64,000 nucleotides of DNA, taken from contig CAILEM010000008.1 of the NCBI GenBank assembly GCA_903833215.1, forward strand, positions 1 through 64,000. The letters are read 5' to 3'. The DNA comes from an uncultured Armatimonadota bacterium (lineage in GTDB: Bacteria > Armatimonadota > Fimbriimonadia > Fimbriimonadales > Fimbriimonadaceae). The position numbers and the translations under genes were made by a program. The notes under the pieces are model-generated. The model did not search any database, was not told the origin of the DNA, and saw only the letters and a list, made by a program, of their open reading frames with translations. Positions 1-64,000 of the stretch are shown here, piece after piece. Each line of letters starts with the position of its first letter. The stretch's first letter is position 1.

Positions 1-47
1 CCAATCATCTAGAGCCACCGCCGGCTACGGTGGCTCTAGATGATTGG
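1..47. repeat. Perfect 20-bp inverted repeat (hairpin) at the window edge
   Basis: The first 20 bases and bases 28-47 are exact reverse complements around a 7-base loop, giving a strong hairpin that contains TCTAGA in each arm. No U-run follows on the + strand, so it is not a typical intrinsic terminator in that direction. It could terminate a minus-strand transcript or be a dispersed palindromic repeat. What lies before base 1 cannot be seen. No gene is evident from here to the peptidase start. Confidence 0.7.
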
Positions 48-270
48 GCGCGGGATGGCATTTTTCCGTCCGATGTACGGATGCACCAACACAAGGTGTT
101 ATTCATCGGTCCGGACGACGCCACGGAGACGTCGACTACGGGGTGAGGCGTATTGCGCACTTCTCGAACGTTGTTGTATGAGAGAACTCTTACTCGGCGG
201 ATAGGGTTTCTGTACGGGGAATTTCGGTTGTGAACGCAAAATTCGCCCCGGAAGGCGTAAATTAGTAGCC

Positions 271-1800
271 ATGTCGCGTATCCCCCACGTTCCTATGAAG
301 CATTTTCTATCTATAGCCGGGCTTACTCTCGCTGCATCCAGCGTTTTCGCACAATTTCCAGGTGTCACTGAGCAACCACCCGCGGACCTGAAGAAGGGTT
401 GGGATTCGATTACCACGCGCGAAGCGAAAGAGATCCTGACTTACTTGGCGAATGAGTGCGAGGGCCGGGGCTCGGGACAGCCGGGATTCCAAAAGGCAGC
501 TGACTACGTGGCCGCCCACTTCAAGTCGTGGGGGCTCAAGCCGATGGGCGATAACGGCACGTATTTCCAAAACGTACCGTTCCAGGTAACTCACTTCGTT
601 GATGCCGGAAGCGAGCTTGGCATTCTGGGCTTGGACAAATCGATTTTGGCGGGCAAAGGATTCCGAATGACGACCATCTCTACCACGTCGTCGATCACGG
701 GAATTCTTGCGGTCGTCAAAGTAACGGGAGACTCGGCCAAGTTTGAAGAAGGCAGCCTAACAGGCAAAGTGGTCCTACTCTACGCCGACCGCGTCACGCC
801 ATCCCTGAGAAACGCGATCTCTCGACAGAACCCGGCCGCGATCCTCACGGTTTCCTCAACGATCCCACCGATCAACTACAACGCAACCCGAGTAACAAGC
901 GCGACTCCCACCGCTCCACGCCGAGTCCGCGTCCCGATGGGCGTCATCACGGACCACGCGGCTGCTTACCTCGTCGCGAACCTTGACATGGTGGATGCCA
1001 ACATCGCTCCTGAAAAGGGCGCTCCGATTACTCTGAGCCGAGGCTTTGTTCGCTTGAAGGCCAACGTTGAAACAAAAGCCATTGGCGTGCCAAACGTTGT
1101 AGCCCTGCTCCCCGGCAGCGACCCCGCATTTAGGGATGAGTACATCGGTATCGGCGGACACCTTGACCACCTCGGCAAGCAAGGCACCGTGGTCTATCCT
1201 GGTGCCGACGACGACGGTTCCGGCAGCACCGCGGTTATGTGTATCGCTCACGCGATGGCCACGAACCCTAAGAAACCGAAGCGCAGCATTCTGTTCATGA
1301 CCTTCTGCGGCGAAGAGCTCGGGCTCATTGGCTCGTCCTACTTGGTCAACCACCCGATGATTCCTCTGAACAAGATGGTGTCAGAGCTTCAGATGGACAT
1401 GGTCGCTCGCGATTCGTACGGCGCGCAGAATGGCGACCAGCAGCGAATGGATATCGTTCAGGAGAACCGAGACACGATCCGACTCGTCGGCAGCAAGCGA
1501 ATTTCAACCGAGCTCGATAAGGTCATTCAAGAAGCGAACAAATACGTCGGCTTCAAATTCAAGTACGACGCCGAAGACGTTTACACCCGAAGCGACCACT
1601 ACAACTTCGCCTCACGCGGAATCCCCATCGCGTTCTTGTTCGATGGCTTTACCCCCGACTACCACCAGCCTTCCGACACCGTCGACAAGATCAACTTCCT
1701 CAAGCTGGCCAACTCCGCCAAGCTCTACTACCTAACCGCGTATGCGATCAGCGACAATCCGAAACCACCCGTGCACGACGTGGTCGCCAAGGGCCGGTAG
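271..1800 (+). CDS. Secreted M28-family zinc aminopeptidase with PA domain
   Basis: Zinc-dependent exopeptidase of the M28 family, probably exported, releasing N-terminal residues from peptides. A signal peptide lies near residues 9-27 (KHFLSIAGLTLAASSVFA). A protease-associated domain is inserted at about 130-250. The metal site follows in family order: the GGHLDH motif (His297), GADDDGSG (about 311-318), CGEELGL (Glu347-348 region), QMDMV, and DYHQPSD near the C-terminus. The 509-residue length is normal for the PA-containing subfamily. The second ATG at 295 would place the signal peptide right at the N-terminus and is an equally plausible start. Neither ATG has a well-spaced Shine-Dalgarno sequence. 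The gene stands alone and ends before a strong terminator at 1990. Substrate specificity cannot be read from the sequence. Confidence 0.9.
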   Translation: MSRIPHVPMKHFLSIAGLTLAASSVFAQFPGVTEQPPADLKKGWDSITTREAKEILTYLANECEGRGSGQPGFQKAADYVAAHFKSWGLKPMGDNGTYFQNVPFQVTHFVDAGSELGILGLDKSILAGKGFRMTTISTTSSITGILAVVKVTGDSAKFEEGSLTGKVVLLYADRVTPSLRNAISRQNPAAILTVSSTIPPINYNATRVTSATPTAPRRVRVPMGVITDHAAAYLVANLDMVDANIAPEKGAPITLSRGFVRLKANVETKAIGVPNVVALLPGSDPAFRDEYIGIGGHLDHLGKQGTVVYPGADDDGSGSTAVMCIAHAMATNPKKPKRSILFMTFCGEELGLIGSSYLVNHPMIPLNKMVSELQMDMVARDSYGAQNGDQQRMDIVQENRDTIRLVGSKRISTELDKVIQEANKYVGFKFKYDAEDVYTRSDHYNFASRGIPIAFLFDGFTPDYHQPSDTVDKINFLKLANSAKLYYLTAYAISDNPKPPVHDVVAKGR

Positions 1801-1807
1801 GTATCGC

Positions 1808-1989
1808 AGTCCGGTGTAGGGGAACGGCGTGCCGTGCTAACCCAACGTTTGCCAGTCACAATTGGTAGCACGTAGCGAGGCACGCCCTAATAAATGCGTC
1901 CGGTGTGGAGGACAAGGGGTGCCCTGGATACCCGATTTGGGAGGTGGCTGCGGCAGCACGAAGCGAGGCACGCCTCGCCCCTACAAATG
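1808..1989. repeat. Short GC-rich repeat segments in a convergent intergenic region
   Basis: The 13-mer AGCGAGGCACGCC occurs at 1874-1886 and 1962-1974. TCCGGTGT occurs near 1809 and 1899, and an inverted GGCGTGCC lies at 1826-1833. This looks like decayed copies of a small dispersed repeat rather than coding sequence. No good reading frame was recognised here. Confidence 0.5.
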
Positions 1990-2036
1990 CGGGCCGGTGA
2001 AGATTGTTCCTTCACCGGCCCGTATTGTTTTGCCTT
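1990..2036 (+). terminator. Intrinsic terminator after the M28 peptidase gene
   Basis: A 13-bp perfect stem (1990-2002 with 2010-2022, arm CGGGCCGGTGAAG), a 7-base loop and a T-rich tail (TATTGTTTTGCCTTTT) form a classic rho-independent terminator reading on the + strand. Confidence 0.8.
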
Positions 2037-2045
2037 TTGGGTCGC

Positions 2046-3785
2046 CTACTTCTTCTTGTTCAACTCGCCACCGATCATGTCGATGAGCTTGTCGTAGTCC
2101 ATGGGGATGAAGACTCCACCGGAGCCAGCGCCATCGGCGGCGATCTTTCCTTTGATGTACATCGGATCGGTCAGGCTCATGAAAATGTCCATCACGCTGT
2201 TGAACATTTTCAGGTCGTCCGCGCTCATTTTGGCGGTGCTCATCGAGTTCTTGATACCCTCCGCAATTCGAGAGAGGCTGAACGTTGCGAAGGTTTGGGA
2301 TCCATCAAGAAGAGCCTTCTCGGATGAAGCGAATTTTGAATCGCCGGTGAGACCGTTGGTCTTGGATTGGTAGGAGGCTACAGCTCGGTCGAGCAATTCC
2401 TGAGAGGAGGCGGCAAGAACAGCTTTGCCGACGACGGCGTAAGCGATCGTTTTCTTGCCAACCATCAAATCCTTCTTGACAGGTCCGTTCTCCATGCCCT
2501 GCCCGAGGCTCTTTCGCATATCTTCTTCGACCTTGTCGTTCACGCGGTATTCGCGTCCACCTGCAATTGCTTTCTGCTCGAATAGCTTCGGTGAATTGCC
2601 TTCTTTGGCCATCTGCCGATCCATAAAGGTTTGGAATCGATCGACAGCATCGGACGGGTTGGCTCCGTTCGAATCATCGACGACAACCAGAACGTCAAGA
2701 CCAGCAGCTTGACCTTCTTGAGATGGATACAGGGCAGCGACGGCGTTCCCCTTCAAACCAGGGATCAAATCGTGCTGCATGGAGAGCCCGATACCCTTTT
2801 CAATGCTGTCCTCCATCTCTGCCACGGCTTTGCGAGAGTCCTTGCTTTCCTTAAGTGAGGAGTTGACCATCTGGTAGTAGCCGGAAATATCCGAGAGCGC
2901 AAACATTCCGTAGGAACCACTTGGCAGAACCTGGAAGAGGTCGCTACGCACACTCGGCATCTGGGCGATGGCCTTGTACGACGGAAACTTCGCGAGATCC
3001 ATCTTGCCTGCACAACTCAGCCCAATGCCACCGTCACGAATCGCCAAGCCAAATGCTGCCCAGTCCGGCAACGGCACTTCGGTGTCGGTCTTGCCCGTAA
3101 TGGCGGAGGCAATTTTCGGAGAAATGTAGCAAACGACGTTTGCATCGTCGGCGACGTCACGGCGGGCTGCCACGTACTCAGGAACGGACAAGATGGACTT
3201 GGCAGTGCCTTCCTTCACGGCGCGTATCTTGAGGAACTGCTCAGGCTTATCCGACAGAACGATTAGGTCATCCAAGACCATCAGCACCATCGAGGACTTG
3301 CCTGTCTTATAGTATTTCAGACCCTTATAAAATTGAGGGTAACCCGACTTGCGCAGAATCTCACTCGCCTGCTTTCCATCGGAAACGGCAATGAAGCCAA
3401 TTGCAGATTCGCCTCCGCCTGGGCTGTCTTTGGGCATGATGCACATCGCGCCACTTCGCAACACCAACGGGCGCAACCCCTCGGCGGCCTTGCTGTGATC
3501 CAAGACCTCCAAGATCGATTTTTCGAGGATCTTGTCTTGCCCATTACGGCTGAGCCCATCATCGATTCGCTTGAAGGCAAGTGCCTGAGTGGGTGAAGGA
3601 ACCAGGTCAATCGATGCCACGACCACCGCCTCAGCGGGAACATATCGCAGTGCGCCTTCGCCTGGTCGGGCAAAAAGCGTTCGGAGTGCATACGCACCAG
3701 CAAGGGACATAAACACGGTCGTTCCTACGACAACTCCAAATACCAAACGCCTTCTTCGTCTTATGGACCCTGCGAACTCTGTCAT
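2046..3785 (-). CDS. DUF3352-like membrane-anchored protein
   Basis: A 579-residue protein of unknown function. A basic stretch (RRRRR, residues 9-13) is followed by one hydrophobic segment at about 14-36, so it is probably anchored in the inner membrane with the bulk outside. The N-terminal ectodomain begins RYVPAEAVVVASIDLVPS, which resembles the DUF3352 family, where the first domain typically reads 'PADA..y...'. The rest is an alpha/beta region without catalytic motifs I recognise. The ATG at 3785 lies just upstream of the basic stretch and fits a type II membrane protein. It converges on the M28 peptidase across a repeat-bearing gap. The family assignment is by pattern only, and the biological role is unknown. 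Confidence 0.65.
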   Translation of the reverse strand: MTEFAGSIRRRRRLVFGVVVGTTVFMSLAGAYALRTLFARPGEGALRYVPAEAVVVASIDLVPSPTQALAFKRIDDGLSRNGQDKILEKSILEVLDHSKAAEGLRPLVLRSGAMCIMPKDSPGGGESAIGFIAVSDGKQASEILRKSGYPQFYKGLKYYKTGKSSMVLMVLDDLIVLSDKPEQFLKIRAVKEGTAKSILSVPEYVAARRDVADDANVVCYISPKIASAITGKTDTEVPLPDWAAFGLAIRDGGIGLSCAGKMDLAKFPSYKAIAQMPSVRSDLFQVLPSGSYGMFALSDISGYYQMVNSSLKESKDSRKAVAEMEDSIEKGIGLSMQHDLIPGLKGNAVAALYPSQEGQAAGLDVLVVVDDSNGANPSDAVDRFQTFMDRQMAKEGNSPKLFEQKAIAGGREYRVNDKVEEDMRKSLGQGMENGPVKKDLMVGKKTIAYAVVGKAVLAASSQELLDRAVASYQSKTNGLTGDSKFASSEKALLDGSQTFATFSLSRIAEGIKNSMSTAKMSADDLKMFNSVMDIFMSLTDPMYIKGKIAADGAGSGGVFIPMDYDKLIDMIGGELNKKK

Positions 3786-4007
3786 CGATTTTTCTCCTCT
3801 ACAACCTGCATTTTAAACGGATATTCCATCCAAACGTTGCACTACTCGCCGATGAAATTCTGACGAGATTCTTTTGCACCAGGTTGCGAATCCTGTTGTT
3901 GTAGTGCCGCAGCACAGTAGAATTGAACCAATCACAGCCGGCCAGAGTCACGTACTTGCCCGAGCAGTAAGGCGCCATCCGGCCTTTGAAAGTACATCGG
4001 ATCTCTA

Positions 4008-6500
4008 ATGGACGAGCACGCCACAATGCCCCCAATATCCAACAGGCTCGTTACTGAAACCGTGATCGCAGGGCGAGAAGTCACCCCAAATACGCAAGGG
4101 GAACTAGAGAACCAAGCACGGCTATTTGAAGATCGATTCTACGCGCTTGGCCATGCCACCGGCTCGATTGTTTGGCGTGCAGGTCCGAGTGGGCGCGATT
4201 GGGATACGCCGGATTGGAACCGTATCACTGGCCAATCTGGCGAGGACGGCCAAGGGGTGGGGTGGCTTGAAATGATCCACCCTGACGATCAAGCAAAAGC
4301 ATTGGCCACATGGGAATATGCCGTTGAGAGTCGATCACTCTACGCTGACGAGTATCGGCTATTGGTAGCCACCGGCGAATACCGATGGTGTAAGGCCCGC
4401 GGAGTACCGATTCTCAACAGCGACGGCACTGTTCGAGAATGGGTTGGGCTTTGCGAAGATATTCATCAGCAGACGCTCGCCAAGGATGAGCAACTTGCCG
4501 CTCAAGTTGCGGTCCGGCAGAGCGAACAATGGTATCGACTTACATTTGACAATGCCGCGGTGGGTATTGCACATGTGGGACTTGACGGAAGGTGGCTTAA
4601 ATTCAACGATACTCTCTGCAAAATCCTTGGATACCCTCGAGAAGAGTTAGTCAATCTGACTTTCGGAGACATCACTCACCCCGATGATCTCGTTCGCGAT
4701 TTGGAGCGAGCCAAGAATATTGTGGATGGGGAAATTTCAAACGACTCATTTGAAAAACGCTACATTCACAAGTCTGGTCATACCATCTGGGTGAATTTGA
4801 CTGTCTCACTCCTTCGCGACTCCGAGGGAATTCCGGAGGCGTTTATTTCAGTGGTTGAGGATATTGACGCTCGCGTCAGAGCGCAACAAGCTCTCCGGGA
4901 AAGCGAGGATCACTATCGATTTATGGTCAACACGAATCCGCAAATGCCTTGGACGGCAGACGCGCGTGGAGACATGACGGATTTTTCGGATCGATGGCTG
5001 GCAACCGTCAATCTGCAGCGACACGAAACAGCTGACAATGGCTGGCTAAAAGTGATTCACCCCGACGACATGCTGAGGATGCGAAAAGCCTGGAGTCACT
5101 CGATCGCAACCGGTGAGGTCTACGACATTGAGCACCGAGCATTGACCGCAGGTGGTTCGTACAGATGGATGCGATCTCGCGCAGTGCCAAGACGTGATAG
5201 CCAGGGCAAAATCGTCCGCTGGTACGGCAGCACAGAAGATATCGACAAGCAAAAGCATGTTGAGGCAAACCTAGAAAGGCTCGTTGAAGAACGTACCGCA
5301 GCCCTCAACGAAGCGAATTTGGCCCTGACCGAGGCTCGAGACGCTGCGTTGGCGGCGGCAAAAACAAAATCCGAGTTCTTGGCAAACATGAGCCATGAGA
5401 TCCGCACTCCGATGAACGGGGTCATCGGCCTGACCTCCTTACTTATGGAAATGGGCCTCGATGCTAGGTCCCACGAAATGGTAAAGACCATCTCGTCCAG
5501 CGGCGAAACTCTGCTACGAGTCATCGACGACATCCTCGATATCTCCCGAATGGATGCCTCAAAGCTCGAAATTGAGAAGACTCGGGTGGATATCGACCAC
5601 TTATGTACGGATGTTGTCGCGCTGTTTCAAGGGCACGCAAGGTCAAAGGGTGTCTTGCTCCACCACACGCCTCCGTCGGAGAAGCTTCCGAGGGTCATGG
5701 CCGACTCCGTACGCCTCCGACAGGTTTTGTCGAACCTCATCGCGAACGGGATAAAGTTTACGGACACGGGTGAAGTCCGCTTGAATTGGACCTGGAGTCG
5801 GAACGGGGACGCAGCAAGAGTTACCATCGTCGTTTCAGACACCGGGGCTGGAATTCCGGAAGACCGCCTTGAGGCGGTCTTTGACAGCTTCACACAAGCG
5901 GACGGTTCCACGCAGCGAAGGTTTGGTGGCACCGGCCTTGGCCTAACGATTTCGAGGAGGCTCGTAGAACTGATGGGGGGAACCATCGCCGTTAGAAGCA
6001 AACTCGGTCAGGGCACAACGTTTACGGTGGCGATTGATTTCGAATTCTCTACGCATTGGAGTGACAGCGAACGTGCCGAGCAACTCACGGAAGGGCTTTC
6101 CAGTCCATTGGGCCTAAGGGTTGTTCTGGCCGAAGATAACGAGGTCAACGTCATGGTTGCTCGCAGCCTTCTTGAGCACTGCGGATGCGAAGTAGAGGTG
6201 GCTGATAACGGCCTTCGAGCCCTTGCCCTTGCGTCGTCAGGATCGTATGACTTGGTCCTGATGGATATTCAGATGCCCATTTGTGATGGGCTTGAAGCAA
6301 CTCGCCTTATTCGATTGGCTGAGGAGCGGGAAGCTCGTGAGCGAATTCCAATCTTCGCGATGACGGCAAATGTCTTCTCAAGTGACCGCGAGGAGTGCCT
6401 AACCTCTGGCATGGATGGCTTCTTAGCCAAGCCGATCCCTTTCGCAGCGCTTCAGGATGTGCTTCAGCAAGCGATTCTGCTCAGAAAGACGAACCCGTAA
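4008..6500 (+). CDS. Hybrid sensor histidine kinase with three PAS domains and a receiver
   Basis: A soluble multi-domain signalling kinase of 830 residues with no membrane segment. Three PAS/PAC modules (about 45-160, 170-290 and 300-420) contain repeated IHPDD and 'YRWM/YRWCKARGVP' signatures. A coiled coil (about 425-455) leads into a HisKA domain whose phospho-acceptor is His463 in NMSHEIRTPMNG. The ATPase domain has an N-box (NLIANGIKF), DTGAGIP and GGTGLGL. A C-terminal receiver (about 700-825) has EDNEVN, Asp753 in LMDIQMP and the lysine in FLAKPI. The kinase therefore autophosphorylates and passes phosphate to its own receiver. No output protein is adjacent, so the next step is probably a separate phosphotransfer protein. 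PAS ligands are not predictable. ATG 4026 is an alternative start. Confidence 0.93.
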   Translation: MDEHATMPPISNRLVTETVIAGREVTPNTQGELENQARLFEDRFYALGHATGSIVWRAGPSGRDWDTPDWNRITGQSGEDGQGVGWLEMIHPDDQAKALATWEYAVESRSLYADEYRLLVATGEYRWCKARGVPILNSDGTVREWVGLCEDIHQQTLAKDEQLAAQVAVRQSEQWYRLTFDNAAVGIAHVGLDGRWLKFNDTLCKILGYPREELVNLTFGDITHPDDLVRDLERAKNIVDGEISNDSFEKRYIHKSGHTIWVNLTVSLLRDSEGIPEAFISVVEDIDARVRAQQALRESEDHYRFMVNTNPQMPWTADARGDMTDFSDRWLATVNLQRHETADNGWLKVIHPDDMLRMRKAWSHSIATGEVYDIEHRALTAGGSYRWMRSRAVPRRDSQGKIVRWYGSTEDIDKQKHVEANLERLVEERTAALNEANLALTEARDAALAAAKTKSEFLANMSHEIRTPMNGVIGLTSLLMEMGLDARSHEMVKTISSSGETLLRVIDDILDISRMDASKLEIEKTRVDIDHLCTDVVALFQGHARSKGVLLHHTPPSEKLPRVMADSVRLRQVLSNLIANGIKFTDTGEVRLNWTWSRNGDAARVTIVVSDTGAGIPEDRLEAVFDSFTQADGSTQRRFGGTGLGLTISRRLVELMGGTIAVRSKLGQGTTFTVAIDFEFSTHWSDSERAEQLTEGLSSPLGLRVVLAEDNEVNVMVARSLLEHCGCEVEVADNGLRALALASSGSYDLVLMDIQMPICDGLEATRLIRLAEEREARERIPIFAMTANVFSSDREECLTSGMDGFLAKPIPFAALQDVLQQAILLRKTNP

Positions 6501-6531
6501 ACGGCCCCACGTTCCTGATAGACCCTTGACA

Positions 6532-8313
6532 TCAAATATGTCCAGGTAGGGTCTCCGTAAATAATTCCCCGTTGTCCAATAATTCTTGTGCACGGGCGAG
6601 GGCTTCGTTGACGTTGGCGCATAGGTTGGCGACACCGACATGAGCCTGGAACCCACTTTTGGCCATGAGGGCAGCAGGTTGCTCGCGGAGCCCACAGAAC
6701 AAGACGTGGCGACCGCTGCTCACCAGTTCACGAGTCATTTCCTCTAACGCTTGAATGCCGGTCCCGTCGATCGCCGTCATATTTCGAAGGCGGATGATGA
6801 CCACAGCGGGAAGTTCATCAATGCGATCCGTAATCTCCGCGATTTTGTCAGTCGAACCAAACAGAAACGGTCCGTGGATGCGGAATATCGTCACTCCAGC
6901 CGGAAGCTCATGAAAGTGGAGCATGTGATCCCGCCCGTCGCTGAGGTACTCATCTGTCACCTCAGCGACGGTTGTCGTTCGCGTCACTTTCGTGATGTAC
7001 AAAAGCGCAGCAAGGATCATTCCCGTTTGAACCGCTACCGTCAGGTCGGCAAAGACGGTGAGCCCAAACGTCACCGCCCACACGGCGATATCCGCCTTGG
7101 ACAGCTTCATGATTTGCGGAATCTCTGCCCACTCACCCATGTTGTAGGCAACCATCATGAGGATTGCCGCAAGCAAACTTAGCGGGATATGGTTGGCCAA
7201 TGGCGCGGCAACCAACAGAATCACCAGCAATGTAATGGCGTGAATAATTCCCGACACAGGGGTCTTTGCCCCAGATCGAATATTCGTAGCGGTCCGCGCA
7301 ATCGCTCCGGTAGCAGGCAAGCCACCAAATAACGGCGAGGCGATATTCGCGATTCCTTGAGCGATGAGTTCGACGTTGGGATTGTGCTTACTCTTAAGCA
7401 TTCGATCGGCAACCACTGCCGACATCAGCGACTCAATCGCGCCAAGCATTGCAACCGTAATCGCTGGGGAGAGCAATTCCTGAAAGGTTGTCAGGGATAC
7501 CGCGGGCATCTTGATCCCAGGTAACCCTTGCGGGATTCCATGGAATCTTGTTTGGATCGTTTCGATGGGAAGGTGAAGCAGAAAGGCACACGCCGTTCCA
7601 CCGATGAGAATGACGATTGCGCCAGGAACACGAGGAACGAATTTGCGGAAAAGAATCAATCCTGCCAGGGCAAGTCCTGCAAGGGCAGTGGCCGAGACGG
7701 ATATTGTGTCGAAGTGCTTGGCGATGGCGCTCATTCGGCCCAGCAAATCACCGGGAACTTTGTCGATCGTTAGGCCAAAGAAATCCTTAATCTGGGTGCT
7801 TGCGATTAGGAGCGCAATGCCGTTGGTAAAACCGACAACAACCGGGCGAGGAATGAACTTGACGGCCGTGCCAAGCCCGGTAAGACCCAATATGACGAGC
7901 AAAACCCCCGCCATTAGGGTGCAGACGAACAGGCCATCGACACCATATTTCGTCACGATTCCTGCGACGACAACGACAAACGCGCCGGTCGGGCCGCTGA
8001 TTTGCGCTTGAGAGCCGCCGAAAAAGGACGCTAGAAATCCCGCGACGATCGCGGTGTAGATCCCGGCCTGAGGACTCATGCCACTGCTGATGGAGAATGC
8101 CATCGCAAGAGGCAACGCAACGAGCCCCACTGTCAAACCGGCAATAAGGTCCTGCGTAAACGTTTGGAGGTTGTAGACACGAAGCGCCTGAAAAAGTTTA
8201 GGTGACTTCGAATCAACAAGAGCCCGAGTTGGCTTTGCCAAGAACATAAGGCTACCCAACGAATGGTCGCCATCGGTCAGGTTCGGAAGCCAGTGCGCAA
8301 TAACGCCTAACAT
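6532..8313 (-). CDS. SulP-family anion transporter with STAS domain
   Basis: Inner-membrane transporter of the SLC26/SulP family, usually moving sulfate, bicarbonate or related anions. About ten to twelve hydrophobic segments span residues 60-440. They begin with the family signature DLIAGLTVGLVALPLAMAF and include the conserved QISGPTGAF. A cytoplasmic STAS domain occupies the last ~120 residues (GPFLFGSTDKI, ...NMTAIDGTGIQALEEM). The reading frame extends to a TTG at 8346. I chose the ATG at 8313, and the ATG at 8247 is also possible because family similarity begins just after it. None of these starts has a clear Shine-Dalgarno sequence. It is divergent from the degenerate Fic gene. Sulfate versus bicarbonate cannot be decided from sequence. 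Confidence 0.9.
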   Translation of the reverse strand: MLGVIAHWLPNLTDGDHSLGSLMFLAKPTRALVDSKSPKLFQALRVYNLQTFTQDLIAGLTVGLVALPLAMAFSISSGMSPQAGIYTAIVAGFLASFFGGSQAQISGPTGAFVVVVAGIVTKYGVDGLFVCTLMAGVLLVILGLTGLGTAVKFIPRPVVVGFTNGIALLIASTQIKDFFGLTIDKVPGDLLGRMSAIAKHFDTISVSATALAGLALAGLILFRKFVPRVPGAIVILIGGTACAFLLHLPIETIQTRFHGIPQGLPGIKMPAVSLTTFQELLSPAITVAMLGAIESLMSAVVADRMLKSKHNPNVELIAQGIANIASPLFGGLPATGAIARTATNIRSGAKTPVSGIIHAITLLVILLVAAPLANHIPLSLLAAILMMVAYNMGEWAEIPQIMKLSKADIAVWAVTFGLTVFADLTVAVQTGMILAALLYITKVTRTTTVAEVTDEYLSDGRDHMLHFHELPAGVTIFRIHGPFLFGSTDKIAEITDRIDELPAVVIIRLRNMTAIDGTGIQALEEMTRELVSSGRHVLFCGLREQPAALMAKSGFQAHVGVANLCANVNEALARAQELLDNGELFTETLPGHI

Positions 8314-8408
8314 AGGGGGCAAATGGCGAACCAGATTCAAAAGCAAGTAGACTTCGAGGCAATCACGAACTGCTTAGGACTCGGGCGCACAAGCGCTCTG
8401 GAGTGGCT

Positions 8409-8876
8409 ATGCGCCCCGTGAGCGCGAGACATATGGCATCTCAACTGCATTACCTAACCGTTCAGGACATTCTTTGGATCAACCTCCAAGTCACTGAAAA
8501 TGTCCAAACCTTCAGCTACGCAAAGCTCGAAGAGGCGACTTATTATCAGTACTCGTATGGCGCAAGCAACAGCCTGATTCCACAGGCAGCGAGACTCTTG
8601 ACTGGTTTTCCAAAGTTGAGTCCTTTGACCACAGGCAACGCCCAGACAACGTTCATCGCCTGTCTCACTTTCCTAGAAATCAACGGTATGACCATCGATC
8701 TCACCGATGAAAAAGGCGCAGATTGGTTCACCGATGCCGCCTCAAAGAAAGTCGACGGTGCAACCGCCATCCAATCCATCGCGAAGCCGTCCACCGGCCA
8801 CCACGATCTGGAGATTCGAAAAACAATTCGAGATCTCGTAGACGCCTACCCAAAGACCCTAAAAGCCCTCGCGTAA
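8409..8876 (+). CDS. Fic/Doc-fold protein with degenerate active site
   Basis: A protein of about 155 residues whose overall pattern follows Doc/Fic proteins: YLTVQDILWIN at the N-terminus, an alpha-helical core, then TGNAQTTFIACLTFLEING, which aligns with the Fic segment DGNKRTA...FL..NG. In active Fic enzymes the motif is HxFxDGNKRTA. Here the catalytic His and the Asp, Lys and Arg are replaced and only the Gly-Asn pair remains (about residues 76-77), so AMPylation or phosphorylation activity is unlikely. The ATG at 8409 has GGAG five bases upstream. A GTG at 8403 and an ATG at 8433 are alternatives. No antitoxin-like gene is adjacent. Assignment is by pattern recognition. The fold is fairly convincing, the function unknown. 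Confidence 0.6.
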   Translation: MRPVSARHMASQLHYLTVQDILWINLQVTENVQTFSYAKLEEATYYQYSYGASNSLIPQAARLLTGFPKLSPLTTGNAQTTFIACLTFLEINGMTIDLTDEKGADWFTDAASKKVDGATAIQSIAKPSTGHHDLEIRKTIRDLVDAYPKTLKALA

Positions 8877-9448
8877 AGTCAGGACGTTTTCCGAGTTCGA
8901 TGGGTGATACCCATCGCCGAGATTGGGCACCCCCACAGGGTTCCGGTTTGGATGCGACACCAAAGTCCACAGGGTATCACCCTGGGCTGGTATGGAGACG
9001 CACCTCCGGCGATAACAGCTTCTGACAATCAACGAATTGAACATCCTGCCCTTGTTCACCCGCAGGGTTTCGGAAAAGGAAAGTCCAACTCGTCTCCCTC
9101 CTTCGCAGAGCTACGGCGGACGCGCTCCTCAAAGTCCACATAACCTGTGCCGTTCGCACGTCGTTCCGCCTTCGCCAAGACTATGGCGGACCTTCGGGGG
9201 CAGTCAGCGCGCCACTGCTTGAGGCCATACGGCCGAGTTTGACGCGCGCCCAAAGCAGACGAACGATAAAGCGACGGTTCGGGATGGCGGGGGGAGACAG
9301 CACCAAGCGGTGCGAGCGCCCGTCCCAGATCACAAGCAGGACTAAATGAAGGAAGGAACGACGAGCCACTCGGGGGCCAAACGCTCAAGGAAACCAGAGC
9401 CCATCAACCCAGAGAGACCTGGGCAAACCGGGTCTCTCTGACGGCTTC
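8877..9448. other. Non-coding, repeat-bearing intergenic region
   Basis: No convincing gene in 570 bases. It holds a 19-bp palindrome at 8898-8916 (arms CGATGGGT / ACCCATCG) and a related inverted motif GGGTATCACCC at 8972-8982. It also holds two copies of a CTTCGC..AG.CTA.GGCGGA motif at 9101-9120 and 9170-9190. These look like small dispersed palindromic repeats or remnants of a mobile element. Confidence 0.5.
9410..9440 (-). terminator. Hairpin downstream of the GH3/PA14 gene
   Basis: Ten-base arms CAGAGAGACC (9410-9419) and GGTCTCTCTG (9431-9440) enclose an 11-base loop just past the stop codon of the minus-strand GH3 gene. The U-tract is poor, so termination is inferred from position and stem strength. 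Confidence 0.45.
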
Positions 9449-12040
9449 TTACTTCTGCGTCACACTCCCGTTCAGCAAAATATCAGCAGACGAACTGCCG
9501 ACCATAATCTCGAACTTACCGGGCTCGATTGCCCGCTTCATCTTCGCATTCCAAATCGCGAATTGATCTGGCTTCAGAGTGAAGGTGACCTTTCTCTTCT
9601 CCCCAGGATTCAACGTGATCCTCGAGAAATCACGCAACTCCTTCATCGGCCTCACGATCGATGAAACTTCCTGATGGATATAGAGTTGAGGAACCTCGTC
9701 TCCCGTGACCTTGCCCGTGTTTTCGACGTTGAAGCTAACGGTCACGTTGGACTTTTTGTCGGCCACCTTCGGCGAAACTTGCAGATCAGAATAGGCGAAC
9801 GTTGTGTAGCTGAGGCCGAACCCAAACGGGAACTGCGGCTTTCCGCTGAGGTCCACATAGTCGTATCCGCGACCGGATGGCTCGAGGTTGTAGTAGGTCG
9901 GGCACTGTCCGACGCTGAGGGGGAAAGTGATCGGAAGTTTGCCACCCGGGTTCACATCACCGAACAAGACATCAGCGATGGCCGTGCCACCTTCCTGCCC
10001 TGGATACCAGGCATCAAGAATAGCTGGAACCTGATTGACCCAACTTCGCATCGTGACTGGGGAGCCGGCGATGAGGACGACCACGACCGGAGTGCCCGTT
10101 GCAGAGACTCGGCGAATCAACTCTTCTTGATTACCAGGAAGATCCAGGAACGCTCGATCTTGCCCCTCACCTTCGATAATGCCGCACACGATAATGGCAA
10201 CATCGGATTTCTTGGCAAGGTCGACTGCCTGCGAGAGTTCAGGGGAACTCACGCCCGTAAGCGACCATCCGACTTCACAACTTGCCTGGCCGGTTTCCTC
10301 GAAATACTCCAAGCGAAAATCAACCGAAACGCCCTTTTCCATATGCACGGAGATCGTGCTGGACTTTGCCGCATGAACGGACCAGTCATCGATGACCACT
10401 CGATTATTCAGATAGAGCCTTGCTCCGTCATCCGCAGTAACCGAAAGCGTGTATTCACCTGTCTGAGGTGCTGTGATCTTGCCAGACCACCGAGCCGAAA
10501 AATGATCGTTCGGAATGTGAGCGTTGGGTGAGCCTTCGCCCCAATTGAAGCTGATGTTTTCTTCGGAGCGAACGATCTCCGGTTCGCCTTTCAGTTCCTG
10601 ATTGGTAAAGTACTCGCCACGAAGTTCGGAGAACGCAGATGAAGGAATGGCAGGCAGAGAGTCTCCGCCATGATATTCACTTCCCTTCGCCCATTCGACT
10701 TTGACTCCAGGGCCCACCTTGGCTTTGATCCCTTGCAGAACTGAAACGGTAGGGATGTTGAATCCGCTGTAACCGCCGAGCGGAATGTCATCCTTGGCGT
10801 TCGCACCAATGACAGCGATATTCTTCAAAGACTTCTTAAGAGGCAGAGTGGTGTGATCGTTCTTCAGCAGAGTCATGATCTCACGCGCTGCGTCAGTTGC
10901 GACCTTTCGATGCGCAGGAGACTGCACGATCTGCTCAACATGCTCAGGGTCGGCGAAGGGAGTGTCAAACACTCCCGTTTTGAACTTGATCCTCAAGACA
11001 CGACGAACGGCCTCATCAAGGGTTCGCTTTGAGATGAGTCCTTCCTTAACCGCATCGTCCAGACCCTTGCCCCAGATGTACACGCCGGGCCATTCCGACT
11101 CCATTCCCGCGTTGAGGGCAGCTGCAGCCGTGTCACGAAGGTTGCCAGTATTTCGGTGCGCGTGCAAGATTCCATCGACGGCACCGTAATCGGATGCGAC
11201 CCAGCCCTTAAATCCCCATTCATTTCGCAGCACATCCGTCAGTAGCCAGCGGTTTGCGCTTGCGGCAACTCCATTCAGGGAGTTGTAAGACGACATGATC
11301 GTGCTTGCGTCGGCTTCTTTGACGACCGCTTCGAACGGTGGGAAATAGATCTCGCGCAGTGATCGTTCCGAGATTTGGATCGAGTGGCTGTCGCGTCCGC
11401 CGTCACCCGAGTTGTCGACATAGTGCTTTGGCGTGGTGGCCACCCCGCGCGACTCAAACGCCTTCACAAAAGCGACACCCATCTTGGAGGTCAGCAGCGG
11501 ATCTTCACCGTACGTTTCTTCAACTCGTCCCCATCGGGCATCACGAATGACGTTGATGACTGGGGAAAGAACGTGCCGCACGCCGCGCGCTCGTACTTCC
11601 TCAGCAATCGCGGCGGCGACTTTGTTGACCATGCTTGGGTCCCACGTTGCAGCCATGCCGATCGACTGCGGAAAGCTCGTTGTGCCGTTGCCGATGAGCC
11701 CGTGGAGAGCCTCGTCGTGGATCACCATCGGAATTCCTAACCGTGATTTCTTGGAGCGATTCTGAATCTCATTGGCGTACTTGGCCGCTTCAAGACTCGT
11801 CTTGGGGCGCAGGACGTCCAGCGTTTCGCCATAGCTCGTCGTTTCGATGTACTTCTGCCACTGATCGCCGTCACATCGAAGTTGATTGAGCTTCTCCTGA
11901 AGCGTCATGCGCCGGAGGAGGTCCTCAACCCGTGACTCAATGGGGAGCTTCGGGTCCTTATATGGCGCATCGTTTGCGTGCGCTATCGAGAGGGAAATGA
12001 GAGGGGTAAGGATCGAAACGAGAAGCTTTATTGGGTTCAT
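9449..12040 (-). CDS. Secreted glycoside hydrolase family 3 beta-glycosidase with PA14 domain
   Basis: An exported beta-glucosidase/xylosidase-like enzyme of 863 residues. The signal peptide (IKLLVSILTPLISLSIAHA) is followed by the GH3 N-terminal barrel with 'RWGRVEETYGEDP', KHYVDNSG and the nucleophile Asp284 in WVASDYGA. A PA14 carbohydrate-binding insert sits inside the second domain (about 480-620, ADDGARLYLN). The C-terminal GH3 domain has GEGQDR and is followed by a fibronectin-III-like domain. The frame continues upstream past 12040, but that extension would overlap the divergent neighbour. The ATG at 12040 gives a proper signal peptide, so I chose it. PA14 inserts at this position are known in GH3 enzymes acting on oligosaccharides. 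Exact substrate not assignable. Only 58 bases separate it from the divergent DUF4838 gene, suggesting shared control. Confidence 0.92.
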   Translation of the reverse strand: MNPIKLLVSILTPLISLSIAHANDAPYKDPKLPIESRVEDLLRRMTLQEKLNQLRCDGDQWQKYIETTSYGETLDVLRPKTSLEAAKYANEIQNRSKKSRLGIPMVIHDEALHGLIGNGTTSFPQSIGMAATWDPSMVNKVAAAIAEEVRARGVRHVLSPVINVIRDARWGRVEETYGEDPLLTSKMGVAFVKAFESRGVATTPKHYVDNSGDGGRDSHSIQISERSLREIYFPPFEAVVKEADASTIMSSYNSLNGVAASANRWLLTDVLRNEWGFKGWVASDYGAVDGILHAHRNTGNLRDTAAAALNAGMESEWPGVYIWGKGLDDAVKEGLISKRTLDEAVRRVLRIKFKTGVFDTPFADPEHVEQIVQSPAHRKVATDAAREIMTLLKNDHTTLPLKKSLKNIAVIGANAKDDIPLGGYSGFNIPTVSVLQGIKAKVGPGVKVEWAKGSEYHGGDSLPAIPSSAFSELRGEYFTNQELKGEPEIVRSEENISFNWGEGSPNAHIPNDHFSARWSGKITAPQTGEYTLSVTADDGARLYLNNRVVIDDWSVHAAKSSTISVHMEKGVSVDFRLEYFEETGQASCEVGWSLTGVSSPELSQAVDLAKKSDVAIIVCGIIEGEGQDRAFLDLPGNQEELIRRVSATGTPVVVVLIAGSPVTMRSWVNQVPAILDAWYPGQEGGTAIADVLFGDVNPGGKLPITFPLSVGQCPTYYNLEPSGRGYDYVDLSGKPQFPFGFGLSYTTFAYSDLQVSPKVADKKSNVTVSFNVENTGKVTGDEVPQLYIHQEVSSIVRPMKELRDFSRITLNPGEKRKVTFTLKPDQFAIWNAKMKRAIEPGKFEIMVGSSSADILLNGSVTQK

Positions 12041-12098
12041 GAGAAGAACTACCGATTGATCGGATACTACCCAGCGTAGATTCGGGGACAATGCATTC

Positions 12099-13901
12099 AT
12101 GACACGGTTTAGTTGGACCATCGTAGCTTCCATACTTTGCCTTAGCGCCTCTGGCCAGACTCCCATCGCGAGGAACGGAAAACCCATTGCGACAATTGTC
12201 ACCCAAGCAGGGGCAACTCCGGCTGAACTCCATGCTGCCCAGGATTTGCACGACTCGTTACTCAAGATAAGTGGCGCTGACTTAACAATTGTGAGTAGCC
12301 CCGCCAAGCTTCCGAGGAATGCCATCGTGATTGGTCAAGGCGAGTGGGCAGCAAAGCTGCTTCCAAAGGTCAAGTGGGCCGAACTTGGTCTGGAGCAGAC
12401 GATTGTGACTTCGAAAGGCTCAACCCTTATCGTAGCGGGAGGGCGTCCTCGAGGGACGCTGTACGCAGTCGGACGTTTACTCTATAGCCTGGGCGTCCGA
12501 TACTGGGCTCCGTGGGCAGTCTCGACTCCCCACAAATCCACACTGACCTTGCCTAAGGTGAACGTGAGCGAGGCACCTGCCTACGAATACCGCGACCCTT
12601 ATTGGTTCCACTCTTTCGATGCCGATTGGGCACTTCACAACTACGACAATGGCTCCAACACGCGGATCGACGATGTTCGTGGTGGAAGGATCGAGTATCA
12701 AGGGTTTGTTCACACCTACTATCCGTTGGTTCCACCCGAGAAGCTCTTCGCGACTCACCCCGAGTGGTACAGCCTCATCAACGGCAAGCGCGTCAGCCAA
12801 GATGCTCAGCTTTGCACAACCAACCCTGCCCTTCGCGACTATGTTGTGGAGCAGGTTCGCCAAGACCTCAAGAAGAACCCTAAGGCTCGCATCGTTTCCG
12901 TATCACAAAACGACTGCTTCCAGCCGTGCCAATGCGACGTTTGCCGTGCTCTCGTCAAGAAGGAAGGCTCTGAATCGGTTCTCGTCCTCGATCTCGTGAA
13001 TTACGTTGCGGAGAAGCTTGAGAACGAATTTCCCCTCGTCGCATTCGATACGTTGGCCTACCAATGGTCGCGCAAGCCGCCGCTGACAATGAAGCCTCGC
13101 AAGAGCGTGATCGTGCGACTGTGCAGCATCGAGTGCAACTTCGCGTTTCCGCTGAACGCACCCAAGAACCAGTCGTTCGCCGACGACATTGCCGGTTGGA
13201 GCAAGCTGACAAGCCGCCTCTACATTTGGGATTACTGCACGAACTTCGCGAATTACCTCGCCCCGCAGCCGGACTATTTCACGTTTGGCGAAACGATCAA
13301 ATTCCTCTACGACCACGGGGCGCGCGGAATCTTCGAGGAGGGAGCCTATCAATCCACCGACTCCGATATGCCCGAACTCAAGGCGTGGGTGATGTCGCAG
13401 TTGTTCTGGAACCCTAAGCTGGATAACGATGCCCTCGTCCGCGAGTTTTTGGCAGGCTACTATGGCAAGGCCGCAACTCCGATCTACGATTATCTCCGTC
13501 TGATGCAGGTCGAAGCCCAAAAGGGCCCACTTAGCTTCGCGCAGGGCATCGACACAGCTTTTCTTGGCTACGACAACATGCACAAGTCGGAGTTGCTCTG
13601 GCAGAGCGCGGAAGCTGCGGTGGCGAATGACCCAACCCTGCTTTGGCGCGTGAAGCAATCTCACCTTCCTGTGCAACACATCTGGCTTAGCCGGTGGCAA
13701 GAGTTCCAGAAAGCTGCCAAAGCGAAGGGCGACCGATGGATTGTCAACGCGTCGCGAAAAGCACTGGCAGATGAGTGGCTCAAGACGGCGACATCGCCCG
13801 GCCCCGCCGGTTGGACACCGCTTACGGCAATGAACGAAGGCAGTGGAACGCCGCAGGCCTTTGTTGCACAATTTGCGGTCGACCCTCCCGCACCGCGATG
13901 A
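12099..13901 (+). CDS. Secreted DUF4838 protein (putative glycoside hydrolase)
   Basis: A 600-residue exported protein (signal peptide near residues 1-20, ending ASG). The N-terminal ~130 residues resemble the alpha-glucuronidase / GH20-type non-catalytic domain (AAQDLHDSLLKISG, 'GRPRGTLYAVGRLLY'). The larger second part matches DUF4838, with HPEWYSLINGKR, SVSQNDCFQPCQCDVCR and FEEGAYQS segments. DUF4838 proteins are widespread in Bacteroidetes and Planctomycetes carbohydrate loci and are thought to be glycosidases, but the reaction is not established. The paired CQCDVC cysteines may bind metal or form disulfides. It is divergent from the GH3 gene and its stop overlaps the GrpB start (ATGA), so the two are probably co-transcribed. 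Confidence 0.8.
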   Translation: MTRFSWTIVASILCLSASGQTPIARNGKPIATIVTQAGATPAELHAAQDLHDSLLKISGADLTIVSSPAKLPRNAIVIGQGEWAAKLLPKVKWAELGLEQTIVTSKGSTLIVAGGRPRGTLYAVGRLLYSLGVRYWAPWAVSTPHKSTLTLPKVNVSEAPAYEYRDPYWFHSFDADWALHNYDNGSNTRIDDVRGGRIEYQGFVHTYYPLVPPEKLFATHPEWYSLINGKRVSQDAQLCTTNPALRDYVVEQVRQDLKKNPKARIVSVSQNDCFQPCQCDVCRALVKKEGSESVLVLDLVNYVAEKLENEFPLVAFDTLAYQWSRKPPLTMKPRKSVIVRLCSIECNFAFPLNAPKNQSFADDIAGWSKLTSRLYIWDYCTNFANYLAPQPDYFTFGETIKFLYDHGARGIFEEGAYQSTDSDMPELKAWVMSQLFWNPKLDNDALVREFLAGYYGKAATPIYDYLRLMQVEAQKGPLSFAQGIDTAFLGYDNMHKSELLWQSAEAAVANDPTLLWRVKQSHLPVQHIWLSRWQEFQKAAKAKGDRWIVNASRKALADEWLKTATSPGPAGWTPLTAMNEGSGTPQAFVAQFAVDPPAPR

Positions 13902-14458
13902 TTGAGATTGTCCCTTACCGAGACCAATGGCCGTCAGAGTTCACCGCTCTGGCGGCCGTTTTGCGAAGCGCCCTCGGTGATCGTGCCCTTGCGATCCACC
14001 ACATTGGGTCAACAAGTGTCGTCGGTTTGGCCGCCAAGGACGTCATTGACGTCCAGATAACGGTCGCTGAATTGGACTTGACCTTGGTCGAAGATCTGGT
14101 GAAAGTCGGCTGCGTTCACTTCCCCGTGATGTCGGACCATTGCCCACCCGGCGCAGAGTTAGAGCCGGACCAGCTATCCAAATTGCTCGTTAAGGGCCCC
14201 GGCCGCCCCGCGAATTTCCACATCCGAGTTTTGGGCCGGTTCAATCAGCGATATCCCTTGCTATGCCGTGACTACCTAAGGTCGCATCCGCTGGCTGCGA
14301 CAGCTTACGCCACGATCAAACACCACCTCGCGCAGTACTTCCCCGAAAACACAGAAGCCTACTACGACATCAAAGACCCCGTCTTCGACGTCATCATGGT
14401 CGGCGCAAACGAGTGGGCAGAGCAAATCGGTTGGCAGCAACCTGCCACAGATGGTTAG
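13898..14458 (+). CDS. GrpB-family (UPF0157) protein
   Basis: A 186-residue protein of the GrpB/UPF0157 family. It shows the typical start IEIVPYRDQWPSEF, then HHIGSTSVVGLAAKDVIDVQI, which in this family resembles a nucleotidyltransferase core (GST...KPxID), and a C-terminal YATIKHHLAQ helix. Biochemical function is not established; the fold suggests nucleotide transfer. The ATG at 13898 overlaps the upstream stop as ATGA, implying translational coupling with the DUF4838 gene, although no functional link is obvious. Confidence 0.85.
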   Translation: MIEIVPYRDQWPSEFTALAAVLRSALGDRALAIHHIGSTSVVGLAAKDVIDVQITVAELDLTLVEDLVKVGCVHFPVMSDHCPPGAELEPDQLSKLLVKGPGRPANFHIRVLGRFNQRYPLLCRDYLRSHPLAATAYATIKHHLAQYFPENTEAYYDIKDPVFDVIMVGANEWAEQIGWQQPATDG

Positions 14459-14523
14459 CAACGCGTCGTAGAAGTTTGTCACCATAAATACAGCCATCGA
14501 CCTACCATGCTAAATCCGGCTAT

Positions 14524-14557
14524 TTCACTGAGTGAACGGACCTTAGTTTGCTAAAAT
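14524..14557 (+). promoter_or_regulatory. Candidate operator/promoter of the BrnT module
   Basis: A 13-bp palindrome TTCACT-G-AGTGAA (14524-14536) lies upstream of a -10-like TAAAAT (14552-14557), which is 5 bases before the BrnT ATG. The palindrome covers the expected -35 position, as for antitoxin autoregulation. The short spacing implies a nearly leaderless mRNA. Confidence 0.45.
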
Positions 14558-14562
14558 GAGCA

Positions 14563-14838
14563 ATGCGGTCCGACTGGGACGAAAACAAAGCTACGGCAAA
14601 CGAAACAAAACATGGTGTTTCATTTCAAGAAGCCGCGACAGTCTTTGAGGACCCATACCACGTCGTATATTTCGACCCAGATCACTCAGACCATGAAAAT
14701 CGATTCATCATCGTGGGAGAATCAAATGCGAATAGGCTACTTATCGTATCCTATGTTGAAAAGCGCAGGGTTACTCGATTGATTAGTGCTCGTGAAGCTA
14801 CGCGATCAGAACGCAAGTCTTATGAAGAAGAAATCTGA
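14563..14838 (+). CDS. brnT: BrnT-family toxin
   Basis: A 91-residue type II toxin of the BrnT family, a RelE-fold ribonuclease that slows translation when unbound. The family pattern is clear: WDENKATANETKHGVSFQEA, a central VFEDP, then a strand pair ending RVTRLISAREATRSERKSYEE. Length is normal. The ATG at 14563 follows a -10-like element by only a few bases. Its 3' end overlaps the next gene by 17 bases, the usual toxin-first order for BrnT modules. The partner differs from canonical BrnA. Confidence 0.88.
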   Translation: MRSDWDENKATANETKHGVSFQEAATVFEDPYHVVYFDPDHSDHENRFIIVGESNANRLLIVSYVEKRRVTRLISAREATRSERKSYEEEI

Positions 14839-15229
14839 TGTGGATGAATTAAGACCCGAATATGACCTGACAACCTTGAAGGTTGCGGGGCTTGGACCTG
14901 GGCGCCAACGGGAAACTTCAACCGTTACTCTGGCTGACGATGTCGCTGTCATCTATCGCTCTTCCGATGCGGTCAATGACATCCTTAGGGCGGTAATTCA
15001 CGCAACCGCTTTGGCTGAACTTTCAAATCCAGAGCAAACCATGGACTTGACCGACCGAGAAATCCGTGTTGCTCAGTTATTGGCAAAAGGTATGTCAAAT
15101 CGACGGATTGCCCAAATGACAGGAATTCGGGAAGCAAGTATCCGGGCCCTGGTCACCGAAATTGTAACAAAGCTCGCTCTAGTTGATGGTGTAGCCAAGC
15201 ATCCAACGTTGAAACCCACCAAAGTTTAG
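14822..15229 (+). CDS. Putative antitoxin with C-terminal LuxR-type HTH
   Basis: A 135-residue protein in the antitoxin position behind brnT. The N-terminal DELRPEYDLTTLKVAGLGPGR resembles the toxin-neutralising segment common in antitoxins paired with BrnT/RelE toxins. The C-terminal half (about 78-122: LTDREIRVAQLLAKGMSNRRIAQ then IRALVTEIVTKLAL) is a LuxR/GerE-type helix-turn-helix, where canonical BrnA carries a ribbon-helix-helix domain. It would bind the toxin and repress the operon through the palindrome at 14524. The start chosen is the ATG at 14822, overlapping brnT by 17 bases. The frame is open to 14786. The antitoxin role is inferred from position and N-terminus. Confidence 0.7.
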   Translation: MKKKSDVDELRPEYDLTTLKVAGLGPGRQRETSTVTLADDVAVIYRSSDAVNDILRAVIHATALAELSNPEQTMDLTDREIRVAQLLAKGMSNRRIAQMTGIREASIRALVTEIVTKLALVDGVAKHPTLKPTKV

Positions 15230-15249
15230 GAGACGCAATGTGGCGGATC

Positions 15250-15324
15250 TGGAGCGGGTGACGAGATTCGAACTCGCAACCTTGACCTTGGGAAGGTCCT
15301 GCCCTACCATTGGGCCACACCCGC
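15250..15324 (-). tRNA. tRNA-Gly (anticodon CCC)
   Basis: Reading the minus strand gives a full cloverleaf: acceptor GCGGGTG pairing near the 3' end, D-arm GCCC/GGGC, anticodon loop TTCCCAA with anticodon CCC, and a T-arm containing GTTCGAATC. CCA is encoded. One mismatch (G27-A43) tops the anticodon stem. It lies 14 bases from a second tRNA-Gly. Confidence 0.93.
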
Positions 15325-15338
15325 TTGCGTTAGAGTTC

Positions 15339-15412
15339 TGGAGCGGGTGGCGGGAATCGAACCCGCATGGCCAGCTTGGAAGGCTGGAACTTTACCACTA
15401 AGCTACACCCGC
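15339..15412 (-). tRNA. tRNA-Gly (anticodon TCC)
   Basis: Complete cloverleaf on the minus strand: acceptor GCGGGTG, anticodon stem CCAGC/GCTGG with loop CTTCCAA (anticodon TCC), T-arm with GGTTCGATTCC, and encoded CCA. It is upstream of the CCC tRNA and probably co-transcribed with it. Confidence 0.95.
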
Positions 15413-15474
15413 GCTCTGAGATGACATTATACCAAAGGATGTCAATCGGCAACCGATGGAATGCACAATAGGGA

Positions 15475-17292
15475 ATGCGCTCTTGCCCTTGGATTGTGTC
15501 AGCCGCCGTTAGCGGACTGTTCGTTGTGGCCAATGCCGGAACACTTCATTCATCTCCAGCCCAAAAGCCGAGTAAAGCTCAAGCGAAGAAACCGGCTGTA
15601 GCACAGACCAATAGCCCCGACCCCAATGCGAACGAAACCACTGCACATCGCGATGCGCGAATGAAATGGTGGCGTGAATCCCGATTTGGGATGTTCATCC
15701 ACTGGGGGCTCTATGCCGTCCCCGAAGGAACTTGGAACGGCGCTCGAACGCCCAGCATCGGTGAGTGGATCATGCACGACCTGAAGATCCCCGTCGCGGA
15801 CTACGCCGCCCTGACCCACCAGTTCAATCCGGTTCAGTTCAACGCCGACAAATGGGTGGGCATCGCCAAAGCGGCTGGAATGAAGTACATCGTCATGACC
15901 GCCAAGCACCACGAAGGCTTCGCGATGTTTCACTCGACGAGCGATAGCTTTAACATTTACGACGCGACTCCGTTCAAGCGTGACCCCATCGAGGAAATGT
16001 CGGTGGCCTGCAAGAAGCAAGGATTGAAGTTCGGTGTGTATTACTCACAAGCCCAAGACTGGCATCACGCCGGCGGTGGTTCTTACGGTGGTCACTGGGA
16101 CACCGCTCAAGACGGGGACCTGCACGAGTATGTGAAAAAGGTCGCGGCTCCGCAGGTCAAAGAACTTTTGACTCGTTACAAACCAGCCGTCCTCTGGTGG
16201 GATACACCGGTTGACATGTCTCCAGAAGACATCAAGGACCTAACTTCGGCTTTCTCGGCCGACCCCGGTCTTATCGCCAACAACCGACTCGGCAACGGCG
16301 TTCCTGGTGACACGGAGACTCCAGAGCAATTCGTCCCCGCCACCGGCTACCCCGGCAAGGATTGGGAAACGTGCATGACGATCAACGACACTTGGGGCTA
16401 CAAGTCGTTTGACACCAATTTCAAATCGACCGAATCTCTGATGCGGAATTTGATCGATATCGCTTCAAAAGGCGGCAACTACCTGCTCAATGTTGGACCT
16501 GAGCCAACCGGCGTTATTCCCGCTCCCGAAGTCCAGCGCCTCAAGGCAATGGGCGCATGGCTAGCCAAGAACGGAGAGAGCATCTACGGCACGAGTGCGA
16601 GTCCATACAAGCGCCTTCCCTTCGATGGTCGTGCAACCGTCAACGGAAACAAGCTTTTCTTGAATGTCTTCACCTGGCCCACAAACGGGTTAGTCCTATC
16701 GGGACTTCGGACTCCGGTCAAAGGTGCACGAGCGATCGCTTCAAACCATAAGCTCAAGGTGAAACGAGTCAGCGAGGGAACCTACAGCATCGAAAAGCCA
16801 GCGAATCTTGATGCGATTTCCACCGCGATTGAGATCGAACTCGCCGGTAAGCCAGTCGTCGTTGAGCCCGACTATGCCATTGAGCCCCAGGGCACAGGCA
16901 CTTTTCAGCTCCAAGCCGCAGACGCGAAACTGACGGGTGGCACCATTCAGCTGGAAGGCGGTAAGGACAAATTCATCGGCTACTGGATGAACCCAGCTGA
17001 CACGGTGGAGTGGAGAATCAAGGTCAAAGCCGCATCCACTTATACCGTCAGTCTCGTTTCCGCTTGCCAGCCTGGCAGCGAAGGAAGTACCTACGAGATC
17101 TTCGTCGACGGATCCGCCAGCGGCATCACCGGTGGCGTCCCCAAAACGAAATCCTGGCGTGACTTCGTCACAGTCATCCTCCCAGATACGCTCCACCTCA
17201 CTGCTGGAACACACGTCCTAAAAATCGTCCCCAAGACCAAGCCGGGCCAAGGCGTCATGAATCTTCGTCGGTTGAGTCTGTCGGTCAAGTAA
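15475..17292 (+). CDS. Secreted GH29 alpha-L-fucosidase
   Basis: An exported alpha-L-fucosidase of glycoside hydrolase family 29, 605 residues, removing terminal fucose with retention. A signal peptide (residues 1-22) is followed by a low-complexity Lys/Ala linker. The catalytic barrel begins WWRESRFGMFIHWGLYAVPEG, contains TAKHHEGFAMF, and places the nucleophile Asp243 in LWWDTPVD. The acid/base residue varies between GH29 subfamilies and I do not assign it. ASKGGNYLLNVGP is a strong family signature near residue 330. The last ~120 residues form a beta-sandwich (GYWMNPADTVEW...) like a CBM6/DUF5077 carbohydrate-binding module. It sits between two toxin-antitoxin modules and next to tRNA genes, not in an obvious operon. 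Confidence 0.93.
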   Translation: MRSCPWIVSAAVSGLFVVANAGTLHSSPAQKPSKAQAKKPAVAQTNSPDPNANETTAHRDARMKWWRESRFGMFIHWGLYAVPEGTWNGARTPSIGEWIMHDLKIPVADYAALTHQFNPVQFNADKWVGIAKAAGMKYIVMTAKHHEGFAMFHSTSDSFNIYDATPFKRDPIEEMSVACKKQGLKFGVYYSQAQDWHHAGGGSYGGHWDTAQDGDLHEYVKKVAAPQVKELLTRYKPAVLWWDTPVDMSPEDIKDLTSAFSADPGLIANNRLGNGVPGDTETPEQFVPATGYPGKDWETCMTINDTWGYKSFDTNFKSTESLMRNLIDIASKGGNYLLNVGPEPTGVIPAPEVQRLKAMGAWLAKNGESIYGTSASPYKRLPFDGRATVNGNKLFLNVFTWPTNGLVLSGLRTPVKGARAIASNHKLKVKRVSEGTYSIEKPANLDAISTAIEIELAGKPVVVEPDYAIEPQGTGTFQLQAADAKLTGGTIQLEGGKDKFIGYWMNPADTVEWRIKVKAASTYTVSLVSACQPGSEGSTYEIFVDGSASGITGGVPKTKSWRDFVTVILPDTLHLTAGTHVLKIVPKTKPGQGVMNLRRLSLSVK

Positions 17293-17343
17293 AGACAGGG
17301 CGTCGAATTCTGGCCCCGAAAGATGTCAGATCTTTATTATATT

Positions 17344-17379
17344 TTTCATCTCGCACTGAATATTCAGTGCGAGATGAAA
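17344..17379. repeat. Perfect 36-bp palindrome between convergent genes
   Basis: Bases 17344-17379 equal their own reverse complement (arms begin TTTCATCTCGCACTGAA) with no unpaired loop bases. It lies between the GH29 gene and the antitoxin gene that converge on it. A bidirectional terminator is the simplest role, although U-runs on either side are weak. Confidence 0.75.
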
Positions 17380-17393
17380 TACGTCGCTAAGTA

Positions 17394-17711
17394 TTAGGCA
17401 ATGGCCTCCAACCCCTTTTTCCCAACGATCACAAGCAGCTTTAGTGCGGCACCAGCAGGATGCTTCTCACCACGTTCCCACTGGCTCACAATGCCGGGCG
17501 ACACATTAAGATACTGAGCAAAGACGCTTTGACTGACACGAACACGTAAGCGAATTTCCTTGATTTCGTCTGGTGTCAGGTCACTGACTGGCGTGAGACA
17601 CATGCTATCGAATTTCCTCAACGTCTGCTTGCCCATCAAACCAGCCTCGGCCATGTCGGAAGCTGTTTCGTGAATTGCCGCAAACGCATCGCTTTTATAT
17701 GTCTTGTTCAT
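17394..17711 (-). CDS. HigA-like XRE-family antitoxin
   Basis: A 105-residue DNA-binding antitoxin. A short N-terminal segment precedes a Cro/C1-type helix-turn-helix at about 50-95 (LTPDEIKEIRLRVRVSQSVFAQYLNVSPGIVSQWERGEKHPAG). It would bind the toxin encoded just upstream and repress the shared promoter. Its ATG lies inside the toxin gene (17-base overlap). Toxin-first order is typical of HigBA rather than RelBE modules. Ends next to the 36-bp palindrome. Confidence 0.88.
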   Translation of the reverse strand: MNKTYKSDAFAAIHETASDMAEAGLMGKQTLRKFDSMCLTPVSDLTPDEIKEIRLRVRVSQSVFAQYLNVSPGIVSQWERGEKHPAGAALKLLVIVGKKGLEAIA

Positions 17712-18078
17712 AATCCTTCAATTCCCAAAGCGACTCACTGTCCAAGGCTTTTAGCAATTGCCCCTCATCAAAGCGCCGCATTTCCTTAGCTAATTCCCTA
17801 AACCCTTTAAGTTCATCCTTCGAGATGTTCTCACGATCACTCTTTGCAAACCCAAATACAAAGAAGGCATGATCGCCAAGGCGAAAGAGGATAATCGTTC
17901 GAAACCCACCAGACCGACCCTCGCCTGACCTGGCAATCCGCTGTTTGATGACTCCGCCGCCCAAGTCTGCGTCAAGCAATCCCCGCTCGGCGCGATGGAC
18001 AGCATCAAGAAGGCTTTTATCTCCAATTCCTTCCCTCGCCGCGAACCGCTGAAACCACCTGTTCACGAAGATCCTCAT
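17695..18078 (-). CDS. RelE/HigB-family toxin
   Basis: A 127-residue RelE-superfamily toxin of the HigB-like subgroup, expected to cleave mRNA on the ribosome. Recognisable features are the compact start MRIFVNRWFQRFAAREG, the basic core VIKQRIARSGEGRSGGFRTIILFR and the segment HAFFVFGFAKSDRENIS, which mark this 'GGGVIKQRIAR...SGG.R' family. A longer acidic C-terminal helix reaches into the antitoxin gene. A palindromic site at 18101 lies just upstream and is the likely operator. Confidence 0.85.
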   Translation of the reverse strand: MRIFVNRWFQRFAAREGIGDKSLLDAVHRAERGLLDADLGGGVIKQRIARSGEGRSGGFRTIILFRLGDHAFFVFGFAKSDRENISKDELKGFRELAKEMRRFDEGQLLKALDSESLWELKDYEQDI

Positions 18079-18100
18079 CTCACGAGACCTACTCTTCAGA

Positions 18101-18121
18101 CTATGATACCTAGTGTGATAG
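18101..18121 (-). promoter_or_regulatory. Candidate HigBA operator/promoter
   Basis: Imperfect inverted repeat CTATGATAC-CTA-GTGTGATAG (7 of 9 arm positions pair), 23 bases upstream of the toxin ATG. On the minus strand it contains a -10-like TATCAT. Position and symmetry suit the antitoxin operator. Confidence 0.45.
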
Positions 18122-18167
18122 TTCCATAATTCGTGGCCTTACCACTTTAACATGGGTCAATTGCCCC

Positions 18168-20420
18168 CTACTCTCCGTAGGGGACCCACACGTTTTTGAC
18201 TTGGGTGGCGTGACCCAGGATTGTCTTGATATCTTGGGGGCCGCTGCCGATCCAGGTTTGCTTCAGGTTACTGACCGACATTCGCTCGACTTCGGTGGCG
18301 ACATCTGGGGAGAAGCACCAGACGGCATCGACATCTTCATGCTCGGCTAAGGTCGGAACCATCTCCTTTCGGAGCCCCGTTAGGATATTAAACACGCCGC
18401 TGGGGATGTCGGATGTTTCGAGAATTCGATAGATCTCGACGGCGGGCAACGGGTTGGCTTCCGAGGCGACCACCACAACGGTATTGCCCATCGCAATCGC
18501 ACCACATGCGAGTTCGAGAAATTCGTTGAGTGGACGTTCATCACCGCAAACGATTCCGATCACACCAACCGGCTCATTGACGGTGTAGCACAGCGCGCGC
18601 ATCGGCACCGAGTGAGCCGAACCATCCATCTTGTCGCAGCGAGAGGCGACCGAAAAGACCGATTGCACGGCGGACTCAGTACCGAGGGTCTGGAGGTTCT
18701 CGGCGAGGTAGAACATCACCTGGGCGCGACCATGACTGCTATTTGCTGCCCAACCACTCTGAGCACTTCTGGCCGCCTCAACCGCATTGCGAACGTCCTT
18801 GCGGTTTCCACGCCCAAATTCCTGTCCGTTGATGGTGAGGCTGTATCCCGAATCAGGGCGGGCCTGCTTTCCGCCTACATAAAGCTTGTGAGTGCGATCG
18901 ATGGAATGGCTCAGGGCTGCAATCTTGGCCGACTCATCATCTCCCAATCGTGTTGATTTTGGATGGCGTACGTACTCGACGAGTCCCTCTTTGCCCCCTT
19001 CCCTTCCATAGCCACTTTCGCGGAACCCACCAAATCCAGAAGCAGCATCGAAGAGATTTGTGCTGTTCACCCAAACCGTGCCTGCCTTGAGCTTTGAAGC
19101 GACATCGTGAGCGAGGTTCACGCTTTCGGTCCAAATACTCGCGGCAAGACCGTAGGGCGTGTTGTTCGCCAACTCAACCGCCTCTTTATGCGTTCGGAAG
19201 GTCATCGCGACGAGTACTGGGCCAAAAATCTCGACCTGAGCCACAGTGGCAGACGGGCTGACATTGGAGAGCAGCGTGGGCGGATAGAACCAACCCTCGG
19301 ATGGACAATTCCAGGCTGGCTGGAACATATCAGCCCCTTCGTCCACACCTTGCTTTACCAACGCGGCAATCCTTTCGAGTTGGACCGGCGCGACGATCGC
19401 ACCGATGTCGATGCTCTTGTCGAGAGGATCTCCGACCCGGAGCTTGCCCATTCGGGCTTTCACTTTCGCGAGAACACGGTCGGCAACGCTCTCCTGGATT
19501 AGGAGTCGTGAGCCGGCACAGCAAACCTGACCTTGGTTGAACCAAATTGCGTCGACGAGGCCCTCGACCGCGCTATCGATGTCGGAGTCTTCGAAAATGA
19601 TGTAAGGCGACTTGCCGCCAAGTTCCAGCGAGAGCTTTTTGCCGGTACCGGCGGTTGCCTTTCGAATGATCCGCCCAACTTCGGTTGATCCGGTAAAGGC
19701 GATCTTGTCGACACCCGGATGATCGACGATCAGACGCCCCGTTTCACCGTCGCCGGTAACGATGTTCACTACACCGGGCGGAAGTCCAACGTGATCGCAA
19801 ATCTCCGCGAAGAGCAGGGCAGTGAGGGAAGTGAACTCGGCAGGCTTTAGTACGACGGTATTCCCCATCGCGAGAGCAGGAGCAACCTTCCAGGCTAGCA
19901 TCAGCAGAGGGAAATTCCAGGGGATGATCTGACCGCAAACGCCTACCGGTGTACCTCCGGGCAGCTCGGTTTCCATCGCATCTGCCCATCCGGCATGGTG
20001 ATAGAAATGGCGCACAACGAGCGGAATGTCGAGATCACGCGTCTCTCGGATCGGTTTGCCGTTATCCAAAGACTCCAGGACGGCGAAGAGCCTCGCATGC
20101 TTCTGGATCTGACGCGCTATGGCATAGAGGAACTTTCCACGGGGATAGCCTCCAAGTTCCCACCACGTTTGCCGCGCAACGGATGCCGCAGAGACCGCCG
20201 CGTCCACATCTTGTGCCGTTCCTTGGGCAAGGGTTGCCAGGACCTTCGCGGTGGATGGGCTAAGGGTCTCAAAGGATTTTCCCTCGGCTGCAAGGACAAA
20301 TCGCCCGCCAATAAAGTGTCCAAATGTCCGTCCATGATCTCCTAACCACTTCTGGGCAACTTCAGCACCCTCGGGGGCGGTGCCATAACTCATTTCTTCG
20401 TAAATCTCTAGGATAGACAT
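18168..20420 (-). CDS. ALDH16-type tandem-domain aldehyde dehydrogenase
   Basis: A 750-residue NAD-dependent aldehyde dehydrogenase. Residues ~30-490 form a complete ALDH domain: PWNFPLLMLAWK, FTGSTEVG, the general base in LELGGKSP, and the catalytic Cys300 in NQGQVCCAG. Residues ~505-750 resemble the start of a second ALDH unit (KLYVGGKQARPDSGYS, MGNTVVVVASEANPLPAVE) that stops before any catalytic cysteine. This tandem layout matches the ALDH16 family, where the second domain is catalytically dead and structural. It follows deoC by four bases on the same strand. An attractive role is oxidation of acetaldehyde released by DeoC, feeding deoxyribose carbon to acetate. The pathway link is inferred from the pairing. 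Confidence 0.9.
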   Translation of the reverse strand: MSILEIYEEMSYGTAPEGAEVAQKWLGDHGRTFGHFIGGRFVLAAEGKSFETLSPSTAKVLATLAQGTAQDVDAAVSAASVARQTWWELGGYPRGKFLYAIARQIQKHARLFAVLESLDNGKPIRETRDLDIPLVVRHFYHHAGWADAMETELPGGTPVGVCGQIIPWNFPLLMLAWKVAPALAMGNTVVLKPAEFTSLTALLFAEICDHVGLPPGVVNIVTGDGETGRLIVDHPGVDKIAFTGSTEVGRIIRKATAGTGKKLSLELGGKSPYIIFEDSDIDSAVEGLVDAIWFNQGQVCCAGSRLLIQESVADRVLAKVKARMGKLRVGDPLDKSIDIGAIVAPVQLERIAALVKQGVDEGADMFQPAWNCPSEGWFYPPTLLSNVSPSATVAQVEIFGPVLVAMTFRTHKEAVELANNTPYGLAASIWTESVNLAHDVASKLKAGTVWVNSTNLFDAASGFGGFRESGYGREGGKEGLVEYVRHPKSTRLGDDESAKIAALSHSIDRTHKLYVGGKQARPDSGYSLTINGQEFGRGNRKDVRNAVEAARSAQSGWAANSSHGRAQVMFYLAENLQTLGTESAVQSVFSVASRCDKMDGSAHSVPMRALCYTVNEPVGVIGIVCGDERPLNEFLELACGAIAMGNTVVVVASEANPLPAVEIYRILETSDIPSGVFNILTGLRKEMVPTLAEHEDVDAVWCFSPDVATEVERMSVSNLKQTWIGSGPQDIKTILGHATQVKNVWVPYGE

Positions 20421-20424
20421 GGTT

Positions 20425-21408
20425 TTAAGGCATCGGATGCCGGTTATAGGCGGAATAGTGGCCGGTGGCGGCGTGGTCTAGCTGGCGTTCGATGTCGGAC
20501 AAAAGGCTGCTGGCTCCGATACGGAACAATTCATTTCGAACCCAAGCATCGCCGAGTTCCTCTTTCATCAGGATCAGCCAATCCAATGATTGCTTCGCGG
20601 TTCGAATCCCTCCCGCAGGCTTGTATCCAACCTTGAATCCCGTCTGGGCTTCATAATCGCGGATTTGGCGCACCATAACCAATCCCACCGGTAATGTCGC
20701 ATTCACAGATTCCTTACCAGTCGAGGTCTTAATGAAGTCGGCGCCGGCCATCATTGCTACCGCGCTTGCCTTTCCGACGTTGGTTAGTGTCCCAAGTTCG
20801 CCTGTCGCAAGAATGGTTTTGAGGTGGGCTTCTCCACATGCTTCGCGAAACGCGGCGATCTCGTCGTATAGTGCTCGCCAATCGTGTGTAAGAACGTGGG
20901 CGCGAGTGATCACGATATCGATTTCTGATGCGCCAGCGGCAACGCTAGCCTTGATTTCATCAACTCGTTGCTGAAACGGACTCAAACCATGAGGAAACCC
21001 CGCGGCAACGGCGGCAACCGGAATACCAGATCCCGCGAGTGCCTTCACCGCGGTTGAGACCATCGCGTGGTAGACGCAAACGGCACCGACCCGAACGCCT
21101 ATGGACTCAGCTCCAAGCGTTTCCAACAGGTCTGATCGCACGGGGCGTTTAGCCTTGGCGCATAGTCGCTGGACGTTACCGGGAGTGTCATCCCCACCCA
21201 GCGTCGTTAGGTCGATGCACGAAATGGCGCGGAGCAGCCAGGCGACTTGGTTCTTCTTTTTGACCGATCTCCGGGCGGGAAGGGTCGCAGCGCGACGTTC
21301 AACGGCGCTACGATTGATACGAATGGAATCCACCCAATCCAGATCCAGAGGAATTCCTGGGTTCCGCTGGATGTTATTGAGCAGACCATGAAGATCCTGC
21401 ACGGACAT
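20425..21408 (-). CDS. deoC: Deoxyribose-phosphate aldolase
   Basis: Class I aldolase cleaving 2-deoxyribose-5-phosphate to glyceraldehyde-3-phosphate and acetaldehyde in nucleoside catabolism. At 327 residues it is the long type, with an N-terminal extension before the barrel. Conserved segments are IDLTTLGGDDTPGNV, ASEIDIVITRAHVL and the Schiff-base lysine in ADFIKTSTGKES, then GYKPAGGIRT. It is the first gene of a two-gene operon with the ALDH16-type dehydrogenase and diverges from the sugar-binding lipoprotein gene. Confidence 0.94.
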   Translation of the reverse strand: MSVQDLHGLLNNIQRNPGIPLDLDWVDSIRINRSAVERRAATLPARRSVKKKNQVAWLLRAISCIDLTTLGGDDTPGNVQRLCAKAKRPVRSDLLETLGAESIGVRVGAVCVYHAMVSTAVKALAGSGIPVAAVAAGFPHGLSPFQQRVDEIKASVAAGASEIDIVITRAHVLTHDWRALYDEIAAFREACGEAHLKTILATGELGTLTNVGKASAVAMMAGADFIKTSTGKESVNATLPVGLVMVRQIRDYEAQTGFKVGYKPAGGIRTAKQSLDWLILMKEELGDAWVRNELFRIGASSLLSDIERQLDHAATGHYSAYNRHPMP

Positions 21409-21450
21409 ACCAGCATTTTAGCGTGAATGGATTCCAATTGCTCTGCGTCG

Positions 21451-21456
21451 TATACT
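21451..21456 (+). promoter_or_regulatory. -10 element of the binding-protein gene
   Basis: TATACT lies 11 bases before the ATG at 21468, implying a very short or absent leader. No good -35 hexamer is visible at 17 bases upstream. Confidence 0.35.
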
Positions 21457-21467
21457 GCGGATCAATC

Positions 21468-22538
21468 ATGTTGAAGCGTTCAAAGTTGTTGCTCATAGGA
21501 CTCGCCTTGGTCATTGTTGGCTGCCAGAAGGAAGCACCGGTTACGGGAGACCCGAAACCAGCCGATTCAGGATCAGGATCAGGATCAGGATCAGGCTTCA
21601 AGATCGTGTTTATTCCAAAGAACACCGGCAATCCTTACTTCAAGGACGTGATCAAGGGATTCGAGGACGCCAGCGCAGAGATCAAGGCCTCGTTTGTTAC
21701 CACTGGTCCCGCAAATGGCGACGCCACTTCACAGATTAGCTACATCAAAGACCAAATCCAACGCGGAGTCGACGTGATTGCTTTGGCTGCAAATAGCCCA
21801 GATGCCTTGAACCCAGTTCTCGACGAGGCTAAAGCCAAGGGTATTACGGTGCTCACCGTTGACGCCGACTTGGCCAAAAACGAATCCCATCGTGATGCCG
21901 CCGTCATCCCGACCGACTTCAGCAAACTCGGCGAGAGCCAGGTCGAACTTTTGGGCTCACTCATCGGCTATGAAGGTCCTTTTGCCATTTTGAGCGCCAC
22001 AACCGATGCCCCCAACCAGAATGCTTGGATCGCAACGATGAAGGACACCCTCAAGCAGCCTAAGTACGCGAAGATGAAACTCATCGACACGGTATACGGC
22101 AACGATGATGCTGAAAAGAGCACCACCGTTTGCGAAGCGCTCCTATCCAAGCACCCAGACCTTCGAGGCATCATTTCTCCAACGAGCGTTGGTCTCGCCG
22201 CTTCGGCGCAGACGCTCCAGCTATCCGGTGCGTATCCCGGCGGCCCACACGCAGTTGGCAAGGGTGTTCAGCTCACAGGTCTCAGCACTCCAAACCAGCT
22301 CAAGAAGTTTGTTCAGAACGGCACCGTAACGTCCTTCCAGCTTTGGAGTCCACGAGATATGGGCTACATTGCCACCTATCTTGGCCAGCAGATCCACTCC
22401 GGAAAACTCAAACCAGCCGAAGGCGGCAAGTTCACTGCTGGCAAATTGGGCGAAAAGACTTTTGGCAAGCTGAACGTCGTCGCCGCTGGTCCGTTGCTCA
22501 CGTTTGATAAGTCGAATATCGCCAAATACGACTTCTAG
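21468..22538 (+). CDS. Periplasmic sugar-binding lipoprotein (RhaS/LsrB-like)
   Basis: A 356-residue type 1 periplasmic binding protein of the ribose/rhamnose/autoinducer-2 group. A lipoprotein signal ends in LALVIVGC (lipidated Cys18). A Ser-Gly linker encoded by a hexanucleotide repeat follows, then FKIVFIPKNTGNPYFKDVIKGF, QRGVDVIALAANSPDAL, the hinge segment LTVDADL and SFQLWSPRDMGY. Such proteins deliver a sugar to an ABC importer, but no permease or ATPase gene is present in the window, so it is an orphan. The ATG at 21468 is chosen because it starts the signal peptide; the frame is open a little further upstream. A strong terminator follows. Confidence 0.88.
   Translation: MLKRSKLLLIGLALVIVGCQKEAPVTGDPKPADSGSGSGSGSGFKIVFIPKNTGNPYFKDVIKGFEDASAEIKASFVTTGPANGDATSQISYIKDQIQRGVDVIALAANSPDALNPVLDEAKAKGITVLTVDADLAKNESHRDAAVIPTDFSKLGESQVELLGSLIGYEGPFAILSATTDAPNQNAWIATMKDTLKQPKYAKMKLIDTVYGNDDAEKSTTVCEALLSKHPDLRGIISPTSVGLAASAQTLQLSGAYPGGPHAVGKGVQLTGLSTPNQLKKFVQNGTVTSFQLWSPRDMGYIATYLGQQIHSGKLKPAEGGKFTAGKLGEKTFGKLNVVAAGPLLTFDKSNIAKYDF
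21567..21595 (+). repeat. In-frame hexanucleotide microsatellite (TCAGGA)n
   Basis: Four full TCAGGA units plus a partial fifth, encoding the Ser-Gly repeat after the lipobox of the binding protein. Slippage would change linker length without breaking the frame. Confidence 0.8.
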
Positions 22539-22555
22539 TCGACGTGATTGTCATG

Positions 22556-22604
22556 ACATCTCCTAGGGTTGCGTAAGCATCCGTAGGAGATGTTTTTCTT
22601 TTTG
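22556..22604 (+). terminator. Intrinsic terminator of the binding-protein gene
   Basis: Ten-base perfect arms ACATCTCCTA (22556-22565) and TAGGAGATGT (22584-22593), followed immediately by TTTTCTTTTTG. Confidence 0.9.
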
Positions 22605-22651
22605 ACCCGAATCTCCCACCAAAGCGTCTCGGTTTGTAAGAGTCAACTTGT

Positions 22652-24019
22652 ATGCCTGCTGTGAGTTCTGCCAAGTTCAAGAAATTGACAGGCCAAGCCT
22701 TTGGCTGTGGTTGCCTCAGTCTTTTGCTCTGCGTCTTCGGCGGCTTCCTGTTGATCACCCGAATGTTCCGTGAGGACTCAGCAAAGCTTCCATCTGATCT
22801 TGATTTGGCTCGCAGCATGGAATTGCCGCTTGAGGTAGGCGACCTCCACCAGGGCATGTCTGCCACTTCCGAGAATGCAGCACCTGTCTATCTAGAAGCA
22901 ATCAAGGAATTCCACAAACTCCCTGAAGATGAATCGCGTCACCTTTGGTTACCGCGCAATCCCACGGCGAGGGATCGTGCAGTTCGAAATAAGGCAATCA
23001 AATCCTTCGCACCGGTTCTTCGTCTGATCGAACAGGCGTCGCGACTTCCCCGCTGCGATTTCGGTGAACTCCAAATCGCATCAGCAAGTATGAGGTTCGT
23101 GAACAGGCCGATGCTGCAGCATGAGCGTGAGTTTTCGCAGATATCCAATTATGTGATCGCTGATGCTCGCATCAAAATCTCGCAGCTGGATTTTGATGGA
23201 GCCGTCCAGGATTTATTAACACTTAAACGGATGGCGAATCACTGCCCCGAGTTTTCTGTGACCACAGGAGTTGCATGGCCTTTCTACGCGGACATGAGCA
23301 TGATGAGTGGACTCTGGCGAGTGACGCTTCGCTATCCAAAGGATCCTGTGATGCTTGGCCAAATCAGCCAACTCGTTAATGACATCAAGATCCCAAATCT
23401 CTACAAGTCGATTCAGGCCAGGTTCGTGCTTGGACGAACAACCATTCAGCAGATGAAGAGTTTGCAGGAAGTCGGTCTTGATCAAACGACTCCTGAAGCC
23501 TTTACGAAAGCAGTAGACGCTCTGTTCCAATCACCTGGCGTCAGACAGGCGTTCGATGAACGGTTCGTCAGAACCTATATCAGGACTTTCAAGGCGCTTC
23601 CTCAGGATCATGAAGACTGGATGCGGATTCACACGGTGCTCAAAAGACTCAACAAGGAAGTTGCCGACGATCAGAGCATCGACAACGTCATCAACCGCGC
23701 CCTAGGAATAGCCAGCGCAAATGCGCCGCTCATGCACGGCTGGCTTCAGACGCAACAGAGGATCTTAGCCCAGGCGATCTCCGTACTCCGCCAACGGAGC
23801 ACCACCGGTCACTATCCGCCAAACCTGCCGCTTACAGGGGAGTTGTCGATCGACCCGTTCTCGCAGAAACCGCTCCGATATGCACCCACTCTTTATGGCT
23901 TTGAGATCTCCAACACCGTAATGGACTTTGGAAAGCAATGTCCCTATTACATGAAGCGACCCATTGTCTTCAAATATGATGAAAGGCGGGAACCACCCAT
24001 AAACAGGACGGCGTACTAA
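22652..24019 (+). CDS. Membrane-anchored protein of unknown function
   Basis: A 455-residue protein I do not recognise. A Cys/Gly-rich hydrophobic segment at about 18-37 (GCGCLSLLLCVFGGFLLI) anchors it, with the remainder outside the cytoplasm. The body is mainly alpha-helical (repeated AIKEF, LDFDGAVQDLLTLKRMA, RMHTVLKRLNKE-like stretches) and the end contains SIDPFSQKPLRYAPT. A 'DPFSGKPLRY'-type motif also ends many helical-repeat proteins of planctomycete-like bacteria. It lies directly upstream of the ECF sigma factor gene, and a candidate sigma-dependent promoter sits in its last codons. No function is proposed. Confidence 0.7.
   Translation: MPAVSSAKFKKLTGQAFGCGCLSLLLCVFGGFLLITRMFREDSAKLPSDLDLARSMELPLEVGDLHQGMSATSENAAPVYLEAIKEFHKLPEDESRHLWLPRNPTARDRAVRNKAIKSFAPVLRLIEQASRLPRCDFGELQIASASMRFVNRPMLQHEREFSQISNYVIADARIKISQLDFDGAVQDLLTLKRMANHCPEFSVTTGVAWPFYADMSMMSGLWRVTLRYPKDPVMLGQISQLVNDIKIPNLYKSIQARFVLGRTTIQQMKSLQEVGLDQTTPEAFTKAVDALFQSPGVRQAFDERFVRTYIRTFKALPQDHEDWMRIHTVLKRLNKEVADDQSIDNVINRALGIASANAPLMHGWLQTQQRILAQAISVLRQRSTTGHYPPNLPLTGELSIDPFSQKPLRYAPTLYGFEISNTVMDFGKQCPYYMKRPIVFKYDERREPPINRTAY
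23989..24014 (+). promoter_or_regulatory. Candidate ECF sigma-dependent promoter upstream of the sigma gene
   Basis: GGAAC (23989-23993), an 18-base spacer and CGT (24012-24014), inside the end of the preceding gene and about 32 bases before the sigma ATG. The same layout occurs before htrA at 25164. GGAAC is the hallmark -35 core of sigma-E-type promoters. Confidence 0.5.
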
Positions 24020-24045
24020 ACTTCGTCTCTAGGGTTTTCTGCATT

Positions 24046-24642
24046 ATGCTCTTCTCTGCGACTAAAGAAAGGACGACATCGGTCGGGGATCGCTCTCGGT
24101 TATTCGAGAGTTTGATTCAAGATTCGTACAAGCAGGCTTACGGGCTTGCCTACCGCCTAACTGGAAATGTTGCAGAGGCTGAAGACCTCGTCCAAGAGTC
24201 GTTTGTGCGTGCGTATCGCTTCTTTCATCGGTACGACGACAACCTCCCATTTACGAGTTGGTTGTATCGCATCATGACGAACGCCCACATCGACATGGTT
24301 CGCCGTCGCGGTCGGCTGAAGACAACAAGTTTGGAGGCCTCGGGAACTGATGGCGCAACCACTTGGGACTTGCCAGACCACGATGCATCGCCTGACCGTC
24401 ATATGCTCACAAATGCCCTTGACGAGCCGGTGCAGAAGGCGCTAACCTCGATGACGCCGGAATTTCGAACGGCAGTATTGCTTGCGGACGTAGAAGGGCT
24501 TGCGTATGAAGAGGTTGCAGAAATCATGAAAACCTCGGTCGGAACTGTCCGATCCCGCATTCATCGCGGTAGGAAGCAGATCCGCACGTACCTTTTAAAG
24601 CATGCACCCCAAACCTATCGGAGTTTTTGCGATGAATTGTAA
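24046..24642 (+). CDS. ECF (sigma-E-like) RNA polymerase sigma factor
   Basis: A 198-residue extracytoplasmic-function sigma factor. Region 2 (about 25-95: YGLAYRLTGNVAEAEDLVQESFVRAYRFFHRYD, then FTSWLYRIMTNAHIDMVRRR) recognises the -10 element. Region 4 (about 125-185: LTSMTPEFRTAVLLADVEGLAYEEVAEIM then GTVRSRIHRGRKQIR) recognises the -35. The cognate zinc-binding anti-sigma gene overlaps its end by 11 bases, and htrA follows, so the regulon probably concerns misfolded envelope proteins. Likely autoregulated through the GGAAC-N18-CGT element. Confidence 0.94.
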   Translation: MLFSATKERTTSVGDRSRLFESLIQDSYKQAYGLAYRLTGNVAEAEDLVQESFVRAYRFFHRYDDNLPFTSWLYRIMTNAHIDMVRRRGRLKTTSLEASGTDGATTWDLPDHDASPDRHMLTNALDEPVQKALTSMTPEFRTAVLLADVEGLAYEEVAEIMKTSVGTVRSRIHRGRKQIRTYLLKHAPQTYRSFCDEL

Positions 24643-25081
24643 AACCGTGCAAAGTCGCCTTTCGGCGTACCTTGATCGCGAACTCGGCGGCGATGAGTTG
24701 CTCCAAATGAGGGCTCATATGTCCGTCTGTAGCGACTGTCGAAGTGAAGCAGAGGGCCTTCGGGCACTCAAAGCATTAATTGGTGGCATGCAATGTCCAG
24801 AGCCTCCGGAAGATCTCGCGGAAAGACTCACTGCGAATATGCTTCGCCAAAGATATGAGGAACCTCGAAAGACGGTTCGGTTTTCGGCCCTCATGTTTGC
24901 TGGCGTCAGTGCATGTTCGATGGCGGTGACGCTTCTTGTGCTTACTTATAGCCAAGGGCATCACCAAGACCAGCCGACTGCGCGAAACAACTCAGCCGCA
25001 ATTACCCAAGATGGGGCTTTTGGCGGAGACGGATTCGGTAGCGGCCCAATGCTGTCGGCGGCAAATTTCGGCCCCCGATAA
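24632..25081 (+). CDS. Zinc-finger (ZAS) anti-sigma factor, membrane anchored
   Basis: A 149-residue anti-sigma factor. The N-terminal zinc-binding domain begins MNCKTVQSRLSAYLDRELGG and contains the HMSVCSDC (Hx3Cx2C) signature. A single transmembrane helix lies at about 88-108 (MFAGVSACSMAVTLLVLTY), and a short Gly-rich tail is outside. It should hold the sigma factor at the membrane until stress-triggered release. The ATG at 24632 lies inside the sigma gene (sigma ends GATGAATTGTAA), giving tight coupling; the frame opens upstream to 24602. Confidence 0.88.
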   Translation: MNCKTVQSRLSAYLDRELGGDELLQMRAHMSVCSDCRSEAEGLRALKALIGGMQCPEPPEDLAERLTANMLRQRYEEPRKTVRFSALMFAGVSACSMAVTLLVLTYSQGHHQDQPTARNNSAAITQDGAFGGDGFGSGPMLSAANFGPR

Positions 25082-25163
25082 CCTATCCGCCAGCTTAGGA
25101 TCGTATCCTACTGATTCACAACGGATCCAATGATTCCCTGTTTCGTAAATCTCTCGTAAGTAC

Positions 25164-25189
25164 GGAACTCGTTACCCAGTAACCGACGT
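25164..25189 (+). promoter_or_regulatory. Candidate ECF sigma-dependent promoter of htrA
   Basis: GGAAC (25164-25168), 18-base spacer, CGT (25187-25189), about 58 bases before the htrA ATG. Spacing and both boxes match the element before the sigma gene. The spacer also contains a small palindrome, GTTACCCAGTAAC. Confidence 0.55.
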
Positions 25190-25247
25190 TACGAAATTTA
25201 CCGAACGATCCATCGTTCGCTCAATAAAGAAACCAACGGAAAGAAAA

Positions 25248-26843
25248 ATGAATCGACAATCCAAATCATCAAAGAGTGTATATGCAACGCTCGGAGTAGG
25301 CTTCGCGTTAGGTGCCATCTGCATGGTTGGCCTCAACAGCGGAGCCAGCATTTCGAAGGCATTTGGCGAGACCCGCTCGCAAGGATTCGAACCACGCACA
25401 ATCAGTGCGCCCAGTAGTGAAAGTTTGGCCGAGGTAAAGAACCTAGACAATTTCTACACGAACTTGGCGAGCTTTGTTTCTCCAGCCGTCGTTGATATTC
25501 AATCGACGAGCGGACGTCAACTGTCCGGCGATGGATCCCGAATGCCGGTCTCGGGCGGAGAGGGCTCAGGATTTATTCTTCGACCAGATGGATACATCGT
25601 CACAAATGATCACGTTGTCGCAGGTTTTGACAATGTAAAAGTGATTCTCAAAGATGGCCGAGAATTCCAGGGCAAGGTCACTCGAGCCCACGAGAGCGAC
25701 ATCGCGGTTATTAAGATTGAAGCCAAGGACCTTCCCACCCTTCAATTTGGGGATAGTGAAAAACTCAAGCCCGGCCAGATGGCGATGGCGATCGGCTCAC
25801 CCTTCGCGTTTCAGCAGTCGGTCACCTTCGGCCACATTAGCGCGCTCGGTCGAGATAGAACCGTAATCGAAGGTCGATTTTATCCCGACATGATTCAAAC
25901 CGACACTGCCATCAACATGGGCAACTCCGGTGGACCACTCTGCAACATCGAAGGTCAAGTCGTGGGCCTCAACACGGCGATCTACAGTCCATCGGGGGCA
26001 AGCGCTGGAATCGGCTTTGCCATCCCAAGCAATCAAGTTCGACTGATTGTCGATAAGCTGATTGAGACGGGCAAGATCGTCAAGAGCCAAATTGGAATTC
26101 GCCCAGCGAACCTAACCGAGTACAAGAAGAAGCAGATGCACGTCGACGGTGGCGCGCTTGTCGAGGATGCACCTGAGGGACAGCCAGCTGGCATGGCGGG
26201 CATCAAGAAAGACGACCTCGTCGTTCGAATCGGCAAGTCAGCGGTGAACAGTCAAATGGACCTGCGCAACGCCATGCTGCAGTACGCTCCTGGAACCACA
26301 GTCGATGTCGAAGTTATTCGAAACGGCGAGCACAAAGTCTTCAAGGTTAAGCTTGAACAGCACAAGGAGTTAACCGAACAAGAACAGCGGATGCCGATGG
26401 GTATGCCGAAGGGTCAGCAGCAGTTCAAATTCCCACGTGGTTTTGATGGGCCTGAAGAGTTCTTCAACTTCAAAGATATGCCTGGCTTCTCGATGCCGGG
26501 ACAGGGCAAACAGCAGCCCAAACGATCCACTCCGCCCTCCGACGGTAAGGCACACCTTGGCGTCACCGTGGGGAGCGTGACAGATGACATACGCACCCAG
26601 TTCTCGATCCCTGCAAACGTGAAGGGCGCAGTGGTTGCAGAAGTGACTCAAGGATCGGTTGCAGAAGCCGCAGGAATTCATCCAGGGGATGTTATTCTGA
26701 GCTTTGCAGGAAAGGACATCACTTCGGCCCAGGACCTGACGGAAGCGATGTCAGGAGTCAAGCCAGGTCAATCTCGACGCATCAAATTCTCTCGCTTCGG
26801 CGAAGGCAGTCACTCGACCGTTGAGAGAGACGTAGCCTTCTGA
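25248..26843 (+). CDS. htrA: HtrA/DegP-family periplasmic serine protease with two PDZ domains
   Basis: A 531-residue envelope quality-control protease. An N-terminal hydrophobic segment (about 10-28, YATLGVGFALGAICMVGL) exports or anchors it. The trypsin-like domain has an intact triad: His122 in VTNDHVVAG, Asp151 in ESDIAVIKI and Ser227 in MGNSGGPL. Two PDZ domains follow (about 285-375 and 435-530), separated by a Met/Pro/Gln-rich linker (MPMGMPKGQQQFKFPRGF). The upstream sigma/anti-sigma pair and shared promoter element indicate stress-induced expression. A strong bidirectional terminator follows. Confidence 0.95.
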   Translation: MNRQSKSSKSVYATLGVGFALGAICMVGLNSGASISKAFGETRSQGFEPRTISAPSSESLAEVKNLDNFYTNLASFVSPAVVDIQSTSGRQLSGDGSRMPVSGGEGSGFILRPDGYIVTNDHVVAGFDNVKVILKDGREFQGKVTRAHESDIAVIKIEAKDLPTLQFGDSEKLKPGQMAMAIGSPFAFQQSVTFGHISALGRDRTVIEGRFYPDMIQTDTAINMGNSGGPLCNIEGQVVGLNTAIYSPSGASAGIGFAIPSNQVRLIVDKLIETGKIVKSQIGIRPANLTEYKKKQMHVDGGALVEDAPEGQPAGMAGIKKDDLVVRIGKSAVNSQMDLRNAMLQYAPGTTVDVEVIRNGEHKVFKVKLEQHKELTEQEQRMPMGMPKGQQQFKFPRGFDGPEEFFNFKDMPGFSMPGQGKQQPKRSTPPSDGKAHLGVTVGSVTDDIRTQFSIPANVKGAVVAEVTQGSVAEAAGIHPGDVILSFAGKDITSAQDLTEAMSGVKPGQSRRIKFSRFGEGSHSTVERDVAF

Positions 26844-26857
26844 GAGCTATGCACTTA

Positions 26858-26926
26858 GCCCCAGTAAACACCTGGGGCATAAAAAGATCCCGCTTCGCAT
26901 TCAGCGAAGCGGGATCTTTTTAGTTT
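26858..26926. terminator. Bidirectional terminator between htrA and the Fur-like gene
   Basis: The main hairpin has 18-base perfect arms (26881-26898 with 26904-26921, core GATCCCGCTTCGC), a 5-base loop and A/U runs on both sides, so it works for both converging genes. A smaller hairpin, GCCCCAG / CTGGGGC (26858-26878), precedes it. Confidence 0.92.
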
Positions 26927-26933
26927 TTCGATA

Positions 26934-27422
26934 CTATTTCTTGCCGACGATGACGCCAGTGATCTCAACCTTGATGGTTGAAGCTTCAAATCCGAGTTCT
27001 GCAACCTGCTTGTCGATTGCTTCGGAAACGAGCGCTGGGAGCTTGAGCTCCAAAACGTCGCCTGTCTGCTCGTCAACCAGAACTTCTGATCGGCGACCAG
27101 AGCACTCTTCCATGCGGCATGGGAAGTATCCGTCCACAACGCCGATGTGGTGAATCAATCCAACTTCTTGGAGAGTTGAAAGAATTCGGTAAACACTAAC
27201 GACGTCAATCTTGCCGCCGCCTGAAATGATTTTCTCGTGGATTGCGTAAGCGCTAAGAGCTCGGCTGGTGTCAGCCAAAGCACGAATAACCTGAACGCGC
27301 GGCATCGTGATTCGATAGCCTGCGTTTCGCAGTTCTTTGAGCGAATGCTCTTCGTAGACCTTTGCGCCAGTCATAGCTACAGGAGCTTGTGTAATGTGTT
27401 CTCGAGATCGTCTTTCTTTCAT
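26934..27422 (-). CDS. Fur-family transcriptional regulator with atypical metal site
   Basis: A 162-residue protein with the Fur winged-helix domain (about 28-95: LKELRNAGYRITMPRVQVIRAL, VDVVSVYRILSTLQEVGLIHHI-like pattern). The dimerisation half is unusual. Where Fur, Zur and PerR carry HHHxxxCxxC, this protein has PCRMEECSGRRSEVLVDEQTG, leaving His91-His92, Cys102 and Cys107 but no His-rich cluster or C-terminal CxxC. Metal sensing may use a reduced site or be lost. The ATG at 27422 follows a TATA-like stretch closely (near-leaderless); Met17 is an alternative start. It stands alone, facing htrA. Target genes cannot be inferred. Confidence 0.82.
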   Translation of the reverse strand: MKERRSREHITQAPVAMTGAKVYEEHSLKELRNAGYRITMPRVQVIRALADTSRALSAYAIHEKIISGGGKIDVVSVYRILSTLQEVGLIHHIGVVDGYFPCRMEECSGRRSEVLVDEQTGDVLELKLPALVSEAIDKQVAELGFEASTIKVEITGVIVGKK

Positions 27423-27471
27423 GGTTGTATATTATGTAGGACGTTGTATTCGATGAGTTGACCCCATTTTC

Positions 27472-27486
27472 TTGACATTTTGTCAA
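27472..27486. promoter_or_regulatory. 15-bp palindrome upstream of the Fur-like gene
   Basis: TTGACA-TTT-TGTCAA is a perfect 6-3-6 inverted repeat about 50 bases upstream of the regulator ATG. It may be an autoregulatory site or carry a -35 hexamer; either reading is inference. Confidence 0.4.
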
Positions 27487-27661
27487 ACTTGTCGAATATC
27501 ACTCGTCCTTTCCTCCATTAAACCCATTTGATGACAAAAACAGCTAGAGGTTCCCTGCCTCAAAAAAAAACCAGGTTCCCTCGAACCTAAACTTTATGAT
27601 ATGATCTAGCCCGAACAGTTCCGGGGAGCGACAATTGTGCAATCCGGCTGACGGAGGGAAC

Positions 27662-27856
27662 ATGCAGTTTTATAATTTGAAAACCCGGTCGCACGTTGAG
27701 ATTCCGGATTCCGACGTTAAAAAAATGAAGATGACCCGGAAAACCAAGTCGGGCGAGCAGATTCGATACGCTTTGACCGCCACTTACGAAGGCAGCAAAC
27801 TCTTTAAGTTCGTTAGCGAAGCTACCTACACGGCTTCGACTGCTGCCGAAGTCTAA
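27662..27856 (+). CDS. Small basic protein of unknown function
   Basis: A 64-residue protein starting MQFYNLKTRSHVEIPDSDVKKMKM, rich in Lys, Thr and aromatic residues, with a beta-strand-like pattern (IRYALTATYEGSKLFKFVSEATY). The strong Shine-Dalgarno GGAGGG lies 3-8 bases before the ATG, and an AT-rich promoter-like TATGATATGAT lies about 60 bases upstream. I see no signal peptide, metal motif or helix-turn-helix. It precedes tyrS but is separated by about 250 bases and a hairpin. Its good start signal and ordered composition argue that it is real. Function unknown. Confidence 0.65.
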   Translation: MQFYNLKTRSHVEIPDSDVKKMKMTRKTKSGEQIRYALTATYEGSKLFKFVSEATYTASTAAEV

Positions 27857-27873
27857 GATTTTTAGTGTCCTTG

Positions 27874-27903
27874 TTTGGGTTGGGCCTATCGTCCCAATCC
27901 AAA
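27874..27903 (+). terminator. Hairpin after the small protein gene
   Basis: Arms TTTGGGTTGGG and CCCAATCCAAA pair over 11 positions with one G-T wobble, 18 bases after the stop codon. No U-run follows, so termination is probable only from position. Confidence 0.4.
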
Positions 27904-28103
27904 TGGGGACTCAAGAATGACCAAGGGATTTCCGAAAACATCTCCAAACTTCACACCAGCCGGTGCTGATGTGAGCGGGAAGGTTTTCTGCAAGGGCCTA
28001 TCGGCATTTGCAGAAAATGTTCTGCGTCAATCCAAAAGAATATTTGGTAACAGCGTCGCGCTAGCCGGTCCTTGCTCCAAGAATCGGTAAAATTCCAACT
28101 CGC

Positions 28104-29303
28104 ATGACTATTGAACAGCAGGTGGACATTCTGCGCCGAGGCACTACCGAGATTATCAGCGAGGCTGACCTCAAAAAGAAGCTCGAAAAGGGCACACCCC
28201 TACGCGTCAAGCTAGGTGTCGATCCGACAGCCAAACACGTTACGTTGGGCTGGGCTGTCGTTCTTCGTAAGCTGCGAGATTTTCAGCGCCTGGGTCATAC
28301 CGCATGCCTCATCATCGGGGATTTCACTGCGATGATCGGTGACCCCAGCGGAAAGAGCAAGACACGTCCCCAACTTACGCGCGAGCAGGTTCAGGCCAAT
28401 GTTGATGCAGTGATGGAGCAGGTCGGTTCCATTCTGGATCGCGAGAAGACCGAGATCTACTTCAACAAGGATTGGCTCGGCAAAATGGCTTTCGAGGACG
28501 TTATACGTCTTTGCTCACGATATACCGTCGCCAGAATCTTAGAGCGCGACGATTTTACCAAGCGTCTCGCCGAGCACAAGCCGATCGCAATGCACGAGAT
28601 CATGTACCCCCTTTGCCAGGGCATGGATTCGGTAGAGCTAATCGCGGATGTTGAAATTGGTGGCAATGACCAGAAATTCAACAACCTTGTCGGGCGGACG
28701 TTGATGGAGCAGTACGGCCTTGAACCTCAAGTGGTCGTTCTCTGCCCCCTACTGGTGGGCACCGATGGGGTCGAAAAGATGTCCCAATCGCTCGGTAACT
28801 ACATCTCCGTTATCGACGCGCCAAACGACATGTACGGTAAGACGATGTCGATCCCGGACACCCTCATCGAGAACTACTTTGAATTGGCTACCGATGTGCC
28901 TATGGATGAGGTGAAAACTCTCATCGCCGAAACCGCAAACCCCCGCGACCTCAAGTGCCGGCTTGCACGCGAGATTGTTACCCTGTATCACGGAGCTGAG
29001 GCGGCACAGGCCGCCGACGATTACTTTGTCAACACCTTCAGCAAGCGCCAGCAACCTGTCGAAGCAGAAGAAGCGAAAATTCCCGATTCTGTGATCGATA
29101 GTGGTCAGGTGGCAATTGCGGCCCTCATTGCCGGTTTGGGCCTCGCAAAGAGCAACAGCGACGCCAGAAGGCATATGCAGGCTGGAGCCGTGTCTCTAGA
29201 TACAGAAAAAATCACCGAGCCAACCGTAAAAATTGCCGTTGAGGATCTTTACGGGAAGACGCTGCGGGTTGGAAAACATCAATTTCGAAAATTGACGGCA
29301 TAG
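28104..29303 (+). CDS. tyrS: Tyrosyl-tRNA synthetase
   Basis: Class I synthetase charging tRNA-Tyr, 399 residues. The HIGH-equivalent lies in DPTAKHVTLGWA and the signature KMSKS appears as KMSQS (residues 225-229), the form seen in the TyrZ-like branch. Tyrosine-site segments include QGMDSVELIADVEIGGNDQKFN. An S4 RNA-binding domain forms the C-terminus (about 335-399, SNSDARRHMQAGAVSLD). No T-box-like leader was recognised upstream, so tRNA-sensing attenuation is not supported. Confidence 0.96.
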   Translation: MTIEQQVDILRRGTTEIISEADLKKKLEKGTPLRVKLGVDPTAKHVTLGWAVVLRKLRDFQRLGHTACLIIGDFTAMIGDPSGKSKTRPQLTREQVQANVDAVMEQVGSILDREKTEIYFNKDWLGKMAFEDVIRLCSRYTVARILERDDFTKRLAEHKPIAMHEIMYPLCQGMDSVELIADVEIGGNDQKFNNLVGRTLMEQYGLEPQVVVLCPLLVGTDGVEKMSQSLGNYISVIDAPNDMYGKTMSIPDTLIENYFELATDVPMDEVKTLIAETANPRDLKCRLAREIVTLYHGAEAAQAADDYFVNTFSKRQQPVEAEEAKIPDSVIDSGQVAIAALIAGLGLAKSNSDARRHMQAGAVSLDTEKITEPTVKIAVEDLYGKTLRVGKHQFRKLTA

Positions 29304-29345
29304 AAAAATCGTGTAGCAGGATTCACTCCCGGTACACGAGAAAAT

Positions 29346-30218
29346 CTACTCGAACAGGGAAGCAGCGAATTCGTCTGGCTTGAAATCCTTGAGGTCACCG
29401 ACTTTCTCGCCAGTGCCGATGAGCTTAATCGGAATCTTTAGGCGATCATAAACACCGATCAAGGCTCCGCCGCGAGCGGTACCATCCACCTTGGTGAGCA
29501 CGAGACCGGTGACACCGGCCGCCTTCTTGAATTCCTCAGCCTGCCTAATCGCATTCTGACCAGTGTTCGCATCAAGAACCAAAAGAACCTCGTCAGGCTT
29601 ACGTCCCAGCGCCTTTTCCGTCACTCGCAATACCTTTCCTAACTCGGCCATCAGGTTGCCCTTGCTGTGTTGTCGACCCGCAGTATCAGCAAGCACAAAA
29701 TTCGCTCCCCGGGCTTTTGCGGCTTGAATGGCGTCAAAAATAACCGAACTGGAGTCTGCCCCAGGCTGGTTGCGAACTATTTCGGAGCCCGTTCGTTCAG
29801 CCCATATCTCAAGCTGCTCGATGGCGGCAGCACGGAATGTATCTCCAGCAGCAAGGACGACCTTAAAGCCACGCTTCGTCAGGAGATGTGCAACCTTGGC
29901 GATGGAGGTGGTTTTTCCAACCCCGTTGACACCAACAAACACAAACACGGTCGGATCTTCATCGTTGACTTCGAGACCGGCCGCCCCCTGTTGCCGAAAT
30001 CGATCTGCGATCGCTTTTTGAAGCCTCAGCTTCATCGCATTCGCTTCCGTTATTTTTTCGACACGGACGGCAACTCTCAGCTCATCCAATATCTCGCCAG
30101 TGGTAACGATATTGGTATCCGCCTGCAGAAGCGCCTCTTCCAGCTCATCATAAAATTCTTCGTCGATAACACCCCGACCCAACATGCGGTCGACGCGTTC
30201 CATCAGGCGCTTGAACAT
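29346..30218 (-). CDS. ftsY: Signal recognition particle receptor FtsY
   Basis: SRP-receptor GTPase docking ribosome-SRP complexes at the inner membrane. The 290 residues cover only the helical N domain (1-85) and the GTPase domain: G1 [10 protein letters not shown], the insertion with [12 protein letters not shown]3 DTAGR, G4 TKVDG, and the final [12 protein letters not shown]. The acidic A domain of E. coli FtsY is absent, as in many other bacteria. It is the last gene of the minus-strand run that begins with lpxK, 30 bases after the PIG-L gene. Confidence 0.96.
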
Positions 30219-30248
30219 ACTTTAGAAAGGTTAGCACGGAGATGGTGC

Positions 30249-31004
30249 TTATGGCGCATCCAGCGCGGCTACTTGGCTTTGAGCGACCTTCAAAGCCATC
30301 AGCCAACGATTCCACGTCGGAGACTTAAGGACGCGTCGCGACAAAGCTGGAGGGTGATTGGGTGTGCTGAAATCGTTGTGAGTCTGAAGGCGCATACGCT
30401 CCGAATTAGCGAGTTCAATTGGCTTCAATCGAACCGTTTGCCACACCTCGTAAGAGAGCAACACGCTCCAAATATTTTGGCTGGGGTATTGGTGCGCAAT
30501 CTTCTTCTTGAAAGTCTGCTCTTCCCGTTGGAGAAGGAGGACTTCCTCGGCGGCAGGATCGCTAAACCGATTGATCCGCTGGAGCCGAGTCAAATAAGTG
30601 TGATAAAAAGGGATTTCGAAAATGGGACCTTCAAACGTGGCATTCACAAGGTAATTCGTCGAGTCGTGGTCGATATGTCCCTGTTCAAAGGCACCACAGC
30701 ACACTCGGTCCGGACTGACAGTCTGCATGAGCTGCCTAAATGTCGGAAGAAGCGTTGGGATCTCGTCACAAACAGCTCCATCCGAAGCAGACAGAAAATG
30801 CAAATTTTCTTGGGGAACCCCAAGCATCTCCGCAACTTGCCGCCCCTCGCGCTCGCGAATTGGATTGCTGTGTGTCCAACTCATGTGGACAGCATTTCCG
30901 TTGGCGACCAAGCGACGAATCCAAATGCAAATGGAAATCTCATCGTCTGGATGAGTCATGCAAAACAACCATCTAAGCTTGGGATCAGTGGAGAAGGCTT
31001 TCAC
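30249..31004 (-). CDS. PIG-L family (LmbE-like) deacetylase
   Basis: A 251-residue zinc-dependent deacetylase of the PIG-L/LmbE family, which removes acetyl groups from N-acetylglucosamine-type substrates. The N-terminal metal motif THPDDE is followed by the family core, with the later ligand in FEQGHIDHD. Its ATG overlaps the rfaE2 stop by four bases, so it is translated with the LPS genes. A role in trimming a cell-envelope amino sugar is suggested by this context but unproven. Confidence 0.88.
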   Translation of the reverse strand: MKAFSTDPKLRWLFCMTHPDDEISICIWIRRLVANGNAVHMSWTHSNPIREREGRQVAEMLGVPQENLHFLSASDGAVCDEIPTLLPTFRQLMQTVSPDRVCCGAFEQGHIDHDSTNYLVNATFEGPIFEIPFYHTYLTRLQRINRFSDPAAEEVLLLQREEQTFKKKIAHQYPSQNIWSVLLSYEVWQTVRLKPIELANSERMRLQTHNDFSTPNHPPALSRRVLKSPTWNRWLMALKVAQSQVAALDAP

Positions 31005-31447
31005 TCCATCCCGATCCTCTGAATCACTCGGGTTGAAGATCTCCCTTCTAGCGTCGGCACGATGACAATATCGCCGCCGTAACCATGGACAATGGCCGCC
31101 TCAGGCAGGCTCTCCACGGTGTAGTCACCACCCTTCACATGAATTTCTGGCTTAAGCAGGGAGATCAGCGCGACAGGAGTCGCATCACTGAAAGGAACGA
31201 CACCATCGACGGCTCTCAGCGCCTCAAGCACTTCAACGCGGTCTGCCAAAGGATTAATCGGTCGATTGGGTCCTTTCCCAAGACCACGAACACTCTCGTC
31301 GGTGTTCATTCCAACGATGAGAATGTCCCCAAGGGACCGTGCATACTGCAGATATCGAGTGTGGCCAGCATGGAGAATGTCAAAAACTCCATTCGTAAAC
31401 ACCAATTTCTTCCCCGCCCGAATTTCGAGAGCCTGCTCGATCGTCAA
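31001..31447 (-). CDS. rfaE2: Heptose 1-phosphate adenylyltransferase (RfaE domain II)
   Basis: A 148-residue cytidylyltransferase-fold enzyme forming ADP-glycero-manno-heptose for LPS core. It matches the C-terminal half of HldE as a separate gene: FTNGVFDILHAGHTRYL (HxGH motif), GMNTDESVRGLGKGPNRPI and the ATP-site end GRSSTRVI. No rfaE1 kinase is nearby. Four-base overlaps on both sides (with GT9 upstream and PIG-L downstream) show a tightly coupled operon. Confidence 0.93.
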   Translation of the reverse strand: MTIEQALEIRAGKKLVFTNGVFDILHAGHTRYLQYARSLGDILIVGMNTDESVRGLGKGPNRPINPLADRVEVLEALRAVDGVVPFSDATPVALISLLKPEIHVKGGDYTVESLPEAAIVHGYGGDIVIVPTLEGRSSTRVIQRIGME

Positions 31448-32376
31448 CCCATTGCCTCCAAGAGATAATTAAAGACGGATTCCGGTTGAATTTGCGCAAG
31501 ACCACTCGGCTCGTATAGACATCGATCAATTTGGCCGTAAGGGCAACTTCTATTAGGCTTCGTGATGGAATACAACCCAACGGCAGGTGTACCGAGGGCT
31601 GCAGCGATATGCGTGCTGCCGGTATCGCCTCCTAAGTGAGCCGAACTGATGTCAATTAATGCAACGAGCTCGCGGACGGTTGTCTTCCCCAGCAGGCTCG
31701 CGGGCTCACTCGCGCATAGGCGAATCACTTCCTGGGCGGCATGAATATCTGCCTCACTCTTGCCACCAATGAGCACACTCTTGATTTCCTGCTTTGCCAA
31801 CGCATCAATCACATTCGCAAAAGACTCTGGCAACCATCGCTTGGTAGCCCATCCTGCGCCGGCATTAATCACGACAAATTTCCCTGTGATTCCCGATTCC
31901 GCCAATTTTGTTCGGAGGACCGAAACGTCCTCTTCCTTCGGGGCAAACATAAACTCAGCTCGATCCATTTGCCCACCAACTTCCCTAGCCACATCGACGT
32001 ATTGGTCGACAACGTGGAACGAGGTGGGATCTGGAAGAACTCGCTCGCTAAACAGCCAAGCTCCTTCCCGACGCCAATGGTAACCCACCTTCCTTTTGGC
32101 CTTTGCTTTGGCAATACAGATAGCGCTCTTTAGCAGGCCCTGAAGGTCAAGCGCAGCATCAAATTCCTCGACATATGACGGAATTGATTTCAATGAAGGC
32201 TTTATGCGAATGATCTCGTCAACGGCACCACAGCACTCCACGACACCCGCAAATCGAGGATCAACCACCCAGGTGATATGACAGTCAGGAAATCCACGCT
32301 TGAGGGCAACGGCGGCGGGCAGCGAGCACACGGTATCTCCGAGAGCGGACAGGCGACTAATCAGAAATCGGGGCAT
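31444..32376 (-). CDS. Glycosyltransferase family 9 (heptosyltransferase-like)
   Basis: A 310-residue GT-B enzyme of family 9, transferring heptose from ADP-heptose to the lipid A-core acceptor at the inner face of the inner membrane. The start MPRFLISRLSALGDTVCSLPAA is the family signature. The donor-site half has NAGAGWATKRWLP and the late motif HLGGDTGSTHIAAALG. It sits directly upstream of rfaE2, which makes its donor. WaaC versus WaaF cannot be decided. Confidence 0.92.
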   Translation of the reverse strand: MPRFLISRLSALGDTVCSLPAAVALKRGFPDCHITWVVDPRFAGVVECCGAVDEIIRIKPSLKSIPSYVEEFDAALDLQGLLKSAICIAKAKAKRKVGYHWRREGAWLFSERVLPDPTSFHVVDQYVDVAREVGGQMDRAEFMFAPKEEDVSVLRTKLAESGITGKFVVINAGAGWATKRWLPESFANVIDALAKQEIKSVLIGGKSEADIHAAQEVIRLCASEPASLLGKTTVRELVALIDISSAHLGGDTGSTHIAAALGTPAVGLYSITKPNRSCPYGQIDRCLYEPSGLAQIQPESVFNYLLEAMG

Positions 32377-32466
32377 TGCGCCTCCTGAGTGTGTTTGTCA
32401 CCGTCCAGATATGCATCACACAATCCCTGATAGCAATAATGCGAACGACCAGGAATCGGGGCGAAA

Positions 32467-33360
32467 TCAAAGTAAATTCTTCCGCCTCGCGTTCTTCCAC
32501 CTGTCATGCATCCAAAGCCATTGCTCCGGATATTCCCGGATCACCGATTCCAAAACCGCGTTGAGTTCAGCCATGACGTCTTCTGGATTCGCCATGACGT
32601 TCTCCAAATCGATGGGCTCCTTCACGATAACCTTGTATTTTCCGGGTCCGGTACGCACGCAGTAGGAGGGAAGCAGGACCGCCCCTGTACGCTTGTGGAG
32701 GACGGCCGGTCCTAAAACAGTTCCACAGGGCTTTCCGAAAAATGGCACGAACGATTCGTCTGAATTTTGGTCCGGCAAAATGCCGACGATCTCCTGTCGT
32801 TTTAGCTTGACAAGGATTGGACGAGCCGAATCACCGCGTGAAAGGACCAACACGCCGGTGATGTCGCGAATTTTGGCAACGCGCTCCTGAATCGCACCTT
32901 GATTCGCATCGCGGGCAACAACAGATATCTTCCGTCCAGTAGCGATGCACCAATGACCAAATCGCTCCCAATTCCCGAAATGCGCTGTGCAGGCAATAAT
33001 GCCCTTCCCTGCTGCCTCTGCAGTTTCGTAGTGTTCGAACCCTTCGACTTCAATGTTGGCGAGCAATTCCTCATTTGTTCGGAGTGGTGTTCGCATGAAG
33101 TCTGCTGTCACCAATCCAAAATGTCGGAAGACCTTGCGCGCCGTTTCATGACGTTTTTCATCCGTCCACTCAGGGAATGCCAATTGCAGATTCGCAATCG
33201 TCCGCAGACGTCTCTTTTTGAGGAGCCGAAACGCCAACTCACCGATCATTTCGCCGCGGCGTTCCGCAACGGTCACGTCTTCCTTTAAGAAGATCTTTTG
33301 CCCTACGCCAAAAGCGTAGAGGCCAAACTTATCTACGAGCCCCTTTTGCCAGCTACTCAT
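32467..33360 (-). CDS. Lipid A late acyltransferase (LpxL/HtrB family)
   Basis: A 297-residue membrane-associated acyltransferase adding a secondary acyl chain to lipid A. The catalytic H(x4)E motif is visible in HFGNWERFG, with later family segments LPDQNSDESFVPFFGKPCGT and WLWMHDRWK. Its start overlaps lpxK by eight bases; 90 bases separate it from the GT9 gene. Chain-length specificity is not predictable. Confidence 0.92.
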   Translation of the reverse strand: MSSWQKGLVDKFGLYAFGVGQKIFLKEDVTVAERRGEMIGELAFRLLKKRRLRTIANLQLAFPEWTDEKRHETARKVFRHFGLVTADFMRTPLRTNEELLANIEVEGFEHYETAEAAGKGIIACTAHFGNWERFGHWCIATGRKISVVARDANQGAIQERVAKIRDITGVLVLSRGDSARPILVKLKRQEIVGILPDQNSDESFVPFFGKPCGTVLGPAVLHKRTGAVLLPSYCVRTGPGKYKVIVKEPIDLENVMANPEDVMAELNAVLESVIREYPEQWLWMHDRWKNARRKNLL

Positions 33361-34327
33361 TGAAGCTCCTTTCTACCCGGACCTTAAACTCCTCACTCGG
33401 TTCCAGTTCTACCTCGTGCATCGCAATAAAGAACTGGCGTTCACCGATATCTGTCCGATCACGCAATTTGACCCAATCCTTTGCTGTCACGATGATCGGC
33501 AACTCAATGGGTAGGTCAACCCAAAGGTCTCGTTCAGAAAGCGGATCGTGATCCCCTTTGAGGATGGTCGGAAAATCCTTCCGATCATTGGGATATTGGT
33601 CCGCCAACATTTTCAAAAACTTTGAGGGATTTCCTAAGGCGCATAAAACGGCGTAGCTTTGTGGGATCACAGTTTTCCCCTCAACATCAACGATCCGCAT
33701 CGGATGAGTTTTCACTCGGAAGTCTCTCGGCACGACCACGTTGGCCCTTCTGACGTTCCATCGAGGTTCACGGTAAGGTCCGGCGGGCAGGCAGCGGAAG
33801 TTCTTTGCCATGGGATCGTCGATAACCACGGCGAACTGCTTTGCCAAAGGTAGATGCTGAAAGCCGTCATCCATCACCAAGACCGCTTTGGGAAACGTTG
33901 CATGAACCAACTCGGCGGCTAACACTCGATTTCTTCCAACGACCAAAGGCACATTCGGCAACAGCCATCGAAACATCGCCGGTTCATCGCCCCACTCCGC
34001 TGCGGACAAGGGCCCATCAGGAGCGATGCACGCATCTTGGGAATGAGGTGCCCCGTAACCGCTGCAACCAATGACAACTTGTCGGCCCAAGCGCTGAACA
34101 ACTTTGGCGATATAGATGGTGAGAGGACTCTTTCCGCTTCCACCCACGACGAGGTTGCCTACGCATATTACGGGTCGATGAGGTGATTTGGCGGTTTTGA
34201 ACCCAATTTTGTAGGCAGCCAAATAGACCTGCCATCCGAAACCATACAACCACGAAAGAGGCGTAATGAGGGTACGGAGAGTCCAAGTCTTGGCACTACG
34301 TCCTTCCCACACTTCATTCGGAAGCAT
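33353..34327 (-). CDS. lpxK: Tetraacyldisaccharide 4'-kinase
   Basis: Kinase adding the 4'-phosphate to the lipid A disaccharide, 324 residues. An N-terminal amphipathic segment (LITPLSWLYGFGWQVYLAAY) associates with the membrane. The Walker A loop is GNLVVGGSGKSP, and VLVMDDGFQHLPLA is another family hallmark. The frame opens to a GTG at 34396, but the ATG at 34327 matches the usual family N-terminus better. It heads the lpxK - lpxL-like - GT9 - rfaE2 - PIG-L - ftsY run. Confidence 0.93.
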   Translation of the reverse strand: MLPNEVWEGRSAKTWTLRTLITPLSWLYGFGWQVYLAAYKIGFKTAKSPHRPVICVGNLVVGGSGKSPLTIYIAKVVQRLGRQVVIGCSGYGAPHSQDACIAPDGPLSAAEWGDEPAMFRWLLPNVPLVVGRNRVLAAELVHATFPKAVLVMDDGFQHLPLAKQFAVVIDDPMAKNFRCLPAGPYREPRWNVRRANVVVPRDFRVKTHPMRIVDVEGKTVIPQSYAVLCALGNPSKFLKMLADQYPNDRKDFPTILKGDHDPLSERDLWVDLPIELPIIVTAKDWVKLRDRTDIGERQFFIAMHEVELEPSEEFKVRVERSFNE

Positions 34328-34443
34328 TAAAGGATTGTAGCTTGGAGCGAACCGTGATGGCTTGCGAGTGAATGAGGTCCCGAAAACTGGGGGCACAACC
34401 CAAAATGGAAGCCGATCTGGATCCTCTGGTCGTATAACAATTC

Positions 34444-35193
34444 ATGAGAACTGGCTTCCGCCCCCCACCGATTCGCCAGATCTTCTCGCCGATGCCCGCG
34501 GCGAGGTCTCGTTGCCTATCCGCATTTGTAGCCATCGCGCGGAACCACCTGCCTCTCATGCTCCGATACGAAGCGAGCCACCTCCTCGCCCTCATTGGTG
34601 TTATTCTCCTCATCCTTGGCTTCTTTACTGAATCGCTCATAAGGTTTGGGGGGACTATGATCTTGGTGGGCTGGGGCCTTTTGGGGCTGGCATTCTTTGC
34701 CACGCTTGGCCAGGATAGGCTTGTCTATGGCAAGAGTCGCTCTCGCCTGATTCGTCAACTTGACGAAGTTCGCAGAAGTGTTGGGCTTGACGACGCAATT
34801 CTGCCAGAGTCGCTCGAGTTCCTCGAAGCTGCCGCCCAGCAGTGGGAAAGGGTTGAGCACTCTCTCCAATCGCATGTTTGGGAAGGCCAAGATCAAGTCA
34901 AGGCTCGGATCGATGCCGTTGCCCATCACACCATGGAGAACATTCTTGTCCTCGAGTGCGGAACGATCACCGAAGCGGGGCTCTCCGACTTGGAAGCAGA
35001 TCAAACCCTTGCCGATATGGCGGCGAATCTCTCGATTCTTGCGGATCGAGTCGATGCGACAAGTGCGGCGATGATGACCTACCCTCGCGAGCACTTTGAT
35101 TCCACAGGCGTCGCCGCGACAGGCGTCGTTCCCGAAATGGATTCCCTCGAAGAAATTTTACAGACGCTAGGGAGTACGACTCGCTCTGCCTAG
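34444..35193 (+). CDS. Membrane protein of unknown function
   Basis: A 249-residue protein with two closely spaced hydrophobic helices (about 47-62 LLALIGVILLILGFF and 69-88 GGTMILVGWGLLGLAFFA). A mainly helical cytoplasmic-looking C-terminal region is rich in Glu, Asp and Ala and ends SLEEILQTLGSTTRSA. A TATAAC hexamer ends six bases before the ATG at 34444, suggesting a leaderless mRNA. An ATG at 34558, just before the helices, is a plausible alternative. No recognised family. Divergent from lpxK. Confidence 0.6.
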   Translation: MRTGFRPPPIRQIFSPMPAARSRCLSAFVAIARNHLPLMLRYEASHLLALIGVILLILGFFTESLIRFGGTMILVGWGLLGLAFFATLGQDRLVYGKSRSRLIRQLDEVRRSVGLDDAILPESLEFLEAAAQQWERVEHSLQSHVWEGQDQVKARIDAVAHHTMENILVLECGTITEAGLSDLEADQTLADMAANLSILADRVDATSAAMMTYPREHFDSTGVAATGVVPEMDSLEEILQTLGSTTRSA

Positions 35194-35772
35194 TTAGGCG
35201 AGGCCTTTCACAACTGCCAAAAACGGCTTAAACGCGGGATTATCGGCGGAACCCATCCACTCGTACGCGACGGCTTCGGTATGTGCAGGCACGATGCCAG
35301 CGTCTCGGATTCTTTCCATTCCCAATTTGTGAGCCTCCAGCGATCTTGAGGAGACGCCATCTGGACAGACCACGACTTCATATCCCGCATCGAGAAGCCC
35401 TTGAGCGGTCTGACTCACGCAGATGTGAGTTTCCAAGCCGATAATTACGACTTGTGTCCTCGCCGTCTGCCTGAGTGCTTCGACGAACTCTGGACAGCCC
35501 ACCGCGCTAAAAGTCATTTTCGCAAATGCCCCCGATGAAGAAACTACTTCGGCGAGTTCAGGAACCGTAGAGCCCATACGATTTGGGTTCTGCTCGGTCA
35601 CCAAAATCGGGATTTCCAGGATCTTCGCAACTTTCGCCAAAAACACCTGATGAGCAAGAACTCTGTCCATCTCGAATATAGTCTTGGAGAGTGATGGCTG
35701 GACGTCTATGAGAATCAGTACAGAACGTCTCGGATCGAGCTTAACAGACGGCATTAGATGCATTATGGTCAA
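35194..35772 (-). CDS. Isochorismatase-family cysteine hydrolase
   Basis: A 192-residue hydrolase of the isochorismatase/YcaC-like superfamily. The Asp-Lys-Cys catalytic set is visible: ILIDVQPSL near residue 24, the lysine in FAKMTFSAVG, and the cysteine in LETHICVSQTA, with the preceding cis-peptide GLE. Members hydrolyse amides or vinyl ethers; the subgroup with LVTEQNP resembles uncharacterised YcaC-type proteins, so substrate is open. Its stop abuts the convergent upstream gene with no gap. Confidence 0.88.
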   Translation of the reverse strand: MTIMHLMPSVKLDPRRSVLILIDVQPSLSKTIFEMDRVLAHQVFLAKVAKILEIPILVTEQNPNRMGSTVPELAEVVSSSGAFAKMTFSAVGCPEFVEALRQTARTQVVIIGLETHICVSQTAQGLLDAGYEVVVCPDGVSSRSLEAHKLGMERIRDAGIVPAHTEAVAYEWMGSADNPAFKPFLAVVKGLA

Positions 35773-35781
35773 ATGCGTCGC

Positions 35782-35810
35782 TGGACTTTATCGCTCCGAA
35801 AGGTTACAAT
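35782..35810 (+). promoter_or_regulatory. Sigma-70-type promoter of the beta-barrel gene
   Basis: TGGACT (35782-35787), a 17-base spacer and TACAAT (35805-35810), giving a leader of roughly 45-50 bases. A small hairpin CGAGCG-CA-CGCTCG and an AGGAGG Shine-Dalgarno (35852-35857) follow in the leader. Confidence 0.6.
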
Positions 35811-35864
35811 GAGGCTGCTCATGGAACGAGCGCACGCTCGGGCCGCACTTCAGGAGGATAGATA

Positions 35865-36386
35865 ATGAGGAGAGTAATTTCAGCGGCGGCGATTCTTACC
35901 GCTATTGGCGCGACAGCGATTGCAGGAGCCCAGACTTCGTCGATCGATACGAGCCCAAACAACATCACCATTCGTGGTGGAGTAGCCCTGCCAGTTGATC
36001 AGAGTTTGAGCAATGTAAGCAATACATTCACAAACGTTGGCATTGAGTACCTATTCAACCGTTCGCTCATCAAGGGTGGCGACACTTACCTTTCCGTTGA
36101 CGCCTTCTTCAAGGATTTCAATGGCGTAACTGCTTATCCGGTGGCGATCAACCAACGGTTCTTCACTGGCGCTAACCCTGCCGGTCGACGAAGCTATTAC
36201 TTCGTTGGCGTTGGTCTCACTTGGACTTCCGTCACGAACAAGACATCTAACGGCGTTGGCGCTCGTGGTGGTATTGGGATCGAACTCGGCCCCAACATCA
36301 TTGCGGAGCTTACGGGCTACATTTCGGACCAAGCAGGCGGCACTCGCGCAAATGCTGTTGCGATCAACCTCGGCTATCGATTCTAG
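35865..36386 (+). CDS. Small secreted beta-barrel (outer-membrane-like) protein
   Basis: A 173-residue exported protein: signal peptide 1-22 ending AGA, then alternating beta-strand patterns (NITIRGGVALPV, SYYFVGVGLTWTSV, GVGARGGIGIELGP) and a C-terminal GYRF ending in phenylalanine, the usual outer-membrane barrel signal. Size suits an eight-stranded barrel. It has an excellent Shine-Dalgarno (AGGAGG, 7 bases from ATG) and its own promoter and terminator, so it is monocistronic and possibly abundant. Function unknown. Confidence 0.75.
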   Translation: MRRVISAAAILTAIGATAIAGAQTSSIDTSPNNITIRGGVALPVDQSLSNVSNTFTNVGIEYLFNRSLIKGGDTYLSVDAFFKDFNGVTAYPVAINQRFFTGANPAGRRSYYFVGVGLTWTSVTNKTSNGVGARGGIGIELGPNIIAELTGYISDQAGGTRANAVAINLGYRF

Positions 36387-36404
36387 TCTTTAGCATTTGA
36401 AAAT

Positions 36405-36443
36405 AAAAAAAGGGCCGCCAATATCTTGGCGGCCCTTTTTTTT
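36405..36443. terminator. Bidirectional terminator between the barrel gene and prcB
   Basis: Stem GGGCCGCCA / TGGCGGCCC with flanking A7 and T9 runs around a 6-base loop; it serves both converging genes. The prcB stop codon lies in its T-run. Confidence 0.93.
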
Positions 36444-37212
36444 ATTTGCCCTGATTGTTCAAGACAACATCAACGGCTACTCGCAACTGGAGTTCTGTCA
36501 ACTCGCGATTGCCATCACGATCGAGCACTCGAGCGATGGGAAGCATTTTGCTAAACCCGCCAGTTGCCGAATCGAGATCGGCGGCGATATCGAGCATCTG
36601 TAAACCATCTGCCAAAACATCTTCCAGCGGTCGTGTTTCGAACCTTCCCTTGATTCTGGCGATGTACTCAAACACGCCTCGAATACGTTCAGAACCCGAG
36701 CCAGCACAGGAATATGATCCGTTTTGGAACCGCGCGCCGGCTCCATCGAAGAAATAAACTCCAAATTCGTCTCGCTTTCGATCGTATGCAGCTACGATTG
36801 GGAGAAACAGTCCGATACCTTGCATCGCCATCGGGGCGTTGCCTGCAAGCGCACGCGAAATCTCCATCAGCTTGCCTTCCAGCGACATTTCAAGCATCAC
36901 CGTTCTTCGGTAGTACTTGAATGAGTGCTTAAGAAATCTGCAAACCTCAATTGAACGCGCGAAGGCACCAGAGATCGCCACAACAGTTGTGTCGTCAAGA
37001 GCAACTATTTTTTCAGCCTGGTCATACATGATCAGGTTTCCGGCGGTTGCTCGACGATCAGCAAGAGTTAATACACCTCCGTCGAACCGAAGGCACAGCA
37101 CCGTCGTCCCGTGCGTCTCAAATGCTGGATCGACACCCGCACTCCCCGCGATATATTTCTCTGCGTGGAAATTCGTTAGGTCGGCGAATTCGGTTAGCCC
37201 CACTGCGGTCAT
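36442..37212 (-). CDS. prcB: 20S proteasome beta subunit
   Basis: Catalytic beta subunit of a bacterial 20S proteasome, 256 residues. A 35-residue propeptide ends ETHG, and cleavage there would expose Thr36 of TTVLCLRF as the N-terminal nucleophile. The rest of the active site has the right spacing: Asp52 in LADRRATAGN (Thr1+16) and Lys68 in EKIVALDD (Thr1+32). SGSERIRGVFEYI and the acidic C-terminal region fit the fold. It overlaps UBact by four bases and is the last gene of the operon, followed by a terminator. No alpha-subunit gene follows, unlike the usual prcB-prcA order. Confidence 0.93.
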   Translation of the reverse strand: MTAVGLTEFADLTNFHAEKYIAGSAGVDPAFETHGTTVLCLRFDGGVLTLADRRATAGNLIMYDQAEKIVALDDTTVVAISGAFARSIEVCRFLKHSFKYYRRTVMLEMSLEGKLMEISRALAGNAPMAMQGIGLFLPIVAAYDRKRDEFGVYFFDGAGARFQNGSYSCAGSGSERIRGVFEYIARIKGRFETRPLEDVLADGLQMLDIAADLDSATGGFSKMLPIARVLDRDGNRELTELQLRVAVDVVLNNQGK

Positions 37213-37391
37213 TGCCCTGACCGCTGGCGGTATTTCTTCGCCTGATCAGGATCGATCTTCTTCATTCGCCGCATCAATTCATTTCCACCTTCGGGTTTGC
37301 GGATATCGGGCGCGCTAGGTCCCCCCTCATCCCCAGACTTCTGTCCAGGTTCGCGGGTTAACGGTCGCGTGAGTCTATCGCCATCGGTCAT
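37209..37391 (-). CDS. ubact: UBact, Pup-like protein modifier
   Basis: A 60-residue, highly charged, probably disordered protein matching UBact, the Pup-like tag described in some Gram-negative bacteria. The N-terminal half is Gly/Pro-rich (REPGQKSGDEGGPSAPD). The C-terminal half contains NELMRRMKKIDPDQAKKY and ends RQRSGQ. As with Pup ending in Gln, the terminal Gln would have to be deamidated to Glu by the adjacent Dop before ligation to lysines of target proteins. It is wedged between dop and prcB with four-base ATGA overlaps on both sides, which strongly supports the assignment despite its small size. Confidence 0.9.
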   Translation of the reverse strand: MTDGDRLTRPLTREPGQKSGDEGGPSAPDIRKPEGGNELMRRMKKIDPDQAKKYRQRSGQ

Positions 37392-38863
37392 TGAACACCT
37401 CTCAACATGCTGATAAAAGTTCCTACGTCGTTTGCCTGACTTAATTGCGGCGGATATTCGCCATTAGGTTTGAGATCGACCTCCACCGGGGCACCATCTA
37501 CACGAAACGTAAGTGTGCGCCAACAAACGCCAATCAAATCTTTCCTAAATTTTCGAATCGCAAGTCCCCTTGCGTAGGCCCGCGTTGGCTCGTTTACGCC
37601 TTCCAGGCAAGCGAGCAATTCGGTTGAATTCGGGCCCGCTTCGACTTCTCCCATCTGCACCAAAGCAGCGTGAAGACTCTCGTCTGGATCGACGTTATGA
37701 TATTCCAGATCGAATGATTTGAGCTGTGGATCCGCCCAAGAGGTCCCTTCACTCTCGATGAAGTCAGCGAGCATTGCTCGCTTGGCCGCCCAATCGACTT
37801 GGCGTTTGAATCGCGCGAAATTACCGTGCAAATCCTCTAACAATTCCCTGCTACTTGAAATCACCCACTTCATTTCCTCGTCGAGTTCTAGGAACCTTTC
37901 CCCGGCGGAAAAATAGGACTCTAGAATTTCTGGAGCGGTGGTCCAGCTACTTCGCTCCAACTCCACTCGGAATTGATACGATTGGTCACGACTGATATCC
38001 TGAAATGCCCTTACCGGGTCCTGAAATTGCCAGATGGGGGCTTGCCCCATTTCGCAGAGCGCCAGTGCCAATTTGATGAGCCCAACTTTCCTTGCCGTGG
38101 CAGCAGGAATCATATTTGCATCGCCACAGATCACATGGAGCCGAATCCAGTCCTGACCGTCGGAATGCGGCTCATCTCGCGTATTGAAAATGGGCCGCCT
38201 GTAAAGAGTTTCAGCGTTGGCTTTTTCTGAAATATGATCCGCTCGTTGGCTGAGTTGAAAATCCGCTGAACGGGAAGTTTCGCTTCCTACCTTGCCCGCC
38301 CCAACCAGGACCTGCCGGACAACCATCATCGGCATGACGGAGTTGTAAAGGCGATCAAATCCCACAGACCGTGGCACGAGGTACCCCTCATGGGTGCCGT
38401 AGGACGCTCCGTGAAAGTCCGTATTGTTCTTGTAGGCGCGGACTTCAATGCCTTCCCGTTCAGAAAACACCTTTAACGCGCGTTGTATGGCGATTTGGCC
38501 CGCGCAATCGTGATTTGCCAGTTCGAATATGGACCGACACTCTGGAGTCGCATATTCGGGATGTCCGTGATCGTTGTAAAAACGGGCCCCATTTGGAAGG
38601 ACACGATCCGAACGAATATCTTCGGCCTTGCCATAGGATCGCCCCGCATCGAACTTAGCGTCCTCGGGATCGAAGGCGAGGCTTGCCAGGCGAAACCCAC
38701 GCAGATCGGCACGGGGTGATTCGTATCGGTAGTCCCAACCAACAAGGCACTCGCCCGGGTAATCCCGAACGAGTGCCATTGCATCGTCTACCTGCTCCTC
38801 AGCACCTCTGCCTTCGACTAAGAGTCCGTACTCAGTCTCAATGCCAGCGAGGATTTTTCGCAC
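37388..38863 (-). CDS. dop: Dop-like Pup/UBact deamidase-depupylase
   Basis: A 491-residue member of the carboxylate-amine ligase family shared by Dop and PafA. The nucleotide/Mg site begins GIETEYGL. NGARFYNDHGHPEYATPEC, YKNNTDFHGASYGTHEGYL, FQLSQRADHI and NTRDEPHSD are family hallmarks. Dop rather than PafA is favoured by WDYRYESPRADLRGF near residue 43 and by the long C-terminal part (SWADPQLKSFDLEYHNV, RAYARGLAIRKF). Role: deamidating the UBact C-terminal Gln and removing UBact from targets. The start is GTG at 38863, overlapping the upstream stop as TAGTG. No separate PafA ligase is in the window, so a dual role cannot be excluded. Confidence 0.88.
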   Translation of the reverse strand: MRKILAGIETEYGLLVEGRGAEEQVDDAMALVRDYPGECLVGWDYRYESPRADLRGFRLASLAFDPEDAKFDAGRSYGKAEDIRSDRVLPNGARFYNDHGHPEYATPECRSIFELANHDCAGQIAIQRALKVFSEREGIEVRAYKNNTDFHGASYGTHEGYLVPRSVGFDRLYNSVMPMMVVRQVLVGAGKVGSETSRSADFQLSQRADHISEKANAETLYRRPIFNTRDEPHSDGQDWIRLHVICGDANMIPAATARKVGLIKLALALCEMGQAPIWQFQDPVRAFQDISRDQSYQFRVELERSSWTTAPEILESYFSAGERFLELDEEMKWVISSSRELLEDLHGNFARFKRQVDWAAKRAMLADFIESEGTSWADPQLKSFDLEYHNVDPDESLHAALVQMGEVEAGPNSTELLACLEGVNEPTRAYARGLAIRKFRKDLIGVCWRTLTFRVDGAPVEVDLKPNGEYPPQLSQANDVGTFISMLRGVQ

Positions 38864-40257
38864 TACAGTCTGAAGACGTAGAACGTTCCGTTGCTGAGTC
38901 CTGCCGCCGTCGCTGCTGCTGCCGAACCATCACCAGTGCTGTAGGCGAAAGTTCCGCTGCGAACCAAGTCAGGAGCTGTTGTCGCCGCACCCTGTGCGGT
39001 GTACAACTTGCTGACAGTTCCCGTCAGGGCACCGGCAGTTGAACCCGTCATGATGTCTATGACTGGATAGAGGCTGAAAGTTAGTGAGTCCAAATCTACG
39101 AATCCATAGTACAGGTTCGTGATGTTCGGAATCCCCGTTGCAGTCGTCGTTCCGTCCTGAGTGAACGCCACCATCTCCTGCATGTTGTTGTCGCTGCTGC
39201 TTGGGAGCGTGATTACATACGAACCCGCGCCAAGAGGCTTGCCATTCTGCTGGGTAAGGACAGTGCTGTGCTCTCTCCAGATACCTTGCAGCGCTACGAC
39301 CTTTGCCGTGAGTGTGATGTCCGTTGGGTTCAGCCCAACCAGAGAGTATGTTCCTGCGTGAGGCAACGTTCCACCAGGTCCGTTAAGGATGCCCGCATTA
39401 CCCAGATAGCCGCCAATTGGCTGCGTTGGGTCGGTTGCGAGAACCTCAAAGTTAGGTCCGGCACCGCTTGCTGCTCCTACGGCGTATACGTCACCGCTGA
39501 AGAACACACGAACTGCAGGAACGGCTGCAACACCAGTGGCAGTTGGAACCAGCGCTGGAATGCTGCCCGCGGGAAGCTTGTTGAGGTTGAACGAAATCAT
39601 ATCGCTCAAGAAACCTTGCATTGGGCTTGCTGCGGTAGCTCCATTTGCCTGGAGGAACTGCGTTTCGTTGTAGTCAATCTGCTGCGGATTCGTGGCATCG
39701 ACCGTAAACATGGAATCATCCACGAATACGGGCAAGCTGGTCGTTCGACCAGGGAACACTCGAACTGAAGCAGGATAAGTCTTCGGGAAGCCTGCTGGCT
39801 CCGGATGAACGACGAAGGCACCCATCACAGGCGAATCCGTCTCTTCATTGAACTGTAGAAAGTCGAGATTGAACGACGTAAACAGTCTTGAAGGAACTCC
39901 GACTGCTTGAGTCGAGAACGGAACATCCAAGTGGACGACGTTATTCTGATATCCACTCAAAACGCAGTTGGTCAACGGCGCAAGCGGATTCGTTACGTCA
40001 CCGTAGCTATCCCGGAAAATCAATCTTTGAACGACTGCAGTCAGGTCACCAATAGCTCGACCCTGACCGGTTAAGTATGCAATCTCAATTGCACCTGGAG
40101 GGGCCGCCGTTAGGCCCGTCAGCTTGATCTTAATGCCGACATTCGTTTTCGGTCCAGTACCACCACCGGCACCGCCCGCGTGGGTTCCGTTACCACTTCC
40201 ACCACAACCGACAGCCGCAATGGCAGCGGCAGCATACAAAAAGGCCCATTTCCTCAA
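38863..40257 (-). CDS. Secreted lipoprotein of unknown function, first gene of the UBact operon
   Basis: A 464-residue lipoprotein (signal ending AAIAAVGC, lipidated Cys18) with a Gly-rich spacer and then an all-beta domain: VGIKIKLTGLTAAPPGAIEIAYLTG, later LVGLNPTDITLTAKVVALQG and SYVITLPSSSD. The start resembles DUF4382-like surface proteins, but I do not claim the family firmly. It has a GAGG Shine-Dalgarno, and TATACT lies about 60 bases upstream on its strand. Its TAG stop overlaps the dop GTG by one base, so it is co-translated with the UBact machinery. Whether that is functional or incidental is unknown. Confidence 0.75.
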   Translation of the reverse strand: MRKWAFLYAAAAIAAVGCGGSGNGTHAGGAGGGTGPKTNVGIKIKLTGLTAAPPGAIEIAYLTGQGRAIGDLTAVVQRLIFRDSYGDVTNPLAPLTNCVLSGYQNNVVHLDVPFSTQAVGVPSRLFTSFNLDFLQFNEETDSPVMGAFVVHPEPAGFPKTYPASVRVFPGRTTSLPVFVDDSMFTVDATNPQQIDYNETQFLQANGATAASPMQGFLSDMISFNLNKLPAGSIPALVPTATGVAAVPAVRVFFSGDVYAVGAASGAGPNFEVLATDPTQPIGGYLGNAGILNGPGGTLPHAGTYSLVGLNPTDITLTAKVVALQGIWREHSTVLTQQNGKPLGAGSYVITLPSSSDNNMQEMVAFTQDGTTTATGIPNITNLYYGFVDLDSLTFSLYPVIDIMTGSTAGALTGTVSKLYTAQGAATTAPDLVRSGTFAYSTGDGSAAAATAAGLSNGTFYVFRL

Positions 40258-40575
40258 AATCCATTCACCTCGCGGACACGCTAGACTATGCTAGCCAGGC
40301 TTCCTGCCGAACAGTATAGCAATTTTAGCCGACGTTGTGTTCGACGCTTCAAGCAGGCTAAAAAGGTCACACATTCTTGAGTGACTTCATGATATTGGCT
40401 GAAGAAACTCACGTTCCGGCCACATTCGTTGGAAATTGTGCCGTGACCAGGGTTTCGCAACGATTTTATGGCCATTTGAGCGTCCTCCAAATCCTTCGAG
40501 AAATTCCCCAACCTAACTCGAAATTCGCCTTAACGGGTGAGATTCCTTGCACAAGGGTACAATCCACCCCACATC
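40258..40575. promoter_or_regulatory. Divergent intergenic region between the lipoprotein-dop operon and yceD-plsX-fabH
   Basis: About 318 bases without a credible gene. Minus-strand TATACT (complement of 40314-40319) probably serves the lipoprotein-dop operon, and + strand TACAAT (about 40558-40563) precedes the yceD ATG by about 13 bases. No good -35 boxes, repeats or riboswitch-like folds were recognised. Confidence 0.4.
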
Positions 40576-41115
40576 ATGAAAAGGGACGATCTTCTCGACC
40601 TCAATGATGTGCTGCAGCATCCAGGTAGAGAGTTAGCTGTCGACATATCTACGGAACTTCCAGAAGAAGTAGATATCGACTTACTTAAACCGCTGGAAGG
40701 TTATCTTGAGGCGGTCAGCACAGGGAATATTCTGCTGATTACTGGCTCGTTCAGCACTCGGGCTGTCTTGGAATGCGCCCGCTGTTGTGGGCCTCTCGAA
40801 GTCGACATCGATTTCGAACTCGACGAGCAGTTCCCCGTTGAAGGAACACCTAGTTCGCTCAATCCCCAAGAATCCGCAAAAGTCGTTTCAGATGAGCCAT
40901 TTCCTCTTTTCGAGGCCAATTCTCTCGTGGTCGAACAGCTTTTGCGCCAAGCACTTCACCTTGCATTACCGATGCAGAGTCTGTGCTCGTTTGGGTGGGA
41001 AGGCGAGTGCCCGGTAGCGGCGTCTCGAAGCGCAGAACTTCCACTCTCCAACATTGGGCATCCTGAGTTCAATAAGCTAACGAATCTTCTCCGTCCCGAG
41101 GATCCTGACCGTTGA
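40576..41115 (+). CDS. yceD: YceD/DUF177-family protein
   Basis: A 179-residue DUF177 protein. In other bacteria this family is encoded just before rpmF and plsX and is linked to 23S rRNA or ribosome metabolism. Typical features are the central LECARCCGPLEVDIDFELDEQF with its cysteine cluster, the acidic EPFPLFEANSLVVEQLLRQALHLALP block, and a C-terminal LSNIGHPEFNKL. The ATG at 40576 is chosen; the frame is open upstream to 40537. Its stop overlaps the plsX TTG start. The rpmF gene normally found between them is absent. Confidence 0.88.
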   Translation: MKRDDLLDLNDVLQHPGRELAVDISTELPEEVDIDLLKPLEGYLEAVSTGNILLITGSFSTRAVLECARCCGPLEVDIDFELDEQFPVEGTPSSLNPQESAKVVSDEPFPLFEANSLVVEQLLRQALHLALPMQSLCSFGWEGECPVAASRSAELPLSNIGHPEFNKLTNLLRPEDPDR

Positions 41116-42110
41116 GTATTGCTCTCGACGTGATGGGCGGTGACCACGCTCCTGTTGCCATCGTAAAGGGAGCCCTTGAAGCCGCACCGATCCTGAAGAC
41201 GAAACTTATTCTTGTTGGAGACGAGGCGAAATTCCGCCATCTCCTCCCTGCGACGCTGCCGCACAACATAGAACTCGTCCACGCTTCGCAATCCGTTGAG
41301 ATGGATGAAAAACCTCTTGACGCCTATCGGAAAAAGAAAGACTCGAGCCTAATGGTAGCGGCGAGGCTCGTTCAAGAAGGCAAGGCTTCTGCACTCGTTT
41401 CTGCTGGAAATACGGGAGCCGCTTCGGCGACGTCCTTGCTTCAGTGGCGACAGGTGGAGGGAGTCCACCGGCCAGCAATTGCCAGCCATATTCCAAACCG
41501 CCACGATGGATTCGTACTCCTAGATGCTGGGGCAAGTCCTGACGTGGACCCCGAGCACTTTGTAGAATTTGCCATTATGGGCCGCGCATATGCGCAAAAG
41601 CTCCTCGGTCGCCCCAATCCCAAAGTACATCTCTTGAACATTGGAGAGGAGGAAGGGAAAGGAAATGCCTTCGCAAAGCAGGCATACCACCTCCTGAGTC
41701 GACATAAGTGGTTCGCAGGCAATATTGAGGGCAAGGACATGTTTGCCAATCCCGTGGATGTTGTGGTGTGCGACGCGTTTGTCGGAAATATTGTCCTCAA
41801 GTCGTGCGAGGGGCTTGCCGAACTGATAATCGATTCCATCCGAAGCGAAGTCCCTACGAAATGGCCAGAAAAGCTTCTGTACTGGCCCGTCCGGAAGGTT
41901 ACAAAACCCCTTCGAAAGAAAATGGACTACGCGGAAGTCGGCGGTTCTCCCCTGCTGGGATTGAACGGCCTATGCATGATTTGCCACGGGAGAAGCAGCC
42001 CCAAAGCCATCCGAAACGCCCTTTTGACCACAGAGCGGGCGATCGAAAATGGATTGGTGGATACGATCAAATCAACAGTGAGCGAAGAACTAGGATCATC
42101 AAATGAGTAG
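41112..42110 (+). CDS. plsX: Phosphate acyltransferase PlsX
   Basis: Acyl-ACP:phosphate acyltransferase making acyl-phosphate for membrane phospholipid synthesis, 332 residues. The start is TTG at 41112, immediately giving the family signature IALDVMGGDHAP. Further hallmarks are SALVSAGNTGAA, GFVLLDAGASPDVDPEHF and DVVVCDAFVGNIVLKSCEG. The TTG overlaps the yceD stop by four bases, and its 3' end overlaps fabH by eight, so the three genes are translationally coupled. Confidence 0.96.
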   Translation: MSIALDVMGGDHAPVAIVKGALEAAPILKTKLILVGDEAKFRHLLPATLPHNIELVHASQSVEMDEKPLDAYRKKKDSSLMVAARLVQEGKASALVSAGNTGAASATSLLQWRQVEGVHRPAIASHIPNRHDGFVLLDAGASPDVDPEHFVEFAIMGRAYAQKLLGRPNPKVHLLNIGEEEGKGNAFAKQAYHLLSRHKWFAGNIEGKDMFANPVDVVVCDAFVGNIVLKSCEGLAELIIDSIRSEVPTKWPEKLLYWPVRKVTKPLRKKMDYAEVGGSPLLGLNGLCMICHGRSSPKAIRNALLTTERAIENGLVDTIKSTVSEELGSSNE

Positions 42111-43098
42111 AAGGGCGGTTATACAATCGATTGGGCATGCATTGCCCACAAAAGTCTTGACGAATGCCGATCTAGAAACAATGGTCGACACCAACGACGA
42201 GTGGATCGTTCAGAGAACGGGCATTCGAGAGCGCAGAGTTTGCGAAGGGCCTATTGAGTGCACAGGATGGCTCGCCCTGAACGCTTCACGCGAAGCGATA
42301 GACCGCGCAGGAATTGATCCGTTGGATATTGGGCTCGTTCTCTGCGGAACAGTGTCTGGTGATTTCATCTGGCCTTCTACGGCATGTATGGTCCAAGACC
42401 AAGTCGGCGCGAAGAACGCGGGCGCGTTCGACGTAAGCGCTGCATGCGCGGGATTTATCTACGCCTTGTCCAATGCGGCGGCAATGGTTGTCACAGGTCA
42501 AGTCGATCATGCTCTTGTCATTGGAGTGGATTCACTCAGTAAGCAAGTCAATTGGGAAGACCGCTCGACTGCCATTCTTTTCGGGGATGGAGCGGGAGCT
42601 GTGGTGGTCAGCGCCATGGATGACTCCGAAACGGATCGTGGATTGCTTGGAACAGTGCTTCTATCGGACGGCAGCGGATCGAAATTCATCTGCATCGATG
42701 TCGGAGGATCTCGCTACCCTTGGGGCAGCGAGCAGGCCGAAGGCAAACGAAACAAGATCACGATGATGGGGTCCGAGGTTTACCGATTCGCGGTCCAATC
42801 GATGGGTGACGCCTGTTGCAAGGTGCTCGACAAAGTCGGCATGACTCCCGACGAAATCGATCTCTTTGTCCCGCACCAAGCCAATCTTCGCATCATTGAG
42901 TCCTCAGCCAAACGACTTGGACTCCCACCTGAAAAGGTGTTCCTAAACGTCCACAAATACGGCAACACCAGCGCCGGTTCCATTCCTCTGGGATTATACG
43001 AAGCGGAGGCCGAAGGCCGCCTCAAGAAGGGCATGACCGTCTTGACTGTCGGATTTGGTGCCGGACTCGTCTGGGGTGCCAACGTTATCCGCTGGTAG
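42103..43098 (+). CDS. fabH: Beta-ketoacyl-ACP synthase III
   Basis: Condenses acetyl-CoA (or branched acyl-CoA) with malonyl-ACP to start fatty acid synthesis; 331 residues. The catalytic triad is complete: Cys115 in VSAACAGFIYAL, His258 in PHQANLRI and Asn288 in YGNTSAGSIPL. The opening TNDEWIVQRTGI and the final GFGAGLVWGANVI are family signatures. Last gene of the yceD-plsX-fabH operon; a terminator follows. Confidence 0.96.
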   Translation: MSRRAVIQSIGHALPTKVLTNADLETMVDTNDEWIVQRTGIRERRVCEGPIECTGWLALNASREAIDRAGIDPLDIGLVLCGTVSGDFIWPSTACMVQDQVGAKNAGAFDVSAACAGFIYALSNAAAMVVTGQVDHALVIGVDSLSKQVNWEDRSTAILFGDGAGAVVVSAMDDSETDRGLLGTVLLSDGSGSKFICIDVGGSRYPWGSEQAEGKRNKITMMGSEVYRFAVQSMGDACCKVLDKVGMTPDEIDLFVPHQANLRIIESSAKRLGLPPEKVFLNVHKYGNTSAGSIPLGLYEAEAEGRLKKGMTVLTVGFGAGLVWGANVIRW

Positions 43099-43138
43099 GG
43101 ATTCAAAACTCCCTTTTTTCAAGGGATCCTAAAATAGT

Positions 43139-43174
43139 GAAAGCCCGCCCCGCGATATTGCGGGACGGGCTTTC
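43139..43174. terminator. Terminator between fabH and a small minus-strand gene
   Basis: Stem GAAAGCCCGCCCCGC (43139-43153) with GCGGGACGGGCTTTC (43160-43174), one mismatch, 6-base loop. T-rich sequence flanks it on both strands, so it can serve both converging genes. Confidence 0.8.
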
Positions 43175-43184
43175 TGGTTCTTGC

Positions 43185-43385
43185 CTACAACAGGCTTACA
43201 GCGAATTCGGCGCCAAGTTCGCACAATGCTAACTCGACCAGCGCTCGAGAGGCGGCATCGTTGCCCTCTAGACGCCGGTCTTGTAGCCATCGCAGCGCTT
43301 CGCGATCGCCAATCTTAGCTTGGTCGAGTGCCCAAGCGATCGCTGTCTCCGATAAGTTTATGTCTATTAATTGATTCTGCTTCAT
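43185..43385 (-). CDS. Small protein of unknown function
   Basis: A 66-residue, probably helical and acidic protein (LSETAIAWALDQAKIGDREALRWLQDRRLEG). There is no Shine-Dalgarno before the ATG and no recognised family. Its stop lies ten bases from the 43139 hairpin, which has a T-rich tail in its direction, and the sequence has ordered amphipathic periodicity. These favour a real gene, but the evidence is modest. Confidence 0.4.
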   Translation of the reverse strand: MKQNQLIDINLSETAIAWALDQAKIGDREALRWLQDRRLEGNDAASRALVELALCELGAEFAVSLL

Positions 43386-43527
43386 ACCAAACTGACCCTT
43401 ACGTCGATGCCGACGGTAATTTTTCGATTCTTTTGAGTTTCTTCTCTTGCTTTATCGTAAATCGAAACCGTGGGGTTCCAATCTTAGAAAAATTTAGGTC
43501 TTTCCTCACTCTTCCAAATAAACTGAA

Positions 43528-43559
43528 AGGCCGGTTACAGAATGTTCTGCAACCGGCCT
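43528..43559 (-). terminator. Intrinsic terminator of the malate/lactate dehydrogenase gene
   Basis: AGGCCGGTT / AACCGGCCT arms with an inner CAGAA-TG-TTCTG extension (one A-C mismatch). Read on the minus strand it is followed by TTCAGTTTATTT. Confidence 0.8.
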
Positions 43560-43581
43560 ATCCAGATTAGTTAATTATATC

Positions 43582-44505
43582 TTAGCTAATCTGAGCTAGA
43601 ACGTCCTTCAGCGACTGTGCCGATTTATGCAGACCTTCCCTTTCAGTATCGTTAACCGCGGGCTCGATGACCTCTATCACGCCGCTTCTTCCAACCTTCG
43701 TTGGAAGTGAAAGCGAGATGTCGGAAATACCGAGCGTCCCTTTCTGCCAAGAACTGACGGGTAAAACCTTCTCAGTGTTCAGTGCAATCGCTTCCACGAC
43801 CTCTTTTATTGAAACACCGACAGCTCTTCCCGCGCCGCCCTTAAGACGAATAACTTCCGCACCCGATTTGCGGGTGAATTCAAAAACTCCCTGAATTTCA
43901 GCGTCGTAGTTCGGGATCGAGCTTAAAGGTACCCCGCCGACGGTTGCCGACGAGAGGATCGGGACCATCGAATCACCGTGCTCACCTAGAATCAGAGCTT
44001 TCACATCGGTTGCGTTGAGCTTGAAGTGATCGGCAAGCAAGGAGCGGAAACGACATGTGTCCAGCACCGTACCGAGACCCAATACCTGTGGCTGGGGCAC
44101 GATTTCGGCTTGGGCAGCAAGGTGCGTAAGGATGTCTACAGGGTTGCTCACAACGACGATCGTCGCGCCGTCATTGAGTTTGCATCCCTTCAGATTTTCA
44201 AGAATTCCTTTGAACAGGCTGACATTTCGATTGACGAGTTCCAGTCGAGTCTCATCTGGCTTGCGTCGCAGACCCGCCGTGATGACAACGCAGTCGCTGC
44301 CGTCGACGATCGAGTACCCATCCGAACTTGTGAAGGTTTGGTTGGACGTCAACGAAGCACCATGGCGCAGATCGAGAGCTTCGCCTGCGGCCATTTCCCC
44401 GTTCATGTCTACGAGCGCGATCTCTCGGACGACGCCGCCAAACTGCAATGCGTACGCCGCGTCCGATCCGACGCGTCCGCCTCCACCAATGATGCTTACT
44501 TTCAT
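43582..44505 (-). CDS. mdh: Malate/L-lactate dehydrogenase family NAD enzyme
   Basis: A 307-residue NAD-dependent 2-hydroxyacid dehydrogenase. The Rossmann loop is IIGGGGRVGSDAA with Asp after beta-2 (ALVDMN), indicating NAD. Substrate and catalytic elements are NPVDILTHLA, the arginine in LDTCRFR and the histidine in GEHGDSMVP. At the specificity position of the mobile loop (ITAGLRRKPDETRLEL) the residue before KP is Arg, as in malate dehydrogenase, whereas ETRLEL around it resembles lactate dehydrogenases. I favour malate dehydrogenase. The gene is monocistronic, or possibly follows the M56 gene at 63 bases; a clear terminator follows. Confidence 0.88.
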   Translation of the reverse strand: MKVSIIGGGGRVGSDAAYALQFGGVVREIALVDMNGEMAAGEALDLRHGASLTSNQTFTSSDGYSIVDGSDCVVITAGLRRKPDETRLELVNRNVSLFKGILENLKGCKLNDGATIVVVSNPVDILTHLAAQAEIVPQPQVLGLGTVLDTCRFRSLLADHFKLNATDVKALILGEHGDSMVPILSSATVGGVPLSSIPNYDAEIQGVFEFTRKSGAEVIRLKGGAGRAVGVSIKEVVEAIALNTEKVLPVSSWQKGTLGISDISLSLPTKVGRSGVIEVIEPAVNDTEREGLHKSAQSLKDVLAQIS

Positions 44506-44568
44506 AGTTTCCTATTATGGCATTTTGGTTGGCGGGCGGACGCGAAATCAGGAGGTTGAAATAGACCT

Positions 44569-46677
44569 CTAACCCTTAGTTTTGACCCTAATTGTCTTGG
44601 TCTTGACCGATGATTTTGTCTTCGTTTCGGTGGACTTTCCGTAGACGACTTTGACGCTGTCCCCAACGATCTTAATGTCGCCGCCATTCACATAGACGAC
44701 GGTTGGCTTGGTATCGTGCAAGACTCGTACTTCGTGAACCTTAGGGTTGTCTTCGGTCACATATGTCGTCGTGGTTGTCTCGGTTGAGGGCTTCCCGTCG
44801 GCTTTGTGTGCAACTTTGTACTTGATGACCTTGACGTTCTTTGGAGAATCACCCACAGTCGTGAAAGTGATGTTCCCATCCGCCAACACGCCCTTAAGGT
44901 CATCTGACTTTAGCTCCTTCACGATCATTGCCGAACCTTTCGAATCATCGGTGGTGACGAAGACAGCATCGTCAGATTTTGTTGTGACCACAGTTTTGGA
45001 TTCTTTTGTTGCCTCCCCCTTGACTCGAATCTTTTTGGTCAAGGTGACGACTCCTGTTTTCGGATCCTTCTGAGCGTCAATCGTGACGGTCATGGGTTTT
45101 TCACTGTCTTGTTTGACTGTGAAGGAGTCTCCATTAACAGTAAAGGTCGCAGGGCCATCGTGCCCGGAATCGGTAGTCACCGTGGTCGTGATTCTATGCT
45201 CTTTCTTTTCACCGGGCTTAAGGTCATCGCTGTCTCTTGTTTCAACGAGCTCGATGTGTCGTCCGGGTAGATGATTTTTATCAAACTTGGTATCCCCGTC
45301 GACAGTTGTGATGAAAGTTGTTCCTTTGTCGCTCGGGTTAACTTGGACCTTCATGACCTTGCCAGTAGGATGTCCGTCGACCGTTAGGAACTTCGTATTG
45401 CCTTTAACCTTTATCACTTTCATGTCATCGCTTAGCTGCAGAAAAAGGGGTTCTGTCGTCTCGGACTTGGTCACTTTGCCGTCCTGGATTTTTACCACTT
45501 TGACCTGGACGACATGATCAGCCTTCTTGGCTCCCTGCTTCTGCGGCTTTTGAGTCACGACGACTGAGTGCGTCTTTTTGTCAAATTGAGCGTGAAGCTC
45601 GACCGTATCTTGCAGCGTGGGTGGATTTGGCGCGGCCACGATATGAGTTCCGCCAATGAGGGTGACCCCGGCGGCGAGGGAAATCGCCATAAGCGCTATG
45701 TGTCTGGTGTTCATTTTTGTTGTGAGTCTCCTTTGAGGGTCAAGCAATCCCTTCACCCGCTCTTCAAGTTTCCAAGCCCTTGTCATAAGGCCAACGGAGT
45801 TGGACGCGGTTAGGTGTCGGGGGGCAATGCCAAGGGCAACGGTTAGTAGCGTTGCCGCATATTGGGGTGCAGTCGTGACACGAAGAGCAACGTTATCGCA
45901 GACTTCTTCTCGAGCACGAACTAAATCGCGGTTCAGCAGGTGAACCAATGGGTGGGGCCAGTAACTTGCCTCAACGAGGCGCTGTATCACTCCGATCAGC
46001 GGATCGCGCTGCCGAACATGAGTCAGTTCGTGGGCCAACACGCAGCTCAACTGTTGGTCATTGAGTTGGTCAAGTAACTTCTCCGGCAGAATCACCATCG
46101 TGTTTCGTGGACCAACGACGACGGGACTATGAAGCTTTCGCGAAAATCGAATAGGCACGTTGGGCATCCCGCCGTTCTGAACCAGATACTGAATAGCAGC
46201 ATCAAGATTTGGGTGGTCCAGTGGCTGAGCCGACAACCTAAGTCGCTTGACCTTTCGCATCCCTGCCCCAAGCCTAAACAATAGAACCGCACTGCCTCCG
46301 ATCCAAATGAGAATCATGAGGCTCGCCGTACTTCTTGCTCTCTCGAGTGTCCAATAGTGAGTGTTTGATCGGCTCGAACTGGATCTCACTGGTGCAGCCA
46401 CGCCGGAGGAAACTTCTGGCCCGTTCGGGTGCTCGGATTCCAGCGAGATCTGCATCGTGTGCCAGCCGAGACGTTGCAGCCCAAGGGTTGTGAACGGCGC
46501 GACAAGGACACATGCTAGAGCGCACACACAAATTCCATGGCGTAAAGCCGCATTTTGGCGCGCTGCCATCCGACCAAATCCCAGTGCCACTAGGGTCACC
46601 AGTGTTATCTCGGCAAGCACCCGAACGATAAACGAAGCGATTTCATCGCCTGGATACATTTGTTGGAGCACATTCAT
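44569..46677 (-). CDS. BlaR1/MecR1-type M56 membrane metallopeptidase with long beta-rich tail
   Basis: A 702-residue antirepressor-type protease paired with BlaI. The first ~340 residues form the M56 membrane domain with hydrophobic helices near 15-32, 45-65, 117-137 and 330-347. The zinc motif is His216-Glu217 and His220 in VLAHELTHVRQRDP. Where BlaR1 carries a penicillin-binding sensor, this protein has ~350 extracytoplasmic residues rich in Lys, Thr, Val and Asp, with repeated strand units (VKVIKVKGNTKFLTVDGH, TVTTDSGHDGPATFTVNGDS). The signal it senses is therefore probably not a beta-lactam. Its ATG overlaps the blaI stop by four bases. Confidence 0.85.
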   Translation of the reverse strand: MNVLQQMYPGDEIASFIVRVLAEITLVTLVALGFGRMAARQNAALRHGICVCALACVLVAPFTTLGLQRLGWHTMQISLESEHPNGPEVSSGVAAPVRSSSSRSNTHYWTLERARSTASLMILIWIGGSAVLLFRLGAGMRKVKRLRLSAQPLDHPNLDAAIQYLVQNGGMPNVPIRFSRKLHSPVVVGPRNTMVILPEKLLDQLNDQQLSCVLAHELTHVRQRDPLIGVIQRLVEASYWPHPLVHLLNRDLVRAREEVCDNVALRVTTAPQYAATLLTVALGIAPRHLTASNSVGLMTRAWKLEERVKGLLDPQRRLTTKMNTRHIALMAISLAAGVTLIGGTHIVAAPNPPTLQDTVELHAQFDKKTHSVVVTQKPQKQGAKKADHVVQVKVVKIQDGKVTKSETTEPLFLQLSDDMKVIKVKGNTKFLTVDGHPTGKVMKVQVNPSDKGTTFITTVDGDTKFDKNHLPGRHIELVETRDSDDLKPGEKKEHRITTTVTTDSGHDGPATFTVNGDSFTVKQDSEKPMTVTIDAQKDPKTGVVTLTKKIRVKGEATKESKTVVTTKSDDAVFVTTDDSKGSAMIVKELKSDDLKGVLADGNITFTTVGDSPKNVKVIKYKVAHKADGKPSTETTTTTYVTEDNPKVHEVRVLHDTKPTVVYVNGGDIKIVGDSVKVVYGKSTETKTKSSVKTKTIRVKTKG

Positions 46678-47066
46678 CGTTGAGTCCTCTGTGCATTCTC
46701 GATCAAGGCACGAATCCTTTCAACTTCGTCGTCCTTTAGTTCTTGGCTCTCAAGCAACGCCATCACTAACCCTTCGGCCGAACCGTTGAAGGCCGTCTCA
46801 ACGAAGCGATTGACGACATGCTTCATTGTCGACTGCCTGGCCACCGCGGCTCGATAATGGAAAACTTTTCCTTCCGCACGATAAAGCAGCCAGCCCTTGT
46901 CGACGAGACGCGTCAACAACGTTTGGATCGTGTTGCGAGCGATTTTTCGTTTGTCGTGAAGTTCTCGCCAGATCTCTCCAAGCGTCGTTTCCGATTGATC
47001 CCAAACGATGTTCATGATCTCCATTTGGGTTTCAGAAAGGCTGGGCATATCTTGGGGGTCGCTCAT
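46674..47066 (-). CDS. blaI: BlaI/MecI-family repressor
   Basis: A 130-residue winged-helix repressor. The DNA-binding half has LSETQMEIMNIVWDQSETTLGEIWREL and ARNTIQTLLTRLVDKGWLLYRAEGKVFHYRA, followed by a C-terminal helical dimerisation segment. It should bind the operator at 47071-47115 and be cleaved when the adjacent M56 protease is activated. The ATG at 47066 is chosen; it starts the family pattern and lies five bases from the operator, whereas the open frame upstream would run through it. It overlaps the protease gene by ATGA. Confidence 0.93.
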   Translation of the reverse strand: MSDPQDMPSLSETQMEIMNIVWDQSETTLGEIWRELHDKRKIARNTIQTLLTRLVDKGWLLYRAEGKVFHYRAAVARQSTMKHVVNRFVETAFNGSAEGLVMALLESQELKDDEVERIRALIENAQRTQR

Positions 47067-47070
47067 GGTT

Positions 47071-47119
47071 ACACCTACAGTTGTAGGCGTATTGTACGCC
47101 AACAACTGTAGGTGTGCAA
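47071..47119 (-). promoter_or_regulatory. BlaI operator with embedded sigma-70 promoter
   Basis: A near-perfect 45-bp palindrome: outer arms ACACCTACAGTTGT (47071-47084) and ACAACTGTAGGTGT (47102-47115), inner arms GGCGTA and TACGCC, with TTG in the middle and one A-A mismatch per side. It contains TACA/TGTA half-sites typical of BlaI/MecI operators. On the minus strand TTGCAC (47119-47114), 17 bases and TACAAT (47096-47091) form a strong promoter, so repressor binding would cover the polymerase site. Confidence 0.85.
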
Positions 47120-47152
47120 GCAATATTTGGAAAATAGCCCCGGAATACAAAG

Positions 47153-47181
47153 AAAGGGCCTTCCCCTTGGGAAAGCCCTTT
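47153..47181 (-). terminator. Terminator of the 47.2-48.3 kb gene
   Basis: AAAGGGC / GCCCTTT outer arms and TTCCC / GGGAA inner arms form an interrupted hairpin. The + strand tail is TTTTTT and the minus-strand tail CTTTGTATT, so it can act for the minus-strand gene ending at 47215. Confidence 0.65.
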
Positions 47182-47214
47182 TTTGCAGATCGTAGGTAGA
47201 GACCGTCCGGTCAG

Positions 47215-48306
47215 TTATCCGCCTTTCTTACGGTCATTCTTTGTCTTTGTGGTTTGTGTGGGATGAACAACTCGGACGCCGCCGGGATTCTTTGTCGTCG
47301 TACCCACGCGAGCACTTCCAGCCGTCACAGGATTTCCAAGTGTTTTGTCCACGACAGGTTTGTCGATGACCGAGCCTGCACTTGGATTTCCAGGAATCGG
47401 CAACCGAGATCCAATGTGGTTATATCGTGAGCCGCCAGGATTGGCCTCTTCTGTCTTGGCGCGAATTCTGACGTACTTCGACACAACACCAACCGGAGGA
47501 GCCAAGGCAACTTGTGTCATTCCGGGATGCTTGGATGGCGGTCGGATACCAGCCTTCCTCTGCAGTTCTTTCAGTGCCGCGAACTGCATTCGGTCGTCTT
47601 CGGATACGGAAGGTGGCCTTCCGTTTGACCACGACGATCGGTTAAGAATCACAACTTGCCGAATGGGTGCCAAGACAACCACCGGTGTATCTCCGTAATA
47701 CATTGGAGCGAATACAGGGCTGCCAATCGACAACCAAGTCGAGTGGTAAAGCCTCATCTGCAGGTTGAAAACTGAGTAGGGATACGGATGCTCCCAAGTC
47801 CAATCAAACGGACATGGACCTGGATAGGACGGATACGGCTTGTAGTAGTACACGCACTGGAAGTCTCCAGTGGGAGTCACATCGCAACCCATCACCTGAT
47901 AGGGGCCATCTTGGTCAACCTGGAATTCTTGATGTGTATTGCGGATGTAGTCGCACTGGACGTACAGCTGGGAAAGCCCTTCATCACGTGCATCACCCGC
48001 TTCCGCGATTGACTGTTCGATGTTCTGCTGGATAGCATCACGGTCGATCTGGTGGAGATTGCCGTTGTCTCGGGCTTCTTCCTCGCGGACTGCAGCCATG
48101 TCGGCATCATAAAGCTGTTGGGCCGAAGCTACCGAGGCAGCAAACTGCTCTTCGATGGCCTGACGCTCTTGCTTGTGCGTATCCGGCCACACATCGAACA
48201 TGTAGATATGTCGAAGGCCAACCAAATAGTATTCGCGTGCGGCGCTTGCTTGGGCCGAGAGCCCGATCACCGTCGCAATGATTACCGGTAAAAGACGGAT
48301 TCTCAA
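47215..48306 (-). CDS. Secreted protein of unknown function, paralogue of the 48.5-50.3 kb gene
   Basis: A 363-residue exported protein. Signal peptide near 1-23 (IRLLPVIIATVIGLSAQASAA), then YYLVGLRHIYMFD, a coiled-coil-like acidic helix with many Gln/Glu/Ala (ERQAIEEQFAASVASAQQLYDADMAAVREEE), and a Pro/Tyr-rich beta domain (YYYKPYPSYPGPCPFDWTW, STWLSIGSPVFAPMYYG). The C-terminal tail is basic and Pro/Gly-rich. I chose the TTG at 48306 because GGAGGAACGC places a Shine-Dalgarno five bases before it; the ATG at 48318 overlaps that ribosome site. No family recognised. Confidence 0.7.
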   Translation of the reverse strand: MRIRLLPVIIATVIGLSAQASAAREYYLVGLRHIYMFDVWPDTHKQERQAIEEQFAASVASAQQLYDADMAAVREEEARDNGNLHQIDRDAIQQNIEQSIAEAGDARDEGLSQLYVQCDYIRNTHQEFQVDQDGPYQVMGCDVTPTGDFQCVYYYKPYPSYPGPCPFDWTWEHPYPYSVFNLQMRLYHSTWLSIGSPVFAPMYYGDTPVVVLAPIRQVVILNRSSWSNGRPPSVSEDDRMQFAALKELQRKAGIRPPSKHPGMTQVALAPPVGVVSKYVRIRAKTEEANPGGSRYNHIGSRLPIPGNPSAGSVIDKPVVDKTLGNPVTAGSARVGTTTKNPGGVRVVHPTQTTKTKNDRKKGG

Positions 48307-48424
48307 GCGTTCCTCCATGCCATCCTAGAAATTCCAGCCCGACATTCCGACCAAAAGGGTACCAGGAAAGGCATCTATCTTTTTAGACGCTGCATCCATT
48401 GTCGATATCGCGTCAAACACCCAC

Positions 48425-48456
48425 AAAAAACGCCCAGACTCAAATAAGCCTGGGCG
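48425..48456 (-). terminator. Intrinsic terminator of the SRYGR-repeat protein gene
   Basis: CGCCCAG / CTGGGCG stem (48431-48437 with 48450-48456). On the minus strand it is followed directly by TTTTTTGTGG. Confidence 0.88.
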
Positions 48457-48472
48457 CGATTCTATCGTTGGT

Positions 48473-50299
48473 TTAGTTCCCTTTCTTCTTCGGCAAAGCC
48501 GGAGGAGGAGTCGATGGCCTCGAAACGGGAGGCGCCGGTGGCCTTGAGACCGGAGGAGTATAAGTTGGCCTCGAAGGAGGCGGCGAACTCACGTGTGAGC
48601 TTGAGGAACTCGACGAGCTAGAGGTTCTCGATGATGAAGATTCGCCTCGAGAGCCACTTGGCGTATAGCCCCTTGACGAGCCAACACGGGAGCTGCTGCT
48701 TGAGCTGGTGGATCTCGTTCGGGAGTAGTCCGTGCCAGCGCTCGAAGAGGAGCCTGGAGGAGTTGAGCGCGTGGTGCTTGACCTTGTCGACGAAGCGCTA
48801 CCGGCGTAGCTGGAGGTGCCACCGGCCGGCGGTGTCGTGGTTCGATTGTAGCGAGACGACGATCCCGTCGCTGCTCCCGTTCGCCCAGAACCAACTATGG
48901 TTGTTCCAGCGGCATCCGTCGAACCCTGCGTCGTGCTAGAACCGGTGGCCGTCGAACTGCTGTTGCCAACACCTGATCGATTGTAGCGAGATCCAGCCGT
49001 CGCAGAACCGGTTCCTGTGGCACCCGTACGACCATAGCGAGAACCTGCCGTGGTCGTGCTGGTTGTGCCCGCCGGACTGGTGGTACCAGTTGGATTCGTC
49101 GTGCCTGTACTTCCAGTCGTGCCGGTGGGAATTGTCGTTGAACCGCTTCTTCCGTATCGCGAACCGGCTGTGGCTGATCCTCCAGGAAGCGTGGATCCAT
49201 TTCGACCATATCGGGAAGTACCTGTTGCGGCTCCCGCTTCAGTCGTCGAGTTGCCGGTTCGGCCGTAGCGAGATCCTGTAGTACCGGCTGGTGTGCCGGT
49301 TGCGCCCGCTGGTGCGGTGCGGCCATATCGAGAACCTGCGGTGGTGTTTGCTGGGGAAGTGGTGTTTGGAGCCCCGCCGGGAGCCGTCGTTCGATTGCCG
49401 TAGCGTGCCCCGCCTGCTGGACGAGTTCCAGCGGGGGTTCTTGTGACTGCGGTTTCGTTACGGGTTCTGCTGAGCCGAGCACCGGCAGGAAGCTGCTTGA
49501 ACTCTTTCAGAGGCCGCCCGCCAGGGCCGCGATCGAAATAGCCTGAACGTCGAAGCGTATCGTGGTTCCGCATAATGACGGATCTTTCACCGGCAGTGAT
49601 GCGCGGGGGGCGACCGCTGTCCCAACCACGTCGACTTACAATCACTTCCGTCCGGCACGGTGCTTCCACGATGAATACGGCGCCGCCGTAGTACATTGGC
49701 GCAAAAACAGGCGCGCCGATGGAAAGCCACGTGTTGTGGAAAAGACGAATTTGCATGCCAAAGGCGCCGTAAGCGTAGGGCTGGCCCCAAGCCCATCCGA
49801 ATGGGCAAACCTCTTCGCAAAGTGGATATGGGCGGTAGTAAACCACGTGGGAATATTCGCCGGTCGGAGCGGTCTGAACTTCGATTACATGATAGGGTCC
49901 ATCTTGGTCGACCTTGAATTCAGGATGACTCTCTCGAACTTCGTCCCGAACTGGGTAAATCTCAGCAAGAGCGCCTTCACGCTTTTCAGCTGCTTCGGCA
50001 ATGTCCTTCTCAAGGTTCTGCTGAACCTGGTCCCGATCTTCTTGATGAATGTTGCCGCTATCTTTGGCTTCTTCATCCTTAATCGAGGCCATGTCGGCAT
50101 CGTATTTCTTCTGAGCGTCGGCAACGGCAGCTGAATAGTCTTCTTCAATATTCTGACGGTCCAGCTCATGTGGATCCGGAAGGGCAGGGATGGAATAAAC
50201 GTGCCTCAACCCCACCAAATAGACGAGGTTGGCTGCTTTGGCTTGAACCATCAGGCCAAGGCTCGCCACCAATATCGGTAATACAAATCGGACTTTCAC
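48473..50299 (-). CDS. Secreted protein with SRYGR-repeat low-complexity tail
   Basis: A 608-residue exported protein sharing its first ~270 residues with the gene just downstream (YLVGLRHVYSIP, a QNIEEDYSAAVADAQKKYDA helix, VDQDGPYHV, NTWLSIGAPVFAPMYYGG). It differs in a ~330-residue tail of Ser, Thr, Gly and Ala in which (G/S)SRY(G/N)R recurs about eight times, ending in a Ser-run and a Pro-rich stretch (PPVSRPPAPPVSRP). The start is GTG at 50299, five bases after GGAGGA; a longer frame to 50329 lacks such a site. The pair is a tandem duplication with tail expansion. Probably a cell-surface or matrix protein; function unknown. Confidence 0.75.
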   Translation of the reverse strand: MKVRFVLPILVASLGLMVQAKAANLVYLVGLRHVYSIPALPDPHELDRQNIEEDYSAAVADAQKKYDADMASIKDEEAKDSGNIHQEDRDQVQQNLEKDIAEAAEKREGALAEIYPVRDEVRESHPEFKVDQDGPYHVIEVQTAPTGEYSHVVYYRPYPLCEEVCPFGWAWGQPYAYGAFGMQIRLFHNTWLSIGAPVFAPMYYGGAVFIVEAPCRTEVIVSRRGWDSGRPPRITAGERSVIMRNHDTLRRSGYFDRGPGGRPLKEFKQLPAGARLSRTRNETAVTRTPAGTRPAGGARYGNRTTAPGGAPNTTSPANTTAGSRYGRTAPAGATGTPAGTTGSRYGRTGNSTTEAGAATGTSRYGRNGSTLPGGSATAGSRYGRSGSTTIPTGTTGSTGTTNPTGTTSPAGTTSTTTAGSRYGRTGATGTGSATAGSRYNRSGVGNSSSTATGSSTTQGSTDAAGTTIVGSGRTGAATGSSSRYNRTTTPPAGGTSSYAGSASSTRSSTTRSTPPGSSSSAGTDYSRTRSTSSSSSSRVGSSRGYTPSGSRGESSSSRTSSSSSSSSSHVSSPPPSRPTYTPPVSRPPAPPVSRPSTPPPALPKKKGN

Positions 50300-50405
50300 T
50301 GATTCCTCCAAACCCCTACGAACACGCACAAGAACGCAATAGATATCATCCTAGCAAAATAACTCGCTCGTAAGCTACTACCATCATTACGTCGGCAAAT
50401 GTGGC

Positions 50406-51521
50406 TCACGTTCCTTCGCGCATCGCATCCACAACCATCCATCCCACAAGGCCACCGAGATAGACCAGGTTGCCGCCCCACAAGAAGGTTTGAGATGGCT
50501 GAATAGCTTTCGATGGGATGGAGGCAAGCGTCAAAACCAACGTCGTCGCCGAAACTCCGAGCATCAACCGGGTGGTTGAGAAATTGAAGGCTCGGAGTCC
50601 GAGCGCGATCAACACGTAAAGAACGGCAGACACCCAAAAATTAACGAGCGCGACGAGGCCCAGGATCGCTGTAGAACTCGCCTTGCCGGAAGTACTGCTC
50701 GCGATCGAGTCAAAGCGATCCAATAGATTCCCAACCGCAAGGGCGGCACCGGTAGCGATCCCCGCCAAAAACAGACCGACCCACATGCCTGAAGTCCACG
50801 ACGAGACAAAGGGGAATCGCGAGGCCACGGCTGACTCGGGGCTGAGAGCCACATAGAGACCGGCAAGGAGGACGAACCCACCACCCACAACGGGCCCCGC
50901 CGTGCTCTTGTCCTCTGACTCCAACCGCATGCTTCCGTGCTTGCTCACAACTCGGGAATTGGTCAGCAGTTGCTCATAACGTCTTTGGTAAACCGGATTC
51001 GTTGGATCCATTTGCGCGGCGTAGGCATACATCGTTCCCGCTTCGTTGACATAACCGCGACCCCGCAGAATGTCAGCCAAGACCGCGTACGGGATCGCCT
51101 GCCGGGGGTCAATCTGCATGATCGCGTACGCCAACTTCTCGGCTTCATTGTGGCGTCCGCTTCCATAGAGAGTTTGGAGCCGAACGACTTCTTCCTTGAC
51201 GGACGCCCCCGACGGTGTTGCCTTGCGTTCGGCCTGGACCTGGGCCCGTTCTGCTTGTCGTCGCTCGGCAGCCTCCCGCTTCTCTTTGTCTTCCTGAGCG
51301 CGGCGCTTGATCGACTCAAGCTGCGCGTCGTAACGGGCTTTCGCCACGGGGTCTGACAGGACTTCGTATGCTTCCCTAACCTTCTGAAAGATCGCCTTGG
51401 ATGCGGGGTCTTTCGATCGATCAGGGTGATGTTGAAGCACGAGCTTCCGGTAGGCAGATCGAATCTCCGATTTGGTTGCCTCCGGCTTAAGCCCCAAATC
51501 TTCGTAAAATCGCGGTGTCAT
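50406..51521 (-). CDS. J-domain protein with TPR-like region and membrane segments
   Basis: A 371-residue DnaJ-domain protein. The J domain (1-70) has the HPD motif in LQHHPDRSKDP, so it can stimulate an Hsp70. A charged coiled coil (75-105) and a TPR-like helical pair (110-180, RHNEAEKLAYAIMQIDP) follow, then five hydrophobic helices (about 210-365). It lacks the Gly/Phe and zinc regions of true DnaJ, so it is a specialised membrane co-chaperone. It follows gspF by 13 bases in the same operon, which hints at a role in the secretion/pilus system, but this is inference. Confidence 0.85.
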   Translation of the reverse strand: MTPRFYEDLGLKPEATKSEIRSAYRKLVLQHHPDRSKDPASKAIFQKVREAYEVLSDPVAKARYDAQLESIKRRAQEDKEKREAAERRQAERAQVQAERKATPSGASVKEEVVRLQTLYGSGRHNEAEKLAYAIMQIDPRQAIPYAVLADILRGRGYVNEAGTMYAYAAQMDPTNPVYQRRYEQLLTNSRVVSKHGSMRLESEDKSTAGPVVGGGFVLLAGLYVALSPESAVASRFPFVSSWTSGMWVGLFLAGIATGAALAVGNLLDRFDSIASSTSGKASSTAILGLVALVNFWVSAVLYVLIALGLRAFNFSTTRLMLGVSATTLVLTLASIPSKAIQPSQTFLWGGNLVYLGGLVGWMVVDAMREGT

Positions 51522-51534
51522 CTGCCCAGGTTCG

Positions 51535-52827
51535 CTAGATCTTGAGTGACTGGCCGTATCCCGTCCAGAAATTGATGACGATCATTCCAATATAAATGCA
51601 CACCATCAAGGTGAGTACCACGCCGACGATTTTCGCAAGCTGGGTGGCCTTTGTCTCCGATTCCCCTTCGTAGAAATCGGCCATTTTATCGACCATTTTG
51701 TCGAGGTTTCCTGTGGTTTCGCCGGTGGATACCATGTTCAAAACAATCGGGGAGAAGGCGCCGGTTGAGGTCAACGTGTCGGAGATTCCGGCGCCCGCCT
51801 CAAGTTGCTGCGGGGCTGGGGCGACTTTCGTGCGCAGCCACTCGTTTCCACAGGCATCGGCGGCAAGCGCGACGGACCGCGTCATAGGAACGCCACCGCG
51901 ATGGAGGGCACCTAACGCTCGCCCAAATCGAGCCATCGCCATCTCGCGCATGATGGTGCCAAGGTAAGGCACATTGCTGATCACCGCATCGTAGTTGTAT
52001 TTCACGCGGGCATTTGCGAGCCCCACTCGTGAAAACAGGAACCAAGTAATCAAAATCGGGGTGAGGACAACCCACGTTGCCGGTTCGGTCAGGGGCGACC
52101 AGAGCTTCATCGTGCCGTTAAATGCGGCGATGATGTAGTTCGCGACAATAATGATCACTACGGAGAGGGCTAATTCCAGTTTTGGATAGAAAGTGACCCG
52201 CTTATAGAGGTTACGAAGCGCGATATCGCGTTCGAGATAGTCGGCGATGGTCCCTAGCGCCTGGTCGAGAAAGCCACCCTCCTCGCCCGCACGCAGCAGG
52301 CTAAGCATGACGGGGCTAAATACTTCGGGATATCGTTGCAGCCCAGCACTCATGGGGCGACCGGCTTCCACGTGACCCTTTAGTTCCCAAATGATCTGCT
52401 TCAGCTTTGGATCTTGGGCCTGCCCAGCGAGCGTATCCAGCGACTGAACGAAAGGGACCCCGGCATCGAGCATCGTTGAAAGTTGCCGAAAGAAGAAGAG
52501 CAAGTGCTTGAGCGAGACCTGCCCGACAAGCGGGCCAACAACACTGGTGGCGATGTAAGAGCGCTGCTCCACTTCTGGACCTACCATGTGGCTTGGCATG
52601 GGCGCCGCGCTGGCCGACTCTTGGGATCTACTTGTTTCCACTTTCCGCTCGGCATTCGTAGCGGTTCCCGAGAGCGGATCGTGCGGATTAAACGCGATGC
52701 CGATATTTTGAACTTGGAGTCCTTTACTGTTGAGTTCCGCCGCGGCTTGGTCAAGCGAAATGCCAAAGAGGACACCTCTGACGGGCTCACCCTGGCTATT
52801 AACGGCTTGATACTCGAATGTTGGCAT
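51535..52827 (-). CDS. Type II secretion / type IV pilus inner-membrane protein (GspF/PilC family), copy 1
   Basis: A 430-residue polytopic platform protein. The N-terminal MPTFEYQAVNSQGEPVRGV domain and a ~90-residue linker precede two GspF domains. Each domain carries the family signature: LRAGEEGGFLDQALGTIADYLERD and VSTGETTGNLDKMVDKMADFYEGE. Hydrophobic helices lie near 230-250, 260-280 and 400-425. It acts with a GspE/PilB ATPase in pilus or pseudopilus assembly; none is in the window. A second copy lies upstream with dinB between them. Confidence 0.93.
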   Translation of the reverse strand: MPTFEYQAVNSQGEPVRGVLFGISLDQAAAELNSKGLQVQNIGIAFNPHDPLSGTATNAERKVETSRSQESASAAPMPSHMVGPEVEQRSYIATSVVGPLVGQVSLKHLLFFFRQLSTMLDAGVPFVQSLDTLAGQAQDPKLKQIIWELKGHVEAGRPMSAGLQRYPEVFSPVMLSLLRAGEEGGFLDQALGTIADYLERDIALRNLYKRVTFYPKLELALSVVIIIVANYIIAAFNGTMKLWSPLTEPATWVVLTPILITWFLFSRVGLANARVKYNYDAVISNVPYLGTIMREMAMARFGRALGALHRGGVPMTRSVALAADACGNEWLRTKVAPAPQQLEAGAGISDTLTSTGAFSPIVLNMVSTGETTGNLDKMVDKMADFYEGESETKATQLAKIVGVVLTLMVCIYIGMIVINFWTGYGQSLKI

Positions 52828-52897
52828 GCTTAGAACACGGTTGATGAACCCAAAGATTGTGGTTAGGACTCAGTACGGCGTAAAAGAGTTCAGTGGT

Positions 52898-53350
52898 TCA
52901 GCTTCTGGGCTGGGTCTCAAGCATAAACCACATCAAATCGGTCTCGGGGAATTGCTCGTCACCTTTGGCGAGCAGGAGACCTCTGATTTCACCCCGGTGA
53001 TAGGTACCGTGGTTGATGACATGGCGGATAACCTGGCTCACCGCCATCTTCATGGTATCCCCGTTGAGGCGTCTGTACTCGATGACTGGATCATGACGCA
53101 TCGAAAAGAGGAGGTCTTGCCATTCCGAACACAGATCAATGATGGCGTCCTCTGTGAGACTACAGACAGGCATTTGTGACGGGGACTCACCCATCGTCCG
53201 AAGTGCCCACATCTTTTGTGCGGAAAGGATATGGCCCAGAATCGCTTGTTCGGTATCTGCGTTGTCTTTTTCAGCGAGACATTTGAGCCACTTGATATTG
53301 GCCCAAGCGTCGTACTCGAATCCTTCTGCCAGTTCGCTCCAATCTGCCAT
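52898..53350 (-). CDS. DinB-family protein
   Basis: A 150-residue four-helix DinB/YfiT-like protein. The metal-binding histidine pattern of the family is visible: LGHILSAQKMWALR near residue 40, and VIRHVINHGTYHRGEI near residue 115. Members include thiol transferases and other metal-dependent enzymes, so the substrate is open. It lies between two gspF genes on the same strand (26 bases from the upstream gene, 70 from the next), with no obvious link to secretion. Confidence 0.88.
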   Translation of the reverse strand: MADWSELAEGFEYDAWANIKWLKCLAEKDNADTEQAILGHILSAQKMWALRTMGESPSQMPVCSLTEDAIIDLCSEWQDLLFSMRHDPVIEYRRLNGDTMKMAVSQVIRHVINHGTYHRGEIRGLLLAKGDEQFPETDLMWFMLETQPRS

Positions 53351-53376
53351 CGCAAGAGATTACCTATGCTGAAAAC

Positions 53377-54720
53377 TTAGGAACCGAGGATAGTCTTGAT
53401 CAGGCCATCGTAGTATTTCACGAGCAGCCATGCCGATATGATCAGGATGAGAACACCGAAGATGATGTAGAGCCCGAAGCTGGATCGGACGACCGCCGTC
53501 GCATTCTGCGCCTGGTATTCGGCGTCACTCGCCTTGTGAACGCTTTCTAGTGCGCGAGGCACGTCTCCCGTGATCTCCCCAGTCTCGACAATGGAACCGT
53601 ACTCGAATGGCAACAGGTTCGTTTTGCGGAGGGCGGTGGAGAGCTTGTCCGACTCCTTCATCTGCTGGCCCTGAACTTCGAGATCCTTTCGGATCGCAAG
53701 ATTGGGTACCGATTGAAGGGCGAGTAGGAAGGTGTTCTGAGGAGATAGCCCACCACGGCTGATCATCGTCATCGCCCAAGTGAATCGGGCCATCGCTTCG
53801 GCTCTCGCCCGGTTTCCGATAACCGGGGTGCGCATGATGACCTTGTGTCGGAATTCGCGCATCTTCATGGAGTTGAACCACGCCCAGAATCCGTACAGGG
53901 AGGCGAAGACAACCAACGAAATCGGCAGGTCTTTCAGGAAGCTTCCCATGACTGCCGAACCCAGGGTTTTGGCGACAGGCAGAGAGCCACCCGCATCATC
54001 TTGGAGCTTGATGGATTTCAGGCTTCCTTCAACGACCCCGAGCACGAAGGGCGTCGAGACCACGATCCCGACGAACATGAACAGGAAATAAAAGAGTCGG
54101 CGGCGGAGGTGGTGGGAGGCGCCCATCTTGGCCGCGATCTCATCCATCGCCTCGGGCAAGAAGCCAGCCGTCTCGCCTGCACGCATGACACCAATCACGT
54201 CGGGCGGATACAGATAGGGATAAGCCTCGAATGCATCGCTGAGTCTGCCTCCCTCCGATACGACTTGCGCGGCATGCTGCATCGAGGCGTGATACAGGGC
54301 TGGAGTTCGGTTGACAAGGTCGTTGAGAGCTTGAGCGGGGTTGATTCCACTTCGTAGATAGCTGCCAAGCTGGGTGAACAGGAAGAAGAGATGCTTGTCC
54401 TTTCCCGGCTTGGTCTTGATTCCGCTGGGTTTTGAACCCGAACCAGTAATTGCATTCACCTGAACCGCAGATGCGATCTCGGGCGGTCGTAACGGACGCG
54501 GGGCAAATGTGGGTGAGGGCCTGGGAACTGGCACCGCGGGTCGCTGTACTGCTGGAGGTCGGGCTGGTTTGGATGCCACTGACCCTTGTTCGTGGATCGC
54601 CGTAACCGCGTATCCCGCGTTGGTCAGCGCGAGGCGTGCCGCATTAGAGTCGGTCGCTTGGAGGGTTCCCTCCAAGACTTGCCCTTGGCTATTCGATACT
54701 TGATATTGGTAGAAGGGCAT
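53377..54720 (-). CDS. Type II secretion / type IV pilus inner-membrane protein (GspF/PilC family), copy 2
   Basis: A 447-residue GspF/PilC paralogue. The short N-terminal domain (MPFYQYQVSNSQGQVLEGTLQ) and a long Pro-rich linker (about 50-95, VQRPAVPVPRPSPTFAPRP) precede two GspF domains with VMRAGETAGFLPEAMDEI and IVETGEITGDVPRALESVHKA. Hydrophobic helices are near 210-235, 260-280 and 415-440. Its 5' end overlaps folK by 32 bases. The divergence from copy 1 suggests two separate assembly platforms or a hetero-oligomer. Confidence 0.92.
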   Translation of the reverse strand: MPFYQYQVSNSQGQVLEGTLQATDSNAARLALTNAGYAVTAIHEQGSVASKPARPPAVQRPAVPVPRPSPTFAPRPLRPPEIASAVQVNAITGSGSKPSGIKTKPGKDKHLFFLFTQLGSYLRSGINPAQALNDLVNRTPALYHASMQHAAQVVSEGGRLSDAFEAYPYLYPPDVIGVMRAGETAGFLPEAMDEIAAKMGASHHLRRRLFYFLFMFVGIVVSTPFVLGVVEGSLKSIKLQDDAGGSLPVAKTLGSAVMGSFLKDLPISLVVFASLYGFWAWFNSMKMREFRHKVIMRTPVIGNRARAEAMARFTWAMTMISRGGLSPQNTFLLALQSVPNLAIRKDLEVQGQQMKESDKLSTALRKTNLLPFEYGSIVETGEITGDVPRALESVHKASDAEYQAQNATAVVRSSFGLYIIFGVLILIISAWLLVKYYDGLIKTILGS

Positions 54721-55213
54721 GCTCTAGTTTCTTGACGCTTTGGCTTTGGTGTTCCGTTTGACCCAAAAGCACAGATACGAGACCAATTCCAGGAAACTCG
54801 AATGTGGGCGCGACATCATAGACCGGCTGAAGGACAAATCGCCGCTCCCCGACTCTAGGATGCGGCACTCTCAGTCGGAGTTCCTCGCCCTCTGAATAAG
54901 AGTACGCCAGTCGTCCGTACGCGATGAGGTCGAGGTCGATTTCGCGCGGACCATTTGTTTTTCGCTTTTCTCTGCCGATGACGCGTTCGAGTTCCTTGAG
55001 AGTCATCAGCAACGCCATCGGGCTCATGTCGGTGAGGGCAAGTATCGCGGCGTTGAGAAATACCGGTTGGTCTTCCACATACATCGGTGCGGTTTCGTAG
55101 ATTGGGCTTGCCGCGACGAGTTTCATCGCCTCGCTGAGGCGGGCGGTGGCCTCGCGCAAGTTGGCAATACTATCGCCAACATTCGACCCCAAGGCAATCA
55201 AAACCTCTACCAC
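54689..55213 (-). CDS. folK: 2-amino-4-hydroxy-6-hydroxymethyldihydropteridine pyrophosphokinase
   Basis: Folate-pathway HPPK, 174 residues, transferring pyrophosphate from ATP to the pterin. Conserved features are IALGSNVGDSIANL, FLNAAILALTD, the catalytic loop with LERVIGREKRKTNGPREIDLDLIAYG, and the final VPHPRVGERRFVLQPVYD. The start is GTG at 55213. It is first in the folK-gspF-dinB-gspF-dnaJ run. No folP or folB is adjacent. Confidence 0.95.
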   Translation of the reverse strand: MVEVLIALGSNVGDSIANLREATARLSEAMKLVAASPIYETAPMYVEDQPVFLNAAILALTDMSPMALLMTLKELERVIGREKRKTNGPREIDLDLIAYGRLAYSYSEGEELRLRVPHPRVGERRFVLQPVYDVAPTFEFPGIGLVSVLLGQTEHQSQSVKKLEHALLPISSIE

Positions 55214-55301
55214 CCAACCGGTGTACCACTTTGCTGAACACTTCGGCGTCTACGACTGGCAATTAGTGTGCCGAATCAGCCACAATTTAGGCTCCCTGAA
55301 T

Positions 55302-55378
55302 GGCGGGTATAGCTCAGGGGTTAGAGCGCCTGACTGTGGCTCAGGAGGCCGTGGGTTCAAGACCCATTACCCGCCCCA
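55302..55378 (+). tRNA. tRNA-His (anticodon GTG)
   Basis: Full cloverleaf: extra 5' G (G-1) opposite C73, acceptor GCGGGTA/TACCCGC, D-arm GCTC/GAGC, anticodon stem CCTGA/TCAGG with loop CTGTGGC (GTG), T-arm with GGGTTCAAGACCC, encoded CCA. Confidence 0.97.
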
Positions 55379-55390
55379 TCTCCCCCTTGT

Positions 55391-55414
55391 GACCTTAGTG
55401 AGCTAAGGTCTTTT
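55391..55414 (+). terminator. Terminator of tRNA-His
   Basis: GACCTTAG-TGAG-CTAAGGTC hairpin followed by TTTT, 12 bases after the tRNA 3' end. Confidence 0.8.
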
Positions 55415-55911
55415 CATATTCTTCGGGTGAATTTCGAGTGGAATCCCGGAAAGCTCCGGGGGCCACATGGAGCAACAGCTGAAACAGCAGATCAAAGCTG
55501 GGCCAGCTTGCATTCAGCCGCGTTTTCCGTTGGACAGGGCAACCCAAAACACACGCCACGACCAAGTCTCCACTGGATGCATGCCGTCTTTTCGAAAGAC
55601 AAATTTGCATTTTAGGTTGTTGGTATAGACATCAGGCTCGCCAAGCGACCGGTCGTTGAGTTCCGTCAGGTGCGACAGACTCTCCCGTAGGAAACCAGCA
55701 GCGCCTCTTGATTTCCTCACAGAAATAGTGCGCTCCAGTCCATCCTCCCCAGCACAGTAATCTCGACCTTATCCAGATCCGCAAAGCGTAACCCAAGTGC
55801 TTGTGCGTGCCAATTCCCCGCACGCACCCTTTGAACTGTAGCCCCGGTTAGGGTAGGGGCTTGACTGGGCTACTCGGCCTAAGCGGTTAGTGGGCTCGTC
55901 GCGATTACGTT
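55415..55911 (-). pseudogene. Intergenic region with a possible coding remnant
   Basis: No intact gene is convincing here. On the minus strand, frame fragments read plausibly as one protein broken by a frame change near 55735: a stretch with ADLDKVEITVLGRMDW continues in another frame as VRKSRGAAGFLRESLSHLTE through FVFRKDGMHPVETWSW and stops at 55514. This could be an eroded gene or chance. I do not recognise the family. The rest of the region shows nothing. Confidence 0.25.
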
Positions 55912-57000
55912 CTACTTCTTGGATTTCAGGTCCTTCGAACTAGCGACGGCTAGGACGCGGCCCTCGTTTCCGACCGCACAGTAAAAGTGATACACCACAC
56001 CCTTCCACTTCACAACCCAGGGCTTATGGGCGTAGGTGGAGTCGAATGGCTCTGATGGTGCGATGAGGTGGGGGCCGGTCCACTTGGTCCAGTGCGCGAG
56101 GTCGTAGGAGCAGGCGAAGGTGTCGAACGCACCCGGTTTCCAGAATGCGCCAAAGTAGAACATCACCCAGACGTCGCCGACCTTGACGATTTGCGGGTCT
56201 CCGCTAATGCCGGACTCGTGCTCTTCACCATTGGCGACCACGGGCTTGGTTCCTAGGCGCGTCCACTTGACCATGTCGCGTGAAACTGCCATCCCTATGC
56301 GTTCGTAGCCGCCCGTTGCCTTTCCGTTGTAGAACATCACGAACGGCCAGCCTAGGGCTTTCGACTTGTCGCGGATGATCTGACTCTTATAGAGGGTCAT
56401 TTTCTCAAACGGGCGCACGTCGGACTGTTGAATGCTGAGTACGGGATTGCCTGCGAACCTGTCCCACTCACGGACGGCAGTCGGGTCGTCGGTTGTTGCC
56501 ATACCGATGGAGAGTGGATCGGGTTCGTACCCTTGCTGGTCGCCACCGATGTAGGAGGCCCAATACTTGCCGCGAAACTTCTCAAGCCGGTGCGATCCAT
56601 CCCAATTCGGGTCGCAAAGGGCGATGCCTGCATCGGCTTGCCAAGCGTCCCACTGCCCGGGTTTGGTGAAAGAAAGGACGCGTCCCAGCTTCTGCCAGTG
56701 AAGCAGGTCGGTGCTTCGGGCAAGGTATGTCTGGTACCCCTTTTCGTTGACCGAAGCGATGTACATCATGTACCAGGCTTGCCCGCTCCGAAAGATGCTG
56801 GCGCAGTCGACCAGTTCATTGGGATGATCGCCCTTCAGGATAACGCCGTACTTGAATGGGGTCTTCACCTCGTCATAGATGCGCTGCATGACCTGGGGCT
56901 CCACTGTGGTTTGAGCTCGGATTGGCATGGTTCCGACGGACAGCAGGAGGATTGGCATCATCAGCCCGATTATGGATCGGTTACGCCCCCGAACTTTCAC
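55912..57000 (-). CDS. Secreted five-bladed beta-propeller glycosidase (GH43/GH32-like)
   Basis: A 362-residue exported protein (signal peptide near 8-29, LMMPILLLSVGTMPIRA). The body repeats propeller blades: WYMMYIASVNEKGYQTYLARSTDLLHWQKLG, FRGKYWASYIGGDQQGYEP, GWPFVMFYNGKATGGYERIGMAVSRDMVKW and VWVMFYFGAFWKPGAFDTF. The 'S.DL.HW' pattern is typical of GH43, GH32 and GH130 clan proteins. Candidate acidic catalytic residues are in WDAWQADAG and SGDPQIV, but the family within the clan is not certain. It follows on the same strand 266 bases after the 57-59 kb unknown gene. Confidence 0.8.
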   Translation of the reverse strand: MKVRGRNRSIIGLMMPILLLSVGTMPIRAQTTVEPQVMQRIYDEVKTPFKYGVILKGDHPNELVDCASIFRSGQAWYMMYIASVNEKGYQTYLARSTDLLHWQKLGRVLSFTKPGQWDAWQADAGIALCDPNWDGSHRLEKFRGKYWASYIGGDQQGYEPDPLSIGMATTDDPTAVREWDRFAGNPVLSIQQSDVRPFEKMTLYKSQIIRDKSKALGWPFVMFYNGKATGGYERIGMAVSRDMVKWTRLGTKPVVANGEEHESGISGDPQIVKVGDVWVMFYFGAFWKPGAFDTFACSYDLAHWTKWTGPHLIAPSEPFDSTYAHKPWVVKWKGVVYHFYCAVGNEGRVLAVASSKDLKSKK

Positions 57001-57266
57001 CCTTCAAATCATCTGGCGTTAAACTCAAGCGCTATTTCGGGTAATACGACACGCCATTTAGCCCTTTTGAACCTTTAGAGCGATTCGGCCCACCAGACTT
57101 ACGCCATTATATTCACAAAACTCAGCGTCAAATATCTCGCAAAGTGACACAGAATGCCACGGTATTGTCGGAAACTAACACACAGACGTTGAGTAACCAG
57201 GTAATTCGAGTCTAATGTGCCGGACCGTCCTAAGGAGGGCCCCAGGGGTTCGATTTGCAGGTCAGC

Positions 57267-59144
57267 CTACTTGCGATCACCCTCCGGCAGCTTCACCACC
57301 ATGATGTGCTGGCTGATGGGTCTGGCTTCTACTTCGAAGGCTTTCACATCTCCCAGGGCGATCATGTCGCCTTCGGTTTCGGTGGCGTCGCGGTCGAGGT
57401 CGTAGCAGACTCTTAGGCGGGGCTCGTTGCCAACTTGGCTTAGCGATGTCAGCTGAAGCAGGATGCGCTTGCCCGATTTCATTCGGGCGAAAACCCGTGT
57501 CTGCTTTTCTTTGAGGTCGGCTTTGATTCCGAGTTTTTCAATCCACTGGTTGCCGTGGTTGCGGTAGCGAACCCGCACCTCGTTGCCGACTTCCAGGGTG
57601 TAAACGCGGAACTCGTCGCCCTGGGGCTTGATGTCGGCCGGGTCGGGTTTGTATTCGACGACTTTCTTGTATGGACCGGAGGCGCACTCAATATGAATCT
57701 GAGCGCAGGTTGCTTCAGGAGCAAGGGCGATGGGGAGATCGTATGCTGGCTGCAAACTGCGTAACTCGGGGCCGGTGCTGTAGAACTGGGGCGTAAGATT
57801 CCAGCTTGCATGGAGTCCGGTGCCAGGAATTTCGGAGTCAGAACCAAAGACGCGGATACGGCCTTGCGGCTTCGGGTCGGTGGATGAGCCAAGACCGAGT
57901 TTCATCACCGCAACCCAAGGTCGCTTGAGTTCCTTCGGTGGGTTCTGATTGGACTGATAGTCGTATCGGGGCTGCCCGACATTGTTGTAATTCATCGGAT
58001 GGTCCTTCCAAACATTCCCGCCCACGGTATAGACGGTTTTAGTGACATACCGCTCCTTGTTCCAATCCTGAGTGCCAGGACCGGTCTCGATCAGGGCAAC
58101 AAGCTCCACCGTAATTCCACCCACCTGGACCTTTTTCGTTGGTTGCTCTTCGCCAAAGACTGCGTTGCTCCAAAGGCTCTTGTCGGGGTCGAAGTGAATC
58201 TTGTTGAATTCGATATAGACGATAGGTCGAGATTGAACTTCAAAGGAAGCGATCTTTTTGAGGACGTACATCGGAATCGTGGCCCGATTTTGAGCTGAAT
58301 AAATCGGAACGGGTTTGCCATCCTTTTCAAAGGCCAGGAGCCGGATCTCCTCATTTTTGGGCTCGACGGGTGATTGGACCTCAACTTCCAAAGCGTCGAT
58401 ATTCTTCGAATGGGCAAATACGATTCCTTTACCATTCAGGTCATCCATGGGGGAATGGATGACATTGGCGGTTCCCCAATCTCCGTGCGCCAACACCTTG
58501 CCCGTGTATGGAGGGCTGGTGAGTTCGTTCTTACTGGCTCCCAAGGGATTCCAATCGCCGGTCGCCAATCCCACTCGGTAAGTATCTTCCTTGAGATTGT
58601 CAACATAAAGCCTCACGTGCCTCTCGGTCGGAAACTGGCCTATCTGAATAGCTTCGCCCGGATCCCAACCGTGGAAGGGCTGATCCTTCGGGCTTAGGCC
58701 GGGCAACGCTGTATTTGGGGCGTATCCACTGATGTTTCCTTGGAGCGGAAAATGGGACGCCGTGACCTTGAAAACCAATTCGCGGATTCGCCCGTCGGTG
58801 GCTTTCGGTTGATCTGGCTGTTGATAGCTCGTTGTGTCGAGTACCTCAGCGAGGGGACCACCGTTAGGAGACCACCAATGCTCACGATTCATCGTGTTGC
58901 CTTTGCTGACGGCCAGGAGCTGCACCGTCACTTCGTCCTGGGTCGTCGCGCTCCAGTCTCGGGCGACCAGGATGTTTTTCGGGGTTGTGAGCGATCCTTT
59001 CGATGCGGTGACCGCGTGGGTGTTGGGATGGTCGGGATAGTCCCAACTTGCAATAGGTGCGTGAGGCCCTTGGTGCAAACCAAAGCCCACTGCCGCCGCC
59101 AACACACAACAAGCTCCGAGAACACTGAGAACGGCCCGACTCAT
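57267..59144 (-). CDS. Secreted protein of unknown function
   Basis: A 625-residue exported protein (hydrophobic segment about 4-25, AVLSVLGACCVLAAAVGFGL). The rest is predominantly beta-strand with no catalytic motif I can name: repeated DEVTVQLLAVSKGN, EEIRLLAFEKDGKPVPIYSA, GITVELVALIETG and EFRVYTLEVGNEVRVRYRNHG. The repeating 'VxLLAv.....' strands resemble surface proteins of related bacteria that carry duplicated beta-sandwich domains. It is divergent from the second GH3 gene with 90 bases between them. Function unknown. Confidence 0.65.
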   Translation of the reverse strand: MSRAVLSVLGACCVLAAAVGFGLHQGPHAPIASWDYPDHPNTHAVTASKGSLTTPKNILVARDWSATTQDEVTVQLLAVSKGNTMNREHWWSPNGGPLAEVLDTTSYQQPDQPKATDGRIRELVFKVTASHFPLQGNISGYAPNTALPGLSPKDQPFHGWDPGEAIQIGQFPTERHVRLYVDNLKEDTYRVGLATGDWNPLGASKNELTSPPYTGKVLAHGDWGTANVIHSPMDDLNGKGIVFAHSKNIDALEVEVQSPVEPKNEEIRLLAFEKDGKPVPIYSAQNRATIPMYVLKKIASFEVQSRPIVYIEFNKIHFDPDKSLWSNAVFGEEQPTKKVQVGGITVELVALIETGPGTQDWNKERYVTKTVYTVGGNVWKDHPMNYNNVGQPRYDYQSNQNPPKELKRPWVAVMKLGLGSSTDPKPQGRIRVFGSDSEIPGTGLHASWNLTPQFYSTGPELRSLQPAYDLPIALAPEATCAQIHIECASGPYKKVVEYKPDPADIKPQGDEFRVYTLEVGNEVRVRYRNHGNQWIEKLGIKADLKEKQTRVFARMKSGKRILLQLTSLSQVGNEPRLRVCYDLDRDATETEGDMIALGDVKAFEVEARPISQHIMVVKLPEGDRK

Positions 59145-59234
59145 ACTAACTCTCCACTCGCCAACTTACAGCTTATTATCTGAGTGGCGTACAGCATTAC
59201 GAATGTTCAATCCGGCTAACATTCTTTTACGAAA

Positions 59235-61442
59235 ATGAAATATGGAGTGCTTCGAAACCGCCTTTCACAGGCCTGCTTCACCGCCTTGCTGCTCGCATCG
59301 GTCAGCGCCGCCCAAGAGGTGCCGGCCTATCGAGATCCACGTAAGTCTCTCGACATTAGAGTCAAGGACCTTTTAGGAAGGCTGACGCTTGAAGAGAAAG
59401 TTGGTTTCATTCACGCCGCCTCCAAGTTTTCGACGGCGGGAGTTCCCCGCTTGGGCATTCCACCGCTTTGGATGTCCGACGGTCCTCACGGTGTTCGTGA
59501 GGAAATCGGACCCGACACGTGGAACCCGGCCGGGCGTACCGACGACTTTTCCACGGCGATGCCGGTCGGTATCTGCCTCGCGGCAACGTGGAACCCCGAA
59601 CTGGCGGCGGCGGATGGACGCACCATCGCTCAAGAAGCTCTTGTCCGAAACAAGAACATCATGCTTGGGCCTGGCGTGAACATCATGCGGACCCCGCTTA
59701 ACGGTCGAAACTTTGAGTATTTGGGGGAAGACCCCTATCTTGCCGGTCAGATGGCGGTTGGGTACATCAATGGTGAGCAATCTCAAGGCGTTGCCGCATG
59801 CGTCAAACATTTTGCCGGCAATAACCAAGAGATCCAGCGGAACTCGATCGACGTCCGGATGGACGAGCGGACGCTTCATGAAATCTATCTGCCGGCGTTC
59901 AAGGCAGCGGTGAAAGACGCTCACGTCTGGAGCGTGATGGGTGCCTACAATCGCTTCCGGGGCCAGTACTGCTGTGAGAACAGCGAACTCCTGAACACGA
60001 TTCTCAAGGGCGATTGGGGATTCCAGGGACTCGTGATGTCGGACTGGGGCGGTGCCCATTCGACGAAAGGGTCCGTGGAAGGTGGTCTCGACCTGGAGAT
60101 GGGCACGAATGGACCGTATCAAAACAATTTTCTCGCCAATCCTTTCGTGAAGGGGATCCAGGACGGTACCTATAACGAGGGCCAGCTCAACGACAAGGTC
60201 ACTCGCGTCCTGCGGGTTCTGATCGCGACCCATGCTTTGGATACGAAACCAGCGGGCTCCATTAATACGAAGGCACATCAAACGACGGCTCGGCAGGTTG
60301 CAGAAGAAGGGATTGTCTTGTTAAAGAACGACCGGTCGACGCTGCCACTCGATGTCAATAAGATCCGGTCCATTGCTGTCATCGGAAGCGACGCGACGCA
60401 AAAGCATGCCTACGGCGGACAGAGTTCTGGGATCAAGGCGTTTTATGAAGTACCTCCTCTTGAGGGCCTCATTCGGCAGCTAGGCGACAAAGTCACGGTG
60501 ACCTATTCCCCCGGCTATCGAATTCCTCGCCGACAGCGCCGCCAACAGGCTCCAGTTGCGACTTCGCCGGTCGACAAGCAGTTGGTGGATCAAGCGGTAA
60601 GGGCGGCCAAACAGTCGGACGTCGTCGTTTTGGTTCTCGGCCTGAATCATGACTACGATACGGAGAGCAGCGACCGCGCGGACATGAAGTTGCCGGGTGG
60701 TCAGGATGAGCTTGCGGCAAAAGTCATCGCCGCTAATCCGCGCACCATTGTCTTGATCGTGGCGGGGTCACCGGTCGAAATGGGACCGTGGCTTAGCAAA
60801 GCACCAAGCGTTCTCCAAACTTGGTATGGCGGTTCCGAAGGTGGAAACGCCATCGCTCGAGTTCTGTACGGCGAAGTCAATCCTTCTGGAAAGCTGCCTT
60901 GCACCTTGCCCAAGCGTCTAGAGGACACCCCGACCGCGTTCTACAAATCGTATCCAGGTGCGGATGGCGTTGAAAACTACACCGAAGGATTGATGGTCGG
61001 CTATCGATGGTACGACAACAAGAAAATCGACCCAGCCTTCCCGTTCGGATTCGGACTCTCCTACACTCAGTTCACGTATACCGACCTAAAGGTTTCGCCA
61101 AGCATCGGTTCTGCCCGAACAACGAGGGTCGAGTTCAAGCTTGCCAACACCGGCCCTGTTGACGGAGCCGAGGTCGCTCAGATCTACGTTGCTCCCCTCA
61201 ATCCCTCGGTCAGTCGACCGCTCCAGGAGTTGAAGGCGTTTAAGAAACTGCCCTTGGTCAGGAATGAAACCCAGAGCGTTTCAATAAATCTGGATCCGAT
61301 GTCGTTCGCATTCTACGATCCGGCCCAAAAGGCTTGGGTTGCCGAAAAGGGTCGCTACGAGATTCGAGTCGGAAGTTCCTCCCGAGACATTCGCCTACGA
61401 GCGATTGTTGAATTGCCTGAGACGGTCGTTATCAAGGACTAA
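59235..61442 (+). CDS. Secreted glycoside hydrolase family 3 beta-glucosidase
   Basis: A 735-residue exported GH3 enzyme. Signal peptide near 8-26 (QACFTALLLASVSAAQ), then an N-terminal barrel with SLDIRVKDLLGRLTLEEKVG, MSDGPHGVREE, KHFAGNNQE and the nucleophile Asp270 in VMSDWGG. The second domain has LNHDYDTESSDRADMKLPGGQDEL, which includes the region of the acid/base residue, and the C-terminus is a fibronectin-III-like domain. Unlike the first GH3 enzyme here it has no PA14 insert. Typical activities are beta-glucosidase or beta-xylosidase. Confidence 0.93.
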   Translation: MKYGVLRNRLSQACFTALLLASVSAAQEVPAYRDPRKSLDIRVKDLLGRLTLEEKVGFIHAASKFSTAGVPRLGIPPLWMSDGPHGVREEIGPDTWNPAGRTDDFSTAMPVGICLAATWNPELAAADGRTIAQEALVRNKNIMLGPGVNIMRTPLNGRNFEYLGEDPYLAGQMAVGYINGEQSQGVAACVKHFAGNNQEIQRNSIDVRMDERTLHEIYLPAFKAAVKDAHVWSVMGAYNRFRGQYCCENSELLNTILKGDWGFQGLVMSDWGGAHSTKGSVEGGLDLEMGTNGPYQNNFLANPFVKGIQDGTYNEGQLNDKVTRVLRVLIATHALDTKPAGSINTKAHQTTARQVAEEGIVLLKNDRSTLPLDVNKIRSIAVIGSDATQKHAYGGQSSGIKAFYEVPPLEGLIRQLGDKVTVTYSPGYRIPRRQRRQQAPVATSPVDKQLVDQAVRAAKQSDVVVLVLGLNHDYDTESSDRADMKLPGGQDELAAKVIAANPRTIVLIVAGSPVEMGPWLSKAPSVLQTWYGGSEGGNAIARVLYGEVNPSGKLPCTLPKRLEDTPTAFYKSYPGADGVENYTEGLMVGYRWYDNKKIDPAFPFGFGLSYTQFTYTDLKVSPSIGSARTTRVEFKLANTGPVDGAEVAQIYVAPLNPSVSRPLQELKAFKKLPLVRNETQSVSINLDPMSFAFYDPAQKAWVAEKGRYEIRVGSSSRDIRLRAIVELPETVVIKD

Positions 61443-61451
61443 GCCGAACAG

Positions 61452-61485
61452 CACTTGCTCGGCGCCCTCAAGCGCTGAGCAAGTG
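61452..61485 (+). terminator. Hairpin after the second GH3 gene
   Basis: CACTTGCTC (61452-61460) pairs with GAGCAAGTG (61477-61485), with an inner GCGC pair. It overlaps the 3' end of the converging histidine kinase gene, whose stop codon lies in the loop. The U-tail is weak. Confidence 0.5.
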
Positions 61486-62634
61486 GGGTTCTTCGTGGTG
61501 AACTGCTTGCTGGTTGCCCAATTTCAGGAAGAACGTTGAGCCTTGGCCGGGGGTGGATTCGGCCCAGATTGCGCCGTTATGACGCTCGGCAATTCGGGCG
61601 ACATTGGCAAGGCCCATTCCTACGCCGGGATAGGCGTCATCGCGATGTAGTCGCTCAAACGGCAAAAACACTTTGCCCAGGTAAGTCGGGTCAAAGCCAA
61701 TTCCGTCATCGGAAAAGCGAATCGTCACATCGGTCCCAGCACGCACCATGTCTACGCTCAGGTGGACCTCGGGCTTTGAGCCTCGGTAGGTAAGGGCGTT
61801 GGAAACGAGTGCCTCAACGGCGGTTCGGATCTGAGCCTTGTCGCCGATGACTTTCAATTCGGCGGGCTTGTCTAGCAAAACCTTCGTATGGGCGTTTGTT
61901 GACTGAGCGTGGACTTCGGCTGCAATCATGGTGCCTAGGTCGACGATTTCCATTCGCAGTCCAGCCTTGGCGAGTCGCGCATAGGTGAGCAGTGCATCCA
62001 CCAAGTCACTCAACTTGAGTGCGGCACGTGAAACCCTGTTCAACTTTTCTCGCACGGCGTCGTCAAGTCCGCCGCCGTGATCTTCCAGCAAGATATGGAT
62101 ATTGCCGACGATCGCTCGCGAAGGAGTGCGCAGGTCGTGCGAAACGCTATAGCAGAAGCTCTCAAGTTCCCGGTTCGCAACTTCCAATTCACGTGTCCGC
62201 TCTTGGACACGCGCCTCAAGAGTTGCGTTGAGCGCCTGCAACTCCTTCTGGGCCAATTCACGCTTGGTTTTTTCCTGTCGCTCGCGGTGGACGAGTACGA
62301 TAATGCCCGCGCCAACCGCGAGATAGAGGAGCATTCCAAGCTGCTCCGCGCGGTCGCCAAAATTGACAGTTGTGACGGGTGGGATCAAAACCCAAGCGCA
62401 CAAAAAAGCTCCGAACAAGAGCGCGAATACCCCGGGGCCAACGCCGCCATACCAGGCAGTGATAAGGACGGCGGGGATAAGAAGTAGTAAACGACTGCGG
62501 TCACGCAGTTGCTCCTCTAGTCCAAAACGAATGGCTGTGGCCGTGCACGTCGTTGCAAAGCCAAGCAGATATCCGCTGACCTTATCTATCCAATTAACTA
62601 CCGCAAACGCAACAGACGCCTTTGTCATTCGCAC
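61468..62634 (-). CDS. Membrane sensor histidine kinase with DUF4118 domain
   Basis: A 388-residue kinase. Residues ~20-115 form a KdpD-like DUF4118 membrane domain of about four helices (LLLLIPAVLITAWYGGVGPGVFALLFGAFLCAWVLIPP). A coiled coil (117-158) leads to HisKA with His166 in YSVSHDLRTPSRA, and the ATPase domain has NALTYRGSKPE, FSDDGIGFDP and GVGMGLANVARI. The HisKA/ATPase type resembles phytochrome-like kinases. No receiver domain or response-regulator gene is adjacent, so it is an orphan in this window. The ligand is unknown. Confidence 0.9.
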   Translation of the reverse strand: MRMTKASVAFAVVNWIDKVSGYLLGFATTCTATAIRFGLEEQLRDRSRLLLLIPAVLITAWYGGVGPGVFALLFGAFLCAWVLIPPVTTVNFGDRAEQLGMLLYLAVGAGIIVLVHRERQEKTKRELAQKELQALNATLEARVQERTRELEVANRELESFCYSVSHDLRTPSRAIVGNIHILLEDHGGGLDDAVREKLNRVSRAALKLSDLVDALLTYARLAKAGLRMEIVDLGTMIAAEVHAQSTNAHTKVLLDKPAELKVIGDKAQIRTAVEALVSNALTYRGSKPEVHLSVDMVRAGTDVTIRFSDDGIGFDPTYLGKVFLPFERLHRDDAYPGVGMGLANVARIAERHNGAIWAESTPGQGSTFFLKLGNQQAVHHEEPHLLSA

Positions 62635-62730
62635 TCGAATCTTATCGATGGAGACAGTTAAAGAACGCTGAACTAAGGCATTTCTAACCTATCTCGGTGA
62701 ATTCAACACTCATTTGAGCAACTTTCTTAT

Positions 62731-62780
62731 GAACTCAATATGAAGTTCCCTTTCCCTGATCTGAAAATCTGACGTATACT
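62731..62780 (+). promoter_or_regulatory. Candidate promoter and operator of the Y-family polymerase gene
   Basis: TATACT (62775-62780) lies 6 bases before the ATG. An inverted repeat GAACT-N8-AGTTC (62731-62748) lies just upstream and could be an SOS-type operator. No good -35 hexamer is visible. Confidence 0.35.
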
Positions 62781-62786
62781 AAATTC

Positions 62787-64000
62787 ATGGTAGACATCTC
62801 TCTACCAATACTGAAATCAGAACGACGGTTGAGATACCTGTTTCTGGACTTCAACTCTTACTTCGCTTCGGTTGAGCAGCAAGAGTGTCCAGAGTTGCGC
62901 GGGCGGCCGGTCGCGGTCGTTCCTGTGCTTACCGATACGACGAGTTGCATCGCGGCGAGCTACGAAGCGAAGAAATTTGGCATTCGGTGCGGGACCAACG
63001 TGGGAGAGGCTCGGGCCCGATGTCCTGACCTTCAGGTCGTTGCCGCCCGACCGCGCGTGTATGTGGCGTATCACGAAAAGGCGAAAGAAGTCGCGGAACG
63101 GGTTTTGCCGATCGACGAGGTTCACAGCATCGACGAGATCAGCTTCAAGCTTCTTGGTGAAGAGCGCATTAAGGAACAGGCTTGCCAAATTGCTGACAAG
63201 ATGAAGCGCGAAATCGCCCGTGGTTTGGGACCCTATATCAAGTGTTCTATCGGAATTGCGCCCAACCGCTTTCTGTCGAAAGTTGCGACGGACATGCAGA
63301 AGCCTGATGGGCTGGTCGTTCTGGAGGCGTCAGATCTGCCTCAAAAGCTCCACCGTCTTGGATTGACCGAATTTGTTGGGATCAACGTGCGGATGGAAAA
63401 GCGACTGAATGGGGCGCTCATCTTTACGGCTGAACAGCTTTGTGCAGCTTCGCGAAAGGAGCTGATTCACGCGTTTGGCTCGATCATCGGCGAGAAGTGG
63501 TGGTACATGCTGCGGGGCTTCGACATGGGACCAGAAACCCATCAACGACGTTCCTTGGGGCACTCGTGTGTGCTCGCGCCCGATATGCGTAATGACGACT
63601 CCTGCAAAGAGGTCTTGCTTCGACTCATCCAAAAGGCGTCGGCGCGATTGCGGTCGGAGGACCTCTGGACGGAGGCGATGGACATCGATGTCAGTTCGCA
63701 AATTCGAGGTTGGAACGCCCACGTCAAAGTTCCGCCAACCCAGGACACCCTCACTTTGAACGAGCACTTTCTGAAAGCCTGGGAAACTCATTCCTTCCAG
63801 CAACCACGGAAAGTGGGAGTCACGTTTACGAATCTCCGGAAAGCCGAGCATGTCACCCCGTCCCTTTTCGATCCCACTTACGATCGGATGCTACTGAATC
63901 GCGCCGTGGACACGGTGAATCAAAAGTTCGGGAAGAACACGATCTACCTAGCCGGCATGGTTCACGCTCGGGATGCGGCCGACGAGAAGATTGCGTTTAA
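62787..64000 (+). CDS. Y-family DNA polymerase (DinB/Pol IV-like), 3' end beyond window
   Basis: A translesion polymerase, partial (about 404 residues, no stop before the window end). The palm begins LFLDFNSYFASVEQQ, with the first metal-binding Asp. ASYEAKKFGIRCGT forms the Y-family finger region, and the second acidic pair is in VHSIDEISF. IKCSIGIAPNRFLSKVATDMQKPDGL is the thumb-proximal signature, followed by a little-finger domain. The intact catalytic pair argues against an inactive ImuB-type protein. The ATG at 62787 is close to a TATACT box. Whether it sits in an imuA/dnaE2-type damage cassette cannot be seen. Confidence 0.9.
   Translation, partial: MVDISLPILKSERRLRYLFLDFNSYFASVEQQECPELRGRPVAVVPVLTDTTSCIAASYEAKKFGIRCGTNVGEARARCPDLQVVAARPRVYVAYHEKAKEVAERVLPIDEVHSIDEISFKLLGEERIKEQACQIADKMKREIARGLGPYIKCSIGIAPNRFLSKVATDMQKPDGLVVLEASDLPQKLHRLGLTEFVGINVRMEKRLNGALIFTAEQLCAASRKELIHAFGSIIGEKWWYMLRGFDMGPETHQRRSLGHSCVLAPDMRNDDSCKEVLLRLIQKASARLRSEDLWTEAMDIDVSSQIRGWNAHVKVPPTQDTLTLNEHFLKAWETHSFQQPRKVGVTFTNLRKAEHVTPSLFDPTYDRMLLNRAVDTVNQKFGKNTIYLAGMVHARDAADEKIAF

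Follow-up and report, generated by a model that had tools for sequence, protein, structure and literature searches.

We analysed a window of 64,000 nucleotides, the whole stretch taken from one contig of an uncultured Armatimonadota bacterium of the Fimbriimonadaceae. Four open reading frames on the minus strand occupy positions 36442-40257 and overlap by exactly 1, 4 and 4 bases, as the first-pass annotation had described. They encode a lipoprotein, a Dop-type enzyme, the small protein UBact and a proteasome beta subunit, and a terminator follows the last gene:

38863..40257, minus strand: lipoprotein gene, first gene of the operon, TTG start, 464 aa
37388..38863, minus strand: dop, GTG start, 491 residues, Dop-type PF03136 member by sequence
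37209..37391, minus strand: UBact gene, ATG start, 60 aa, C-terminus RQRSGQ, putative protein tag
36442..37212, minus strand: prcB, ATG start, proteasome beta subunit with Thr36/Asp52/Lys68
36396..36442 (about), minus strand: intrinsic terminator 3' of prcB, GGGCCGCCAA-GATA-TTGGCGGCCC followed by a T run

The terminator was missed by the automatic scan, probably through pairing of its T run with an A run, so the region 36390-36450 was folded directly, giving a strong hairpin with a fold energy z-score of -6.2 relative to shuffled sequence. The promoter scan of the minus strand upstream of the operon yielded no confident site and fewer matches than in shuffles. The upstream boundary is a divergent gene at 40537, presumably of DUF177 type, followed by genes presumed to be plsX and fabH. 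The lipoprotein gene is probably co-transcribed with dop-ubact-prcB. Elsewhere in the window (44569-46677), a 702-aa protein was detected, which by eye has a BlaR1/M56-like peptidase N-terminal part and a long charged Thr-rich C-terminal part.

The 60-residue protein had been proposed to be UBact, and the profile search bears this out: it scores 77.6 bits with PF20513 (Pfam, curated cut-off 27.8) and 75.9 bits with the NF033388 equivalog (NCBIfam, cut-off 35), UBact being the only family matched in Pfam and NCBIfam at E up to 1, with no match to a Pup family model. No match was found among solved structures. The C-terminus RQRSGQ has the form of the UBact family, RQRSG and then Q or E. The gene adjoins dop and prcB and a PafA-type ligase gene is present elsewhere in the genome; the predicted role of the tag is conjugation to protein lysines.

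The Dop enzyme belongs to PF03136 and scores 353 bits with TIGR03688 (Dop equivalog), below the cut-off of 492.3, and 262 with the PafA model; on sequence, it is filed in the Dop-type PF03136 branch and not as the TIGR03688 equivalog. Its best relative among solved structures is the Acidothermus Dop, the alignment spanning the Dop-loop and the catalytic-Asp region, and the protein has both the catalytic Asp motif and, between strands one and two, the Dop-loop. The Dop-loop is the feature telling Dop from PafA (PMC7947786), and this loop, along with a Dop score above the PafA score, agrees with the earlier description of a Dop-like enzyme, which would act as UBact deamidase and de-conjugase. 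One further PF03136 protein is encoded in the genome (contig C109, L004:1435-2895), below the NCBIfam equivalog cut-off. Its model scores alone are indecisive (306.7 for PafA, 283.4 for Dop), and it is called PafA because the Dop-loop is absent and the catalytic Asp is kept. INPKWE stands in this PafA in place of the INTRDEP of Dop proteins and actinobacterial PafA, a replacement common to the aligned PafA paralogues of the phylum as NPK or NPR (YPK in one); since INPKW[DE] replaces INTRDEP, the chemistry of the paralogue is assumed.

PrcB is filed by sequence as a PF00227 proteasome subunit, beta type. The best of all models is TIGR03690 (bacterial 20S beta equivalog) with 121.5 bits, its cut-off of 191.9 not being reached. 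Thr36, Asp52 and Lys68, said earlier to be intact, are all present and represent the catalytic Thr1, Asp17 and Lys33 set of PF00227 beta subunits. In the alignment with mature M. tuberculosis PrcB (2fhg_H), Thr36 falls on residue 1, which points to a 35-residue propeptide. The single PrcA-like protein of the genome (contig C83), also below its NCBIfam equivalog cut-off, retains the Lys of the motif KIYEIYDR, aligned with KISELYDR of M. tuberculosis PrcA.

The single Mpa-like ATPase (contig C97, L005:1357-3060) is likewise below the NCBIfam equivalog cut-off. Because all five proteins score below these cut-offs, Dop, PafA, PrcB, PrcA and Mpa are assigned by sequence to a diverged Gram-negative branch. 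The ATPase ends in RKSIV and has no C-terminal GQYL, the element that opens the proteasome gate in mycobacteria (PMC12288473, PMC8142254). Neither GQYL nor Tyr at position -2 was found among the 35 distinct Mpa tails of the phylum; the last two residues are aliphatic in every one of these tails, and RR or RK stands before them in most. The pattern [RK][RK]x[IV][IV], in place of GQYL/HbYX, is conserved behind a variable linker, suggesting that the Mpa of this phylum has a different, replaced docking tail, which is possibly new.

Taken together, the locus very probably encodes three parts of a UBact-proteasome system: its tag, the enzyme that trims this tag and the catalytic subunit of the proteasome. 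Dop would deamidate UBact, turning its last Gln into Glu. This Glu would then be joined to lysines of target proteins by the PafA paralogue, and Dop would also be able to take the tag off again. Binding of the tag by the Mpa ring would lead to the target being unfolded and threaded into a 20S core built from PrcA and PrcB, in which cleavage of the PrcB propeptide would leave Thr36 as the active N-terminal Thr. The first-pass annotation had judged a functional system very likely, and a working system does appear likely from the sequences, the remaining parts being present in single copy. Its term "complete" holds for the four genes of the operon and not for the system, as pafA, prcA and mpa each lie alone on other contigs of this 6.2 Mb, 168-contig genome.

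Of the four gene products of the operon, the lipoprotein is explained least and is the most specific to the family. It has the lipobox AVGC with Cys18, is mostly beta, and has no Pfam or NCBIfam match; none of the 20 family members scanned has a Pfam match either, and invariant motifs such as SGD are found among them. The AlphaFold2 model is of good quality (mean pLDDT 80, pTM 0.80) but gave no Foldseek match at E 0.001 or below. No function was read from the fold, as the best VIA-align hit (Z 6.3) covers the N-terminal beta-sandwich and falls in the range of common arrangements.

Full-length homologues of the lipoprotein were detected in 71 of 76 Fimbriimonadaceae genomes and in none of 161 genomes outside the family, 77 of which are UBact-positive. 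Within the 76, UBact and the lipoprotein occur together in 69, UBact only in 2, the lipoprotein only in 2 (genomes 87-89 percent complete) and neither in 3. The lipoprotein gene is the first operon gene in most relatives, mostly 0-25 bases from dop, and the order lipo-dop-ubact-prcB is found at 49 of the 80 loci of named records. In genomes G027 and G014 the gene stands beside dop with DUF177 and plsX absent within about 16 kb upstream, whereas in G005 it is beside plsX, with dop-ubact-prcB on another contig; the link between lipoprotein and dop is therefore strong, not absolute. In G005 mpa, too, lies next to plsX, with under 1 kb between it and the lipoprotein gene (L077:4775-8564). A lipoprotein-mpa link based on this proximity was dropped, since the genes flanking mpa there were not found at other mpa loci. 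In the sister family, the position directly upstream of dop is taken by a different gene, whose product of about 220 aa is likely exported (L163:6664-7332, L173:6813-7472, L062:9217-9876).

The lipoprotein could belong to the UBact system as a dedicated partner and not be a mere neighbour; it might, for instance, report envelope stress or have to be kept at a level that follows the proteasome. Its leading position close to dop, its restriction to the family, its persistence with dop where the DUF177-plsX-fabH neighbours are gone and the two reduced genomes lacking both it and UBact would all agree with this. Yet the G005 arrangement separates the two, genus g9 has UBact without the lipoprotein, other UBact loci of the phylum do without it, an exported product is at odds with a cytoplasmic proteasome, and the fold points to no function; we consider the partnership fairly unlikely. 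Being exported, the lipoprotein probably does not belong physically to the proteasome. As a family-restricted gene heading the operon in most relatives it is possibly new.

UBact itself was detected in 56 of 61 family genomes (one sample) and in 148 of 237 genomes of the phylum, in agreement with the earlier statement that UBact is known from Armatimonadetes. The order dop-ubact-prcB, with the three genes side by side, recurs at each of the 20 loci sampled in the family, so the small gene is conserved between dop and prcB in relatives. Of the 19 family genomes tested, 17 encode a pair of PF03136 proteins, a single prcA and a single mpa, at separate places, and the separation extends to single-contig chromosomes of Fimbriimonadaceae. 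In the other two, which are reduced genomes of 1.5 Mb from the same genus, every component is missing, UBact included. Other Armatimonadota classes carry a six-gene cluster, mpa-dop-ubact-prcB-prcA-pafA (e.g., L068, L070, L074, L161, L164). Because this cluster is widespread in other classes it is taken as ancestral, and the parsimonious reading is that it was split in Fimbriimonadaceae, where the lipoprotein gene would now lead the dop-ubact-prcB part. In genome G011 (L078:4674-6794) an opposite-strand 706-aa ORF between ubact and dop splits the operon.

The dispersal of the PrcA, PafA and Mpa genes in Fimbriimonadaceae might be taken to mean that UBact and Dop tag proteins without degradation and PrcB serves a separate proteasome. 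All components are single copy, kept together and lost together, and the six genes form one cluster in other classes, which makes tagging without degradation very improbable relative to the UBact-proteasome system proposed above.

Each of the 100 distinct UBact tails reads YRQRSG followed by Q (66) or E (34), although the pattern used for the search was looser, accepting K, E or any residue at three YRQRSG[QE] positions. The small ORF between dop and prcB is short, charged and of low complexity, as a chance reading frame might be, but the curated UBact model matches and the invariant YRQRSG tail across the phylum refute this explanation, which has virtually no chance of being right. A FastTree tree built from 101 Dop sequences requires 22 or more switches between Q and E tails (shuffled-label mean 29), and the UBact at L118 and those at L044 and L119 are identical over the last 51 residues bar the final Q or E. 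The C-terminal Gln, from which maturation by deamidation had been deduced, is thus one of two interchangeable states among close relatives. Deamidation remains a fitting reading for the Q forms, and only the view of Gln as a fixed feature falls, with 34 of the 100 tails ending in E. Free switching within an otherwise invariant tail is indirect evidence for deamidation of the Q forms by Dop, and by analogy with mycobacterial Pup these forms alone would need it.

With the Gram-negative UBact systems (PF20513, NF033388) the locus shares UBact between dop and prcB, the tail RQRSG[QE] and diverged Dop, PafA, PrcA, PrcB and Mpa; it differs in the scattered pafA, prcA and mpa and in the family-specific lipoprotein gene leading the operon. 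The six-gene clusters of other Armatimonadota have the same components and the same dop-ubact-prcB order, but with all six genes together and no lipoprotein. The C-terminus of Pup is GGQ. Shared with the actinobacterial Pup-proteasome are a small tag ending in Gln/Glu, a Dop with the Dop-loop, a PafA paralogue, a 20S core with a Thr active site and an Mpa-like ATPase, while the tag here lacks a Pfam Pup match and ends in SGQ, Mpa lacks GQYL and the components stay below the equivalog cut-offs.

Armatimonadetes proteasome subunits were already placed in a Gram-negative cluster (PMC5666114) and Dop/PafA homologues in armatimonadetes were already noted (PMC7947786), so that the core finding is already known. 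The UBact-proteasome finding is ordinary in kind, and the lipoprotein and the Mpa tail merit specialist attention. A bolder proposal joins the two, namely that the Fimbriimonadaceae have built a dedicated extracytoplasmic lipoprotein into the UBact operon, which puts envelope state and UBact-proteasome activity under joint regulation, and that Mpa docks to the 20S core via a new C-terminal tail, [RK][RK]x[IV][IV], not GQYL/HbYX; it is speculative, and we regard it as distinctly unlikely that both parts hold.

UBact systems are barely studied, and this case shows a Gram-negative tagging-proteasome cluster breaking up in one family with all parts kept in single copy. Closely related pairs with Q and E tails are available for testing deamidation, the ATPase of this branch, with its different conserved C-terminal tail, makes the docking mechanism directly testable, and the lipoprotein provides a defined family-restricted gene for deletion.
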